Part shown: positions 1 through 64,000 of the stretch, one piece after another
How positions within the stretch are numbered: position 1 is the stretch's first letter
How the letters are laid out: each line of letters starts with the position of its first letter
Assembly (NCBI GenBank): GCA_004565275.1
Contig: SDOX01000005.1
Coordinates: 1,152,765-1,216,764 of the forward strand
Length of the DNA: 64,000 nucleotides
Source of the DNA: Nannochloropsis salina CCMP1776
Lineage: Eukaryota; Sar; Eustigmatophyceae; Eustigmatales; Monodopsidaceae
Direction: 5' to 3'
Notes under the pieces: generated by a model
The model's input: only the letters and a program-made list of their open reading frames with translations
What the model was told of the DNA's origin: nothing
Databases searched by the model: none
Translations under genes and position numbers: made by a program

Positions 1-1
1 C

Positions 2-793
2 GACCGACTGGCCAGCGCTCATGCGGAAGCCACCGCAGCGGGATTCGGGCAAGGTCCTGTGCTTTCGGAGGGCAAGGCGAAGAACTTGGTGCGGATCTGC
101 CGGTTGCTTCGGACCGCCTTGCTCTTTCTCTCCGACCCGGAGGTAGGACAATCTGGAAAGAAGGTGAGTGGGACGTCTGATGGCTGGGAAGGGAAGGCGG
201 TGGAAGAGGGGAGGCGCACTGCCAAGACCCCCTCGCTCGCGTCTCTTTCTCGCCCTGCCCCTGCCTTGAGCCCTTGCTACCCCCTGGCGCTGTCAAATGA
301 CGACCTGAATTTGTCCGCCTTCGCAAAGCTTCGCCTGTGCGTGGGCCAAGTCTGGCTGGATCTGGGCGCCTGGGTGGACCCTGTCCGATCCTCCCGGTTG
401 CAGATGGAGGTGGAATCGACCCTCCGCTCCGGCGGCGCCTATTGTACGGGGGAGTGGGAGGACGAGATGGTGACCGTGGACGTGGCGTTGCACCCTCGGC
501 CAATGAGTGGTGGGGAAGACGCGGAGGGCGCGCGGGATGACGGGAGGGGGGGAAGGAGGGTGCGACCAGTGGCCTTGGAAGTGGACGGACCCTCCCACTT
601 CTTTGTGAACCAGCCGCAGCGCCCGACGGGGGACACCAAGATCAAGCACCAGGCCCTGCACCTGGGAGGGCAGTGGTCCGCCGTCATCTCCTTGGCGCAT
701 TTCGAGTGGCCCAAGTCGAGCAAGCAGCAGTTGGCGATTGTTAAGAAGAAGATTGCGCAGACAGGCTTGGAGCCGAAAGACTTCTTCCGGTGA
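2..793 (+). CDS. RAP-domain protein, 3' end only
   Basis: The gene enters from the left edge, so the start is missing. The last ~75 residues form a RAP domain: an ALEVDGPSHFF core, then the QALHLGGQW, VISLAHFEW and KKKIAQTGLEPKDFFR segments, ending at the stop. RAP domains are typical of organellar RNA-processing and translation factors, where they sit behind helical repeats, so a mitochondrial or plastid role is likely but inferred. Upstream, residues around LVRICRLLRTALLFLSDPE look like the end of a helical region. The low-complexity stretch between may hide a short intron: a good GTGAGT donor lies at 164 and an in-phase AG at 225-226. The frame is also open straight through, so I leave both options. 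Confidence 0.75.
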   Translation, partial: DRLASAHAEATAAGFGQGPVLSEGKAKNLVRICRLLRTALLFLSDPEVGQSGKKVSGTSDGWEGKAVEEGRRTAKTPSLASLSRPAPALSPCYPLALSNDDLNLSAFAKLRLCVGQVWLDLGAWVDPVRSSRLQMEVESTLRSGGAYCTGEWEDEMVTVDVALHPRPMSGGEDAEGARDDGRGGRRVRPVALEVDGPSHFFVNQPQRPTGDTKIKHQALHLGGQWSAVISLAHFEWPKSSKQQLAIVKKKIAQTGLEPKDFFR

Positions 794-1328
794 GGAAGGG
801 GCAGTCATGTAGCCGTAGTTATTAAATGTGCTCCAGGAAATACAATTTTGACGTACGTGCAAGCATAAATTATATACATCCATAAGGACTTGACACTGCA
901 CGGTGTTAATAGTGGTTGTAGGCAGCAGGAACCTCGGACCGCGGTAGCAAAATTTATACATAACCGTAACTTTTTTTTTGGAAGAACTGTTCAAAATGGC
1001 CTAGCCATTATTTTTGTCGGAATGCCAATTCTCCGGACAAAGCAGGCTATGCAGAAGGGAGTTTACCGCCCTCACTTAGGAGCGAAAAGTACACCTGTTG
1101 GACGCAAAAAATAGAAACTCATTTTTAAGGCTCAAGTTGGGAGTGCGTAGGTTTTGTGGCTACCAGCAGCCATCTCAAACGCGTATAAGATCTGTTGCTC
1201 TCATTCATGGCACAAGCAATTTGCTTTCAAAATACTGAATTTCATACACAATATGCGCATCCGGGTAAAGTCTAAATTCCCGCTCTACGTGCCTCCAGCC
1301 TTTACGTTATCCTCCGTACATGATGGTA
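794..1328. other. Intergenic, tail-to-tail
   Basis: The stretch lies between the 3' ends of the RAP gene and the permease. It is AT-richer than its surroundings and has a T9 run at about 968-976. I see no coding pattern or RNA gene; it presumably holds both 3' UTRs. Confidence 0.5.
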
Positions 1329-3603
1329 TCAATGAGTAATCACGCGCACACCCCGCAGCTTGTCAATCGGATGCTTCCCGTCAGGACATGATATGAACAT
1401 GTGCTCTCTTCCCACGTCTAAGATCTTAGAGAGCGCTTCCACCACCTCTGGAGTGAAGGCCCGATGTACTTGCACCATGCTGACCCGAATGGCTGGATAC
1501 ATGCGGTCGATCATCTCTACTGCCTTTGCACCCGCCTTACCCTCCCCATCCTCTTGTCCCACTTCCTCCCCGCGGCAGTGCACCACTGTCACGTGGTGGA
1601 CAGTGCTTTCGTTGGCTCGGACATAGGTAAGCGCTTTGTTAAGAATGTAGAGGTCTTTGGGGTCCTTGCAGAAGAAGACCACGCGGTCTGACCGCAGCGC
1701 CAGCAATTTTTCCACAAGCAGGGCTGCGACAGACGGAGGGGAGAAGTAGATCAGGACTTTGAGCAGTCTCACGCGTTGGAACATGAGAAAAGTCAGCATG
1801 CCTACCCCTGCGAGGTACAAGAGGAAGTACAACAGGTATTCTGACTGGCTTTGCAGGTTGACAAGGAAGGCAAGAAGGACAGCCGCCCCCCCCCCGATCA
1901 CGTGGGACCAGGGCGCCACCACGTCGCGGGGGAGCTGTGAGCGCTTGACTTTCAGCATGGCACACCCGGCCGCAAAAAGTGCCATCACACCTAGAAAAGA
2001 AAAGGCGTAGACTCCGGCAAGGGCCTCCACGTCCCCTCCCGTGAGAAGCACCTGGATCGGAAGGAGCAGGAAAATGTTATGGAGCCCACCTTCAACGGAC
2101 GAGTGATAAGCACACAAAATCTTAAAAATCTTGGACATTGTCTTAAAAACTTCAGGCGATATTTTCTTCGGACTTTCTCAAGCTCTGCCATAATCGTGTC
2201 ACAATTCCTCCCCCCGACGTCTGACGTGCCCGTACCTGACTGATGGCCAACGCCAAGTACGAGAGAATGATGTAATGGTCCGTCCCACGCCAAGCATTAC
2301 GGGCCAACAAAAACGAGGGCAGGCAGCCATCCATGCTCATGCTGTAAAGTAGACCGTCGATGCCCACGTAGGCCGTCAAAACCGCCCCGCTTAAGACCAC
2401 GAATGCGTCTAAGGACACCCATATCCGCAAGAACTTCCCGAAATCCACAGTGCTACCCGGACCGATGTGTGGACCCAGCCCCAGGGTGGCCTGTACCCAG
2501 TCGCCTATGGCGTGAGCGACTCTTTCAAGGACCGTTTGAGAAAAGGCGGTAATGACAGGGACGGGCAGGACGGCGATGGAGAGGAGGGAAAGCAGGGGGT
2601 TGAAGACACAGACGGCTTGCTGCATGTACTTCAGAGTAAGGAGAAATACTCCTGGCTTCTGGCTCTCCACGTACTGCGACGACGTCTCAAAACCACTCAC
2701 ACCCAAGAGCCCGGCGGCACAGCCGAAGATGAGCGCGGTCCCAATGCTCCCTGGCAGCATGTCCTTGCCCACGGCCCCCACGGCGCCTTCGATCTCCCCT
2801 CCATTCTTTGCGGTCGTGACAGCTACATCAGGAAAGGGCAGCAGAAGGTTGGCGGGTAGCTCGCCCAAATTGTTGAAAATCACGTACAGAAAACCAAGGC
2901 TAAGGAGGACGAAGAAAGTGAGGACGTGCACGGCGCATATAACCATCGCGACCCCTGCGCTCTCCTTCAGCCCCATCCCCACCACCAGCGCGAACAGAGA
3001 AAGGAGGCAACAGGCGGCGATCGGGACGTCGATCAAGTCGGGCAGTACTGCGTGCAGGTAGTTGCATGCCGTCACCGCCGACACCACCCCGGTGGCTATG
3101 TAGGCCAGCACGCTCAGACAAGCGGCGGCGGCAGCCACGGCTTTTGAGGTGGTGTTGATTAGGAGGGTGTAGGTTCCGCCATTGACAGGAATGGCCGTTA
3201 TGGCCTCCCCGTACACAGACCGGAAAAGGTACAAGATAAGGCCGACTAATAAAAAACAGAGGGGGGCAAGCTGCCCTGCGTAACTTGTCACCAGGCCAAT
3301 GGAGTAAAAGCAAGAGCTGAGGATATCATTACCGCAAATCGAGGAAGCCATCCATGGTCCTAGCATTTCGTGCGGATGTTTTTGCCTTTCCAGAGCATGT
3401 GCAGCTTTGGAGAGTTGGACGTCGTCGACATGAATGTGTTCATCGTAAGTCCCGGGGCCGGGAAAGTGCTTGTTTCTCAAGCCTCGGGCTTTGGCTTGTG
3501 TGATGCTGATGGAAGACGTGTTCCCATTCCCATAGTATGTGTGAGAGCTTGCAGGTAACAGATTCGCGGACTCGTTCGAATTCTGCTGAGTTGTTCTTGC
3601 CAT
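1329..3603 (-). CDS. APC-family amino acid/polyamine permease with cytosolic C-terminal domain
   Basis: Two exons, complement(join(1329..2051,2236..3603)), give 696 residues. The 184-nt intron is phase 0; the join reads LSYLALAISQ then VLLTGGDVEALAGVYAF, the usual order in this family around TM 8-9. About 75 hydrophilic residues precede the first membrane helix (MLGPWMASSICGNDILSSCF), followed by about 12 hydrophobic segments. AIPVNGGTYTLL and GFETSSQYVE are APC-like, the latter in the TM6 region. The last ~130 residues are soluble and alternate strand and helix (RVVFFCKDPKDLYILNKAL, VHHVTVVHCRGEE), resembling a nucleotide-binding or UspA-like fold. The likely role is proton-coupled amino acid or polyamine transport; substrate and membrane are not readable. 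The ATG at 3603 is the first in frame. Confidence 0.85.
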
Positions 3604-5029
3604 AGCTTCCGATCATGCATGTACGACAAAAGCGGGCTTTAGCAGCGACTTGCTCCGAGTCGTCAGCTATAATACGCCTTTTCCAGCAACTTGACCATCA
3701 AGCTAGTGAATGTGCATTTATAAACCGAATTTTAGTGTTCGTGGGCACCGATGTGATGTGATAAGGTCGTAAATGAAATTCTGTTATCGAAACCCAGCGG
3801 CAGTCTGGGTCGTCGGGAGGGTTGCTTTTTCCCTTTCGTTCCGCGTCATGAGGTGGCTTGTGAGTGATGTTTGTCGTGGTAACCACGTCCCAGAAGCGAA
3901 GGAGCTAGCACGGTCGAACGGAATAGATAGTTTTAAGGTAAGTGCACGCCAAAGATATGGGACAAGAGTCAAGGGTAATGCCTGGTGGATAGTTGAGAAC
4001 CATTACATCTTGCATAACGTGTCTTCTCGTTAAAGTCAGTCAGGGTACGTAGTCATTACGATAAAAACACTTCGCGCCTAGAAATATTTGTCTGCACCGA
4101 TGGCTGCGGACAAAAAATGTCATTCAAGATGATCACTTATCAGTTAAAGCTTGTTGGCTTGTTCTTTCATGCGCAATAGCAAAACAAGTCGATAAGTCGT
4201 TTGTCATATTTTTGTGTGTGCAAGGCTCCCGATCCGCCCGAAGACACGGCAAAATAAGAAATCTTGATATGCTCATGTCACAGGTGGAAATGCAAGCAGT
4301 TCTATATATTTTGCAGGAGATATAAGTGTACGTTGATGCGATGTAGGCCATTTAACGGGAAAAGATGTTGGGTATCAGCATGTCGCCTGAGTGTTGGGAT
4401 GCGGCCTTTCTTCTTTCGCTCGACGATTTCTTCGTTCACATTATATGCCTGTGGAGAAGTTGTTGACATTATGATTGATAGAAGTTATACGGTACAGTAC
4501 ATTCTTCCCGGGAGATCCCACAAAACAATGTCGCAGTGTCCGATAATGTCTCCTCCCTCGCGTAAACCTCTCGGCCCATATTCTCTAGCACAGGATGCGG
4601 GAAGCCCCAGCCGTTCGTACTGCGGCCTCTGTGGCTGGCGAGGCCTCAGCCTGCTCCGAGTCAAATTGTTTTCATGCCGCCTCGCAACATGAGAGAGAAG
4701 ACGACACTACGACATGAGTGCGTTGAAATTAAATCTTACCGGCGGAAAAGAAGTCGGAGGTGGTCGATGCAACTGGTTGTGTCTTTTCAGTAGCTGGCCT
4801 TCATCCCTTCTTCGCCATGCACCTGTTGGCTATACCAAAAGCCACTGATTTATACGTCACTTCTTTGGAAAAAGGCACGGTTATTTAGCATGTGCTGTGG
4901 CCTTATTTGGTCCTACACGTATGTTACTCGGCCATACCTATGTTTGTAGCTTCCATACCCTTCCCCACCCCAGCCTTCTCCCCACCACGTTCTCACCCTC
5001 GCGTTTCGCCACCCTAACATATTTAGACG
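3604..5029. promoter_or_regulatory. Divergent intergenic region, permease / eS19
   Basis: This 1.4-kb gap separates two gene starts and should hold both promoters. Just before the eS19 ATG (about 4955-5020) the + strand is strongly pyrimidine-rich, as expected for a ribosomal-protein 5' leader. The rest has only short overlapping ORFs with no recognisable product. No TATA box stands out. Confidence 0.4.
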
Positions 5030-5872
5030 ATGGGTCGCGCCGTGACTGTCCGGGACATCAAGCCCCAGGACTTTATTGTAGCCTATGCCGCACATTTGAA
5101 GACCAAGGATAACTTTGAAGTACCCAAGTGGGCCGACATTGTGAAGACCGGAATCGGGAAAGAATTGGCGCCTTACGACCCAGACTGGTACTACACACGG
5201 GCCGCTGCTGTCCTCCGCCAGATCTATCTCAAGCAGGGCATTGGTGTAGGTGCCTTGCGACGGATCTATGGGGGCTCGAAGCGCCGTGGAGTTGAGCGAT
5301 CTACCACCGTGAAAGGAGCCGGGGGCTGCATTCGTCACGTTCTCATTCAGTTCGAGGTACGCTGTCGAAATGTGGAAGAAAATGCATAAGCCGATACGAG
5401 CACACACGTGTGCCTGACCCGGCAATTTCCGTAGTAGAAGGAGGGGGCAGTTTCAATGCGTCTCAGCATGCATCGTAAACTGAGAGACACTGGTCTCTTT
5501 TAATTCTGACTGCCATCTCTTGGCGAGCACTTGGGAATTCGAGCCTTTGAAAGACGAATTTCAGCTGTGTTGTCTACTAAAGTGAGATTTCTGGTTGCAG
5601 TGGTGTTTGTGGTCCTGACTACTGCAAGTTACTTGAGACTCGACACGGTCCAAAAGATGGCATGGCGATAGCTTTCGAAAGGAGATGGTGGATTTTTTTT
5701 AACAAGACTCAGAACTCATTTCCTCTTCTCAATTTTCTCGTTTTCTTCTTTAAAATAGAACCTAAAATACGTGACGAAGGACAGCAATGGCGGACGAAAA
5801 ATTACTAAAGAAGGACAAACTGCTCTGGACCAAATTGCAGCCTCGGTAGCAAACGCAGAAGCGGATGAATAA
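5030..5872 (+). CDS. RPS19: Ribosomal protein eS19 (40S subunit)
   Basis: Two exons, join(5030..5356,5759..5872), encode 146 residues, the normal eS19 length. The 402-nt intron is phase 0 and splits FE from NLKYVTKDSNGGRK. The whole protein follows eS19: VTVRDIKPQDFI at the N terminus, ELAPYDPDWYYTRAAAVLR, IYLKQGIGVGALRRIYGG, and the C-terminal GGRKITKEGQTALDQIA helix. eS19 sits in the 40S head and is needed for pre-rRNA maturation. The acceptor is preceded by a long T/C-rich tract. The start is fixed by homology; the leader is C/T-rich. Confidence 0.97.
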
Positions 5873-6613
5873 ATAGGACAGCCGTCTTGTGGCGGTTCGT
5901 CTCCTTGTTAGCGTGCACGTTCAGCGTAGCGATGCAGCTCGGAGGAAGCTTGTCTCGGGGTAGGGGAAATCTTTTCAGTCGTCGTCTATGTAGCCTTGTG
6001 TCGCGCGCCTGATGATGGCAGTGAGTCAAAAGCTGCTGAAGGAGTGGTGGAGGAAGTGGTACCCAAGTTTTCATTATGTGCGGTCCTTGGTTAAAATGGA
6101 ACGGGTGGGATTCTGATGAGAAGGCGATCGGATGACAAGGATGATGATGGGCGGACTCTTCCTTGTGCTGTCAACGTTAGGAATAACATGCGTGAAACAA
6201 TGAAGATGAAAATCGCAAAGAAGAGACTTCATTTACTAGCTGACAAAGGCTTTGGAATACTTGTTTTGCATTTAGTAAATGAGTTGCTCAGTGGTAAAGC
6301 GTCAAGACTAGATTACCTCCTCACCCCTGCCCCTTGACCGTTACGTTACACCGACCGTTGCCGTTACTGGTAGGTACGCAAGCCGCCCGCCTCGACGAGT
6401 ACAATCGAGGCGTACGAAAGCTTGCTTCCTAAAACTTTCACCAGAAATATACTGATATTCCTTTGTACTTGCTAATGGCCTTTATGCCGAAATTTTCGCC
6501 CCTCTAGTCACACTAATACACACCCTACAATGGTAGGAGGCCAGCCTTTGGCCCATCTACCATGTCAATCTCAAACTGTCTTTCTTACTTCGTACCATCA
6601 TCAATAGCTCAGC
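5873..6613. other. Intergenic, eS19 3' end to CLC start
   Basis: The stretch lies between two + strand genes. It should contain the eS19 3' UTR and the CLC promoter. I see no further gene, RNA or repeat. Confidence 0.4.
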
Positions 6614-9600
6614 ATGTTTGGAGCTGGAAGAAGGGTAACGCTGGAAATAGATGGTGCTGCTCCTGTTCCGGATACTGCTAAAGAGGACGGAACGGGCAGC
6701 ACCATCAATCCGCGAAACCGATCTCGGATTGCTCGTCTGAGAGGGCCTAATCTGAGAGTAGAAGACACTACACACGGCAGCAATCAATATAATAGAGAGG
6801 GGCAGGCCAAAATGGCTTCGTTTCAAAGCATAAGGTAACAATCACCCCCAAAAGAGGAGGCGTTTCCTCGTCGCATACCTTTTCTCGGTCAATGTGTCAC
6901 CTGTTGCTTTCCCCTTCTCTCCACCGAACATAGCTACTTGCCAATCCATTCCAAAATTTACCTTGAATGGCTCAAGACGCATTTTACGGCATCTGTGGTG
7001 GCGAACTGGGTGATGGTAAGCTTTTTTACTTTATCTTTCCGATGATGGGCGCGTCAGCGTAAGCTGCTCGTGGTTATATTTTCTTATGCTTGGTATCTCC
7101 TAATCGTCCATTTCTGATTTGTGTTGCATAATCTGACCGCGTCGCTATTTCTACTTTCCGCCATCCGTATCTTAGATGGCCTTAATTGGCATAGTCACTG
7201 GTGTAGTTGGCGCGGCCCTCAAGAACCTCATTCAATTCTTCACCAAAGTCAAATTCATGCATGTTGAATCCCTCCTTGCCCGCCATCAATTTATGCTCAT
7301 GTGGTTTCACTTCACAAGTATTTCTCTCATTTTGGCTTTGGTGGCGGCCGCCGTCGTTGTGTACGGAGAACCTGCCACCGCAGGCTCGGGGGTGCCCGAG
7401 GTAATGGCTTACTTGAATGGCGTCTCCATCCCGAAAATCTTCAGGGCGAGGACACTTTTTGTCAAATGTGTAAGTGTCAGCTTGGCGGTGGCATCGGGCC
7501 TGTTTGGAGGGAATGAGGGTCCAATGATTCATATAGGTGCGAGCATTGGTAAAATCATCAGTCAAGGGACACAACTGAGAAATGGGTGGACAATTGCCTT
7601 GTTCAAGCGGTTTCGAAACATGTTCGACCGTCGAAACTTCATCAGTGCAGGAGCCGCCGCCGGGGTAGCCTCAGCTTTCGGTGCGCCCGTGGGAGGGCTC
7701 TTATTTGTGTTGGAAGAAATTTCCTCTTTCTGGAGCCATCAACACGCCTGGCAAACATTTTTCTGCTGCATGGTCGCAACTTTGACCACCTCTTTGATCT
7801 GCAACTCATTCGAGGCATTCGAATTCACGGGAACATTTGGCTTATTCAGCAACAAACATTCTTACTTCGTGTATGTGGACGTGGCAATGGATTCGCAGTT
7901 GAAAATGTTTCTGCCCGTGGTGGTCCTCGGCGTCCTTGGTGGCTTCGCAGGGGTGGCGTTCACGTGGTTAAACCTCAAAATATGCGGATGGCGCAACCGC
8001 TGGATTGCCTGCAAGCCCTGGCAGCGAGTTATGGAGGTGTCTATCCTCGCTGTCGTGACAGCGTCGGTGTGCGTCTTCTTGCCCACGGCCTTCGAGTGCC
8101 TGCCTGTAGACTGTGCCGCAGTCCCTGACCGGGTGGGATGCACGTCTCGATTGAGACAGTCCGGGATGGAGTCAGGAGAGGTTCTGCATCAGTTCACGTG
8201 CCCGGTGCGTAGGACATGCGCAGAAACGGTGCTCTCGTTCTCGGTTGGGTTACTTCCTCTCTGCCTTTTGCACCTGGCGCTGACGCTCGTCGATAATACT
8301 CCTTTGCACATCCACAGGACGGTTTCTTCAACCCAGGTGCTACTCTCTTTTTCGCGACCCCAGAAACCACGATCCAACGCCTTCTCAGCCGAAATACGCA
8401 TTTTCAGTTCGACTACGGACCTGTGATCACTCTCCTCATCGTCTACATCCTTCTCGCCTGCTACACCTCGGGGATGGCCCAAAGCAGCGGGATCATGGTT
8501 CCTTCTCTCTTGATCGGTGCCACGCTTGGGCGGTTGTTCGGGCTGGTTGTGACCGATATCATGGGGGTTCCCCCCACAGACAACGGGGAGCGGGACTGGC
8601 AGGATCCTGGTGCGTTCGCTTTGATTGGCGCCGCGGCTTACTTCTCAGGGGTCACTCGCTTGACCATGTCGCTGACGGTGATATTCATGGAGATCACCAA
8701 CGAGACTCACTTCCTATTGCCGGTGATGACCGCAATAGTGGTCGCGCGTCTGACCGCTGATGCCTGCATGGAACCCCTTTACCACAAATTAATGCATTTA
8801 AAGTACTTACCATTCCTACCGGACGAGCTCCATGCCACCGCTTGCCTAGAGCTCTCAGCGGTAAAAGACGTCATGTCAGCCCCAGCAGTGACAGTGCCGC
8901 TTTTTGGGCCCGTTTCCAAGGTGGCGCGCGTTATGCTGGCCTCTACACACAGCGCCTTCCCGGTTGTGGAGCCTGGGAGCCATGGTGAAGTGTTCAAAGG
9001 GGTCATCCTGCGGAACCATGTTTATTCAATTTTAGCACGAAGAGAGCTCTTCGTCGACCCTCCCACAAGCGCAATGCTCTCCCTCTCGTCGTCAATGCCT
9101 CTGTCGCCGAGCTTTGGTGGAGTTCCTAGCACCTCCGAGGGCGACGGTGACGCAGAGACCAGCAGTATTGAAGGCGATATTCCCAAAATGGCCATCCGGA
9201 GACTGAGCGTGAAAATGGACGCAACGAACCGGATCAAGTACGGCTCCGTGATCAATCCCGAGCTTATGGCCAACCTGGACGACAGACTACCCCCTGTTTC
9301 CGTCTACCCTGATCTTCCCTTGTCGACCACCTCCGCCGCCACCCCTACAGCCATGCGCCCCACCGATGCGGATGCCATCAACCGCGAAGCCCTTATCGCG
9401 CGGCTCATGTCCTTCCCGGAGTTCGATACCAAATGGGTAAACTTGTCTCCATACGTAGATATGTCCTCTTATTCCGTCCCAGAGACTTTCTCGCTGGAAC
9501 GCAGCTACAATCTGTTCAGAACCATGGGGCTGCGGCACATCACGGTCGTTAATAAGTACAACAATGTGGTGGGCATGATATCCAGGAAAGATTTGCTGTC

Positions 9601-9877
9601 GCAACATGTGGCGGAGATGGTGGGGGAGAAGGAGAAAATCGGACGGCAAACGGGTGGAGAGACAAGGGGCCAAGGACGTCGTAGAAGAAGGGGGGGGCAG
9701 CTCTGTGTGGAAGCGCATCGACTGCGTAGCGGAAGAGTACTTGATGCCGGGCTCGCACTCGGGTCACCTGTGGCCGCGGTCGCGGAGGAGCCTGGCCCCT
9801 GGTCTGTCGAGACCTTGGATAGGAGCGTCCGCCGTGGGGATGAGGAAGAAGAGGAAAGGGAGAGAAGACTCATGTAG
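6614..9877 (+). CDS. CLC-type chloride/proton exchanger with two CBS domains
   Basis: Four exons, join(6614..6834,6934..7015,7176..8204,8318..9877), give 963 residues. The junctions read FQSI-SYLPIHSK, NWVM-MALIGIVTG and QFTCP-DGFFNPGATLFF. An in-frame TAG lies just upstream of the ATG. The CLC signatures are all present: GSGVPEVMAYLNG, GNEGPMIHIGASIG, GAPVGGLLFVLEE, SGIMVPSLLIGATLG. The gating Glu (in GxEGP) and the proton Glu of the LEE motif are kept, so this should be an exchanger rather than a channel. Ser in GSGVPE favours chloride over nitrate by analogy with plant CLCs. The usual GKEGP lysine is Asn here. Two CBS domains follow (around AVKDVMSAPAVTV and GLRHITVVNKYNNVVGMIS), then a charged tail. 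It probably acts in an endomembrane, vacuole or plastid membrane. Confidence 0.95.
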
Positions 9878-10877
9878 AATGTTTGAAAATCCGAAGGGAG
9901 GAGGCAAGCTACAACGTATGATAAAGGTGCATGCGTAGGAGCTATATGTATGCATATGACATGTACATAGAGCACACAAAACTGATTACCCCGACTGAGG
10001 CGGTGGTTGTAGCACGAACGCTTGCGACTGATATGATGTCTTCACGGAAAAAAACCGCCCGACGCCTGTATTTGTCTCTCCATTCTTTCTTTTCGTGCCG
10101 TAATAAACTAACCTCTTCCCAATTATCTCTCGTGCTTCCGCCTGCTCCCTCGTTGCCGTCAGTATGTACACAGCCTCGCGATCCTCCTTCTCCGGCCTTG
10201 ACTCTGAGTAACTCACTGCAAACTGCTTAACCACGTCTCGGACTGGCCGTGAGACAAGGATTTCCTCTACACCCAAGTTACGTCCAAAGCTATTTCATCC
10301 CCTCTCCTGACAACGTCCAGGTGCGACGCAGCGCCGAGCCGTCCCCTCCCCTCTCTTTTCGTGCGGACATGACACCATTGAACCAGCGAAAATTACCATG
10401 CAACTACCATCAAGCAGCAGCTAGCCACCACAGTAGCTTTACTTCATCCTCCCTGGCACCCGACACTCCTAGCCGAAGCGGGGCTGATCTCCACGCCATG
10501 CTCTCCTCTTTCAGAGAGATTAAGAATCGTCTTTACAAAGTGTTGGCATGAACCACCGTGCCGCATTCCCTCGTCTTTGTTCAATCCTAGGCTGGAGGAA
10601 GTACAACCCGCGACAACTCTCTTCGAGGTTCTCCTCCATCACCTCCGCTCGCATTGCTCCAAATAAGAAACACACCACCGAATGAAGCTTCCTACGCCTG
10701 ACCCACCTTTTAGCTTTTCGTAGTTTCGACGTGCTTTAGTCCAAAAATTTGAACACAAACAGGGAGACATAGGCTCCTTCTCTGCCTCCCGCCTCCCTAC
10801 TCCATCACCTCCACCAGCGCTTTCCTCGTGCCTGCTTCCCCCCCCCCCACTCCCCGCGGTGACTCTTCTAGTCTTCA
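9878..10877. other. Intergenic, tail-to-tail
   Basis: A 1-kb gap lies between the CLC stop and the A20/AN1 stop. It is pyrimidine-rich on the + strand, with a C9 run near 10840. The short ORFs have no recognisable domain. It probably consists of 3' UTRs and spacer. Confidence 0.4.
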
Positions 10878-11567
10878 TTACAATTGATCCGTCATCTTTG
10901 CAAATTGTCCCCCCCCCGTCAAGGTGCTCTTCAAATTCTGGCGATCGTGCTCTTTATGGTCGAACGCGCAAGAGTGTTGGCTTGGGTACCGATGCACGCC
11001 ACAAAAAACTAGTTCACACCGACATTCAATACCCGTCAACCCCACTTTTTTGTTACACACCGCACAACGGTTCTTTTTCTTTTGCGGAAGGGGTAATGCC
11101 TGAACAGGGAGAAAGACAGCATTCTCCACAGCCGCAGGCGTGGCCTGTACCACGGGAGCGGCTACTTTCGCCGTTTCAAGAGCAGCTGGCACGTCTAGCG
11201 ATGACGCCGACGCGGACACCTCCATCGCTTGAGGAATAGATGCTTGTTCGTGCTCAGATACTTCAGGGGGGTTGGCGCTGGAGGGGGCGAGGGTGGACGA
11301 GGGAGAGGACGTCTCAGCCGAGGGCGTAGACTCCTGTCGCACCTCGGAAAGTGCATGGGACAGAGTGGGAGGAAGTAACGGCATTGCGGTGCTGCTGGTG
11401 CCGCTCAATACTGAGACACTTTCAATGGACGCACGTGTGACCCCTGCTGTGTCCTTGAAACATTTCGAGCACATATATCCCGTCTGGGCAGAGCCATAAA
11501 ACCCACAGCCCTTGACGCAGGGGCGAGTGTCATCGACACAGGCTTGTGTGTTTCCGTTGTCAGACAT
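10878..11567 (-). CDS. A20/AN1 zinc-finger stress-associated protein
   Basis: Single exon, 229 residues, ATG at 11567. The A20-type finger is at the N terminus: Cys17, Cys21, Cys33 and Cys36 in the pattern CxxxC-x11-CxxC, with [15 protein letters not shown] Ser/Thr/Ala/Pro-rich linker of ~120 residues follows. The AN1 finger is at the C terminus: [10 protein letters not shown], then [16 protein letters not shown] and HSCAFDHK. This domain order is that of plant and animal SAP/ZFAND5-6 proteins, which bind ubiquitin through A20 and act in stress responses. It is longer than the usual 150-200 residues because of the linker. Cytosolic location is inferred from the absence of a presequence. Confidence 0.95.
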
Positions 11568-12878
11568 AGCTTGAGCAATTATAGACGACGTGATAGTGGC
11601 GAAAGAGGACTGGTTGCCTGTGCCCGGGATAAAATGGAAAAGAGAGAAAGCTCAGGAATTCGTTCGCAGCTTCATGCTCTTTTTCAGGCTTCGAATGTAA
11701 CACTCCACCGCCTTCTGTGAGGCTTGCATATCGCCTGGTCAACCACGCAAAGACCCTTGTCGAGGGATTACAGCAATTGGCATGCGTTCGGAATGTCCGC
11801 GTCGCACAAAGCAGAAGGTCATAAGGGACATGCGCCTCGCTGTAAGGTGTCGACATCCTTCGCGTACGATATCCTGTCCTCCTCGGACCGTCACCCACTT
11901 CCTTTCGGCTTCAGAGCCACTTCGTGAAGTCACACACCCCGTAGTAACCAATGCAAGAAGCATCCAGTTCGCCTTGCGCACATTGGAGTCCAAGGCGCGC
12001 ACCTGACCTGCGGAGAGAAACGAGCCGCGGCTGTTTCCTCCATGGCAGGCACCGTCGGAAAAATGGACAACATAACCTTACGAATGTCCCAGTGTCCTAT
12101 GATAGTCAAAACTCATTCCTTTCTGCGTGATCAAGATCCTCCGAAGCATGCAGAGGCCGCACAAGCCGGACTGGCATCCCTCGATAGGCAGCAAGGGGAC
12201 GGTGTGTCTGGCAACGCCACCTCCAAGCACCGGGCGCCCGAAAACATGTGGTCAAATCGCACCCCGCATCTTACACATCCGCCGCGTCCCGCCCAGAGGG
12301 CTATGCGTAGGAGAATGCATCCATGTGTCGACAACTCGTCCGTGTGGAGCCATTCCTGTGCGTGGTGTGCGGCAAGAGGAGCCAAGGAAAGGCATTGCCG
12401 GGACGTTCGAAACGCCAAGCCCGGTCCACCTCAAGCGCAGCGCGTTGAAAGGTAACCACTGCCAGCCACCAAGCCCGTCCCACCCCGCAAGACACGCATC
12501 CCATGCCCTTGCACCACATGGCCAGCACGTAGGTGCCCCCCGGGTTTTCATTCATTGCAGGGGACGCTCCCGGGTGGTTATCACGTGGGACGGCCGTGGC
12601 ATCGGCTTCCTCCCTTCTGGTTGAGGTTCTCCCTCGCCGAGAGGCCCCCAAGACTCCGGGGGGGCCTGGGGCGGACACGACCAAAGCGTGGTTTGGGACG
12701 CCTCCATGGGGGCGTGGCCCACGCGGAACGGCTTATGGGAGTTTATCGGTCGCCTGGACTCATTTCTCATTATTTAATTGCGCGTGAAGTTGGATAATTT
12801 AATGCGCAACCCTCAAATACACTCGAACGCCATAATGATTACCAATGCCCATCAGAAGCCCGTCTACTTCTACACGCT
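11568..12878. other. Intergenic, divergent; GC-rich block without recognisable gene
   Basis: The gap lies between the start of the A20/AN1 gene (-) and the first exon of the lumen-protein gene (+), and presumably holds both promoters. The part from about 12100 to 12780 is GC-rich and open in several frames at once on both strands, up to 165 codons. None of the translations shows a domain, a good codon bias or a plausible splice continuation, so I do not call a gene. Confidence 0.35.
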
Positions 12879-14443
12879 ATGTTGCGAGTGGGGACACTTT
12901 TGGCGCTCGGGTGCAGCTTACTTGGCACAAATGCTTTTACCCTTCCTTCAATGAGCTGCAATGTTTTCCAGGTATGTGAGTCAATGGTATGGGTGGCAAG
13001 TCGTGGAGAAAAGGGATAGTGGGAATCATCTGCAACGCCATGCCCACGTGCAGCTGGTCCAAACTAAGCAGCCAAACTAAGCAGCTGGTCGCGGCACCAT
13101 TCTCAGCGCATTTCAATGAGATGAGTCTCTTGCATTTGTCATGACAGGGGTGGAGGCAATGAAAGATGCGTCGGTGTTTCGTAGGGGCACTTTCAGACAC
13201 TGTCGTGAAGTACTTCCACCACAATAGCATCACTCACGCACAACGATACCCCATTAAATAACCGCACAGCGCCATGAGAAAAATACTATCAAGGTATCCG
13301 AAGCCTTGTCCCGGGCGGATGTCTTCCGTTTCGCCGGGAGTGCATTCGTGGGAGCCGCCCTCCTTATTGGAAGGCCCGAGGCGTCCGAGGCAGAGACGAC
13401 TCTAGCCTCACGGAAAGTCTTGTACTTTAGGGTGAGTACCATTGCTGCGACTTGTCACATGAAGCCAATATTTTACCGATTTCTCGTCTTCGGACGCGAA
13501 AAATCGAATGGCGCACTCACGCGATCACAACACACTGTTCCCCCTTTTGCTGATCCGTCCCTGTACTCCACTTCCTCCCAGTATGCCCCTCGCATCAAGA
13601 GCGCGCGCGATTTTCTGGCCAAGGATTTCAAGGCAGCTTTGGATAAGAAGGATTGGGCGGCAGTGGCTGCCGCTTATGAGATCCAGAAGCAAGCTCCCGA
13701 CTCGTCCCTGCGCAACAATCCTCAGCGGTTCATCAACAAGTTTGAGAAGTAGGCTCCGGGCGGGAGTAGGAGGGATCGTGGGGACTGAAGACTGTAGACG
13801 AGGTGGCGCAAGCGATGTCTGTTGATTTTGTAGAGGACTGACAAAGCCCAGGTTCACGTCATCTGTCCCTTTTCCCCTTTTTTTTTGGGGCCCCTTTCCC
13901 TCCCTTCATGTAACAGAGATCTTTACAGCCCCATGCGAATTTTCTCCCAATCACTCAGTGAGAAGGGTGCGTCGCCCAAACTGACCGCTCTTTTGAAAGC
14001 TGAGGGCGAATTGGAAGCAGCCTTGGACAGGCTCCAGCTTGTGGCCAAGGGAGACTTGAAGCCTCCCAAAAAAGACGGAGGCTTTCTTGGGTTTGGGGGA
14101 GGTGCACCTGTCGAGGACAAGTATGCAGGTTTGAACCAGGAGAAGATGGCCAAGGCGCTGTTCGCCGATGCGAAGACTGCTTTCAATGCGTGGGTGGAAG
14201 TGGTGAACAAAGGTAGGGAGGATGGGAAGAAAGGGGCTTGCACAAAGAGATCCTTCCACGCCCTTCTCAGTCGTATGTTTTGTTTTACATTGTTTACATG
14301 AATGACACTTTGCTCGAGCTCTCGTTCATGGTAACAAATACGGACGAGTCAGCGCATTCTCATGTCCTCTCCTCTGGGTCCTTTCTGTACATCAAACCAT
14401 CATAGGCATCATCGAGGTCAATAAGTTCGAGCAACTGCTTTGA
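12879..14443 (+). CDS. Predicted thylakoid-lumen protein of unknown family
   Basis: Five exons, join(12879..12971,13270..13431,13582..13748,13917..14212,14406..14443), 251 residues, all junctions in phase. The N terminus is tripartite: an ER-type signal peptide (MLRVGTLLALGCSLLG), a motif TNAF-TLPS like the plastid ASAFAP site, a short Lys/Arg-containing stretch, then FRFAGSAFVGAALL with EASEA, which looks like a thylakoid transfer signal with a processing site. The mature part is helical and Lys-rich: YAPRIKSARDFLAKDFKAAL, INKFEKDLYSPMRIF, KAEGELEAALDRLQLVAKGD, then KALFADAKTAFNAWVEVVNK and IIEVNKFEQLL. This could form a four-helix bundle like the PSII extrinsic proteins PsbQ or Psb31, but I cannot assign it to either. 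The first intron contains the 13-bp tandem repeat CCAAACTAAGCAG (13059-13084). The first exon rests on targeting logic, the others also on frame. Confidence 0.7.
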
Positions 14444-14975
14444 GTATTGATAAGATTCATATGTGCGTGTTTGTGTATTTACTTTGTATTGCGAAATATC
14501 AGCCCGTCATAGAAAACTCTGGCTTTTCCATCGCAGCCCGCCACAACCTCCCTAGCTCAAGCGAAGCGAAACCAGTAGATGAGAAATAGATGATTGATCG
14601 AGTAAACAAACTTAGTGTCCCGTGAGCAATTAAGTAAAACACAATAGACTTCATTTGAAACGACCACTTCGACAATGTGGCGGGAATTTTTCTTTTCTTT
14701 GACGTACATGGAGTGCTTTCCTCACTTTGATCGAACGGCAACTCGGTGGCCCGACTTGATCTTTCCCCCTCGCCCTGCCACACGCCACCTAAAATGTGTC
14801 CCAAGTTATGGCAGCAACGCCCGCAGCGTGACGATTGTTAGTCATTGTCGTGGCTTATGTTGTACTCGACGGAGTGATACGTGCCTTGACCCAGTAGAAA
14901 TGTTTTAATTATAATGTTGAGTTCCGAGGTTTTTGGCGGCACACGCTTTGTCCTACACCACCACACAGACCTCCT
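14444..14975. other. Intergenic
   Basis: The stretch lies between two + strand genes and should hold the 3' UTR of the lumen-protein gene and the promoter of the CDP-DAG synthase gene. It is relatively AT-rich; I see no other feature. Confidence 0.4.
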
Positions 14976-16223
14976 ATGGCACGCCGCCCTATATTGGCTG
15001 TCATGGCCATGGCAGCGTCGTGCTACTGCCGAGCTAGCGCCTATGTACAGCCATCATTGCCATCAAACTTACGTCCGCGATGTCGTCCCAGCGGACTGCC
15101 TAGTCATCTTCGGTCAGTGCGCTTCCCATCAGGGAGGAGGTCGACGTCCTTTCTACAGAGCGCATACTTAGACGGTTTACAGCCAGGCATTACTGCCCCA
15201 ACATCTTCCACTGCCTTTACTCCACCATCATCGGGTATTGTTGTTACTTCTGATGCCACATCGGCGCCAACGCGGCCGAAGAAGAAAGGGAGCTTACAGA
15301 CCCGCATCGCCACAGGCATCGTGCTGGGAGCTCTAGCCACCTATTGGGTATTTGGTGGCAAATGGGTGTTCATGGCGGGGTTTCTCGTGCAGGCCATTTT
15401 CGCACAGCGGGAGTACTACCGGATGTGCATCAAGGCGGGCGTGACGCCCTCCCGTCGGATTAGCTTTGTCAGTACCCTGCTTATGTACGTGATTGCCTGC
15501 CATGTGCCTTTCTACCACGAGATGGTGCTGCCCCTTGCTGGGACAGCCGTCATGATCTGGCTCCTCCTCATGCGGAAAGCCCCGGCAAAAATAACGGAAG
15601 TGTCGACCACAATCTTGGGCATGTTTTACATTGGATACCTGCCTTCCTTCTGGATCCGCCTGCGTGCGCTGGGTGACGTCATGCCGAGCACCTTTGCCTC
15701 CATTTTGGCAAAGGTTTGGCCAAGTTGGATCCCACTACGGCTGATTCCAGACCCGGAAATGTGGACCGAAGGCGCCATTGTTATATGGTGGACATACCTG
15801 ACTATAATTTGCGCCGACATCGGGGCCTACGCGACGGGGAAGACCCTCGGCCGCACCAAGCTCTCCACGCTCAGCACGGCTGCCGGTGCCACGTCCCCCA
15901 ATAAGACGGTGGAAGGCCTCTTGGGTGGCTTTGTGTCCGCGACAGTGGTGGCCACGCTCATGTCGCGCTTGTTGAACTGGCCCTTGTGGTGGCTGAGTGG
16001 CCCCGCCTATGGGCTCATGCTTGGGGTGATTGCCCTGGTGGGGGATCTGACCGCGTCCATGTTCAAACGCGATGCGGGTCTGAAGGACTCGGGGGGCCTC
16101 TTGCCCGGGCACGGGGGAATCCTGGATCGGATCGACTCCTTCATGTTCACTGGTCCTTTTGCCTACCTCTTTGTCCTCGTCGTTCTACCCCTGGCCCGTC
16201 GCATCGCAGCGAAAGGGCTCTGA
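14976..16223 (+). CDS. CDP-diacylglycerol synthase (phosphatidate cytidylyltransferase), plastid type
   Basis: Single exon, 415 residues. It converts phosphatidate and CTP to CDP-diacylglycerol, the precursor of phosphatidylglycerol and other phospholipids. The CdsA signature is intact near residues 361-387: [14 protein letters not shown], then [11 protein letters not shown], with the metal-binding Asp residues. About eight membrane helices occur from [15 protein letters not shown] to [15 protein letters not shown], and [16 protein letters not shown] is the usual conserved loop. The N terminus is a signal peptide ending in [12 protein letters not shown], an ASAFAP-like site, followed by ~100 residues rich in Ser, Arg and Pro. 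This points to import into a secondary plastid, where the enzyme would feed plastid PG synthesis. The targeting is inferred from sequence only. Confidence 0.95.
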
Positions 16224-16639
16224 CGGGGCTAGGGCAGACAATGGGGTGGTGACGCAAGTTGGATTGGCGTAGAGAACGCGGCAATGTGGAATTAAGAGGG
16301 GCGGAATAGGTCGCGGAAAATATGGAACGGGGAAGGACCTGTCTCATCAGCCTCGCATGAGGAGTCTATATTTTGACAGATGTAATGCGCGTGGATCAAA
16401 CAGCCACCACGCGAGAGAGTGTGCGTGACACAACCAGACATTCAGTAATGGATAGCCGGGAGGCCGTCTGAGCGGGGGAAAGAGCATAACTCGTTCGAAG
16501 CATTCTAAGAAAGAAACTGATGACCTGCAATAGATCCTCCGGCTTCAGACGCACATGTACATGGAAGTCTTGTGTACTTTGGACTATGCAGCTCTGATTC
16601 GCGTGAACCATCCCGACCCCATGCTTGAGCACCGCCTCC
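16224..16639. other. Intergenic, tail-to-tail
   Basis: The spacer lies between the stops of the CDP-DAG synthase gene and the heme lyase gene. No gene is seen; the only overlapping ORFs are antisense shadows of the neighbours. Confidence 0.45.
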
Positions 16640-17938
16640 TCATTTCCTGCTCTTCTGCGCTTCTGCCTCGAAGTCATCCAGACATCTCTGCATTCGAGCA
16701 AATGCGGCCTCGACCGCCTTATCGTGTTCATCCCCCTGGCCCAACGCTCCCACTGCCTCATCGAATGCGGCGGCCTCTTTTTTACACAGCAAGCTACCCA
16801 TGCAATAGGACAACTTCACCGCCGCGCGTGCGCAGCTCGCCTCATCTGTACATGCCTGCATGGCCGCGAAATTCTCTGCGCATGAGTCGTGCACTTGCCT
16901 CGAAATGGTGCTCAACTCCATCGCCTTGTTACTTCCTTCCTTCTCCACTCCACCGACATTCGCCATGTGCTTGAAGGGTGCCACGCCCGCCCCGGCTCGC
17001 CCGAGTCCTCCCACTGCCGGGTCTTTCCCGCCGGTCCAGAAAAAGGGCAGCGGTTGGAAATGCGTGCTGCCGGCCACTCGGTTCATGGGCATCCGCATCC
17101 CTCGGTCCAAAAAGGCATGCACGGAATCCAAGGCGGGCCGGACGTCGACAGAAATGGACTTGACCGAATTCGCGTCGACCAAGTCCTTTGGCACCTGGTT
17201 CTCTTTCGCCGCCGCGTCATCGTGGTAGTAGTCGATGATGTAGCGGACCTCCGCGCCATCTTGGCGCTGTATGACCCAGTCGTGCCGGTCGAAAGGCAAG
17301 GGGTGGCCGAACAAACTCTTGAACCAGGCTTTAGGGGAGAGTTCATCGGGGCGGCCCAGAAAACGCGAGAGCCGAGGGGTGTTTGCTTCGTCGGAGTGAG
17401 CGGGATCCATCTGAAGTGGTGAGGAGGAGTTTAGCGCTTCCCACTCCAGGACCTTGCGCCACGTGTTTTCGTTCATATTGTTATGAATGGCCACAACGAC
17501 ATCCATATCCTCTTCATTTGCACCCTCTGCCTTTCCTTTCCGCACCAGTGCATTCCAGAACATCTGTGGACTTGGATAAGTCCATGTCTCTGCTTCAGTT
17601 CCTCCCTTTGGGATGCGTGAAACCACCCGATTCGTGCTGAGAGGGGTTATCTGGCCGGGTGCAGGCTTGTTGTTGGCGTTGGCAGGCATTTGATTTGTAG
17701 GGTCGATCGGTTGAGCATAAACATTGTAAACTGTTGGGCCTTTACTCCCAGCCTTACTCTTTACAGGGCAGCCTGATGAATCGGAAGGCGGTGGGAGAGG
17801 TGACTCTGAAATGGATGACTTGTGTCTGCTTTTCACAGGACACCCTGTCCCGGCCGATGAGGCCCCCAAATCGCCCCTGTCGGGCAAAGGGGCTTCAGTA
17901 CTGCCTGAAGCACCCTTTCCACCATGTGTATTTCCCAT
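16640..17938 (-). CDS. HCCS: Holocytochrome c synthase (cytochrome c heme lyase) with C-terminal CX9C region
   Basis: Single exon, 432 residues, against about 270 for human HCCS. The enzyme attaches heme to apocytochrome c in the mitochondrial intermembrane space. Two GCPVKS heme-regulatory motifs lie at residues 32-37 and 56-61. The core runs from YNVYAQPIDPTNQMP through VSRIPKGG, WTYPSPQMFWNAL, NNMNENTWRKVLEWE and PFDRHDWVIQRQ to DVRPALDS. His219 in DRHDW corresponds to the essential heme-ligating His154 of human HCCS. After residue ~290 there is an extension that HCCS normally lacks: a Gly/Pro linker, then Cys353-x9-Cys363 and Cys369-x9-Cys379, with Cys385 and Cys419. This looks like a twin-CX9C (CHCH) domain, the fold oxidised by Mia40 in the same compartment. 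The loop between the two pairs is only five residues, shorter than usual. Confidence 0.93.
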   Translation of the reverse strand: MGNTHGGKGASGSTEAPLPDRGDLGASSAGTGCPVKSRHKSSISESPLPPPSDSSGCPVKSKAGSKGPTVYNVYAQPIDPTNQMPANANNKPAPGQITPLSTNRVVSRIPKGGTEAETWTYPSPQMFWNALVRKGKAEGANEEDMDVVVAIHNNMNENTWRKVLEWEALNSSSPLQMDPAHSDEANTPRLSRFLGRPDELSPKAWFKSLFGHPLPFDRHDWVIQRQDGAEVRYIIDYYHDDAAAKENQVPKDLVDANSVKSISVDVRPALDSVHAFLDRGMRMPMNRVAGSTHFQPLPFFWTGGKDPAVGGLGRAGAGVAPFKHMANVGGVEKEGSNKAMELSTISRQVHDSCAENFAAMQACTDEASCARAAVKLSYCMGSLLCKKEAAAFDEAVGALGQGDEHDKAVEAAFARMQRCLDDFEAEAQKSRK

Positions 17939-18401
17939 CTGAAGTTAGCTGCTCCTGGCCTGTGCGTCATTTAAGGTGTATTATTGTGAGGATGCGTCCC
18001 CAAAACAGAGTGTGTTGCGTACGTGGTCCTCGTCAGGTTAACCTCCCCACTCTAGTTGATTCCAGCTTGAGGAAAGGAAGCTGACACACCAAGGAATTTA
18101 CTTGAAACATATTGCCACATGCACTGGTGGCATATAACTTTCCTTTCTTTTGTTGGTGGGCATACACGAGAATCGGTAAGAATAATAGTCCCTGTATCTC
18201 TGGCGTCCAGGTCCCATTTTTTCAACAAGGTTTTTACCACAACCGCTCTTCCTTTTATATGTGATTCCCTTCATGTCTATGCCTCTGAAGTATTGTCATT
18301 GTCACCAGTGTACTTCTCAATATGTCAATTTCAATGAGGTAATTTCTCTCACACATGTCCTTCTATCGGACATGAGGCTTTACCACAAACAAGCTTTTGA
18401 A
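17939..18401. other. Intergenic
   Basis: The stretch lies between the heme lyase start and the ELO stop, both on the - strand. It should contain the heme lyase promoter and the ELO 3' UTR. I see no other feature. Confidence 0.4.
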
Positions 18402-19453
18402 TCACGCCTTTTTAGGTTTCTTCCCGTTAGGCTTCGGGCTTGAATAAGTCTTGAAGTAGAAGTTGAGGAAGAGGACGAGAAGCGAGAGAATGTAACCCAG
18501 GTACAGCTTAGTAATTTGGGTGGGAAAAGTCTTACAGCCAACGCCGAGAATATAGATGGCTTGCGCGTTCATCGTCAAAAATTGGATAATCTGGAAGAGA
18601 GTGAGATATTTCTTCCACCAAATGTCTTTCGTGTGCATGGAAAGGAAGTAATAGGCGTACATAACCGTATGAATGGCACCGTTTAAGATCACAGTCAGGA
18701 AAATGTCCCCATCGTAGCCGGTATTCAAATTTAGCCAGTACACCAAGAAGATAGTCACATGGTGGTACACATGAAGGAAAGAAAGTTGACTCCATTTCTT
18801 TCCGAGGATGATGAAAACGGTGTCTGCGAAGTCAAAGATCTTGGAGATGTAGAAGAGCCAGAGAAGGGGGCCGAGGGGGGGGTTGGTCGTATTAAAGGGC
18901 TCACAAGGCAGCAAAGTATAGTTCTGTGCCAGAGTTGTAAGTGTTTGAAATATGTTTACAAGATTGAGTTCTTACTTTAACGGATTCGAAGATTAGACTA
19001 GGGAGTACGTTGTGGGGCGCACTTGAAAGCAAGAAAGAAAATGAAATCAACACTACGTACGTTTCGATACGCTTGAAACACGGCTTCGATACACATGTAG
19101 GAGCACAGGGCGACTTGTGAGATGTTGTAGAAAAATTGCAAGCCGTAAAGCTTTACTGGCTGCGCGTCCTTCATTACAATCTGTTAGCAGGACGAAGATG
19201 CGTCAATCCGACTTGATCATTCAACATTTTTGAGACCCTGTTGTCAGACACTCCGTTATGCAATCACACGTACCGAGCCCACGAAAACGAAAACGAGGTA
19301 GGCAGCTGCAATGGCAAGCGCCACGTCCAAACCCGCCAGGGGCCAAGTGCGGGTCGGTGATTTAAGCATTGTGCCCGCGGGATCTGCCCATTTGAAAATG
19401 GCGTCCGTGAGCTCTGCACAAGTCTTCTGGTAATCAGCTATATAGCCAGCCAT
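18402..19453 (-). CDS. ELO-family very-long-chain/polyunsaturated fatty acid elongase (3-ketoacyl-CoA synthase)
   Basis: Three exons, complement(join(18402..18923,19061..19180,19274..19453)), 273 residues, all introns phase 0. Junctions read VFVGS-IVMKDAQP and AYRN-NYTLLPCEPFN. ELO enzymes condense malonyl-CoA with acyl-CoA in the ER. All four family motifs are present: KIFDFADT (KxxD), the histidine box HVYHH, NGAIHTVMYAYYFL and LTLFQIIQF (TxxQxxQ in part). A Gln five residues before the box (QLSFLHVYHH) is typical of polyunsaturated-type elongases. About seven membrane helices are visible. The C terminus is Lys-rich (PKPNGKKPKKA), a possible dilysine-like ER retrieval signal. Substrate preference, for example delta-6 or delta-5, cannot be read from sequence alone. 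Confidence 0.95.
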
Positions 19454-20023
19454 GATGTAATAAGGAAGCGGGAGGGAATGATGGCTCTGTTATAACGTTG
19501 GGTGGGAGAGGGTGCCATGACGTGAGGAGTCAGTGATTATTTTCCACGTACAACCTCGCCACACGTGTTGTACGTCCCACTGTGGAGATACTGAAGGATA
19601 TAACGCCTTCATAACTAGGAAATGGACGTCATCAAGTCGAAAGACCCTTGATAGCGCATAACGCGTAGATTGGTGTTTTTCAGCGGGGGGGAAGTTGAGG
19701 TTCTGACGTACGAATTCTAGTGGTCCATGAGGACCAAAACACCAACGCCAAAAACATGCCCTGATAATAGGCTTCTCATGTCTCGCTGGTGGCAATTATG
19801 AGGAACTATCGAAAAAAAAAGGGCCATCCAGGTGCAAGAAAAAGGTGAGAACGACACCGACCGGTGCCGACGCCTGTCGGTGACCACTAGATCGGTCTCT
19901 CCAGCGAGCGACATGGGCCGGGACCGTGGTGGTGACTTTGGATTACTTTTTCACCGAAATACGTCAGTTTAGATACTTTTTTTACCTCCTGATAAGGTCG
20001 GTCAGGTCTTAATCAATATCCAC
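19454..20023. other. Intergenic
   Basis: The stretch should hold the ELO promoter and the 3' UTR of the next - strand gene. It has short A and T runs (near 19812 and 19978). No gene is supported. Confidence 0.4.
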
Positions 20024-22807
20024 CTACACGCCAATTTCATACAACCCCAAATGCCCAGCAACCTCCTGCTCCTCCTCTTCCTCTTCATCCCCGGCATATT
20101 CATCCTTTTCAAAGCCCATCAATGCGTCCGTCGCGTACACACACAATGGAGTCAAAAGTGGATATACCACTCGTGCTGGCAACTCATTCGACCGCATCCA
20201 AATCAAGATATCCCGCATTTGCCCTTTAAGCGCCCGCGAGACCCTCTTTCGCTTCCGCCGAACCAGCCCCGCTATGTGAGACGCCGGGAGAACGGCCACA
20301 ATGTCCTCCGGGGTGGTATCTCGCAGAATTCCTTGTACCCTCTGAGCATCGCGCCACATCCCGTCCAGTTGCTCGGTCATGCCGGCCACGTCAGCAAGCA
20401 TGCGCAGGGAGTCGTTTTCCGACACCACGCCCAGGACGCCCGACACCATGCCCGCAAACCGCTCCACTTTCCCCCACTTCCCTTCCTCGACGGCACGCAC
20501 CACCGTGGGCATGTGCAAAACGTACGTCAGGAACGAGGCGGCCCCCAGGAACGCCAGCACGTTGTCGCCCTGGGTCTCCGCCAGACTCCACCACCAGGGC
20601 AGTCGCGCACGGGCACTGGGTGGCTCCGGTGGCATGGCCCTATCGCACAGCACCTTCGAGCCTCCTCTCCTACACCCTTCCTGCTCAACATCGCTAATCT
20701 CTCTGTCCACCTCCCCTCCCTCCTTCAGCGTCTCTCTCTTTCCCGCCTCGCTGGACACCGCGCCCTCCTCCTCCCCCTCCCTGCCCTTTCCCAACGAGGC
20801 GCCACCCTGCCCCACCCCTCCATCCACTGCTCCCACTCCGAGCGCCACGTCCTCCTTCCCGCCACCCGACTGCTTCTCCTCTCCCCCCACTCCCCTCCCT
20901 CCTCCCAGCACCGCCTCGCAAAACTCGGTCCAGACTGCCTGGTGCTTATGCACCTTTCGCAAGGCAAAGTGGAAAAGTGCGGCTGGATCGTCGTTGTTGT
21001 ACTGCAAATTCGGGGCCGATTCCGCCACGATGTGCATGGCGGAACAGCACTTCTCCTCTCCGCCCGACCCCGCGGCAGTCACCCTCCAGCTATCCTCCAC
21101 GGGCCCCACCAGTGCGCCTCCCGCGTCCCCCGCAGGATCACCCACCCCTCCCGCCCGCCATGCTCCCTGCCCTCCCTCCTCTCTCCCACCCCAGCCTCCC
21201 CCTTCCCCGACAAGGTTGTCAGCGCCTCCCACCCTGTCCCCCACCCCGAGCCCCGTCTCCTCAGGACACTCCGAACCGCACGCGCAATAGCACAGGTTCA
21301 GCACCTTCTTCAGCTCATACCGGACCAGGGAGGACAAGGTTTCCTGGTACCGTTCCAAAAGACGGGACCCCCCCGAACCTCCCCGGGCCCATCCACCTCC
21401 ATCTCCTCCCTTTCCCCCGACGCCGTTGCCCCTTGCCCCCCCACTCTCCAGGGGCTCCTGGCACAATACCCGGAGCTCTCCTGCGTAGAAGCCTGCCGCG
21501 GCCGCCATCTCGCTCCATGCGGGTCGCTCGCCCAGCAGGCTGGCACTCACCAGGGAGAACGCGAGCGAGGAGGAAGTACGCTCGGGGGAGACTGGGTCCG
21601 AAGCGAGGGAGAGGGAGCGGGCAAAGGCAACTTTCCCTTCCTCTTCCCCGCCCTCCTCCTTTTCTCCCTTTTCAGCCGCCGCCGCCGCCGCCGTCGCCAA
21701 GTCGGAGAGGGCCTGGACCAAGCGAGCCAACACCTCGGCAGTGGTCCATGTCCGAGACCCCTCAACCGCACCCCCCGAAGGGAGGGGATGGGCCGCAGGT
21801 TTCTGTACGCCCGAAGGGGATGGAGGGTGGTTCCATTGCGAGAAAATTTGCTGGCGCACGTTCTCTTTCCCCAGGGGCGCGACTTGCTTTTCATTCTCTC
21901 CGCCGCCGTGCCTCGTCCCCTCTCGCCGCGTCCATGAGCCGGGCGCCACCGGTTCCGCTACCGTAAACGCGAGGACCCCAGCTTCCTTCTTCCCCTTCGA
22001 AACCGGGCTCTCGTCCCACCCCATCACCTCCCTTGCACCCACGTCCATCCGCAACCGTTCCGCCGCTTTCAAGGCCAAGAAGAGCGACGTCAACAACCCT
22101 TCCATGGGCCGATCCGATCCGATCCGCTGTGGGTCCGGCGTGTCCACCACCGACAAGTCGAAGGTGGAAAAACTCACGCGCCGCCCCGGCCTCCGCCTTC
22201 CCTCTCCATCGTGTCTGTTGCCTTCCCCCCCCGCCCGTCGCTCCCGAGGCATTCCCCCACCGGCCGATCCACCCTGCTTCTCCTCCTTTGATGCCTGGCT
22301 ACTGTCCGACTCCAGGGGCGTGGCGGCTGCCCGTTCCGCTTCCACCAGGCGGGAGAGCAAGGTCATGATGGCCTCGGGAATGTGCCGCCTCGCCTTTTTC
22401 TCCAAAACCTCCCCGACCGTCCCTTCCCCAACATGGTACGAGGCTGACAAGCCGAGCACTTGCCCCAGCGCGTGTCGAAAAATCTTCCGAAGGGTGGAGG
22501 AGCATTCTTTGTCGCCCTCCCCGGCTGGTCCGCCCCACAGCCCCACCTGGCTCTTCTGCTGCCTCTCGCAGCGCTTCTTGATTTTAGGGCAAAGCGGGGG
22601 TGACGGCGTCACTGTCAGGACCGCGACAGGGGATAGCATGGTGTCACAAGCCTCGTTACTCGTCAGCGTCGAAACTTCCTCGCAGGGAGGTGAACTCTCT
22701 CCCCCAAAGCCGTCTTCCGGTGTATAAAGCGCCCCTCCCGAGACGCCTTCTGCTCCTGCTGCATCCGCGGCATCAGCCCTGCCGAAGCGGAGCAGCTTTG
22801 CTGCCAT
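20024..22807 (-). CDS. Protein of unknown function, 927 residues
   Basis: Single exon. The frame is open to 22915, but the first in-frame ATG is at 22807 (MAAKLLRFGRADAADAAG). I do not recognise the family. Predicted helical blocks alternate with low-complexity Gly/Glu/Ser-rich linkers. The blocks are around KIFRHALGQVLGLSA, PEAIMTLLSRLVEAERAA, GLLTSLFLALKAAERLRM, TTAEVLARLVQALSDLA, LSSLVRYELKKVLNLCYC, ALFHFALRKVHKHQAVW and the C-terminal ~170 residues. That C-terminal part (DNVLAFLGAASFLTYVL, then PEDIVAVLPASHIAGLVRRKRK and ARVVYPLLTPLCVYATDALM) looks folded and is the best target for remote homology search. The tail is acidic. The opposite strand is also open for 628 codons, but its translation is Pro/Ser/His-rich and looks like a shadow. 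No signal peptide is evident at the ATG. Confidence 0.65.
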   Translation of the reverse strand: MAAKLLRFGRADAADAAGAEGVSGGALYTPEDGFGGESSPPCEEVSTLTSNEACDTMLSPVAVLTVTPSPPLCPKIKKRCERQQKSQVGLWGGPAGEGDKECSSTLRKIFRHALGQVLGLSASYHVGEGTVGEVLEKKARRHIPEAIMTLLSRLVEAERAAATPLESDSSQASKEEKQGGSAGGGMPRERRAGGEGNRHDGEGRRRPGRRVSFSTFDLSVVDTPDPQRIGSDRPMEGLLTSLFLALKAAERLRMDVGAREVMGWDESPVSKGKKEAGVLAFTVAEPVAPGSWTRREGTRHGGGENEKQVAPLGKENVRQQIFSQWNHPPSPSGVQKPAAHPLPSGGAVEGSRTWTTAEVLARLVQALSDLATAAAAAAEKGEKEEGGEEEGKVAFARSLSLASDPVSPERTSSSLAFSLVSASLLGERPAWSEMAAAAGFYAGELRVLCQEPLESGGARGNGVGGKGGDGGGWARGGSGGSRLLERYQETLSSLVRYELKKVLNLCYCACGSECPEETGLGVGDRVGGADNLVGEGGGWGGREEGGQGAWRAGGVGDPAGDAGGALVGPVEDSWRVTAAGSGGEEKCCSAMHIVAESAPNLQYNNDDPAALFHFALRKVHKHQAVWTEFCEAVLGGGRGVGGEEKQSGGGKEDVALGVGAVDGGVGQGGASLGKGREGEEEGAVSSEAGKRETLKEGGEVDREISDVEQEGCRRGGSKVLCDRAMPPEPPSARARLPWWWSLAETQGDNVLAFLGAASFLTYVLHMPTVVRAVEEGKWGKVERFAGMVSGVLGVVSENDSLRMLADVAGMTEQLDGMWRDAQRVQGILRDTTPEDIVAVLPASHIAGLVRRKRKRVSRALKGQMRDILIWMRSNELPARVVYPLLTPLCVYATDALMGFEKDEYAGDEEEEEEQEVAGHLGLYEIGV

Positions 22808-23719
22808 GTCCAGTATGTGCGTCGCAATGGTGCGCTCAGCCCGAGGCAAGTTGTGACGAGGTAGGCTGTATGTAAGGACAGGCGGGAGGAGTGCATGGTC
22901 AATGAGGAACGTCACAAAACAAATAAAGGAGCATATGGCCCCTTAAAGGAGCTTCAATACAACACGGACTCATGCACACATGTGGCATTTACAAGGGGTC
23001 TGTTCTCGTAAGAAAAGTCGCACTGCTTTATTTTTCATGGAGTGATCAGAGTCTGCAGAAATGTGCACTTTGGAAGGATTTATCGAGGACGAAACCACAC
23101 AACAATTCTCGCGCCCTGTCTGCGTTGATTGCACATTTCGTCCCGAACAGATTATACCACTAAAAAACATAGCACACGTGGGATGAGCGCGCTAGAGCCA
23201 TAAGCGGGAGTGGCAGTGCGTCTGGTGGAAATGCCTTACAGAGCTCTTCCGCCTGAAGGTGAGGCATGTTCCTGGAAATATGGTTCTCCCGTGATGCACA
23301 ACATATGGCAATATTCACGGGCATGTGCACGTGCCCAAGAACGAAAATATCCCCCTGGAAGACCCTATTATCGTGTGCTAGCCTGGCACCGCGTGCTTAC
23401 GCGGCCCGTGTGCTCTATTTGTCTTGTGGTGGGCGGGGGACTCAAAAAATGGCGCGAAAACGCCGACCAGAGACACAGGAGGCTCGATGCCCGGGCTTCC
23501 TTGTGATCTTGCCATGGCATCTATGCGAGTCTGACGTCCGTCCTGGTTGCCCCGTTTGCGTCACGCTTTTTTTGAATGATAGGGAGGCCTTGAGATCCGC
23601 TTGCTTGCCACTGGACGGCCCCTGCACCACTCCCTCGTCCAGCGTGTCCTCCATCCTCGTGTCATCGGCAGAAAAAGGCGGCCCGCCGAGCGTGCACCAC
23701 AGTCAACGAACACTATTCC
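22808..23719. promoter_or_regulatory. Divergent intergenic region
   Basis: The stretch lies between the starts of the unknown 927-residue gene (-) and the MUB gene (+), so it should hold both promoters. Short ORFs here have no recognisable product. Confidence 0.4.
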
Positions 23720-24650
23720 ATGCCTGCATTACTGGCTTCCACCCAACATCCTTCCGACCACATCCATCTACGGTAAGGGAACTGCGAGTTGTGGCTCGAA
23801 GTGTGATGATGCCGTCATGCCAGAAAATTTGAACAAGTTGATGTTTTTTGTGATATCGCCGCTCCTTTGCTGGAGAGCGTGCAATAATTACCTCCGACAT
23901 ACCTGCATACAGATTTATTTTTGCTAACCATGATGGTGTATCTGTGGAGCTTTCAGTTCCGCTCGGCATAAGGGTGTCGGAGCTGAAAAGCCGCCTGAGG
24001 GAGGCATGGCCAGAAGAGCTGCATACCGACACGAGTAGTGGCGGTGTCGTTTCAAGCGGGAATCAAGGCACATGTTTTGATTACTGCTCGTGTAGCCCGG
24101 AATACGACGAGGAAGGGGAGGATAGGTCAGACTCAGAGGCGGAGGAAGACTACCAAGAGGAGGGCAGGGCAATACAGGCTGGGGTTAGTCCTCCTCGTAC
24201 CAAAGCACCCGAGGTGGCGCGTCTCCGTTTCATTTGCATGGGTCAAGGCCTGCTCCGAGATACGTGTACATTACAAGGTAGGTAGGTAGTAGTAGCGGAG
24301 CGGAGGATTGGGGTGTCAATTGCAGGAATGTCCTCTATATCTCGCCAGCCAGAACTTTGCCCAGCTTTGTATTTAGGCTAGTGTGCTTACGCTGACTCTG
24401 CCCTAGTGGAGCCTTTTTTCTCATTATGTCGTCCATTGAACCCACAGATTGTCGCATTCCTTGTTTCGACACCCACCCCACGCCTGTCAACGTCTCCATC
24501 CGACCCGCCCCGCCGCGTCCTCCTCGACATGGAGATAGAGGGCATGGACAAAAAAAGAAAAAGAAAACACTTGGTGAAGACGTGGGGGGACTTGATGGGA
24601 CACGGGGTTCGTCTTTGCCGACAGCATGTGTGTCTTGCAGTATCATGTAA
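23720..24650 (+). CDS. Membrane-anchored ubiquitin-fold protein (MUB/UBL3 type) with CaaX box
   Basis: Three exons, join(23720..23772,23913..24277,24448..24650), 206 residues. Junctions read DHIHLR-FIFANHDGV and CTLQ-DCRIPCFDTHP. The ubiquitin-like fold starts with HIHLRFIFANHDGVSVELSV, continues with the helix VSELKSRLREAWPEEL, and ends with VARLRFICMGQGLL and THPTPVNVSIRP, matching the UBL3/MUB layout. Between helix and strand 3 there is an unusual ~60-residue acidic insertion (YDEEGEDRSDSEAEEDYQEE). The tail has a KKKKK patch and ends in CVSCSIM, a CaaX box predicted to be farnesylated, with a second Cys nearby that could be palmitoylated. MUBs anchor to the plasma membrane and bind E2 enzymes in plants; UBL3 directs sorting into vesicles in animals. 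No Gly-Gly end is present, so it is not a conjugated modifier. Confidence 0.9.
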
Positions 24651-25781
24651 AAAACAATGGGGTTTGACACACATGACGGGATAAGACTGGACGGGGAGGG
24701 GGCCTGCTTGGAGAGGTCCTTCGCGGGATTGATTGGTCATATGAGCTGGCGCTTACGTGCTATCACCGAGCACATTGGAGACGCCTTTGAAACCTGAAAT
24801 CAAATTTGTACAAGCCTGGCACCGTCATCTCAATTAATACGCCAGTCTTGAAATCTGACGAGCAGTTACTCGGATGAAATCTTGTAGCTCTCCATGGAAA
24901 CTACAGACTCCATGTTGTAAGTTCATGCGTGGAATATCAAACAATCTATGTCGTGAATTTCAGACCACACGTGAGATAGAGAACCCTCGGGCGGATGAGA
25001 TACACAGCATCCTTTCCTTCCACTCGACGGGTAAGCAACCTCCCTGCGAAAAATTATCGACATAAATAAGATATGCGATTTGCTTGCTTTCTTTGTTTAA
25101 AATGGTTGTCCCTTTGTCATTGTTTGCGTTAAGGTACTCTGCACATTACTTATGCAAGAGGTGGGGAGGTTACAGTTTCCACCTGTGTATCCCGCCCGGT
25201 ATCGGCCCCGTCCCAATGTCGCGCTCTACGGGAAGAAGTGAGTGTACGGCACTTTCAAAGGATAGTGTTCATCCGCATGTACGTCGATCCTTCTTGATGG
25301 GGGGCAAGCACGTTCAGCACCGAGCACTAAGAAAGGACCACGCCGCGCGACAAATGAATGCGGAAGTCCTCTTCTTTCAAATTCAGTAATCTGTACATAA
25401 TGAAAACGATTACACCTGAGAGGAATATAAAGATCTATAGGAGATCGGGCATATGCCACCTCTTGAGCAATTTAATTTAATCAACGCGAAGAAAAGAAAT
25501 AGGATGGCGTCTCTCAAACCGATGTAGTAGTCGACGAATTTTCAACTGCACACTGTTTGTTACTTTGTAAGCGCTTCCCGCGTTGACAATTGTGTCTGGA
25601 ATGATACAAATAAAGATTGACTGACCTTTACGCCAATTTCTTTAAAAACATCACTTTGGCAGGACGCGTGTCACGACGGAATACAACAAAAGGGAGGCCG
25701 CTATGCGTCGGTCCCCCAACGGTACGGCCCACGCATCGAAGGAGAATAATTGATCTAAAAACCAGCTACCAACATCTAAGG
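24651..25781. other. Intergenic
   Basis: A 1.1-kb gap between two + strand genes. It is AT-richer than its neighbours, with no domain in any short ORF. It should include the MUB 3' UTR and the PIG-P promoter. Confidence 0.4.
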
Positions 25782-26410
25782 ATGAGAAAAGTGGAAGCAT
25801 ATGGCTTTGCGGGGTGGATTGGCACATTTGTGGTTTCTGGTACGTCGTGATGACATTTTCTCGCGTTATCGACCTGCATCTCCCTTCCTGCCTAGATCAC
25901 ACACCCCGTTGCCTGGGGTCAGGTCCCCACAGGTATCTGCAGCGTTATTTTTGACGTTTGGGCCAACATCTTTGTCCATGCACGTGAACAGGGCTCTTTC
26001 TCACGTGGGTTTACATTCCGGAGGCCTGGCTTCATGCAATGGGCGTCACCTATTACCCGCACAAGGACTGGGCCCTCTCACTACCAGCTTTCCTGTGCGT
26101 CTCCTACGCGCTCTCCAGCATTGTTTACGTGGCATTGAATCTAATGAGTACGCCGCCGCTGCATTCATACGAGACGATCACAGACCGATGGGCTCGAAGG
26201 CCGCAGACATGCCTCGATAGTGAGGACGGCTTAGGGCCGCGACAAAGGTGCGCGAGACAGGAATCAGAGGAAGGAGCAGGTGCTAGTTTGGGAGCGCCAG
26301 GGCGAAGTGAACCACCTTCAGTGCCGTATTTTGCCGATTTGGACATTGGGGTTGTGAACCAGTATATGTACACAGACGAGTGTTGCGAAGTGACCAACGC
26401 GGACAATTGA
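25782..26410 (+). CDS. PIGP: PIG-P, subunit of GPI-GlcNAc transferase
   Basis: Two exons, join(25782..25839,25992..26410), 158 residues, phase 1 intron. The join gives VEAYGFAGWIGTFVVSG then LFLTWVYIPEAWLHAMG. PIG-P is a small two-helix ER membrane subunit of the complex that transfers GlcNAc to phosphatidylinositol, the first step of GPI-anchor synthesis. Conserved parts are AYGFAGWI at the start of helix 1, YIPEAWLHAMGVTYYPHKDW in the loop, helix 2 (LPAFLCVSYALSSIVYVAL) and NLMSTPPLHSYETITD. The C terminus PYFADLDIGVVNQYMY matches the DIP..VV..LY element of the family. A low-complexity stretch separates the two. The ATG at 25782 leaves only two residues before the domain; an additional upstream exon is possible. 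Confidence 0.9.
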
Positions 26411-26939
26411 AAAGGCGAAATTTGGCCAGATGTTGGGTGGTGTGTGAAAGCAGATGTACGGGTACAGCCCATCTGGCGATATGTTCACGAATATGCGCAG
26501 ATATGAATGAGGTCCTTGGATCAAGCATCTGACGGAGATCATCGAACGTACCTTTGAACGCAAAAAACGAGACGCACGGATTGCATTCGCCCGATTTCAC
26601 TTCTCCATCGAAGTACTGTCCGAACAACAATGCACAAGAAATGTACATCCACACTTCCAAACTCGTTGACCTCTTCCTTCTCCATTTTTCCTTCCTACGC
26701 AAGCCTTTCACCAGTCGCGCGCCTGTCTCTCCTCCGATTGTCAAGTCACCTCCTCTTAGCTCCCAGAGACGTCCACGACTCCCCTTGTCGCCTTCCTTCC
26801 TTAACCACGCCCGCAGATCCATTGCCCATTGCCTCATTTGGAGGGCCTTTGTCTCCCCCCCCCTTCCGCGACCTTCGCGCTTTCTTACATGCCTAACCCT
26901 CTTTGCCCCATCCTTTACCAATGGTGCTATGTCTGCCAT
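26283..26939 (-). CDS. Doubtful ORF, 218 codons
   Basis: An ATG-started frame lies on the - strand, downstream of the CRAL-TRIO gene and overlapping the last ~130 bp of PIG-P on the other strand. The N-terminal half is Arg/Lys-rich, the middle is more protein-like (MYISCALLFGQYFDGEV, CNPCVSFFAFKGTFDDLRQM). I recognise no family and see no convincing splice extension. It may be a small lineage-specific gene or simply 3' UTR sequence. Confidence 0.22.
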   Translation of the reverse strand: MADIAPLVKDGAKRVRHVRKREGRGRGGETKALQMRQWAMDLRAWLRKEGDKGSRGRLWELRGGDLTIGGETGARLVKGLRRKEKWRRKRSTSLEVWMYISCALLFGQYFDGEVKSGECNPCVSFFAFKGTFDDLRQMLDPRTSFISAHIREHIARWAVPVHLLSHTTQHLAKFRLFNCPRWSLRNTRLCTYTGSQPQCPNRQNTALKVVHFALALPN

Positions 26940-27195
26940 CTAGAATTTTCTCTTTTTTTGCGCTCGCCACATTCCCCCGGCGCCCCCGCGTCATTTACAT
27001 ACAAAGATTATTTCGGGCAGACGCTCATTTAAATGTTTGTGAGTCTTCCCTCAGCAGTCATGTCACTCCGCCGCCACCCTCTCAACCCTCCGTCCCTTAC
27101 CCCGTCCCCCCTGTCTAGGCTCTTTGTCCTTCCCTTCCACTCCCTACCCCACGATCCGCACAAAAATCCTTCCCGTCGCTCTCCCGCGATGCATC
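26411..27195. other. Intergenic, tail-to-tail
   Basis: The spacer lies between the PIG-P stop and the CRAL-TRIO stop. The only candidate inside it is the doubtful 218-codon frame listed separately. The right half is C/T-rich on the + strand. Confidence 0.35.
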
Positions 27196-28048
27196 CTACT
27201 TGGCCAGGTGGGCGAAGTCCGATGGGAGGTCCTGCGGGTGGAAGTACTCGAGAAGGGCCGCTTCGTCCTTGAGCACGTGCACCTTGTGCTTAGTCCGCTC
27301 GTCGATGAAAGGGTAAATGACCGTCCAGAACACCCGGAAGACCCAGTTGCTGTTGACGATGAGAAGGGTCTGCAAGCACTCTGGATAGTACTCCTGCACA
27401 GGAATTAAGGGTGGACCGGCGAGGGTCGGGGGTGAGGGGAGGGCACAGGCAGCAGGAGGTAGGAATGTGAGCTACGCTCATCTCGGGGGACGCATACTCG
27501 CAAGGCACGTGCAAGCGCTCCGCACCCATTCTGGGCCCACGTACCTTCATGATATGAATTATACCCGGCTTGTGTGTGGCTAACGCGGTGTCTAAATTGC
27601 GGAAACCTTGCCCTTTGCAGTCCCATATGGCGGTAATGTAGCCAGTCCCCGAGGTCTTCACGGACCGGGAGGTAGATGTCTCCAGTACCCATATCGTCAA
27701 ACGCAACATATCCTCGAAAGGAAACTGGCCTGGAACATGGTTGCGTGTGCGTAAAATGACGCAGGTGCGTCCGCTCTTGTCCATTCCGGTGACGGAGACG
27801 GTCTGTACCGCAAGCTGAGGGGCGACGCTTGCTTCGTCGATCAATTCTGGTTTCTCATCCTCGCGCCAGGCGGCCCATCCTTCCCATAGCACATAGGCGT
27901 CATCTACATTCAAGTGCCTCGCGAGTAACATTCGGGAGAGCACGGCGGGAGAAGAGTGGTGGCTTAGGGTAGGGTGTTGCGCGATCTTGGCTCCTAGTTC
28001 CGCCATGACGTCCTCAGGGACGGTCATGTTTTGCAAATCGACAGCCAT
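27196..28048 (-). CDS. CRAL-TRIO (Sec14-like) lipid-binding protein
   Basis: Two exons, complement(join(27196..27393,27545..28048)), 233 residues, phase 0 intron. The join reads GIIHIMK-EYYPECLQTLLIVN, the most conserved part of the fold. An N-terminal CRAL-TRIO_N helix region (SRMLLARHLNVDDAYVLWEGWAAWR) is followed by the lipid-binding domain: SGRTCVILRTRNHVPG, ITAIWDCKGQGFRNLD, WVFRVFWTVIYPFIDERTKHKV and the final DEAALLEYFHPQDLPSDF. Proteins of this family move or present phosphatidylinositol, phosphatidylcholine or other lipids between membranes. No targeting peptide or GOLD domain is present, so it is probably cytosolic. The length is close to minimal for the family. Confidence 0.9.
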
Positions 28049-28784
28049 CCTTTCCTTTCGTTGTGTCGCAGCTCTTTATTCTTTCTTGTCTTGCACGGTC
28101 AACAGTCCTGTCTGAATTGGGGAACAGGCATTCGATGTGAAAAAGCGAAGGTTTTACAATGCAAAAATACCATCCAGCGTAGCTGCAAGTATCTTGATCT
28201 TTGCCACGCTAATTGAAATTTAAAAGACGCTCTTTATCTGGAAGAATACCCCATTTTACGGGAAAAATTTATAGACACAATCTAGTCGCAACCAGGTCAC
28301 CCAGGGCTCGTGCTCGTGCTCGTGTTGGGTTGGACAGTGCCGCCATGGCCCTGGAAATATTTCGGCCCAGCGGGTTCGCTCTCCCCGCCCGCTTTTGGCG
28401 AGGCCCGTCCCCTCGCCTCAAAACGAGCACAGCCCTCGGTTTTAGCGGGGCGATGGGCCACATATTTTCCTGGCAAGGCGGTGGAGGTGCGGGAGCTATG
28501 CATTGGGTAGAGGATCGGCGGCCTTGGATGCATAATTAGTGCCCTGTAGCGTGCCAAGGCCGAGTGATAAAAGTGACATGATGCTGGCAACAGTACTAGA
28601 TGCACTTATGATCTGTCACGTTGATTGAGAAGGATCACACAGCAAGAGGAGAACCCGACCTGAAATGCGAACCACAATTCCTATAAATTATTTTGCTTGA
28701 TTTACATGTGCCGTGGCACTTGATCTTTGCAAATTTGTGAAATTATTCCCCCGTCCACTTCAACGTGGAATCCTACGTCTACTT
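28049..28784. other. Intergenic
   Basis: The stretch holds the CRAL-TRIO promoter and the Hel2 3' UTR. A short GCTCGT tandem repeat occurs at about 28309-28326. I see no gene. Confidence 0.4.
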
Positions 28785-31700
28785 TCATCCAAAATTGAAG
28801 GCCGCTAGCTGAAGCTCATTTTTCTTCTTCGCCTGCTGTTTCTTCTTCTTCTTTCCCACGGTCGTGTTGCCGCCGTTCGCGTACGGGGTCTCCTCCTCCT
28901 CGGCGTCCCGAGCCACTTTGCCAATCCAGCCCCCACGGGCTCCGCGCGATCCCCCGCTAGCGCTCTCACTAGCGCCCGACAAGGCGGGGAAATTATCGTC
29001 TGTCCGCGTCGCAACAACAGGGAGGCCCAGGCCGGGCGGCGCTCCTCGCGGCAAGGCAGCATGCGTTGATGGCGGTGAAGGAAGGCCGCCTCTGTCCACT
29101 CCGTCACCCCGAGGGCCAGGGCCTGAACCCGCGTCTATTCCCGCCGTCCGGGGGGCCGTCGAGGCCTCAGGCTGTCCCGACGGAGCGAAAGCAGCGGCCC
29201 CACGCGCCTGCCTTCCATGTTCCCCCTCTGTCGACTTGAAACGCACCAGCGTGATGCCCCCAGGCCTCCGACCCTGCACCACCCTGCCCCCGCTTGAACC
29301 CCCTCCGGCGGCCGCCAGGGCCTTGGCCCACCCGCTCGGCCCCGTCGCTCTCGGCTGCGCGCTCTTTTTTTTGAGCCTCGCCACAGCGCCTGTCCCGTTC
29401 TTCTCGCCGCTTCGGTCGCCTCTGGAGAGGCCAGACCCGGGGGCCTCCCCTAGCCCAGGGAGCGTGGACCGGGGCCTCGCCTTCCCCCCTTCCTCCCCCC
29501 CTTCCTCCTTCCCTTCCTCCTTCCCTTCCTCCCTTTCCCCTCCCTCGTCCCCCGTCTCCCCGCCCCCCCTCTCCCTCCCTCTTCCCCCCCCCCTTCCCTC
29601 TCCTCCATCATCGCGCTTATCTCCTCCCTCACTGACCCCGCCTCCTGGGAGAGCAAGCCCAACAGACCCGACATCACCCGCCGCCGCACCACCCGCAGCG
29701 GCATCAGCGCCGTCACCTGTGCCGACAGAGGAAGGAGCGGGGAATACTTCAGGCACAGGCCTTCTTCCGGAGGGTCCTCCCTCCCTCGGTCCCCCGCCCC
29801 CCCGCCTTCCCCTGGCTTACCCGGTCGTAGTACTCCGCGCAGGTCATTTCCCGGGACCGAACTTGCCGCGATATGTCCCGAAGCTCCGAGAATGTGGCCT
29901 CCCCAACCATGGCCCGAATGTCCTCCGTCAGTGCGGCCCGGTCCACGGACAGGGGCGGGGCAGTCGAGGTCGAGGTGGAGGGAGGGGCAGAGGAGGAGGA
30001 GGCAGGGCCCTTCTTTTTCTTCGCCCCTTTCCCTTTCTTGCCCCCGCTCGTGATGTCCACCTCCGGGTAGCTCCACCGGTCCCTGTCCGCCTGCACCCGG
30101 ATCCCCCGAGGCAGCAAGGCGCTCACGAAGGCCTGCCCCCCCCCTCCTTCGCCCCTTCCTCCCCCGTTCCCCAGGGCCGGGAAGTCTTGTGCCGTCAAAC
30201 TCGAATTTCGGACCATTGGCAAACGGAGCCCTCCTCCTCCCCCTCCCCCTCCCCCTCCCCCTCCCCCTCCCCCTCCTCCGGCCACCCACCGCCCCCGGGC
30301 CCGCGCCGTTTGCTGCGACAGATCGGGAAACTGCTCGCGCGTCATCTCAAACACTGCCGGGTTGCCTGCCTCCCCGCTTTCCTTTTCCTCCTCCTCCCCA
30401 CCCCTCTTCACCTTGAAAGCCAGGGCCAGCCGGCGCCCGCCTGCCCCTGCCTGTTCGGGGTGGGCCGTGAGCACGTGCCCGCGAAAGTCGATCTCCGTGA
30501 AAAAGGCCACGAAGCGCTGGGCGAGACACCGGGGGTCCTCGCACAGAAAGTGGGTGTCTCGGAAGTGTCGCTCCAGGTCGGGGTAGTCCCTGAAGGAAGG
30601 GAGGGAGGAAGGGAGGGAGGGAGGGAGGGAGGGAGTGGGAAAAGGGCGAAAGGCGATACCATGAGCTGGGAAGCCACCAGGCGGGAGAGTATGGCCAAAG
30701 TGATGAAACAGGGATAGGGAGGGAAGGAAGGAAGGAGGGAGGGAGGGAGGGAAGAGGCGCGCACCGGTAGTATCGATGCTGAATGCCGGCGTGGCGCTCG
30801 CACAGATCGCAGCTGTAGTGATCCTTGTGCAGGTGCTCGTAGAGGGCTCCCGTGTCATAGAAGCGTCGTTTCTTGCAAAAATTACAGGCCGGGTGCCCGT
30901 AGAAGCCGCGCGCGGGGTTACCCTGATCCCGGTGGCGGGCAAGAGAAGCCTTCCCATAGAGGGTCTGCTCCCCCAGAAAAGCCTTCTTGTCGGCCACGCA
31001 CACGTCGCACAGGTACCGGTCGTGCGCCTGCTGAAGATGGTCGCGCAGTGCGGGCAGGGACCGGCAGAGGAGGCCGCAGGCGTCGACGCGGCAGACGGGG
31101 AGGTGGAGGGGTTGGAAGACGGCGTTGAAAAAGGCGCGGGGCATGATGATGCGGCTGGTGTCGTCCGTGACAGTGCCTGGGCCGCCGTCCATGCCCCAGA
31201 TTGGGAGAGCCATGAAGGGCTTGAGGTCGCGGGGGCTCTCGAAGATGAAGACCAGGTCCTGGTTCGTCTTGCACATGGGGCATTTCTGGAGGGACGGGGG
31301 GGGGAGTGGGGGAGGAGGGAGGGAGGATGGGAAAGGAGCGTGAGATGGATCGCACCAGACTCTTGTCTTCCTTGGACTTGAGCAGAAGCATGCAAGAAGG
31401 CGCCGGTGGCTGACGCTTTCCCTCCCTTCCTCCCTCTCTCCCTCCCTCCCTCCCTTCCTCCCTCCCTCCCTCCCTCCCTCCATCCGTCCCTCCCTCCTCT
31501 CACTTGATCGCCCAGCAGACGTCGCAACCTCAAATAGCACAGAGCACAGGTATCGACGTGCTCGCATGCCCCCATAGCCGGTCGATGTATCCTGTCGTCG
31601 AGTTGCTCCGTGCATACTGCACACACCAACCCCTCGCTCGACTCCCGCCGGGCGGGGACCGCCTCCACGGGACGGGCGACATGCCCCAGCTCCTCGTGTG

Positions 31701-32082
31701 CCTCGGCTTCCCCGTTGATCTGCGCCAATAAAGCCAATGCCTCTGGTCCCACATTGTTCTGGAAGCTTCCGTCTTCCTTTAAAGCCATGCCCGTGGCGAA
31801 TGATTCGGCCAGACCGGGTGTCGGGGGCAGGCGGCTCTCTCTCCGATCCGCTTGACTCTGATTGCCATCCATACTAAATCTGCCAGCCCCATTCCCACGC
31901 CCGACACCTCCACCTCTCCTGTAGCTACGACCCTGTCCACGGGGGCCACCGCCTCTACGGCTCTCCGGTTGCTCCACCTTTTCGTGTCTCTCGTTGTCTC
32001 TCCTCCCTGAATTACTGTGATACCCACCACGGGGCCCACCGCCTCCTTCGGTACCACCGACGCGGTCGCTTTCTTTCGGCAT
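28785..32082 (-). CDS. ZNF598/Hel2-type RING E3 ubiquitin ligase
   Basis: This E3 ubiquitinates small-subunit proteins on collided ribosomes. The ATG is at 32082; exons 31504..32082, 30765..31285 and 29821..30589 are well supported and give ~623 residues. The RING domain is CAVC, then CEHVDTCALCYLRL, completed by KCPMC at the start of exon 2, so an intron splits it. C2H2-type fingers follow (CRVDACGLLCRSLPALRDHL, YLCDVCVADKK, CNFCKKRRFYDTGALYEHL, CDLCERHAGIQHRYYR, HFLCEDPRCLAQRFVAFF). The C-terminal exons are uncertain: after exon 3 (YYDR) an acceptor before VTALMPLRVVRRRVMSG is likely. The 28785-29700 frame supplies the end (TDDNFPALSGA, then a Lys-rich KKKKKQQAKKKNELQ tail as in Hel2), so at least one more intron is needed. 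A run of 17 Gly lies in exon 3. The supported introns are C/T-rich on the sense strand. Confidence 0.9.
30229..30285. repeat. CCCCCT-type microsatellite coding for poly-Gly
   Basis: A CTCCTCCCCC/CCCCCT tandem tract lies inside exon 3 of the Hel2 gene. On the sense strand it reads GGA/GGG codons and encodes about 17 consecutive Gly residues. It stays in frame. Confidence 0.8.
30590..30764. repeat. GGGA microsatellite within Hel2 intron
   Basis: Two blocks of GGGA/GGAA repeats (about 30593-30635 and 30718-30752 on the + strand) make up much of this intron. The sense strand of the gene is therefore almost pure pyrimidine there. Confidence 0.75.
31425..31500. repeat. CCCT microsatellite within Hel2 intron
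   Basis: A long CCCT/TCCC tract on the + strand lies in the intron that splits the RING domain. Its strand polarity is opposite to the tract in the neighbouring intron. Confidence 0.75.
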
Positions 32083-32428
32083 GATGAATCAGAACGCGAA
32101 CCTACTATCCTGCATTTTCGATCGACATAGAAATGAAGGAAATGAGTTTTGGGAGATAAAATATATATTACATTTGCGCCCGATGACCTGTGCAATGGAC
32201 GTCACTCGCCGCAGTATCGCGCAAAACTGTGACTCTACCCGGGGCTGCCTGAGGTCGCATTCTTCAACGCCCTCGCAAGCAATGACACCACTTTCATCTT
32301 ATCTTTCCGGGAAAATGTAGGCTGTCTTCGGCGGGGCACTGCTGCCTTTACAGCTAGATCAACTCTGACAGAGGGACGTCTGGCATTACTCTGACCGTTC
32401 TAACCTCCCCACCAGCCCCTACTTGACA
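32083..32428. promoter_or_regulatory. Bidirectional promoter region, Hel2 / choline kinase
   Basis: Only 346 bp separate the two ATGs in head-to-head orientation, so the core promoters must lie here. An AT-rich stretch is seen at about 32155-32175. No known box is clear. Confidence 0.5.
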
Positions 32429-33556
32429 ATGACAGATCAGCCTACACCTGCGATGGTAGCCGCCATTTTACGAAATGTGGGGCTTTTGAATGTGGAAAGT
32501 GAGGAAGATATAAGCGTGTCTGCCATTTCTGGAGGCAACACAAATCGTGTCTATCGCGTGAGCCACACGGAAGCCACGGCGAGGGGGGGAACGCGGGACT
32601 TCCTCTTACGCCTTTTCGGTTATGGAACTGAGGTCTTTATCGATCGACAACAAGAGGCACTGATCTATCGTGCTGTCTCGTCACAGGGACTATGTCCAAA
32701 ACTTCTTGCGACATTTTCCGAGGGTCGCATCGAAGAATTCGTACCTGGTCAACCGCTGAGTGCCAAACAGTTCCGGTCCTGCGCCTTCTCGGCCCAGATA
32801 GCCAGACAGCTTCGTGCATTTCATAGTATTTCAGACGTCAAAGGCTTGCCAAAGCCAACCATTCCACCTTTAATCGCTCAGCTTCGCGCGTGGGCGACGA
32901 AAGCGAGATCTGTGTGTGGCAGTGCATGGGGAGGCATCGACGTTGCATCCCTGGAAGGAGAGGTCGATCGGCTCGAAGCCCGTTTGCTTGCCGTCTCAAG
33001 CCCAGTATGCCTCTGCCATAATGATGTCAACCACTTGAACATCCTCCTGCGCCCCACAAAGCTGGAGACCCCTGGACAGGGTACCTCGGAGGGGACAGAG
33101 AGAGAGATCGGTGGCTGCCATTCCAACGCTGGTTGTGCCGCGACCACGCCAGCCCTTGGCCCAGTGGCAGGCGACGATATCGTTTTCATCGATCTTGAAT
33201 ATGCTGGATGGAATTACCGTGGCTTTGACCTGGGTAATCTTCTCTGCGAGTGGGCCAGTGACTTCCAAAGCCCCCACCCCTGCGAACTTGATTTTTCTAC
33301 ACACTACCCTACGACCGAGGAGCAAAAGCATATCGCGCGCGCTTACCTGGGAAGTGGAGCACAAGAGGAGGCAATCGAAGCGCTGGTCATTGAAATGAAT
33401 GAGTTCGCTTTAGCATCACATTTGCTCTGGGGCATGTGGGGTCTGATACAATCGAAAATGTCCACCTCCGAGTTTGAGTCAGTGAGCTACGCACAGCAGC
33501 GGCTGGCGGCGTATTTTGAAGGGATGAGAAGATACCAGAGGCTACAAGGGTCTTAA
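32429..33556 (+). CDS. Choline/ethanolamine kinase
   Basis: Single exon, 375 residues from the ATG at 32429. It phosphorylates choline or ethanolamine with ATP, the first step of the CDP-choline (Kennedy) route to phosphatidylcholine or phosphatidylethanolamine. The ATP-binding part is ISGGNTNRVYRV and FLLRLFGYGTEVFIDRQQE. The Brenner phosphotransferase motif is CHNDVNHLNIL (HxDxxxxN), followed by the choline-kinase motif IDLEYAGWNYRGFDLGNLLCEW. The C-terminal part FALASHLLWGMWGLIQSKMS is also typical. A Gly/Thr-rich insertion lies between the two motifs. Ethanolamine versus choline preference is not readable. The 3' end meets UTP20 tail-to-tail at 146 bp. Confidence 0.95.
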   Translation: MTDQPTPAMVAAILRNVGLLNVESEEDISVSAISGGNTNRVYRVSHTEATARGGTRDFLLRLFGYGTEVFIDRQQEALIYRAVSSQGLCPKLLATFSEGRIEEFVPGQPLSAKQFRSCAFSAQIARQLRAFHSISDVKGLPKPTIPPLIAQLRAWATKARSVCGSAWGGIDVASLEGEVDRLEARLLAVSSPVCLCHNDVNHLNILLRPTKLETPGQGTSEGTEREIGGCHSNAGCAATTPALGPVAGDDIVFIDLEYAGWNYRGFDLGNLLCEWASDFQSPHPCELDFSTHYPTTEEQKHIARAYLGSGAQEEAIEALVIEMNEFALASHLLWGMWGLIQSKMSTSEFESVSYAQQRLAAYFEGMRRYQRLQGS

Positions 33557-33702
33557 AAGCTGTTTGTAAAAAGAATGGGAGAAGTGATGGAAGAATCCCA
33601 AGGAAACGAGAGGCCCAACGCCGGTATGGGGGAGACCCCCGCATGTGTACTGCCATTTCGTTTCCTATTTTCTGCTACTTTACGCTATTTGCTTTTTTGT
33701 AA

Positions 33703-36700
33703 TTACATGCCCTCATCCTTGTTTCCCTCTCCCACCGAGCGCTGTCTCTTCGAGGCCCTTTCTCCGGGCGGCGCTCCCCCCCGAATTTCTCGGTACTTCC
33801 CTTTCTTCCTCTTGATTGTTTCCCGTTTCATGACGTTCTTTGCCAGTTTTCGTTGGGCCGCCGCCCCAGGGTCTGTGATTGCCTCCACCGCCCGCGCTTG
33901 TTTCCGGCTCGCCCGTTTCTGTGTCGCCTGTTTCTGTACATCAGAGAACGCCTTCAGGAACGCCGTGGCTCCCGCTTTCTCTTCGATCAACGCGGTCACC
34001 TCTTTCGCCAACTCCACTGCGTCGTTCCCGTGGGCGCTCGCTTCCGCTTGTCCGTCACTGGTCGCCCTGTACAATGGAGACAGCATGTGCGGAAGGAACC
34101 TTTCGACAACGGCCTGGCTCTCCAAAGTGGTCACGGCGGCAAAGAACTGGAAAACCGCGCAACGCCGATCCTCTCCCCTGCGTCGAGCCATGTACGAAAG
34201 CCGATGAAAGATCCACGAGAGTAAATCTTTGGGTGCGTCCACTTTTTCCTGGACGCCGACCTCAGACTCCCCGCCACCCACGTCTTCCTCTTCTCCCTCC
34301 AGGGCTGCGTCCGCCCGCACGGGGCTCCCTCCTCCACGTTCAAGCTCCAGCTCTATATGCACCATGGCTGAGGTGAGGAATACCAAGCTCTTGACTGCAC
34401 GCAGGCTCAATTCTGGAGCTACAGAAGGACGGTCGATCTGCACGCATAAACGCCTAGCCAAGGCTGCACAATGGGCGGGATCGGACAGAAAGGGTGAGGA
34501 CCTTAGCTGAGTCCCAGTAATCAGCGTCCTCGTCTTTCCTCCCGTCGCGCGTCGATCCAAATATTGACCGATTACACGCGAGGCAGCCAGGCGCACCCAG
34601 GCATGACGGTAGCACAAAATCTCTGACGTGGCGGACAAGATCGTCATTCCCTCAGGAAAGCCGTGCAAAAAGCTCTCCACCATGCCAGGGAGCCTGGCAT
34701 AAATCCTGTTTATCGTCCCGAGGCAGTGGTACGCCATCTCCCACCCCAAGGCTGCCTCCCCCTCTCGCTCATGAGGGCTCTCCAAGCCATCCGCCTGCAC
34801 GTCTGGTACGGGCCCTCGCTTTTCCACCGAGGCCAAAGTGTCAGAAAAAAGGACCAAGAGCTCCATGCCTAGACCGTCCTCCCCTCCCCGCTTGAACAAA
34901 TCGGGTCGGCTGTCCACGAACAGCCCCACTGCCTGCGCTGCCGCACGTGCGAGCCCTTCATTCTCCACGCGCATTTGCATCCACCGACATTGGTAATCAA
35001 GCAAGGTGTTGAACACGTCTCCTGAGACCCGGCGCAGCAGCGCACTTATGGCCTCTGCCGCGGCTGCCCTCGTCTTGGGACAAGGGTCATTCACCAAACG
35101 CAGGACCATGGGGAAAAACACCACCTGAGCGTGCTCGTTCACCATGGATACTTGTAGTTTCATGATTAAAGTTTGCAAAAGACCCAACGCGGCCATTCGA
35201 CCTTCCGCATATTCATAGTCCAGGTTCCGCACTGCCTGTTGCAGAAACCCCGCGACCTTGACTGAGCTGAGGGGGTAGTGCAAGAGGAAGGAGACAATGA
35301 TTTGACCGCCCATTTGCCGGACTGTGGGCCGACGGGAAGTCACCGCGATTCCCAGCATTTGCTCCATGAGGTCGTACATCTCAGGGACCATGGCCCGACG
35401 AGCGACTAAAGCCCGAACGAGCGCGAAAGGTGCGTTGACATGGTCGTAGTCCAAAGCGGCAGCACGGAGCAAACAGACGAGGGCGCCGAGGCTCTTGGCG
35501 GGGATCGGGAGCGACGGCTGTTTTTCCGGCTGAGGGAGGCCCAGTGGTCCCAGCGGCTCGTCGTCTTCAATGCTCTTTCCCGAGGCCGCAATCAGGATGG
35601 TGAGGATTCTCAAGCAAGACTGGACAATCTCGTCCCGGGAGTTTGCAGGCCCTCCGGCCATGCTGAGAAGACTGAGCGAAGAGCGAACAAGACGTGGCGT
35701 CAAGTATGTCAAGGACGGTAGCGAGGATAGGTGTCGGAGCATAAGAGCGAGGCATTTGAGCGAGAGAAGAACGATGCTATCGTTCACTCTTCGGCGGACA
35801 CAGCGGGCAAGAAGACCTACGTACGGGTCTAAAACGGGAATGAGCTCCTCAGAGGGCTGTCCCAGTCGTTTCAGATACGAATGCAACAAGCGCAAGCCCA
35901 AGACTCCCGCCGCCAAGGCTGCCGGAGAACCGAACATGCCGCCCTCGGCACGCCGTGCTTTGGCACCGTGTCGGCCCCAGCCTGTGAGCTTCGGGGCATT
36001 CTTCCCATCTAAAACGCGGATCTCCTCCCTTGCAGCCATCCGCTGGACTTGCTTGGCTTCCACTGCTAGCTTAAGCGTCCCGTCCACGGGCAGCCAGCTT
36101 GACACCTCCTTCTTGGGCCGATGCAGGTCTGGCTTCGGAGCTTCCGTCGCCTTCACTGCTGCTTTCCCAATCACCTGCAGATCATCTTCCTCATCAACGT
36201 CGCTCTCACTGCCCTCCGCCTCCGGCTCTTGCCCGTCCAGCCCGCCACTCTCATCCTCGTCCTCGTCCTCGCTCAGGACGAAGGGAGAAATCAAGCCGTA
36301 CACGTACAATAAGACCTCTTCTGCCTTCAGGCTGGGATTCACGGACAGCCCAGCCACCACCCGTTGAAGGGCTTCGTTGACGCGTCCATGCATACGGGGG
36401 GATTCCGAGTCGTGCAGCTGCAGTAGGAATGGCTTGACCAGGGCATGGACGGACGAAAGAGCCCCCGGGTCCTCAGGACAAGCCACGGCATAGGTGGGCC
36501 GGAAAAGCAAGAGGCGCGAGAGGATTTCTAGCCCGTCCAGTGCCTTCTGCCCCTTGGCCTCTTTGATGGTTGCGCTTTTCACCTCCGCCTCCGCCTCCTT
36601 TGCCCCCGCTGCCTCCCCGAACAAGTCTTCCGTCAAGAGCGCCACAATTTCGGTCAAGCAGGCATCCAAGGGAGGCCGCAGGGCGTGGGCATTGCTGTCG

Positions 36701-39700
36701 CTCCCATTGCCGCAAGAGCTCGTCTCAGGGGAGGGGCCTGCTGCCAAGCTGGCACGAGGTACTGGCAGGGACGGAGCATCGAATGGAGGTTTGTACACCT
36801 CCTCCAAGGAGCGTAGGACCGTGTGCAGCGTAAAGATACGAATATGCAGCATGTAGCCTTCCCGCAGCGCCCCCTTGAGCTCTTTGATGATCATGCCTAA
36901 GTACGTCGGTCCCAGGTCTTGGGCCATCTTGGCAAGGACCTCCCTGGCGGCATCGCGGACGTTCGAGTCACGACTACGGAGAGTTCCGCACACCGACATA
37001 AAGAGCCGCGTCAATTCGTGCTCGTAGCTGGTCCGGGGAAGCATCTTGATGAGTTTCAGGAGGGCGAGGGCCATGGGCGCACGCAGGACTTTCTGCTTCC
37101 CTCCCGCCTTATCCTTGCTGTCCTTGAGAAGTAGCCCGCGTAGGCTGGGAAGCAGCTGTGTTGTGACAGAGCGCCAAATCACGTCTTTTTTGAGCGCATC
37201 CGTGGGCGGATTGGAGACGGATCCCTCTCTCACACCCTCTGCCTCGTCCTCCACCTTCCCGCCTCCCTTGTCCTCCCTTCCATGCTGCATTGCCCCACCC
37301 ATCACGCCATCGGCCATCGTCGACACCGCGTCGGTGGATCCTTTCTCGTCTTCGTCCGCTGAGGAAGATGGAGGGGTCAGAGGAAAGTGGAAAACATCCA
37401 AGACATGGCACAGGCCGTTGACCAGGGCTCTCTCCCGCGACGCTGGGCTTTGGCCTACAGGAGTCAGGTCTGCCAAACTGATCTCTCGCAAAAACCGTCG
37501 AAGCAACCCGTTGTAGTGTGACCAAGACAAACGACGAGCCACAGCGGCCGTTGCCAATATGGATTCATGGAGCAGGTTGGGATCCGGCGCTTTGACTTGG
37601 ATTGTTCGGTCCACGGAAAGCACGGGTTGCGAGGCGAGGGGGAGGAGAATATGAGTCAGAGAAGAGGACGACAGAGCTGGCGTCAAGATCAGTGTATTTT
37701 CCAGCCCTGCCTCTTCCAATTTAACTGCCTCGTCGTCACTTTCCTTCAATAGTTTGGTCAGGCGTTGCAAGGCCCGTGCTCGACGGTGGACTTGGATGTG
37801 GATGATATTTTGGAAAAAGTCGGCTTCTGCGTCTGTCTCCCGTACCAAGCATGCGAGATCCCCGTGAAAGAGCAAGGCGTGCGCCGAGATCCAGGATGGG
37901 GCCTCCGTCCGTTTCTCACCCCGGGTCGGCGTCCAAGTCCTCAGCGTGCCTGCACTTCGAACCAGTGCTGCCATCACCTGCACATACCCCTGCCGTACAG
38001 TATCTTTTGCTTGGTCCATGCCAGCGCGCACCGATGGCAACAACCCCGCCTGCAGCAGCCACAGCCATTCTTTCTCTGTCCCCTGCCCCGCGGCCTCGAC
38101 CAGCGCCCGAAGGCTTGCGCCAGCCGCCACACGGACCACGACCTCTCCATCGTGCAGACACGACAACGCATGGGCTACCAAGGGGAGTAGTGCCAGGCCG
38201 GACCCCCCTGTTTCGGCCATCAGACGCGCCCACAGCTCCGGTTCTGCCAAGCGAGTCCATGCCGGCATGACCACGTCCAGGTTGCGGCCCTCCAAGCCCT
38301 CCTCGTCGGGGGCGTTCAAGAGGTGCATCATTTCCATGACCGGCCGCAAGTCTTGCATGTCTCCATGTGCGTCTGCCATCGCGGCCAAGGCGGCGACCAA
38401 GGGTTGACGCAAAGGACCCGTTGGTTCGAACCCCACTGGGCCGAGGCCGGCCGGTCCGAGCAGCTTGGAGAGCTGCACGACGTCGCGTCTCGGCGAGGCC
38501 ATGTGAGGAACAAGAGCCCCATAGGCCCCCAGGACAAGGGCTTTGGTGGGCGCACGGAGAAGACGCGGAGATTTGAGACGAGGGAGGAGGAAGCCAAAAA
38601 GGGAAGAAAGGGTGGCGTCTTCGACAGTGGCAGGGGTAGCGACCACGCCCTCCTCTCCTCCTGCGCGGGCTCGGTTTCTGGCTGCCAGCTGACTGATGTT
38701 ACAAAGAAGACCCAAAGAGCGCTCCAAGAGGGAATCGTGTTTGTTGGTGGCAGCATGCACCTTTTCGAGGCGCTCTGTGATATGTTTCACTAAAGCCGGC
38801 AAGTGCGAGAGGAGATGGGAGGCACCGTCGTGCTCGCAAAGCCGCTCCATGATGCTCAAGATGGGTCCTGCGACCGTGGCGGGGGGCGCTTGTCCTGAAG
38901 AAAGACAGGCCAAAAGAGTGGGCGTCAATGTCGCCTCATATGCGATGTATATCGGCAGAAGCGCGTCGTGCTGCGTCAAAGATAACACCAGGTCCAGCAA
39001 AGCGGGGGGTTGGCGGGCTCCTGAACACATGGCAGGCAGGCGTGAGACGCTAGGGCCTAGGACAGTCCAGAGGCGGGGGGCGACGGAGGTGAAGTCAAAC
39101 GACTCAGCGTACTGGTCGAAGAGCTCTGAAATGACACGTGTCGATAACAGGCGCAAAGAACCTTGGGTATGCCCCCGGCGCACTTGCATATCGCCGTCCT
39201 CCACCTCATTCTCCTCGTCCTCGTCCCCTCGTTCCTGCCCGCCATCCCTGCCATCCCGCGAGTCGTCGTCATCCCCTCCCACGCCGTGCCCTTCATTTTC
39301 TCCATCCTCGTCGCCCTCCCTCACATTGTGGACCGCCGACGCGTCTCGGTACCCCTCGCCCAGCAGCCGCAGCGTTACCTCCACAAACGTACCGACGAAC
39401 GGCAGGACATGGAAGCCCATCTGTCGAATGACACTGCTCAGCAGGTGCAAGAACCCCAGACGCCTTCCTGCCGAGGCAGCTATCACGTCGAGATTATTTT
39501 CAGTGTCGAAAGACGCTGTCGCATCCACCAGGAAAGGTCGCAGCATCAAGTGCACAAATTCACGGAACTCAGTCTCGCCCTGCGCACCCGCCATGAACGA
39601 CACGATCGCCGTGCGCCGAGCCGCTGGACTGTCTTTGGACGTGCGAGTGCGCGCTCGTGAGGCTTTGGCCAGGAAACGGCCAAACAGAAGACGAATCAAC

Positions 39701-42700
39701 AGAGGCACAAACTCTGCCCGATGTTCCGATTGAATGTCCTTAGTCAGGCTGAAGCGGACCAATTCATCTCGTAGATGTATGTCTTTCAACAAGGTTTTAC
39801 AAGTAGTTGCATACGGCGTCAGATAAGGCAGTTTGGCGTTGATCAAGCAGTCGAGGGTAGCAACGACCACAGCATTGTCAGGACGTGACAAGAAACTGAC
39901 AAAAATACGGAGCAAAAGTGCTCTCCCATCTCCGTCCCTTGGGATGCCTCCTACCGCAAAGAGTCTCAAATATGCTAGGAGCTTGCCTCGCGCAGCTTTG
40001 GCACTGGACAACCGCGCCGGAGTCAACAAATCAGACGTTCTGGCTGCAGAAGCGGCAGTGACAAAGACCACAGACGCGGAAGATGTTGCCTCTTTGTGCG
40101 TGTGTGTTTGAATCTCCATCTGCTCTTTCAGGAATCTCGCCAGTTCTCCCTTGAGTTCCAAAGCCGCTGGGTCATCCACGTACATGGCGAAGTACTGATG
40201 CAGCAAAAATCCCACGAATAATGAGGACAGCTCGTCGGATTTCCGGCTTAGCAACGTCGGGGAGCGTGTGATGGAATCGAAGACCCATGACAAAGACGTC
40301 AGCGGGTCCGTGGAACCAAGCTTTGATGCTTGCCCTCCCCCCAGATCCTCTCCACTCGAGCCTACTGTCCCATCCCCCAACAAGAAAGAGGCGGTCCGTA
40401 TCTCCTCCGGCGGTGGAAGATTGGAGACAGCCCAGAGGTTGCTTCCCAACCTTCGCAGCAGCAGGTCCATCCCTTGCTTTCCCTCCTGGTCATTTTCATT
40501 TCCTTCCGTACCCTCCTCCCCACTGTTTCCTGTGCTTTCCTTTCCTTTCATTGCCACCAGGCGCGAGTCCACCTCGGCCATTGTAGCCACGACATGTCCC
40601 CAAATTGCATGTGTCTCCTCTGCGCGCCGACAGGCTGTAGAGAGGGCCGCAAATGTCCTCGCTGCCAACTGCCACAACTCGGCGAATCGTACATGCAGCA
40701 AGCCAAGGCAATGGCTGGCGAGTGGCCCTATATATGGACCTGGTAGACGCCCCGAATTTGCCCACACTTCAATGCGGTTCAGCAGCACGCCAAAGGTACG
40801 CTCGGCGCTTATCGACACGGACGTAACTTCGAGCTCCAAGCATGTGGCAAGCGCGCGGCACGGTCCCACAAAGGAGGATTCCTCGTTGTTGGTATTGCTG
40901 CGGGTGTTGGCGTCATCTTTCTTTGCACCAGCCTCTCGAAAGGAGAGCTGTGGCATTAGGACCATCAGACGTAGGGTGGAGAGACGTAAGAGGTGGGAAG
41001 GGGAGTGCAAATTGCTACTTAGGAGCAGCAAAGCTTCTTCAAGGGGCAATACAGGCAGCAGTGAGTCGTCGCTCGCGAGTAACGCGGTTAGGGCTCGAAT
41101 TGTCCCCAATAAGGACGGCGAGGCTTGTAGTCGTTTCCACATAGATGCCGCCAGTCCCTGTCTTCCTGCCGAGGGTTGTGTGCCGGGCAGTGGATGCGGC
41201 TTCCTCAGGCTTCGTTTCTTCCCGCCAGCCACCTTCTCGGTTGTCGAGCTCATTTCCTGGGCACCGGAGGGGTCTCTCTCCGCTTCCCATAGTTCTATTA
41301 AAGCCATGGCCGCTTGGCTTGCCAAGATCTCTTCCGCCTGTGGGTCGTTCACTAACGTTTCCACCGCCCCTACGGCGTGCGCGCGCAATGATAAGTCAGA
41401 GGGGGAACGACCACGTCCAGCGGCCCGCAGAACCGAAGGAAGGCAACGCAAGGCAAACATCTGTTCGCTCAGCGATATATCCTCCGATGCATTCTTCTTC
41501 TCGATTCGACCTATCAGATCGCGTCCCAAGTCTGCGACCCGCGTTGGATCTCCGCGTCGCAAAATATCCGGTTTTTCTCCCACCAAACTATTCAACAAGC
41601 CCACCCAGGAGACCAGCGGGCACGTGGGCATGACCGCACGGGCAAGGCAGGCATTTACCACCAGTGTTTGCGAATCAGGATCGTCCATGCACCCGCCTAG
41701 ACGCAGAACCTTCGACGCCAGTTCCCCGACCACGGCGGGATCCCCGCTACTCTCTGGTCCTAACAACGCGGTCGTGGCTTCCACCAACGCCTCTTCCGTC
41801 GCCGTTTCCTCTGCAGTCGGAGCATGGTGGGACCCTTGTCGGCGCATATCCAGCCAGTCCCATAGGGCTGAGATCAAAAGGACTAGCTCGGCCTTCGTCG
41901 CTTCACGAGCAAAAGCGAAGGCCTCGGGCGGGGTCGTGTGCTCCACCACCGCCTCATTCAAAGCTCCCAGGAAGGCTTTCCTCACCTCCCTATCACTCAA
42001 TAACCATCCCTTCCGATAGCGTAATAAAACCACAAGTACATGCACCGTACGCTCCAGGCCGTTCCTATCGCCACTCTCTTCCCGCGGGGAAGCAGCCAGG
42101 GCGGCCAGGGCCTCCTTCCACAAGGGCGCTGTCTGCGCTGGCTTGAGGTGGGGGGTCAGATACACCAGCACCCCCTCCACCACTTTCCTATGGACCTGAC
42201 CCAGGGCATCGTCCTCGCCTTGGGCCTCCTGCTGGAGAAGCGTTCGCAAGACGGGCACGGCCTTCGAATGCAGTTGCCCCTGGGATTGCACCCCGCGAGT
42301 GATATAAAATATCAGCAGAGCCATGCCATCCATCAAATCCGCCCCCCGCCGCTCCGCACCATTCTTTAGTAGGCCGGAATCTTTCGGCCTTCGAGAGGCC
42401 CCCCTTCTTTCCTCTTGTCTGAGGCTCCCCTGCGAGGCCATGGCCGTCGTCGCCGCCTTGACCACTCCCTTCAGATGTTTACACAATCGTTCATCGTCCA
42501 ATCGCCGCAATAACCCTGCCAGTGCCTCGGCCGCATATTTCCTCACAAAGACCTTCCTATGTCCCAGCAACGGACCGTAGTACCGCTTCAAGACGTTCAG
42601 GTCTCGCAAAATCGGGCGGTGGAGAGAGGTGAAGAGGTGGGCCATGGACTGGACGACACGGGCCGTGTTCTCAGGGTTGCTTGGGTCCAAAGTGACCAGC

Positions 42701-43230
42701 AAGGTGTCCATAAGTGAGTCAAAGTGCCCCCCCGCATACAGCTCTGCCCCGACCTCCTTGGCCAGTACCGCGACGAGGAAAAGGGCATGCTCATGGGCCG
42801 GTCCCCACGTGTGGCGCAGGCGGTCGGTCAGGATACGAACAATGCCAGGGAGATGGTGGATCACCTCAGGCAAGCTCCTCGACAGGGGAGCGAGGTCCTT
42901 ACCCAAGCGCTGAAACGCTCGAGATGTATTGAGCTCCAAATACCCTTGCACGTGGTCGTGGAAAAGACACCCCGACTTCGGAATGACCTCCTGGGATATG
43001 CCCTGAACGACGTCCATGCCCTGTGCCTCAGGCTTCGGATCCAACTGCCCCTTCTTTTCGAACATAAAATCATGACTTTTTGTCTGAAGATGGAATATTG
43101 GGATACGATGCACGAAGCAGAGGGTCAATATTGTCAACGTGGTAGGGGAATGGGCCTTGGAGTACACGACATGTGATATGGACCCCCAATTAGGATTCTG
43201 TGCCACCAAGGAGGCCCAGGCTTTTCCCAT
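33703..43230 (-). CDS. UTP20: UTP20/DRIM, giant HEAT-repeat component of the SSU processome
   Basis: A single uninterrupted frame of 3175 residues; human UTP20 is about 2785. It is part of the 90S/SSU processome that processes the 18S pre-rRNA in the nucleolus. Recognisable parts are the N-terminal DRIM-type region (LPEVIHHLPGIVRILTDRL, VVQSMAHLFTSLHRPILRDL, HRKVFVRKYAAEALAGLLRR), many HEAT-like helical pairs, and the conserved C-terminal section around LKLIKMLPRTSYEHELTRLF and DPCPKTRAAAAEAISALLRR. The final ~100 residues are Lys/Arg-rich (RKQARAVEA, MKRETIKRKKGKYREIRGG), as in other UTP20 proteins. The first ~50 residues from the ATG do not look like UTP20. An acceptor-like CTTCAG lies just before TKSHDFMF, so the true N terminus may be on an upstream exon. 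Acidic stretches interrupt the repeats. Confidence 0.93.
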   Translation of the reverse strand: MGKAWASLVAQNPNWGSISHVVYSKAHSPTTLTILTLCFVHRIPIFHLQTKSHDFMFEKKGQLDPKPEAQGMDVVQGISQEVIPKSGCLFHDHVQGYLELNTSRAFQRLGKDLAPLSRSLPEVIHHLPGIVRILTDRLRHTWGPAHEHALFLVAVLAKEVGAELYAGGHFDSLMDTLLVTLDPSNPENTARVVQSMAHLFTSLHRPILRDLNVLKRYYGPLLGHRKVFVRKYAAEALAGLLRRLDDERLCKHLKGVVKAATTAMASQGSLRQEERRGASRRPKDSGLLKNGAERRGADLMDGMALLIFYITRGVQSQGQLHSKAVPVLRTLLQQEAQGEDDALGQVHRKVVEGVLVYLTPHLKPAQTAPLWKEALAALAASPREESGDRNGLERTVHVLVVLLRYRKGWLLSDREVRKAFLGALNEAVVEHTTPPEAFAFAREATKAELVLLISALWDWLDMRRQGSHHAPTAEETATEEALVEATTALLGPESSGDPAVVGELASKVLRLGGCMDDPDSQTLVVNACLARAVMPTCPLVSWVGLLNSLVGEKPDILRRGDPTRVADLGRDLIGRIEKKNASEDISLSEQMFALRCLPSVLRAAGRGRSPSDLSLRAHAVGAVETLVNDPQAEEILASQAAMALIELWEAERDPSGAQEMSSTTEKVAGGKKRSLRKPHPLPGTQPSAGRQGLAASMWKRLQASPSLLGTIRALTALLASDDSLLPVLPLEEALLLLSSNLHSPSHLLRLSTLRLMVLMPQLSFREAGAKKDDANTRSNTNNEESSFVGPCRALATCLELEVTSVSISAERTFGVLLNRIEVWANSGRLPGPYIGPLASHCLGLLHVRFAELWQLAARTFAALSTACRRAEETHAIWGHVVATMAEVDSRLVAMKGKESTGNSGEEGTEGNENDQEGKQGMDLLLRRLGSNLWAVSNLPPPEEIRTASFLLGDGTVGSSGEDLGGGQASKLGSTDPLTSLSWVFDSITRSPTLLSRKSDELSSLFVGFLLHQYFAMYVDDPAALELKGELARFLKEQMEIQTHTHKEATSSASVVFVTAASAARTSDLLTPARLSSAKAARGKLLAYLRLFAVGGIPRDGDGRALLLRIFVSFLSRPDNAVVVATLDCLINAKLPYLTPYATTCKTLLKDIHLRDELVRFSLTKDIQSEHRAEFVPLLIRLLFGRFLAKASRARTRTSKDSPAARRTAIVSFMAGAQGETEFREFVHLMLRPFLVDATASFDTENNLDVIAASAGRRLGFLHLLSSVIRQMGFHVLPFVGTFVEVTLRLLGEGYRDASAVHNVREGDEDGENEGHGVGGDDDDSRDGRDGGQERGDEDEENEVEDGDMQVRRGHTQGSLRLLSTRVISELFDQYAESFDFTSVAPRLWTVLGPSVSRLPAMCSGARQPPALLDLVLSLTQHDALLPIYIAYEATLTPTLLACLSSGQAPPATVAGPILSIMERLCEHDGASHLLSHLPALVKHITERLEKVHAATNKHDSLLERSLGLLCNISQLAARNRARAGGEEGVVATPATVEDATLSSLFGFLLPRLKSPRLLRAPTKALVLGAYGALVPHMASPRRDVVQLSKLLGPAGLGPVGFEPTGPLRQPLVAALAAMADAHGDMQDLRPVMEMMHLLNAPDEEGLEGRNLDVVMPAWTRLAEPELWARLMAETGGSGLALLPLVAHALSCLHDGEVVVRVAAGASLRALVEAAGQGTEKEWLWLLQAGLLPSVRAGMDQAKDTVRQGYVQVMAALVRSAGTLRTWTPTRGEKRTEAPSWISAHALLFHGDLACLVRETDAEADFFQNIIHIQVHRRARALQRLTKLLKESDDEAVKLEEAGLENTLILTPALSSSSLTHILLPLASQPVLSVDRTIQVKAPDPNLLHESILATAAVARRLSWSHYNGLLRRFLREISLADLTPVGQSPASRERALVNGLCHVLDVFHFPLTPPSSSADEDEKGSTDAVSTMADGVMGGAMQHGREDKGGGKVEDEAEGVREGSVSNPPTDALKKDVIWRSVTTQLLPSLRGLLLKDSKDKAGGKQKVLRAPMALALLKLIKMLPRTSYEHELTRLFMSVCGTLRSRDSNVRDAAREVLAKMAQDLGPTYLGMIIKELKGALREGYMLHIRIFTLHTVLRSLEEVYKPPFDAPSLPVPRASLAAGPSPETSSCGNGSDSNAHALRPPLDACLTEIVALLTEDLFGEAAGAKEAEAEVKSATIKEAKGQKALDGLEILSRLLLFRPTYAVACPEDPGALSSVHALVKPFLLQLHDSESPRMHGRVNEALQRVVAGLSVNPSLKAEEVLLYVYGLISPFVLSEDEDEDESGGLDGQEPEAEGSESDVDEEDDLQVIGKAAVKATEAPKPDLHRPKKEVSSWLPVDGTLKLAVEAKQVQRMAAREEIRVLDGKNAPKLTGWGRHGAKARRAEGGMFGSPAALAAGVLGLRLLHSYLKRLGQPSEELIPVLDPYVGLLARCVRRRVNDSIVLLSLKCLALMLRHLSSLPSLTYLTPRLVRSSLSLLSMAGGPANSRDEIVQSCLRILTILIAASGKSIEDDEPLGPLGLPQPEKQPSLPIPAKSLGALVCLLRAAALDYDHVNAPFALVRALVARRAMVPEMYDLMEQMLGIAVTSRRPTVRQMGGQIIVSFLLHYPLSSVKVAGFLQQAVRNLDYEYAEGRMAALGLLQTLIMKLQVSMVNEHAQVVFFPMVLRLVNDPCPKTRAAAAEAISALLRRVSGDVFNTLLDYQCRWMQMRVENEGLARAAAQAVGLFVDSRPDLFKRGGEDGLGMELLVLFSDTLASVEKRGPVPDVQADGLESPHEREGEAALGWEMAYHCLGTINRIYARLPGMVESFLHGFPEGMTILSATSEILCYRHAWVRLAASRVIGQYLDRRATGGKTRTLITGTQLRSSPFLSDPAHCAALARRLCVQIDRPSVAPELSLRAVKSLVFLTSAMVHIELELERGGGSPVRADAALEGEEEDVGGGESEVGVQEKVDAPKDLLSWIFHRLSYMARRRGEDRRCAVFQFFAAVTTLESQAVVERFLPHMLSPLYRATSDGQAEASAHGNDAVELAKEVTALIEEKAGATAFLKAFSDVQKQATQKRASRKQARAVEAITDPGAAAQRKLAKNVMKRETIKRKKGKYREIRGGAPPGERASKRQRSVGEGNKDEGM

Positions 43231-44195
43231 GTACGCTTAATATAACTATTGACATTCGTTGCGACTGCCGCGGAAAGAAAATGGAGAGGTGACCGGCATG
43301 CAGGAGATGCAGGCAGGGCCCCTCCTACGATGAACAAAGCAAATAACGCACCTTATGGACCACATCTACGCGACGTTGCCCCTGCTTTATGCGGGTTTTG
43401 AGCTTTTGAAATCGAAGGCGATTCGGTCCACCTGTCTCGTTCAGTCCCTGCATTTACCCTAGTGTGAGTGATGGATGGTTTAATGGAATGGATGAGATGA
43501 AGCTAGCCTCGCTCCTGCCAGTGTGCGTGTGTTCGTCACGATAATCGAGGGCTGTTTGATGGCTCAAATGACCCAAAACCAATGAATATGGATGAAGATC
43601 GTTCCTAATGGCATTTATATGTGTGCAAGCGTATGCTGCCGAAGGGAATGGGAAGAATAGGTCTCATGGGACACTGTGGTAAGCGGTAGACGCGTAGTGG
43701 AGAGGATGATATGGCCCGCCCGTAGTATCTTGGCTGGCCCCTGCTTTTTTGGTGGAGAGTAACGAGAGAGCGCATTTCTTGGTTTGTCCACGCACGTTAT
43801 TGTTCCGTATGGATGCAAAGTAGACTTCTTATGGTAGGACAACGAGAGTACTGGCTTTGTTTTCTTTGCTGGAGATGATGACCCGCTAATGGGTACGAAG
43901 CATGTTGGGATGTGAGTGGCAGTGGGGGAGGTGGCGGTGAAAGATAGTGGTGGTCAAGGCACATTGCGACCAACCGAGCTTTATCTTGAAATGAACCTAC
44001 GTATCACCCTGACTTATCATTGCTTGCTTTGCATGTCCATGAACTCGGGGCGGATTGAAAGTTTACTCATTAGTGGGCGGGTTCGCCTGCGATTTATTCG
44101 GTAGCACTCGTCGACCTACGTAAAGCCCGGCTCGTAGGTAGAAAAGAGGTAAATATGTGCTCAATCTAAGCCACTGCTATCTCAACAGGAGCATC
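43231..44195. promoter_or_regulatory. Shared upstream region, UTP20 / SPB1
   Basis: This 965-bp head-to-head spacer separates two ribosome-biogenesis genes and should hold both promoters. A splice-acceptor-like CTCAACAG lies a few bases before the SPB1 ATG, so a 5' UTR intron is possible. No motif repeats on both sides by eye. Confidence 0.5.
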
Positions 44196-47100
44196 ATGAA
44201 AGAGAATCTGAAGCGCAAAAAGCGGCACGATAAAGACAAGTACTACCACTTGGCGAAAGAGCAAGGGTATCGATCGCGCGCCGCTTTCAAACTAATACAA
44301 ATCAACCGCAAATATGATTTCTTGAGCAAGGCAAAAGTCTGTCTAGACCTGTGCGCTGCCCCTGGGGGCTGGTGTCAGGTGGCCGCCAAGCACATGCCGT
44401 CCGACAGCATTATCCTGGGCGTGGACTTGCTTCCTATCCGGCCCATTGCCAAGGTCAAGACTTTAGTGCATGATATCACCACCCCTGAGTGTCGGGCGGC
44501 GGTCAAACGCGAAATGCGCGCCCATCCACATGTGGACGTGGTTCTGTGCGACGGTGCTCCCAACGTGGGGGCTACCTACGACAAGGACGCTTTTGTCCAG
44601 AACGAGATTGCCCTGGCTGCCCTGCGCGCGGCCACCTGCCACTTGGGCCCCGGAGGCACCTTTCTGACCAAAGTCTACCGCTCCCAGGACTACAATGCCT
44701 TGATGTGGGTCTTTAACCAGCTCTTCGCCTCGGTCCAGGCCATCAAACCTTCCTCGTCCCGGCAGCAGTCCGCGGAGATCTTTGTCCTCTGTCTCCGATA
44801 TAAAGCCCCGCATTCGATCGACCCCAAGCTCCTGGACCCCGCCTACGTGTTCGCAGAGATGGAAGGCGGCTCAGGGGACAAGGCGATCAGCATTTTCAGT
44901 GCTCAGTACGCGCGTCAAAAGCGGCACAGGTCCGGGTACGATGGGGAGGCGGGGGTGCTGTTGCATCGGAAAGCCTCGGTCACGGCGTTTTTGGCGAGCG
45001 AGGACCCTGTCCAGTTTTTGAGCGAACAGAGCGAGGTAGTCTTCTCCCCAGGCTGCACGCCCTTCCTCGAACATCCCCTGACCACGGAGGAGGTAAAGAG
45101 CTGCTTGGCCGACCTCAAGGTGTTGGGCAAGAGCGATTTCAAGGCCCTCCTCAAATGGCGCCTGAAGATGAAGGAGCATCAGGGAAGAGCGTCGGCAGGG
45201 ACGGGGGAGGAAGAGGCTCGCGCGGCGGCCGCTGCCGTATTGGCCGAAAATGCACGGAAGCGGAGCCCGGAGGAGGAAGAGGAGGAAATCCAGGCTGAGA
45301 TTCAGAAACTCAGGGAAGAGCGAGCCGCCAAGAACAAGAGGGAGCGGAAGAAGGAACGGGAGAAGTCAGCTCGGATGCGTCTGCGACAGGCGTACGGCAT
45401 GCACCACGACGCGTTCGATCTCCCTGACCATGAGTCGATCTTTTCCCTGAAAGCAATCGGGAGTGCCGCCGAGCTGAAGAGGATTCGGGACGGGGAGTTT
45501 GCGGAGGTTGGCGAGGGGGAGGGGGAGGGTGGGCCGGAGGAGGAGGAGGAGGAGGAGGAGGAGGAGGAGGAGAAGGGTGACAAAGGGGAGGAGGAGGAGG
45601 AGAGGAGGCGGACGGCCAGGCTGGAAGCGGAGCTGGAGGAGAGCTATCAGGCATACCTGTCGAACAAGAACGAAGAGAGGTTGAAGGGGACGCGGGCGGG
45701 GAAACGGAAGAAAACGGTCACGGCGGCCTTGGCGGGGGAAAAGATCTCGGAGGACCTGGCCACCTACGATGGGGACCTACGAGGTTACCTGGACCTGTTG
45801 ACTGGGAGGAGGGAAGGAGATGACGAGGAGAGCGATGGGACGGGGAGCGACACGGAGAGCGAGGAGGGAGAGGAAGGCGAGGAGGAGGAGGAGGAGGAGG
45901 AGGAGGGGGAGGGGAGGAGGAGGTGGAGGAGGAAGCGGGGGCAAGGCGTGTCAAGGGAGGGGGAAGTGGACACCCTCTTTTGGTGGATCCCAAGGTGTTT
46001 GAGGGCGTGGAGAGGAATGAGGTGAAGGTGGCTCGCTGGTTCAGTAACCCGGTCTTGCAGAGCGTGATGGCGGGAGGGGAGGAGGGGGAGGAGGAGGAAG
46101 AAGGTGGGGGAGGGGGAGAGGATGGGATAGGGAGGGAGGAGAGCGGGGAGGAGGAAGATGCGAGCCACGACGAGGAAAGCAGGGCCACGGGGGTGGGGAA
46201 AGCGACGGGAGGGAAGGGGGCAGTGAGGAGGAAGGATGTGGTGGAGGAGGTCCTGGCCGCCATGCCGCGGACGGACAAGCAGCTCCGGCACGCGAAGCGG
46301 GTGAAGGACCGGGAGCGTCGGGCGCGCTTGGCGGAGAAAAAGACGCGGGCCGCAGACCCGGACGGGGCGGTGGACGTGGAGGAGCAGGCGATGGAGGTGG
46401 TGGCCGCGCCAGACACCGAAGAGGAGGAGAAAAGGAATCGGCGACGAGCGTTGATCAAGGCAGGGATGGGGCAAGTTCTGGCGGACGGGGAAGGCGGGGG
46501 CGAGAACGGGCAGCGGAGGGTGGAGCAGGGTCTTCAGTCGACGTTCGAAGTGGTGCCTGCGGGGGGGCCGCCCTTGTTGTCCCTTGTGCCCCCCGTGGCA
46601 GACGCGCGCAAGTACGACTCGGATCACGAGGATTGGGACGACGAAGAGCGAGCCCGGACATTGGCGATCGGGACGATGATGTTGCGACGGAGCAAGGCCA
46701 AGGAGCTGGTGGATGCCTCTTACAACCGCTTTGCCTGGAACGACGCGGGAGACTTGCCCGAATGGTTCGTGGACGACGAGGAGCGACACTACCGACCGCA
46801 GATCCCCATTCCCAAGCCCTTGTTGGACGAGATGAAGGAGCGCTTCAAAAGCTTGGCCAGCAAGCCGATCGCGAAAGTGGCGGAGGCCCGGGCTCGGAAG
46901 AAGCATCGCTTGGTGCAGCGGTTGAAGCAGGCTAAGTCCAAGGCGTCGGCCATCGTGAGCAACCCCGACATGACGGAGCGAGACAAAATGAAGGCCATCC
47001 AGAAGGCTGTCAAGGGAAAAGGGGACAAATTTTCACGGCCCGACAAGGTCTACGCGGTAGTGCGTCGTGGAGGAAGCTCCCAGGTCAAGCAAAAGGACGG

Positions 47101-47248
47101 GGCCTCGGGGCGCGCTCGTGTCAAATTGGTAGATAAGAGGATGAAGAAAGACACTCGGGGCATGAAGAAGGCGATGAAAGCCAAGAAGGGACGTGGTGGA
47201 AAAGGAGGAGGGAGCAAAGCGGCAAGAGCAGGAAAACGGAAGAGGTAA
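44196..47248 (+). CDS. SPB1: SPB1-type 2'-O-ribose rRNA methyltransferase (FtsJ + Spb1_C)
   Basis: SPB1 methylates the A-loop of 25S rRNA and is needed for 60S assembly in the nucleolus. From the ATG at 44196 the FtsJ domain is complete: YYHLAKEQGYRSRAAFKL, CLDLCAAPGGWCQVA, and the catalytic K-D-K-E set Lys32, Asp119, Lys159, Glu194. A DUF3381-like middle follows (DPVQFLSEQSEVVFS, LTTEEVKSCLADLKVL), then acidic and coiled regions. The Spb1_C part is clear at the end (ASYNRFAWNDAGDLPEWFVDDE, then HYRPQIPIPKPLLDEMKERF and FSRPDKVYAVVRR). The two halves lie in different frames: the first frame runs to a stop at 46025, the second is open from at least 45923. The change falls in or after a (GGA)n tract. 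No convincing small intron is visible, so an assembly indel or a real frameshift is likely. Confidence 0.92.
45538..45590. repeat. (GGA)n microsatellite in SPB1
   Basis: A near-perfect GGA tandem tract codes for poly-Glu in the acidic middle of SPB1. A second GGA tract follows at about 45880-45935, next to the frame change. Confidence 0.85.
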
Positions 47249-47848
47249 GCGGTGAAGGACTATAAGTTAATACTCTACATGCACTAGGGTGCAGTGTCCT
47301 TTCTGTGAAATGCTTTCCTGGGCCACTTTTCCTTCGTTTCGCACGGCTTAAAACGAAATGTGAGTAGATATTCGTATCTAAAGAAAAAAAAAGACACAAA
47401 ACCTTGCTGTGTCTCAATTGTGGGGGTATTCTAACACATAGTCTCGCTAGTGCTGATTTCCATTTTTTAAGGACCTGAGGACGTCTCATGCCTCGTTACC
47501 ATGCTGCCGTGCACACGGCAAATTGTATCCCCTGGCCCGCGTGATAGATTGCCTATCCATGTAATTAAACGTCGCACAAAGTGACGTTCTCGGCAGGAAG
47601 TGCAGCAAAAATATCGTTTTTTCCCGGGCAAAGAGTACCCGTGGTCCTACCCCGTGCTCCCGCCCGTGTTGAAGTTTTTATGGGCCCTCTGAGAGCTAGC
47701 GTTGTCACAGGCTGAAGTCCAGTACCCGATCGCACGTTTCCCGTCAATCTTTCCGCTCAATTTCTTGCAAACTTTCTTTCCTGTAGGTCAAGGCGAATAG
47801 AAATAAGAGAACTGGCAGCTTGTTGCTCTGATTCTTGTGGCGACTAGT
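47249..47848. other. Intergenic
   Basis: The stretch holds the SPB1 3' UTR and the kinase promoter. An A-rich run lies near 47382-47391. No gene is seen. Confidence 0.4.
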
Positions 47849-50365
47849 ATGTCACTATCGTTCTCTCAGCCTCCCACCACCCCGAAGAGTGACAGCTCGA
47901 CCGTCTGTAGTCCTTTCACTCCAAGGGCACGCCAGACAGTTTTGCATCGACTCCCGCGACATTTGGGCTCCCTTTCCTTCGATGAGGACGATGATGACCT
48001 TCCAGACGTGTCCAGTCTCCCCTCGCATTCCCAGCACGAGCAAGAGTGTGCTCCCCACCGTCACAGTATAACGGCCATACCACAAGCTGTCTCGCCCACC
48101 ACAGAGCACATTCTTTCTTCCCGCGCCTGGTCTCCGTCTTTCCGCCCGCCCACGCCCGTCCATAAGGGTTTCCATTTGGATCCCGAGTCGCTTGTTTTTC
48201 TTGACCGCATGGCTGAGGGTGTATATGGAGTGGTGTGGCGCGCACGTCTCCGTCGTCGTCGGCGCCAAGAGACAACGCACCAGGAACGCGGGAGGGCCTG
48301 TAGGGGGAAAGGGAGCAAACGAGATCTTCGATTCATCGAAAAGGAAGAAGAGGTGGCGGTTAAGGTACAACGGGTTCCCAGCGACGAGCAGGAGCAGGCG
48401 AATCTTTTGATCGAACTCTCCATATTGCACGGTCTCATCCACCCCCGGCTGGTCAGATACTTTGGAGCTGCATTGCTTTCAGAAGCGGATATATTGACGA
48501 GAGATAAATGGCGTCCTCTTTTGAGAGGACCGCGCGGATCCAAATGGGATCATTGTGGAGAAGAACAGGTAGATCCAGCGAAAAGGAGGGAGGAGGAGGA
48601 CGAGGAGGAGGAAACGAAGGAGGGAGAGGAAGAGGACGAGGAAGACGTCAAGGAGCAGATGCATGCCTGGGTGGAGAGCGAGGCGATTCGAAAGGAGGAG
48701 ATGGATGCAACGACCTCTTCACCTGCCACAACCCCTGCTTCGCCCTCGGCTGACACCGCGTCCCTTGTCCTGATTGCCATGGAGCTTTGCGGGCACGGTT
48801 CTTTAAGGGACGCCCTCTCTCCCTCCCTCCCTCATCAGTCCCCCCTCCCACTCAGCTGGCCCCTTCGAGTGCGCATCGTCAGTGACGTGGCCGAGGGCTT
48901 GACCTTCCTCCACGCCCACGGACTCCTGCACCGGGACCTGAAAACGAGCAACATCCTCCTCACCCACCCGCTTTTCCGCGCGAAGATCTGCGACCACGCC
49001 TTTGTCTCTTCTTCCCACAGCCCGGATTTGCTCTCCATCACCTGCGGCACCTTCGAATTCCAGGCGCCCGAGCAGCTCCTGAACGGACCGGAGAGCAAAA
49101 TCACAGGGAAGGCGGACATGTTTAGTTTTGGGGTGGTGATGAGCGAGCTGGTAACGGGCAAGATACCCGGATCTGGACAGGGCCAAGACTCCTTCTTGCA
49201 GCGGCGGCCCGAGGAGCTATTCGAGGTGCGGGGGGAGGAGGTAGAGAACCACGTGCTCCCCGGATGCCCTCCCTCGTTGCTCGCCTTGACCTTGCAGTGC
49301 CTGGCGCAGGACGCAGAGGATCGGCCGACGGCCTTGGAGGCCTGGGAGTGGGCGCGGGAGCTGTGGGCGGAGGTGGAGAGGGAGAAAGGAGGGGGAAGGG
49401 AGGATGGAGGGGGTGAGGGAAAGGGAGGGCGGGAGGGCGAGGGAGTGGATGGCTTCGACGCTGGGAGGTCGAATTCCTCGCCGGGTGGAGGGGTAGAAGG
49501 AGAGGGAGGGGGAGGGGGAGGGGGAGGAGGGGAAGTTCTTGCAGAAGAAAACAGCGGGGGACAAGAAAAAGGGACAGAGGAAGTCGACGCCGGAGGGGGG
49601 GAGATGGAAAGCGAGAAGATAGTGGCCGCCTCCTCGTTGTCCCCCTCCAGCTCCCCAGGCATGGATAAAGGCTCCGGAGGAAAGGGGGAGGAGGACATTG
49701 CGGATGCACAAAGGGTGGCGAGGAGGCGAAAGAAGCGCTTGAAGGCTTCGAAGCGAAGGCAGAAGAAAGAAAAGAGATCCATGTACCCGCCATCACCACA
49801 AACCTCGTCGCCGCACCTGCCTGGGAGTGAAGACGAAGAGCAACCTACCGGGGGCGGCGTTGAGAGGCCGGATCCAAAACTCGCCCGAGTGTATAGGCCC
49901 CGAGCCGACGTGGCAGCCGGTGAGCCCAGAAAAAAAGGATGGGCCACGGACTCAAAATGCGCGCCTTGTCCGGGCTTTCCTTCTTCCTCCCTCCCTTGTC
50001 CATCTACCACCCAGGCCATCTGCCCGCCCGATTCCCCCGACCTGAGCCTCTTGCCCAGCACGGCCCCGTCCTCCCTGCCGCCGACATCGCCTGGCCCCTG
50101 TCCCGGGGGCTTGTCCCCTCCGCCTTCTCCCATCTCCTCGCTGGAAGCAACGCTGGACCCAGAAGGAAGACGAGCCCGGGCTTGGCATGCGCAGTGGCGG
50201 GTGGTGGACCAGAAAATGCAGGCAGGGCTACGGCTCCTGCTTAGGGAGACAAAGGAGCGTGATCGGACGAAGGGGCCGGCACGGGAGTCCGTGGAGGAGA
50301 GCCTTTTGCCTCTGATTGCAGACATGGAGCGGTCATTGACGGCGTTGCGAAAGGTGGTGGACTGA
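47849..50365 (+). CDS. Protein kinase, TKL-like, with variant DFG motif
   Basis: Single exon, 838 residues from the ATG at 47849. About 110 Ser/Pro-rich residues precede the kinase domain. Glycine loop: RMAEGVYGVVWRA. VAVK lysine: Lys172. The catalytic loop LLHRDLKTSNILL places Asp at 363. The usual DFG reads DHA (CDHAF, Asp382), so the metal-binding Asp is kept but Phe-Gly is not. The activation segment ends in APE (FQAPEQLL), then the helix F region DMFSFGVVMSELVTG. An acidic insertion of ~60 residues lies in the N lobe after SEADILTRD. After the domain (~residue 515) comes a long Gly/Glu-rich linker, a basic patch (RRRKKRLKASKRRQKKE), a Pro/Ser-rich stretch and a helical end. The HRDLKTSN loop suggests the TKL group. 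Activity is likely but the DHA change leaves doubt. Confidence 0.88.
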   Translation: MSLSFSQPPTTPKSDSSTVCSPFTPRARQTVLHRLPRHLGSLSFDEDDDDLPDVSSLPSHSQHEQECAPHRHSITAIPQAVSPTTEHILSSRAWSPSFRPPTPVHKGFHLDPESLVFLDRMAEGVYGVVWRARLRRRRRQETTHQERGRACRGKGSKRDLRFIEKEEEVAVKVQRVPSDEQEQANLLIELSILHGLIHPRLVRYFGAALLSEADILTRDKWRPLLRGPRGSKWDHCGEEQVDPAKRREEEDEEEETKEGEEEDEEDVKEQMHAWVESEAIRKEEMDATTSSPATTPASPSADTASLVLIAMELCGHGSLRDALSPSLPHQSPLPLSWPLRVRIVSDVAEGLTFLHAHGLLHRDLKTSNILLTHPLFRAKICDHAFVSSSHSPDLLSITCGTFEFQAPEQLLNGPESKITGKADMFSFGVVMSELVTGKIPGSGQGQDSFLQRRPEELFEVRGEEVENHVLPGCPPSLLALTLQCLAQDAEDRPTALEAWEWARELWAEVEREKGGGREDGGGEGKGGREGEGVDGFDAGRSNSSPGGGVEGEGGGGGGGGGEVLAEENSGGQEKGTEEVDAGGGEMESEKIVAASSLSPSSSPGMDKGSGGKGEEDIADAQRVARRRKKRLKASKRRQKKEKRSMYPPSPQTSSPHLPGSEDEEQPTGGGVERPDPKLARVYRPRADVAAGEPRKKGWATDSKCAPCPGFPSSSLPCPSTTQAICPPDSPDLSLLPSTAPSSLPPTSPGPCPGGLSPPPSPISSLEATLDPEGRRARAWHAQWRVVDQKMQAGLRLLLRETKERDRTKGPARESVEESLLPLIADMERSLTALRKVVD

Positions 50366-50872
50366 CAGGGGGAAGGCGGGGATAGAAGAAGGGAGGGAAG
50401 GCACTGCCACGGGAGCGCAATCGATGCGTGCAGGAAAGGTTTTCGCGCGCTGGAATGACGCGTGGCGTGTGCCAAGATGGGATCAACTTTAAGGGGAGAG
50501 GACACTTGCTTGACGAGCATTGTTGTTCCATTTGATGACGAATCTCCAGTTTTCATGAATCGATTCTTTTAAAACATCCATAGACATTTGTGGTAACGAG
50601 ATGAAGATCTTAATTCGTTGGGTTCAGAGAACCAAATCAGTAAAAAGCATGGGAAAAAGTAATGTGTAGAGGATTACATGAGGTGAGCGGGGCTTGGAAC
50701 ACTTGACACAGACTTCGATTTATCTCGCTGTCCGGGGACAGATTCTTCACTTCATGTCATAAAACATAACAACAAACGTGTTGAAGCCCTATGGCCTGAA
50801 GCCCTAAACCATTTTCTCTTTTCCCCCCGCAAACCTGTACACTGCTCAAAGCATTTCCATGACCCTTCCCCC
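50366..50872. other. Intergenic, tail-to-tail
   Basis: The stretch holds the kinase 3' UTR and the 3' UTR of the hydroxylase gene. No gene or RNA is recognised. Confidence 0.45.
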
Positions 50873-52158
50873 CTATTGCCTCCGTCCACCAAAGAGGGCC
50901 GCCAGCCCTGCCAAAACGCCACCCTCTTTCCCCTTCTCCCCTCTCTCCGAGCCTTGGGGGGATACCTTTCCCCCTTCCGTAACCCCGCCCCGCCCTTCGA
51001 AGCGGTTCCGCAAGTCGTAAAACGACCTCAACGCCGCCCGCTCCTCTACAGAGAGGTCCGGGTGCCAAAAGTCGACGATCAAGACGTAGCGGTCTTCCGT
51101 ACTCCCGTTCCCGGTCTCATGCTCGAACGTGGTATCGATGACCAACGCCTTGCCCTCTTGCCAGGACCGTCGCTCCCCGCCCACCCGGATCCAGCAGGCG
51201 CCTTCCTCCTTGGGTATCCGTAGGCCCAAATGCAAAGTCAGGATGAAGTTTCGCCCGTCCGAGTGGGCTTGAACCCCGGTTTCAGGGGCCTGTCTGGCGA
51301 ACATGACGCCCCGGACGGCGAAGGGAATGGGGAGGGAGGCCAAGACGGAGAGGGTTCGGGGAAAGCGGGCGCAGACATCCTCGTTCCATAGTCCCAGCCG
51401 TTGCAGGCGCAGGGCCGTCCACCCTGCACCCATCACAGTCATCACATTGCTGTCCCTGAGAAGAAGGAAAAGACCACGATAAGAGAGCTATCAGAGCGTG
51501 CAGTGATTACCTCAGCGCAACGGGGGCAAGGAACGCGCCGGTGCTACAAACAACGGCTGAATGCGCGACAAGTGGGCCCCCACTCTCCTATCGTGCGATA
51601 TATCCACTATTCATGACCCCACGCCACTTACGCCCTGAAATCTTGCGGGTCCTGTCCTTGGCCTAGGGCTTGTCGTAGCTCCTCTTGGATGATAGGGGTC
51701 GCCTCCTCCAAGCCCCGGACCCACTCGAAACTGCAAGGGTCGTGCCACGGCTTAGCCGTCAAGCCGGGCACATACTCTTCAGAAGGTTGGAAGTAGGGGA
51801 GATCAGTTGGCGCCGAGGGAGGTACAGTCCCAGCTTTACAGGATTCCACGAAAGCGCGCACTCGGCTGATATCGCCTTGGCCGGGGGGAAATTGTGTCTT
51901 CAATTCCTCGTCGACCGCGGCAAAAAAATTGTCTCGGAGGGAGAGCATGTGCATGCGTGACAAAGACGAGGTGCGCGAACCCGGTAAGGTAGCCACGGCT
52001 CTAAAATTTGTGCACTGCTTGAGTCCCTGGGCATCAGTCAAGGCGTGAGGAATGACTGGGGTGGCAGGAGGTTGGAGGAAAGCTTCGACACGAGCAAGAC
52101 ATAGGACCAGGAGAAAGACTGCGCCCGGCGCCAGGTGTCGTCCTGCGGCTATGGCCAT
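50873..52158 (-). CDS. Aspartyl/asparaginyl beta-hydroxylase-domain protein with plastid-type presequence
   Basis: Two exons, complement(join(50873..51455,51632..52158)), 369 residues; the join is QDFR-A-DSNVMTVMG. The catalytic domain is the 2-oxoglutarate/Fe(II) AspH fold: AHSDGRNFILTLHLGL with His240, CWIRVGGERRSWQEGKALVID, then TTFEHETGN with His288 and Arg298 in DRYVLIVDFWHP. These correspond to His679, His725 and Arg735 of human ASPH, so the iron and 2OG ligands look complete. The N terminus is a signal peptide (VFLLVLCLARVEAFLQPP) whose AF site and following hydroxylated stretch fit a secondary-plastid presequence; an ER or secretory location is the alternative. Substrate unknown. Its neighbour at 52582 is another 2OG oxygenase of a different family. 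Confidence 0.9.
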
Positions 52159-52581
52159 GGCTCGCTACCTATTACAATGGAACACATAAAAAGCGGTCAT
52201 AAGCGTCATAACGCGCGCCACTACTGAGGGACATCGAGGGGTACGAAAACCCTGCTCGACGGCCCCACGGCAACGAGTGTTGTAGCTCGCTAGCAGTGAA
52301 AATACTCGCACAGGTGTCTACACGAACGGCTAAAAGACACCCTCAATAGTCACTCGCACGACTTGTACGAAAATGTTGCCATTGTAGCTCAATAGACTGG
52401 CGCGACTAGGCGGGAAGAGGGTTATCAAGGTTATCAAGGGACTGGGGAGGTTGTATTTAAAACGACTCATCTCGTCTGCGGACAAAAGCAAATCGAAGTT
52501 TTCTTTCCAATTATACTAGTCCTGGAGAGAACACATTCATTAAGCTGGTTTTCTTTTTAAAAAAAAATACCCCTCTCGACC
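52159..52581. other. Intergenic
   Basis: The spacer lies between two - strand oxygenase genes. An A8 run lies near 52560. A GGTTATCAA direct repeat occurs near 52420-52440. No gene is seen. Confidence 0.4.
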
Positions 52582-53644
52582 TCAATTGTCGAGCTGCAGC
52601 GGTTTTCCTTTTTTGTGGGATATGAACGACTGGATGCTTACGCGCGTGCCCAGGGGAAAGCCCGCCACGGCATGCGGCCGCTGCGCACATATTAAAATCA
52701 GATCTCCTGCTGCTGGCTTGATCATCTTTGGTTTTGGCAATCGAGCTCTCAGAATGTCTTGGCCAGCTTCTCCGGCGGTGGTGAGAAGAGCAAGCGTGCT
52801 AGCATTTTGGTAAAATTCGAAGCGCGAACGCACTTCCAAGTCATAGATGAGAAGTTCACCGCCACCAGTACCTGGTAGTTGGAGGTAAAGATTGGCGCTG
52901 AAAAGGCCTTCGTCTGGAGAGAGAGGATGGATGTCGTCGCAGTGGATAAAGCCCTCCAAATGCCTCGTGGGCCCCTGCATGACCCGCGCCAACCCCGCCA
53001 CGAAAGGCCGCCCGTCCTTGGGGTGCTTCGTCACGGTGGCGCCTTGAGGAAAGATCTCGTCGAGCTCCAGTCGAAGCTTGTCGAGTGGCCCAAGCACAGG
53101 CAGGGTCGATGCATGCTCAGCACCTCCTTCTCCCGCAAGTCCTGCATCCCTCGAACTAATGCCTTCTCGAAGCTCACGCATGCATGCCAAAGCCCCGTCA
53201 AAGTACGCCTTTTCGGCCTTTTTGTCACGTAAGGATGCCACCATGTTGTAAGGCTGAGAGCCAATTGTGCGGACATCGGAGCTCTCTAAGCCCTTTTGGG
53301 GATTGCTGACAAGCCATTCCAGCTGTCGTGAGGGATCTCTAGTTAGGCGTTGCGCTATTCCTTTCGCGGCTTCCGGGGGATAGAATCCTTGAATATGCAC
53401 ACAGCAAGCACGGTGGGCGAGCAGCTGTCCAGTAATTGTGATTGAAAAAGCTTCATTTACTATGTCTCCGTATTGAGGAATGGCAAAACCCTGGCCCGCA
53501 CTACAATGAAAAAATATGCGCACATACCTCCTCCAAATGCTCCCGTTTCAAATTTGTTGCCGTGATGATAGGCTTCTGTCGTATAAGATCTTGTATTCGC
53601 CCGCCGAAGTGCTTTTCGAACAGGTGGACGGCCCGCGTCAGCAT
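52582..53644 (-). CDS. 2OG-Fe(II) dioxygenase (prolyl hydroxylase-like superfamily)
   Basis: Two exons, complement(join(52582..53490,53528..53644)), 341 residues. The intron is only 37 nt but has a good GTATGT donor and a CCAG acceptor, and both sides are in phase. The jelly-roll core shows the iron ligands His222 and Asp224 (HCDDIHPL) and His312 (QRPHAVAGF), with Arg322 (GTRVSIQSF) as the 2OG anchor. SANLYLQLPGTGGGELLIYD and KPAAGDLILICAQRPHAV are the usual strands. The first part (CCVHIQGFYPPEAAKGIAQR) looks like a substrate-recognition lid. No clear signal peptide is present. Substrate unknown; bacterial proteins of this type hydroxylate small molecules, eukaryotic ones proteins. The gene is divergent from LarC across 339 bp. 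Staying in frame through the small intron is also possible but would read the start from a Met at 53523. Confidence 0.85.
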
Positions 53645-53983
53645 GACCAAATTAGTTTACGGATAACCTCCTACTGTCTGCATTCAGACCCGAAGGAGTG
53701 GCTTAATTTTCAGACAAATTTCGTCCTCCCTGACCCGTACGACTTCATGGGCATAAAAAGAGCAATGATTTTGACCGTGGCCCCATATATTGCCATGGAT
53801 GTCCCTGTTGATACGGTGAAGTTTAAATCAGAAGTCAAGCAAGGGCGTTCATCCCCATCGCCGTCTCCCCCGTCCCAGTGGGCGGAGAGGGGGGTCCTTC
53901 TGTCGCGAAAAGACAAACACAATTGTCAACCCGCCTTTCCTTTTCCACAGCGAACAAATCACAGAGTTGTAGAAGAAGAAGAG
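53645..53983. promoter_or_regulatory. Bidirectional promoter region, 2OG oxygenase / LarC
   Basis: Only 339 bp lie between the two start codons. A C/T-rich run ending in CCACAG (to about 53950) may be a splice acceptor for a 5' UTR intron of the LarC gene. No known regulatory box is clear. Confidence 0.45.
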
Positions 53984-55781
53984 ATGAGCACGAGGGTGGC
54001 ATTCTTGGACTGCAAATGCGGCGTTGCGGGTGACATGCTTTTGGGTGCTTTGATAGATGCGGTGAGTGACGGGCTGAAGTGCAACTTGAGATGGAATGTT
54101 CCGCACGCACCTTGACCTTTTCTCCACCTCTGTTCGCGAAACCCGTTCGCGTTTGATGTTTCAGGGTGCTTCGCGAGAGAAACTTGTCGACGGGTTGAGA
54201 AGCATTCATGCGTTGGCAGAGGAATGGGAATTGGAAACGGAGAAAGTGGTCAGGAGCAAAGGACGCATTGCTGCCACGCTCGCCCGGGTCAAGTCCATCT
54301 ATGGCCACGAAGAGATTCCTGTTGACACGCAGAGGGGGCAATCAGCCGCGTCAGATGATAATGAAACAGGAGGCAGTGGTTGTCATGCGCATCATTCTCA
54401 TGAGGATCACAGCCATGCCCATCACGAGCATCATCACCGCCCGCATCGCAACCTGGAGATCATCCGAGAAATGATTATGAACGCCGATGGCCTGCCGATA
54501 TCAGTGCGTCAGCAGAGCGTGGCTGTTTTTACGGCCTTGGCGGAAGCGGAAGCCGCCACGCACGGTGTGGCGGTGGATAAGATCCATTTCCATGAAGTAG
54601 GGGCAGTGGACAGCATTATTGACACGGTCGGCACGGTGTACGCCTTGCACCTGCTGGGCGTCCAGGAAGTGCACGCCTCCGCGTTACCCTACGGGGAGGG
54701 ATTCACGGGCGAGACCGCGCATGGCATTTTGCCTGTCCCCACCCCAGCTACCCTGCGTCTCATGCTGGGCACGCCCATGCTCCCCGGCCCTCCGGGCGCC
54801 GCGGGAGAACTCGTGACGCCCACAGGGGCCTCTCTGGTCAAGGTGCTGGCCGCGGGTCGCATGGGCCAGCCGCCGGTCTTCGTCCCCGACCTCTTGGGGG
54901 TAGGGGCGGGGAGCAAGGATTTCCCTGGCCACGCGAACGTGGTCCGTGTCTTGGTCGGAGACCGGCCCCTCTCGAGCGAGGAGGGAGGGACGGAGTGCCT
55001 GGGGGTGGTTCGGGCGTCGAGGCCTGTGTGGGAAGGCGGGAACGGGGGCGAGGACGGCGTGCTCGCCCATGCCCAGCGGCTTCGTCCCTCCTTCCATCCC
55101 CCGGCGGGCTACCTGTCCGAGAAGGGCGAGCCGGTGCGGCCCATGACTGTGCCCTCCCCCCTCCATCCTCCCACCGAGCAACTCCCGATCCCCGCCCCTC
55201 CTGCGTCGGCCTGGTCCTCGGGCGGGTGGGAAGAGCGGCATTTGTGCGAGTTGGAAGCCAACTTGGATGACATGACCCCCGAAACTGCAAGCTTTGCCTT
55301 GGAGAGGCTGTTGGCCCAACCGGGTTGTGCAGACGTCTGGTACACGCCCGCCGTGATGAAAAAAGGGAGGCCGGGACTGACCTTGCACCTGCTCTGCGAG
55401 CCTCCCGCGGCCCCAGCCTTGCTCCGCTGCATCTTTTTGGAGACTCCCACCCTGGGTGTCCGGGCCCATACTGTCGCGCGCTTGGCTCTGGAACGGGACT
55501 TCGTCCTGGTCCCAACCCGATACGGTCAAGTCCGGGCGAAGGTGGGCCGGATGGGAGGGGTTGTGGTGAACGTGAAGCCCGAGTACGAGGACTGCCGCGG
55601 CGCGGCCATGGCCTTGGGTCTGCCTTTGCGGGCGGTGGTGGACGAGGCTACCCGGGTGGCGAGGGGGCAGGTGGAGGGAGGGGGGGAGGGAGGGGAGGGG
55701 GGAGGGGAAGGGGGAGGAGAAATGGGAGATGGAAGAGGCGACGAGGCTGGGAAGGAGGATGATGGGGCGACCGTTGTGTAG
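53984..55781 (+). CDS. larC: LarC-like nickel-pincer cofactor protein (DUF111)
   Basis: Two exons, join(53984..54061,54165..55781), 564 residues, phase 0 intron; the join reads LLGALIDA-GASREKLVDG. In bacteria LarC inserts nickel into the pyridinium bisthiocarboxylate nucleotide to give the cofactor of lactate racemase LarA and relatives. The N terminus RVAFLDCKCGVAGDM is the family signature (xDCxxGxxGDM). Further conserved parts are DKIHFHEVGAVDSIIDTVG, SALPYGEGFTGETAHGILPVP, PTGASLVKVLAAG, LEANLDDMTPETASFALERL and VWYTPAVMKKGRPG. Residues 99-121 are a His-rich stretch (HAHHSHEDHSHAHHEHHH), a probable nickel store seen in many LarC proteins. The C-terminal tail is Gly/Glu-rich. No presequence is visible, so cytosol is likely. 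Neither LarB, LarE nor LarA is in the window. Confidence 0.93.
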
Positions 55782-55989
55782 ATGGACCTGGGCTCGTTTG
55801 GGAAAGGTTTGGGAGAGGAGCTTGCTAGAAACAAGGAAGAGCGGAAGAGAACGGATGCCCTCCCTCCCATCAGGAAGTTCACGCACGCACGTTTTTAGCG
55901 TAGAAGATGATGTTCATCTCCAGCAATCCATATCTTTCTTTTTCTTTCTCTCTCTCATACCCCCCGCTTTCCCTCCGTATCGACATTAG

Positions 55990-56856
55990 CTACATGACGC
56001 AACACCCCTCCGTGTCCCCTCCCCCCTCGCTCGCCAAGGCAGCGTGCAAAAGGCCTGCCATCCCCCCCGCCGGGTCCGCAAACGACCCTTCCCCTGATCC
56101 TCCCCCCAGGGCCTGCACGATCTCAGCGGGTGGTTGACCAAAGTCCTGCGCCTGCGTCATCAGGTCTAACAAAACGCCCATGTCCCTTCCCTCCCCCTCG
56201 TCGCCGCCATCCTGACCCTCGTAGACTGCCACTATTTTCTCAAACAACTCGTACTGCGCCCGGTGCTTCTCGTACACACCGTCCTCCACTTTGCCCTTGT
56301 TCGACTCCAGCCATGCAGGGAACTGTCTCGTTACCTCCTTTAAGGGAGGGTACATCAAGTCTTTTGTCAGCAATTGTCTCACCATCGAGTCGACCATTGT
56401 GTCAGTGGCGCCTTCCTTTCCGCCTCCTTTTTCTCCGTCTCCTTCTCCCGCCCCGCTTTCAAAACCTGCCCCAAGTTTATCGAATTCTGCCACCAGTTTG
56501 CTCAAGAACGCGTCGTCGAACGTGTCATTTTCCCCTTCTCCCTCTTTCCCTCCCTCGCCTCCTCCCATTTTGCCCAACATTTCGATGGTCCTGGCTATGG
56601 TTTCTTTCAGGTCCTTCTCTTCATCTTCATCCGTCCCTATACCAGTAGACGCTGATGATGCGACCGTAGAGGTAGACTTCGGGGTGCTTGTTCCTGCACC
56701 TGTAGCTTCAACAGGGACGGCAGCCTTGCTTTTCACACTCGAGTTGGGAGCTTGTGACGTTGAATGGGCGGCTGAATGGATTTCCTCTTCCTCTTCTTGA
56801 TCCAGTTCATCGAGAGCATCGTTGAGGATGTCATCAAGGTCCTCCGTTTCTGCCAT
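55990..56856 (-). CDS. PEX19: PEX19, peroxisomal membrane protein import receptor, farnesylated
   Basis: Single exon, 288 residues from the first in-frame ATG at 56856. PEX19 binds peroxisomal membrane proteins in the cytosol and docks on PEX3. The acidic N terminus MAETEDLDDILNDALDELD is the PEX3-binding region. The middle is low-complexity and acidic. The C-terminal domain is conserved: VDSMVRQLLTKDLMYPPLKE, TRQFPAWLESNKGK, EKHRAQYELFEKIVAVYE and FGQPPAEIVQALGG. The protein ends in CCVM, a CaaX box for farnesylation as in yeast and human PEX19. The frame is open further upstream but without an ATG. Confidence 0.96.
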   Translation of the reverse strand: MAETEDLDDILNDALDELDQEEEEEIHSAAHSTSQAPNSSVKSKAAVPVEATGAGTSTPKSTSTVASSASTGIGTDEDEEKDLKETIARTIEMLGKMGGGEGGKEGEGENDTFDDAFLSKLVAEFDKLGAGFESGAGEGDGEKGGGKEGATDTMVDSMVRQLLTKDLMYPPLKEVTRQFPAWLESNKGKVEDGVYEKHRAQYELFEKIVAVYEGQDGGDEGEGRDMGVLLDLMTQAQDFGQPPAEIVQALGGGSGEGSFADPAGGMAGLLHAALASEGGGDTEGCCVM

Positions 56857-57678
56857 GCGGGGGACGGGTACTGCGCTGAAGATGGCCTGAAGGAAGCCCG
56901 ACTTGAGAAAGCTGTATTTGTTGCGGGCTTTTTGGTTTGCCAACCTGTTGTCCGGCGCGTGAAGACCAGAAAATCAAGTGAATACGAGCGCAATATGTGA
57001 AGGCAGAATTCTAGCGTTGGAGGAAAGGACGGAGGAAGGGAGACATTGCTTTGCTTCTCAGTGGGTACAGCACAGCAGCCTGGTTCCACTTGCGACGTGC
57101 TGGTCGTTCCCGTCGCTCGGATTGCCCTCGAACACTCACTCTGGTTGCCCTCGAACACTCCGAGGGCATCCCCCGGCTGTCAAACAGGCATTTTTTCGCG
57201 TCAGGCCTACTTGCTGCTTTTGATATGCCCCACAACGTTGCTTGCGCGAACCTGTGAGTATAAACCATATTTATCTTGCCTATCGCTTGTCTCTCCTCAC
57301 TGCAGAAAAGCACCAGTTGTTACTCTTTCTTGGGCGCCCTTTACGCCTCGCGTCCGGTGGTTCGTGATGTATGCACTTAACACGGAGAATACAGCTATGA
57401 AAGCAAAACGGATGTCAAATTCCTTATATGACGCGGTGCGGATTTCATCCTCAATGATGTGCTTGGCTCGCATTTGATCGTATGCATGCCAATACTAATG
57501 TCAAAGTAGGCGTGAAATTGACCAAACGAATAGCGCAACGGCAGATACTTAAACAAAAATCCGACCATTTATGCCAGGAACTCCAACGATTGAACCTCTC
57601 ACTCTGTTTAAAAGCGATTTACAAGTACTTTCTCTGTGGAAGAATATATTTTGAAGGTGATTTCGACGACTTCCTAGC
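56857..57678. other. Intergenic
   Basis: The stretch holds the PEX19 promoter and the 3' UTR of the prolyl hydroxylase gene. Its only notable element is a small repeat at about 57122-57168, listed separately. Confidence 0.4.
57122..57168. repeat. Direct repeat with embedded hairpin
   Basis: TTGCCCTCGAACACTC occurs twice (57122-57137 and 57145-57160). The second copy continues into CGAGGGCA, which pairs with its own TGCCCTCG to make an 8-bp stem with a 7-nt loop (57146-57168). It lies about 270-310 bp upstream of PEX19. Function unknown. Confidence 0.6.
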
Positions 57679-59490
57679 CTACTGTGCTCCTCCTGTGTCC
57701 CTATCCCCCGTTGGTGTATACAAATAGTAAGGAGACGCAGCACTTACACCGCGTCGGATCCATTGTGTTGTAATGCGTTTGTTGCCTTCCACTAGCGGAC
57801 AGCCACTGTGCTTGGTGTACCCAACGTCCATGTAATCATCGGGACCTCGATAGTGAAAAAAAGCAGCCTGACCAGCCTTTCCCTTGAGCACGATATCAGC
57901 GTTGGTAAAGCTAGTCTGTCCCCCTCGTACGCCTTCCTCGCAGTAAAGCACCATTGTGGCTGCCCGTCCCCCTCTAACAAACTTGCTGGAATCACAGTAT
58001 CCATCACAATGCATGCGATACTCATCACCAGAGGCGTCGTACACTATCGCGTTCAAAGACTCCTGACCTGCCAAATCAAAACTCTCGTAACCCCCACAAC
58101 CGTGCTCATTTGCAAAGGCGAAAACACGACGTTGCAATGTTGCCAGGATATCTGTCGGGTCCTTCAAGTCCGGAGCGATACTCGCCGACTTGGCCTTGCG
58201 TACAGACGAGATAATTCTTTGCCCCGGGAGATCGCCTGAGACCGAGGCATGAAGCAAGCGACCACTGCTCCGGTTTTTCAAAGCCGCACATTCTGAAGGA
58301 CTGATGATGTCGTGCAAAAGGTAAATGCGTGCGTTCCCCCACTCGCTGTCGAAATAGTGGTCGACGCGGACGGTTTTATTGTTCGGAGTGGCCCCGGAAA
58401 CCGGGGAAGGTGAATCAGTCGCCCCAAATTTGTCTTCCGGATACGTCCAATACGTCACTTTCATATCCTCAGGTCCCATAGTTTCGTGATGTAGGCAGGC
58501 ATAGTCTCGATAAGGCTCTTGCAGCTCGTCTCGCTCTGTCATGCTTTTTTGAATACTTCGCTGAATTCGAGCAAGTTTGCCACGGTAAAGGGCGTCCACG
58601 ATACATGATGCTTCGCCTCCACACTGTTTTAGGGCTTCCTTCACCTGCTGTCCGGTGACACTTTTATGGTAAGTTGCCGGGGGATTGACAAGGGGAGGAG
58701 GTTGCTCTCTCGGGAAGGCCGCAACCGTCTTCCTCGAGGCTGACTCTTCATGCTTCTTGACAATAACGTCTGCCGTTATATCGTTTGATGAAACTACATC
58801 AAAGGCTCTGGAATCACGATGCACTATGATATTGGGCGCCTTGCTGTGATCCAAGTGATTATCAGGAACTTGGGAGATTAACAAGCGATGGCCGACGAAT
58901 GAGTTCAGCTTGAAGCTCTGCCCCTGAGACATGGTATTCAGTAAGACAAAACTATCCCTCTCCGGATGCAACCAGTAAATATATACAACTCCACCCGCTT
59001 GATTACTGATCTGTAGTTGGACATTCGCTTCGAGGGGCTGGGCGGTGACATCAGAGGATGTGGAGGCACCTGTGGACTCGTTGTGTTGCTTTCCTCTCCC
59101 ATCCTTTGGCGCATCGATTTCGCCGCCCAAATCTAAATCTTCGAAAATGAGCTCTTCTTGGGATGAGTCCGACGCACGGACACGATGCCTTTTCATTTGC
59201 TGCAGGAAGTTAGGAGGATCCAACGGGCCAACCACATGCCCCTTTCCAGTCAGCAAAAAGCCGTGACCTTGAAACGTTTGAATAACTCCACTTGTTCCCT
59301 TCAAAATTGTGGAAATTCGGGTGTACGTGCCGCCGCTATTCTCGTCTCGCCAGTACACGTCCAAATCGACAGAGGCTTGATTCAGCAGCTCCATCTCAGC
59401 AGCTTCCGCGGCGACCAGGTTAACGATTGAGCCAATCGAAAGAACCGCTCCTGCAATACCAGCGGCCAGTGAGGCCAGGGTGAGCCTCAT
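57679..59490 (-). CDS. Prolyl 4-hydroxylase with two N-terminal VHL-beta-like repeats
   Basis: Single exon, 603 residues. An N-terminal signal peptide or anchor (LASLAAGIAGAVLSIGSIVNLV) suggests the secretory pathway. Two related beta repeats follow. Repeat 1, residues ~34-82: VDLDVYWRDE, TFQGHGFLL. Repeat 2, ~156-207: VYIYWLHPE, LNSFVGHRLLI. Both resemble the VHL beta domain, with Trp47/Trp173 and His76/His201 at the positions of human VHL Trp88 and His115, and Thr72/Ser197 at Ser111. A Cys-containing helical region (QQVKEALKQCGGEASCIVDAL) comes next. The C-terminal P4Hc domain (~385-585) has the iron ligands His494 and Asp496 (YRMHCDGYCD) and His561, with Lys571 as 2OG anchor (GNKRITTQWI). 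It should hydroxylate proline in secreted or ER proteins; the VHL-like part could bind hydroxyproline. Confidence 0.9.
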   Translation of the reverse strand: MRLTLASLAAGIAGAVLSIGSIVNLVAAEAAEMELLNQASVDLDVYWRDENSGGTYTRISTILKGTSGVIQTFQGHGFLLTGKGHVVGPLDPPNFLQQMKRHRVRASDSSQEELIFEDLDLGGEIDAPKDGRGKQHNESTGASTSSDVTAQPLEANVQLQISNQAGGVVYIYWLHPERDSFVLLNTMSQGQSFKLNSFVGHRLLISQVPDNHLDHSKAPNIIVHRDSRAFDVVSSNDITADVIVKKHEESASRKTVAAFPREQPPPLVNPPATYHKSVTGQQVKEALKQCGGEASCIVDALYRGKLARIQRSIQKSMTERDELQEPYRDYACLHHETMGPEDMKVTYWTYPEDKFGATDSPSPVSGATPNNKTVRVDHYFDSEWGNARIYLLHDIISPSECAALKNRSSGRLLHASVSGDLPGQRIISSVRKAKSASIAPDLKDPTDILATLQRRVFAFANEHGCGGYESFDLAGQESLNAIVYDASGDEYRMHCDGYCDSSKFVRGGRAATMVLYCEEGVRGGQTSFTNADIVLKGKAGQAAFFHYRGPDDYMDVGYTKHSGCPLVEGNKRITTQWIRRGVSAASPYYLYTPTGDRDTGGAQ

Positions 59491-60325
59491 CCTATGGCTG
59501 TGTTATGTTCAGTGGTTTTGCGTGAGTACGTGAACGTGAGTAGACGAACCGGCGAGCACAGAATTACACAGAATTCCAGAGGTATGATGGGCCCAGATCA
59601 GCATCCTTGCGATCGCCATAAATAACCATTTTAAAGTGGACTTCTGGCTCGATTTGTCTCCAAGTATGTCCGAACCAAGGATTAATGCACATTGATTTTT
59701 GAATTGACCTGAAATTTAAGGGAATAACGGTGCAGACACGCTTTTCTGCATACGAACATGTGCCCAGAACATATGGCAAAAAGCGCGAGAGCGAGAAACA
59801 TCACGTAGCATAACATGTGCAGAGTGAGCACAAAGCCAAAAAACTACACCGAAAACCGAGGAGGAAAGTGCACTTGATACATCGATAATTAAAATAATTT
59901 TCATTATATGTGTGAAAGTAGAGCCACATTCAATGGTTATCGATGTGGCTTTCTTGGCTTTTAGGACCATGGGTGCCCGTCGCGGGGCGAGCGGCCGAGA
60001 AACAGCAAACTTGATGAAGACATTCTGGGCCTCGCTGCCACGTACTCAGCAATTCAACATCCTACCAACCCTATTACTCCCTGGCCTGGTTGTGGAACGA
60101 GGACAACTTTGGGTGTATTTTGTCGTTCTCTTTCGATGTTTTGTCGCCTGTTTCAATTGTTGTAGAGGAGAAAGTACATGTCGTGACCTGGGAAAGGGAT
60201 TGGAAGCAGTGCATGCGGGGTCCACGACAAGGTGATCTTGAGAATCTGGCCTCCTTTGTCCCATTGCCGCGCGTTAGTTTCTGGCCTTCCCAATCTCACA
60301 CAGCATTTCAATATATTTAATCCAG
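59491..60325. promoter_or_regulatory. Divergent intergenic region, prolyl hydroxylase / apyrase
   Basis: The 835-bp gap lies between the two gene starts. It is AT-richer than neighbouring coding DNA, with no recognised motif or RNA. Short ORFs are not supported. Confidence 0.4.
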
Positions 60326-62788
60326 ATGTCGTGTTACACTGGCCCGGAGGTGGACTCGCCTTTGCAAGATGACCACAAGCCAAAGCGACAGCAGAGACGG
60401 ACCAGGCCGGTGCCCCGTGTGCTTAGCGCTAATCCCGTACATCAGCCTGTTACTGCCAGGCGCTCAGGGGGCATTGGACAGAACTCTATGACGACGTACA
60501 TATGTAAATGGACATTGGCGTGGCCGCTTCTCCTAGTGATGTGTTGTGCGATGTCAATATTTCTTCCCAGAGGGTTGGCTGCCGCGGCGGTAGGCTCTTC
60601 ATCCTCCTCTGCTTCCTCCATCATCTCCTTACACGTCCTCGACCGCATAAGAAATCAGTTAGGACTCGCCTGGGCACCGCCTCCGAACAATTACAACGCT
60701 CGTTATCCGCAGCCATCACAGCAAGACACGATGCAACCGCAAGCGTTCGAAGGCAGTCCCGAGCAGATTCATCACCTTGAATGGGGGGCCGGGGGCGTCA
60801 CTTCACAAGAATTGCCCGCTTCGCCCGGCAATATCGGTACGCGAGAAGGAATGGGCAAGGGTGTAGAAGAATCGCACCAGTACGCCGTGGTGATTGACGG
60901 CGGGAGCACGGGGAGCCGGATGTTTGTCTACCGTTTCTTCTACCCGGGGCGAGGGGCCAAGCGAGAAATCGAGTGCATTGCCAGTAAGAAGGTGACGCCG
61001 GGTCTTAGCGCTTTTGATGGGCGCCCGGAGGAAGCCTCTGAATACATGCGGCCCCTTTTTGAGCATGCCGCGGCTGTGATTCCCGGGGTCTACCAGAGCG
61101 AGACCCTGGTGTTCCTGCAGGCGACTGCGGGGATGCGCCTTCTCTCCGAGGCCTCGCAAGAGTCCATATACGACCACATATACATGGATTTAGCCCATCC
61201 GCAGGGGGGCAAACTGCCGTTTCCCTTCCGCTTGTATCGACGGAACGTGGGCACCTTGTCCGGGAGATTGGAAGGCTTTTACGCCGCCTTATCGGTGAAC
61301 TACCTGACTGGCCGGATCGACACCCATTTGGAACGGGAGTCGGTCGGTGCGACGGATGGCGGGGACGCAGAGGACACAGGAGGGGGCAGTTTGGCACCGA
61401 TGGAGGGTGAGGATGTCGGAGGTTCCATTGGAGGCAGCAGTGCCTCCAGGGAAACCAGGCGCGGCCCGACCCAGACGTTGGTCGGGGCCTTGGACCTGGG
61501 GGGTTCCTCGACGCAGATCGTCTTCCAGCACATGGAGGACACGGGAGGGGCGCTGGACGAGTCAGATTTCTGGGTCCAGTCCTACTTGGCCTACGGCGTG
61601 GATACTATCCGGTATCGGCTGTGGTCCTTCCTGACCCGCCACGTCGTCCCCATGGATCCGGCCCTCGTCGCAGGAACCGCCGTGGAGAACCCCTGCGCAT
61701 TCCCGGGGCATGAGGAGTGGTTCAAAGGCCACCGCTTGGTGGGCACGGGGCAGGCCAACCTGTGTGGGGAGGAGATCCGGCGGATGCTCTGGGACGAGGA
61801 GCACGAGAAGTGCACCCCCCTCCAGCCCTGTGGCTTGGACGGGATCGAGCACCCACCGTTGACGGGGCAGTTTCTGGCCATGTCCGTGTTTTTCTTTGCG
61901 TTGGACTGCATGAAACAGCTGGGACCCTCCGATTTGCCGCACTGGCCCTCGCCCAGCATCGACGAGATTGAGAAGGCCGCTGCCCGTTTCTGCGCGCAGT
62001 CTTGGAGCTCTCTGAACACGACCGCCACCACCCACGCCTTCACGCGCGACGATCTTCTGCCCTACCGATGTGCGGAGGTGGTGTACATCCACACGTTGCT
62101 TAAGCACGGCTATGGCTTCCCCGGCGACTCCAGGGACGTTACTTTCGTGCTCGATATTGAAGGGATGGAAGTGGAATGGACGTTGGGGTTTGCGCTCTCC
62201 GAGGTCCCTCTGGACCAAGAAGAAGCCGAATTGGGCACAGCAGCGACACCCGTGCACCACCATGTGTATCTGGATGAAGCGGACAAGGAGGAAGAGCAGG
62301 AACAAGCAGCGGTGGAGGCCAGAAGGCGGCGAAGGGTAGGCGATGGGGGAGCCGGGGGACAAAGTGTCAACATGGACCTACTGGAGGAGCAGCCAGAATC
62401 GCATGGGCGTGAAGACATGGAAGGGAGGGGACAAGGGGTGCAGGGAGAACCGCCACGGTGGGAAAGCGGATGGCAAAGCCTCACGTTCGATCTCTCCGAG
62501 TTACACCGACTCGCGCGCGCGTGGCATCCACAAGTGGGAGGGCGTCTGGGATCAGGGACTTGGTCCTGGGTAGAAATAGGCGCATGCATGGTGTCCTCAG
62601 TAGGGATATGCTTAGCTATAGCACTAATTTTGGGGTGTGTGCGGGGGGACAGGGATTGGTCGCTTTGCTCCCCCAAATCGACGCCGCCCGCGTCCCCGGT
62701 AGGGCGACGGACTAGGCAGAAATGCGTTAAGGAAGTGTGGGAGCCGCATGAGAAGGACGCCAGAAAAGCAGAGTTGTCGCCCATGTGA
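60326..62788 (+). CDS. GDA1/CD39-family nucleoside phosphatase (apyrase, NTPDase)
   Basis: Single exon, 820 residues. It hydrolyses nucleoside di- and/or triphosphates in the Golgi lumen or outside the cell. Two membrane helices are seen: TLAWPLLLVMCCAMSIFL at ~63-80 and SWVEIGACMVSSVGICLAIA near the C terminus, the two-helix layout of E-NTPDases. The apyrase conserved regions are present in order: VIDGGSTGSRMFVYRF (ACR1), VFLQATAGMRLL (ACR2), a GTLSGRLEGFYAALSVN region (ACR3), ALDLGGSSTQIVFQ (ACR4) and VEWTLGFAL (ACR5). Paired Cys residues fit a lumenal or extracellular fold. Insertions rich in Gly/Glu before ACR4 and near the end make it longer than the usual ~500 residues. Substrate range is not readable. 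Confidence 0.95.
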   Translation: MSCYTGPEVDSPLQDDHKPKRQQRRTRPVPRVLSANPVHQPVTARRSGGIGQNSMTTYICKWTLAWPLLLVMCCAMSIFLPRGLAAAAVGSSSSSASSIISLHVLDRIRNQLGLAWAPPPNNYNARYPQPSQQDTMQPQAFEGSPEQIHHLEWGAGGVTSQELPASPGNIGTREGMGKGVEESHQYAVVIDGGSTGSRMFVYRFFYPGRGAKREIECIASKKVTPGLSAFDGRPEEASEYMRPLFEHAAAVIPGVYQSETLVFLQATAGMRLLSEASQESIYDHIYMDLAHPQGGKLPFPFRLYRRNVGTLSGRLEGFYAALSVNYLTGRIDTHLERESVGATDGGDAEDTGGGSLAPMEGEDVGGSIGGSSASRETRRGPTQTLVGALDLGGSSTQIVFQHMEDTGGALDESDFWVQSYLAYGVDTIRYRLWSFLTRHVVPMDPALVAGTAVENPCAFPGHEEWFKGHRLVGTGQANLCGEEIRRMLWDEEHEKCTPLQPCGLDGIEHPPLTGQFLAMSVFFFALDCMKQLGPSDLPHWPSPSIDEIEKAAARFCAQSWSSLNTTATTHAFTRDDLLPYRCAEVVYIHTLLKHGYGFPGDSRDVTFVLDIEGMEVEWTLGFALSEVPLDQEEAELGTAATPVHHHVYLDEADKEEEQEQAAVEARRRRRVGDGGAGGQSVNMDLLEEQPESHGREDMEGRGQGVQGEPPRWESGWQSLTFDLSELHRLARAWHPQVGGRLGSGTWSWVEIGACMVSSVGICLAIALILGCVRGDRDWSLCSPKSTPPASPVGRRTRQKCVKEVWEPHEKDARKAELSPM

Positions 62789-63354
62789 CAAATTTGCAAC
62801 AGTGACGATATCTAGAAAGGGAGCGCGCATTTTGCTGTGCAAAGCTAGAAAACAGTACGAGAGATGCGCTCAAAAATCTGAGGAGAAAAGATCGACAAAA
62901 TTGCATAATGTCCCCACAAGGACAAAGGAAGAAAACGTTGTACAGTGGATATTACTCGCCTGTGCGTGGGCAATGACTGACGGTCTGAGTGAAAGTGATG
63001 ATGATTGTATAAGATGCAACCCCAAAGAAAAAGCTAAAGGTTCGAAAGGTGCTAGACGAATTAATATTTGACTGTTCCATTTGTTTTCATTGATACGAAC
63101 CGACTTATAAAGGCTACGTCGATTGCTTCTTTCTTATACTTTTCCAACTATCGATTTGTATTGACAAGTGAGCGAACGTGAAAGGTCGAGCTCGACCACT
63201 GTACAGACACGCCCTTTAAAACGCCCATTTCCTATCTCGTACTTCCTTTTTCTAATTACAAACGCCTCAACGCTCACATACTTTCTTCTGTAGCTGCGTG
63301 TTTACACCTCAACAATTAGTTTGCGTCGACTTCTGCGTCTTCAATTTTTTGGAT
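62789..63354. other. Intergenic, tail-to-tail
   Basis: The spacer lies between the apyrase stop and the patatin stop. It is AT-rich, with no gene or RNA recognised. Confidence 0.45.
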
Positions 63355-63919
63355 CTAGGGCCGCAATGACGATCGCAAATGTGGAAGGGGGCTCGTTCCT
63401 TTTTTCAAGAGATGGACCAACTCGTTCATCCTCTCTTTGTTCTCACTCTGCCAAAAATACTCGCGCGCGATGCTCTTCATCCTGGCCAACCGCTCAGGTT
63501 TGGTTTCGTCCAAAGGGAAAAATTCCGTCTGCGGGTTGAAGCGGTAGTATTTGCTTTTGGGCAGGAACGCTGACAAAGTCTGATGGGTCACCTCCGTATT
63601 TGTCGCACAGTTGATCAAGTCGTTGACGATCCCTTCCCATCCGTAGCCGCCATCCGCCTTCCGATTGTCCACGTGCACGCCCGTGCCAATCGACACGACG
63701 CATTCGACAGGTACACCTGGATATAGGGTACGCACTTCGTTCAGGGCCACCGCCGTAGGATTATTCGCAAGGAAAGCCCCGTCGCAATACTTAGCGTCCT
63801 CCCTCTCCAGGGGGGAGAAAAATGTGGGCGCGGCGGTTGTAGCTCTGAGGGCATCTCGAACCATGACACGGAACGAACCGCTGTGCTTTGGCTCGTGATC
63901 TGGACCGTAAGCATAATTT
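63355..63919 (-). CDS. Patatin-like phospholipase (PNPLA8-type), 3' exon
   Basis: Only the last exon is in the window; the gene continues beyond the right edge. The exon starts at an acceptor (ATGCAG) and opens with NYAYGPDHEPKHSGSFRV. It carries ALRATTAAPTFFSP and YCDGAFLANNPTAVALNEV, the second containing the catalytic Asp of the Ser-Asp dyad, then VPVECVVSIGTG. The order matches calcium-independent phospholipase A2 gamma (PNPLA8) and its relatives, which release fatty acids from membrane phospholipids. The GxSxG nucleophile must lie outside the window. The tail is helical and basic. Confidence 0.88.
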
Positions 63920-64000
63920 CTGCATGTTTGTGAACCAGATAACGGCCAAATCAGAACAAAAGAGCATTTCAGTTCAAAAATATGATGGAATTTGCAGATA

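Follow-up and report, generated by a model that had tools for sequence, protein, structure and literature searches.

A predicted prolyl 4-hydroxylase ORF with two N-terminal repeats

The reverse strand of the window (the whole 64,000-nucleotide stretch of DNA that was analysed) contains an ORF that is probably an algal gene. Its reading frame had been described in the original prediction and is present as described, with 603 codons from an ATG and no interruption. Its features are as follows.

57679..59490, (-) strand: whole ORF, 603 aa plus stop, uninterrupted, ATG start
59407..59490, (-) strand: hydrophobic N-terminus, residues 1-28, likely signal peptide or anchor (Kyte-Doolittle)
59116..59409, (-) strand: VHL-beta-like repeat 1, residues 28-125 (VHL profile, AF2, Foldseek)
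58735..59049, (-) strand: VHL-beta-like repeat 2, residues 148-252 (VHL profile, AF2, Foldseek)
58666..58710, (-) strand: Pro-rich linker REQPPPLVNPPATYH, residues 261-275 (sequence)
57745..58341, (-) strand: predicted prolyl 4-hydroxylase (2OG-Fe(II) oxygenase) domain, residues 384-582 (PF13640, PDB matches)

The N-terminus is strongly hydrophobic. The top 19-residue Kyte-Doolittle window, at residue 5, reaches 2.04, and the maximum beyond residue 40 is 0.65. This fits the signal peptide named in the original prediction and suggests that the product likely carries a signal peptide (or an anchor). In a search of its own genome (26.5 Mb, 103 contigs), the ORF was the sole match listed at E ≤ 0.001. 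The neighbouring genes, assigned by Pfam to a nickel-insertion protein, Pex19 and a GDA1/CD39 nucleoside phosphatase, add nothing further on its function.

The catalytic domain matches PF13640 at 30.1 bits (cut-off 27). Alignment with other prolyl 4-hydroxylases (P4Hs) shows that H494, D496, H561 and K571 are kept; we take the HxD pair (H494, D496) and the distal His (H561) to be the metal positions and the Lys (K571) to be the 2OG-binding position of P4Hs. The ORF is thus a predicted prolyl 4-hydroxylase with an intact catalytic motif. When residues 384-582 were searched against the PDB, eight P4H sequences were found (E 7e-16 to 1.4e-7), among them a bacterial P4H, human collagen P4H alpha-2 and 2jig, presumably the Chlamydomonas P4H. 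At E ≤ 10 the search gave 10 matches in total, the other two being P4H-TM at 1.2 and a chance match at 1.1, and no EGLN/PHD enzyme was among them. With the whole protein as query, the P4Hs of the PDB aligned to the same stretch of residues. By these matches, the domain is predicted to be a P4H of the collagen/plant/bacterial type and not of the EGLN/PHD (HIF) type.

Relationship of the repeats to the VHL beta domain

Repeats 1 and 2 are similar in sequence: a pairwise blastp comparison gave E about 3e-4, calculated over just a few sequences. The original prediction had proposed a search against the Pfam VHL model, PF01847. Taken literally, this check failed: neither the whole protein nor either repeat matched at E ≤ 10, in a search whose HMMER filters drop most weak matches. 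Human VHL, used as a control, scored 151 bits (9.5e-45) against a curated threshold of 21 bits. The repeats are therefore not PF01847 members by the curated model, and NCBIfam gave no VHL match for them either.

We then used a VHL profile built from the Pfam-found VHL domains at 35 bacterial loci, a plasmid-borne locus and human VHL, with zero algal sequences. The plasmid row (L019) is a human-VHL tblastn match with a weak E of 0.7, identified by tblastn alone. Searched singly, the repeats obtained 18.2 bits (repeat 1) and 20.7 bits (repeat 2), and the best of 2000 shuffles reached 9.4. A refined profile, in which three bad rows were dropped and 34 remained, was run against 2102 fragments, each spanning stop to stop and 60 aa or longer, that were taken from the window and from non-VHL loci. 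The window protein scored 35.0 bits (E 1.4e-9), split into two domains of 14.9 bits (repeat 1) and 17.5 bits (repeat 2), and the top unrelated fragment scored 8.0. Only three ORFs ranked between them, L004 (17.7), L014 (12.1) and L006 (12.0), all from the same genome and described below; the ranking also shows overlapping copies of these genes under other locus identifiers.

Profile-profile comparison pointed in the same direction. The five algal domains (repeats 1 and 2 plus those of L004, L006 and L014) aligned to the VHL profile in hhalign at 97.6% with a score of 68.6, or 68.0 when human VHL was left out, and the two window repeats alone gave 95.7%. As a control, 300 column-shuffled profiles were compared; 299 of them scored at most 20.3, and one reached 132.7 over 14 columns at the profile end, which we read as a numerical end artefact; a set of 100 shuffles made with the same seed gave this outlier too. 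Since one shuffled profile outscored the real one, the hhalign figure is not relied on alone.

In the reverse test, a profile made only from the five algal domains was run against 177,635 distinct PDB sequences. VHL accounted for the first 24 of 25 matches, at weak E-values (0.033 to 0.6); because the 24 are human and mouse constructs, they amount in effect to one protein ranked first at a weak E. A 27-row bacterial VHL profile without human VHL found VHL in the PDB (E 2.8e-16 to 2e-15), and every other match had an E of at least 0.9, so that the sequence signal is for VHL. The lumenal domain of HGSNAT, to which we return below, was absent from the PDB matches of both profiles. A profile of the two repeats alone, run on the PDB, gave weak T-cell-receptor and antibody matches only.

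Predicted fold of the repeats

AF2 models were built from alignments without VHL rows and had a mean pLDDT of 72.8 for repeat 1 and 66.3 for repeat 2. Both are predicted seven-strand sandwiches. Foldseek ranked pVHL first for both models: for repeat 2 every one of the 50 listed rows is a pVHL entry, and for repeat 1 48 of the 50 listed rows are; these rows are many crystals of one protein and therefore count as one match. The structural alignments cover VHL residues of about 68-145 for repeat 2 and about 69-156 for repeat 1, at 14-21% identity. In VIA-align, the HGSNAT lumenal sandwich (8vlu, 8vkj and others) had the best Z for repeat 1, slightly above VHL. A BFVD fold search gave no match at E ≤ 0.001. 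The models thus predict a VHL-type beta-sandwich for both repeats, as the original prediction had anticipated.

The HGSNAT match raises the question of whether the repeats could be a lumenal sandwich of a generic immunoglobulin-like or HGSNAT-like kind that has no relationship to VHL, the W...GH pattern having arisen by chance and convergence. The lack of a Pfam VHL match and the T-cell-receptor and antibody matches of the two-sequence profile would fit this explanation, as does the head of the VIA-align list for repeat 1. It is already disfavoured and, in our judgement, very unlikely, given the 35 bits obtained with an independent VHL profile and controlled by shuffled and real sequences, the hhalign comparison, the first rank of VHL in the PDB with the algal profile, and that of pVHL in Foldseek for both models. 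Overall, sequence profile, profile-profile comparison and predicted fold together support well the view that both repeats are homologous to the VHL beta domain, though divergent, and the VHL-beta-like identity first proposed for them is upheld.

VHL is mainly known for its role as the receptor of hydroxylated HIF in a ubiquitin ligase. With a VHL-like fold and a hydroxylase in one chain, the repeats could be imagined as a substrate receptor of the animal PHD-VHL-HIF kind, marking hydroxylated clients for ubiquitin-dependent breakdown. However, the VHL box model PF17211 had no match at E ≤ 10 in the whole protein or in either repeat, as the original prediction had claimed, and its control, human VHL, scored 91.3 bits (3.2e-26). 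Together with the N-terminal hydrophobic segment, this makes a degradation role extremely unlikely, and the collagen/plant-type, not EGLN-type, hydroxylase domain also argues against it. What the original prediction had observed is confirmed overall. In its interpretation, the VHL-beta-like identity, the missing VHL box and the hydrophobic N-terminus stand; the parallel with animal PHD enzymes is only loose, because no EGLN/PHD enzyme was among the PDB matches and the domain comes nearest to P4Hs of the bacterial, collagen-alpha-2 and Chlamydomonas types.

VHL-like domains in other ORFs of the genome

A PF13640 search of the genome gave eight places, a list that is incomplete since the window gene is absent from it. 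In two of the eight (L004 and L006), a VHL-like domain lies C-terminal of the P4H domain. These two were drawn from the oxygenase search, and their VHL-like part was first spotted by eye. L014 came from a blind genome search with repeat 1 (E 0.108); when the domain of L014 was used as the query in turn, repeat 1 was the next match (E 0.075).

L004:1441-2232, (+) strand: P4H ORF ending in a VHL-like domain
L006:565-2349, (+) strand: P4H ORF ending in a VHL-like domain
L014:1033-2460, (+) strand: 476-aa ORF with an N-terminal VHL-like domain

Against the VHL profile, the E-values were 3.4e-4 for L004, 0.02 for L006 and 0.018 for L014; in addition, L006 matches the VHL-like domain of L004 at E 3.4e-5. 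The C-terminal part of L014 has the look of a 2OG oxygenase by eye (HxD...H); Pfam gave no oxygenase match for it, and the PDB gave two non-oxygenases, at E 1.6 and 2. Three more oxygenase or oxygenase-like ORFs therefore appear to carry a VHL-like domain, L004 clearly, L006 and L014 marginally.

Genome searches with repeat 1, repeat 2 and the domains of L004 and L014 each returned one further match besides the query itself, and three of these four matches fall within oxygenase or oxygenase-like ORFs. The fourth (L012, second match of repeat 2, E 0.076) is a 73-aa frame that was set aside as chance. The two repeats failed to find each other in these searches, so that further copies in the genome could be missed. 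Pfam VHL, run on the same genome, also gave a 17-bit, 41-residue piece (L002) below the cut-off; it is taken as chance because the wider VHL profile gave a fragment of this locus no more than 7.1 bits.

Other oxygenase ORFs were seen in the same genome. L008:811-2493 (+) joins, according to Pfam, a P4H-type oxygenase domain and three PHD zinc fingers in one ORF, an unusual pairing with a chromatin-reader module. L007:1360-1812 (+) and L009:535-1692 (+) are oxygenase ORFs with PF13640/PF13661 matches that look EGLN/PHD-like by eye (HEVLP pattern).

The hydroxyproline pocket

In pVHL, the hydroxyproline (Hyp) site is formed by Trp88, Tyr98, His110, Ser111, His115 and Trp117; Ser111 and His115 hold the 4-hydroxyl group of Hyp and Tyr98 holds its carbonyl, according to PMC9528729. 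PMC6650433 describes Trp88, Tyr98, Ile109, Ser111, His115 and Trp117 as almost invariant in the animals studied. The VHL profile used here is comparable: its 33 non-human rows carry W88 in 33, Y98 in 29, S/T111 in 33, H115 in 33 and W117 in 32.

At the positions of W88, Y98, S111, H115 and W117, the profile alignment places W47, I59, T72, H76 and F78 in repeat 1 and W173, L184, S197, H201 and L203 in repeat 2. This recovers the pocket match first reported: W47, T72 and H76 give Trp/Thr/His in repeat 1, and W173, S197 and H201 give Trp/Ser/His in repeat 2. Tyr98 and Trp117, which the original prediction does not mention, are lost in both repeats, being replaced by I and F in repeat 1 and by L and L in repeat 2. 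L014 has W, L, T, H and L at the same five positions. At the last four, L006 has F, T, H and F, and L004 has W, T, H and W; their W88 was taken from MAFFT alignments, since the profile alignment left it unaligned there. Hence, Ser/Thr111 and His115 are kept in five of the five algal domains. As aligned, the aromatic cage is worn in the window repeats and nearly complete in L004, whose pocket, with Thr, His and aromatics (W, W) at the Y98 and W117 positions, is the most complete of the five.

Part of this conservation is structural: PMC3688787 places Trp117 also within the aromatic core of VHL and reports Y98H as an oncogenic change at a Hyp-binding residue. The domains could be VHL-type sandwiches that have lost, or never had, Hyp binding and that serve as general binders of substrates, partners or glycans for a secretory P4H, with Trp and Gly-His kept for folding. 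We consider this fairly plausible, though less likely than not. Nevertheless, the two residues that contact the 4-hydroxyl group are kept in all five domains, L004 is aromatic at both other positions, and in the PDB the bacterial VHL profile has no match other than VHL below E 0.9, and none to HGSNAT. A preference of the window repeats for Hyp may be envisaged on these grounds, the kept hydroxyl contacts arguing for it and the lost Tyr and Trp against it; the loss of Tyr98 in particular counts against binding as tight as that of pVHL.

VHL domains in bacteria and viruses

Pfam VHL was found in 52 of 392 genomes sampled from the phylum of a Planctomycetaceae MAG and in 5 of 398 sampled from the phylum of Noviherbaspirillum. 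Of the 35 bacterial VHL ORFs, 21 also contain a DPP-IV/S9-like region, as judged with a profile built from such regions of three of the 35, and all 21 are among the 30 from the phylum of the Planctomycetaceae MAG; the P4H profile matched none (0/35), two of the 35 ORFs being probably in the wrong frame. Pfam, run on ten of these ORFs, recognised DPPIV_N in four, two of which also carry Peptidase_S9. Many bacterial VHL-beta proteins look secreted from their N-termini, by eye, and a bacterial VHL-domain protein is described as secretory in PMC9002001. The loci L066-L094 contain VHL beta domains with a near-invariant Hyp pocket, many alongside DPP-IV/S9-like peptidase regions, and these domains may bind Hyp or Pro peptides.

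Searches with other algal P4Hs led to 12 viral and 19 bacterial P4H loci, whose fragments gave at best 4.6 bits with the VHL profile (E 4.1, L037). In the seven genomes behind seven of the 19 bacterial loci, Pfam VHL gave weak matches in six and none above the cut-off. Exact short peptide patterns found no close relatives of the window protein in the viral and genome contig collections, and eight phage records match its P4H part only. Within this genome and the bacterial and viral data searched, VHL and P4H occur in one protein only in this genome. Among the results listed for the open-licence PMC literature, no paper on a VHL-P4H fusion was found.

A proposed function

We propose, with about an even chance of being right, that the gene encodes a secretory-pathway P4H whose two N-terminal VHL-beta-like modules bind peptides and hold proline-rich clients, preferably already hydroxylated ones, near the catalytic domain. 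The repeats would bind proline-rich client proteins, preferring those with hydroxylated proline, and these would thereby be kept close to the C-terminal catalytic domain. Collagen P4H has a separate peptide-substrate-binding (PSB/TPR) domain, and the repeats may play a comparable role. Tethering could then allow feed-forward or processive hydroxylation. We infer the ER/Golgi location, the peptide binding, the preference for Hyp over Pro and the feed-forward or processive mode. On this reading the module would be a peptide-binding and possibly hydroxyproline-reading one, tethered to a secretory P4H. The proposal is supported by the kept W88, S/T111 and H115, by the recurrence of VHL-like domains beside oxygenases in the genome, and by the bacterial VHL domains that occur with another type of proline-directed enzyme (DPP-IV/S9-like, 21 of 35 ORFs).

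A linker with PPP/PP separates the repeats from the catalytic domain and is itself a possible in-cis substrate. Given this placement, regulation in cis can be conceived, in which the repeats would bind their own linker (261-275) after putative self-hydroxylation, with oxygen and 2OG supply setting the activity. We regard such a mechanism as very unlikely.

Returning to the client-holding P4H, one secreted protein may couple the writing of hydroxyproline to its reading, apart from the oxygen-sensing pathway of animals. The presence of VHL-like domains beside proline-directed enzymes in distant lineages makes the finding more than one odd fusion. A broader and frankly tentative reading, which we think rather unlikely, is that of a single-chain secretory writer and reader of Hyp. 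In it the VHL fold would be an old extracytoplasmic Pro/Hyp-peptide module on proline-directed enzymes, which in this alga would be P4H and further oxygenases and in bacteria S9 prolyl peptidases, and its HIF/ubiquitin use would be a late special case. A hydroxylase equipped with VHL-like domains, together with the similar domains of three further oxygenase-type ORFs and the pocket-complete VHL domains of bacterial prolyl-peptidase-like proteins, would offer a testable account of the role of the VHL fold before HIF. It could also supply hydroxyproline binders from outside the animals as tools, and P4Hs would gain a further kind of substrate-binding module.

Comparison with known systems

Compared with the pVHL beta domain, the repeats share the N78, W88, G104, S/T111, G114 and H115 positions in the profile alignment. 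They differ in lying below Pfam detection, at 14-21% identity, in the replacement of Tyr98 and Trp117 and in that no alpha domain or VHL box was found. Moreover, the repeats are in tandem, joined to a hydroxylase and probably lumenal. The HGSNAT lumenal domain (8vlu, 8vkj) is alike in being a sandwich with the top VIA-align Z for repeat 1, but is missing from the PDB matches of the VHL and algal profiles.

The catalytic domain (384-582) and its HxD...H...K motif are shared with P4Hs of the collagen/plant/bacterial type (PDB 5iax, 7zsc, 2jig). Two VHL-like domains stand where collagen P4H has its PSB/TPR domain. Plant type 2 P4H, in contrast, has a Tox1/ShKT tail, as described in PMC11275109, in place of which the window protein has its two VHL-like domains.

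Bacterial VHL-beta proteins share the VHL beta domain and, in many cases, a secreted look. Their partner is often DPP-IV/S9-like and never a P4H (0/35), and their pocket is nearly complete. Finally, PMC7539508 reports a SELENOM-pVHL fusion in the alga Aureococcus anophagefferens and suggests for it a function related to tumour suppression. In both algae a VHL beta domain is joined to a protein of the oxidoreductase type, the partner in Aureococcus being selenoprotein M and not, as here, a predicted hydroxylase.
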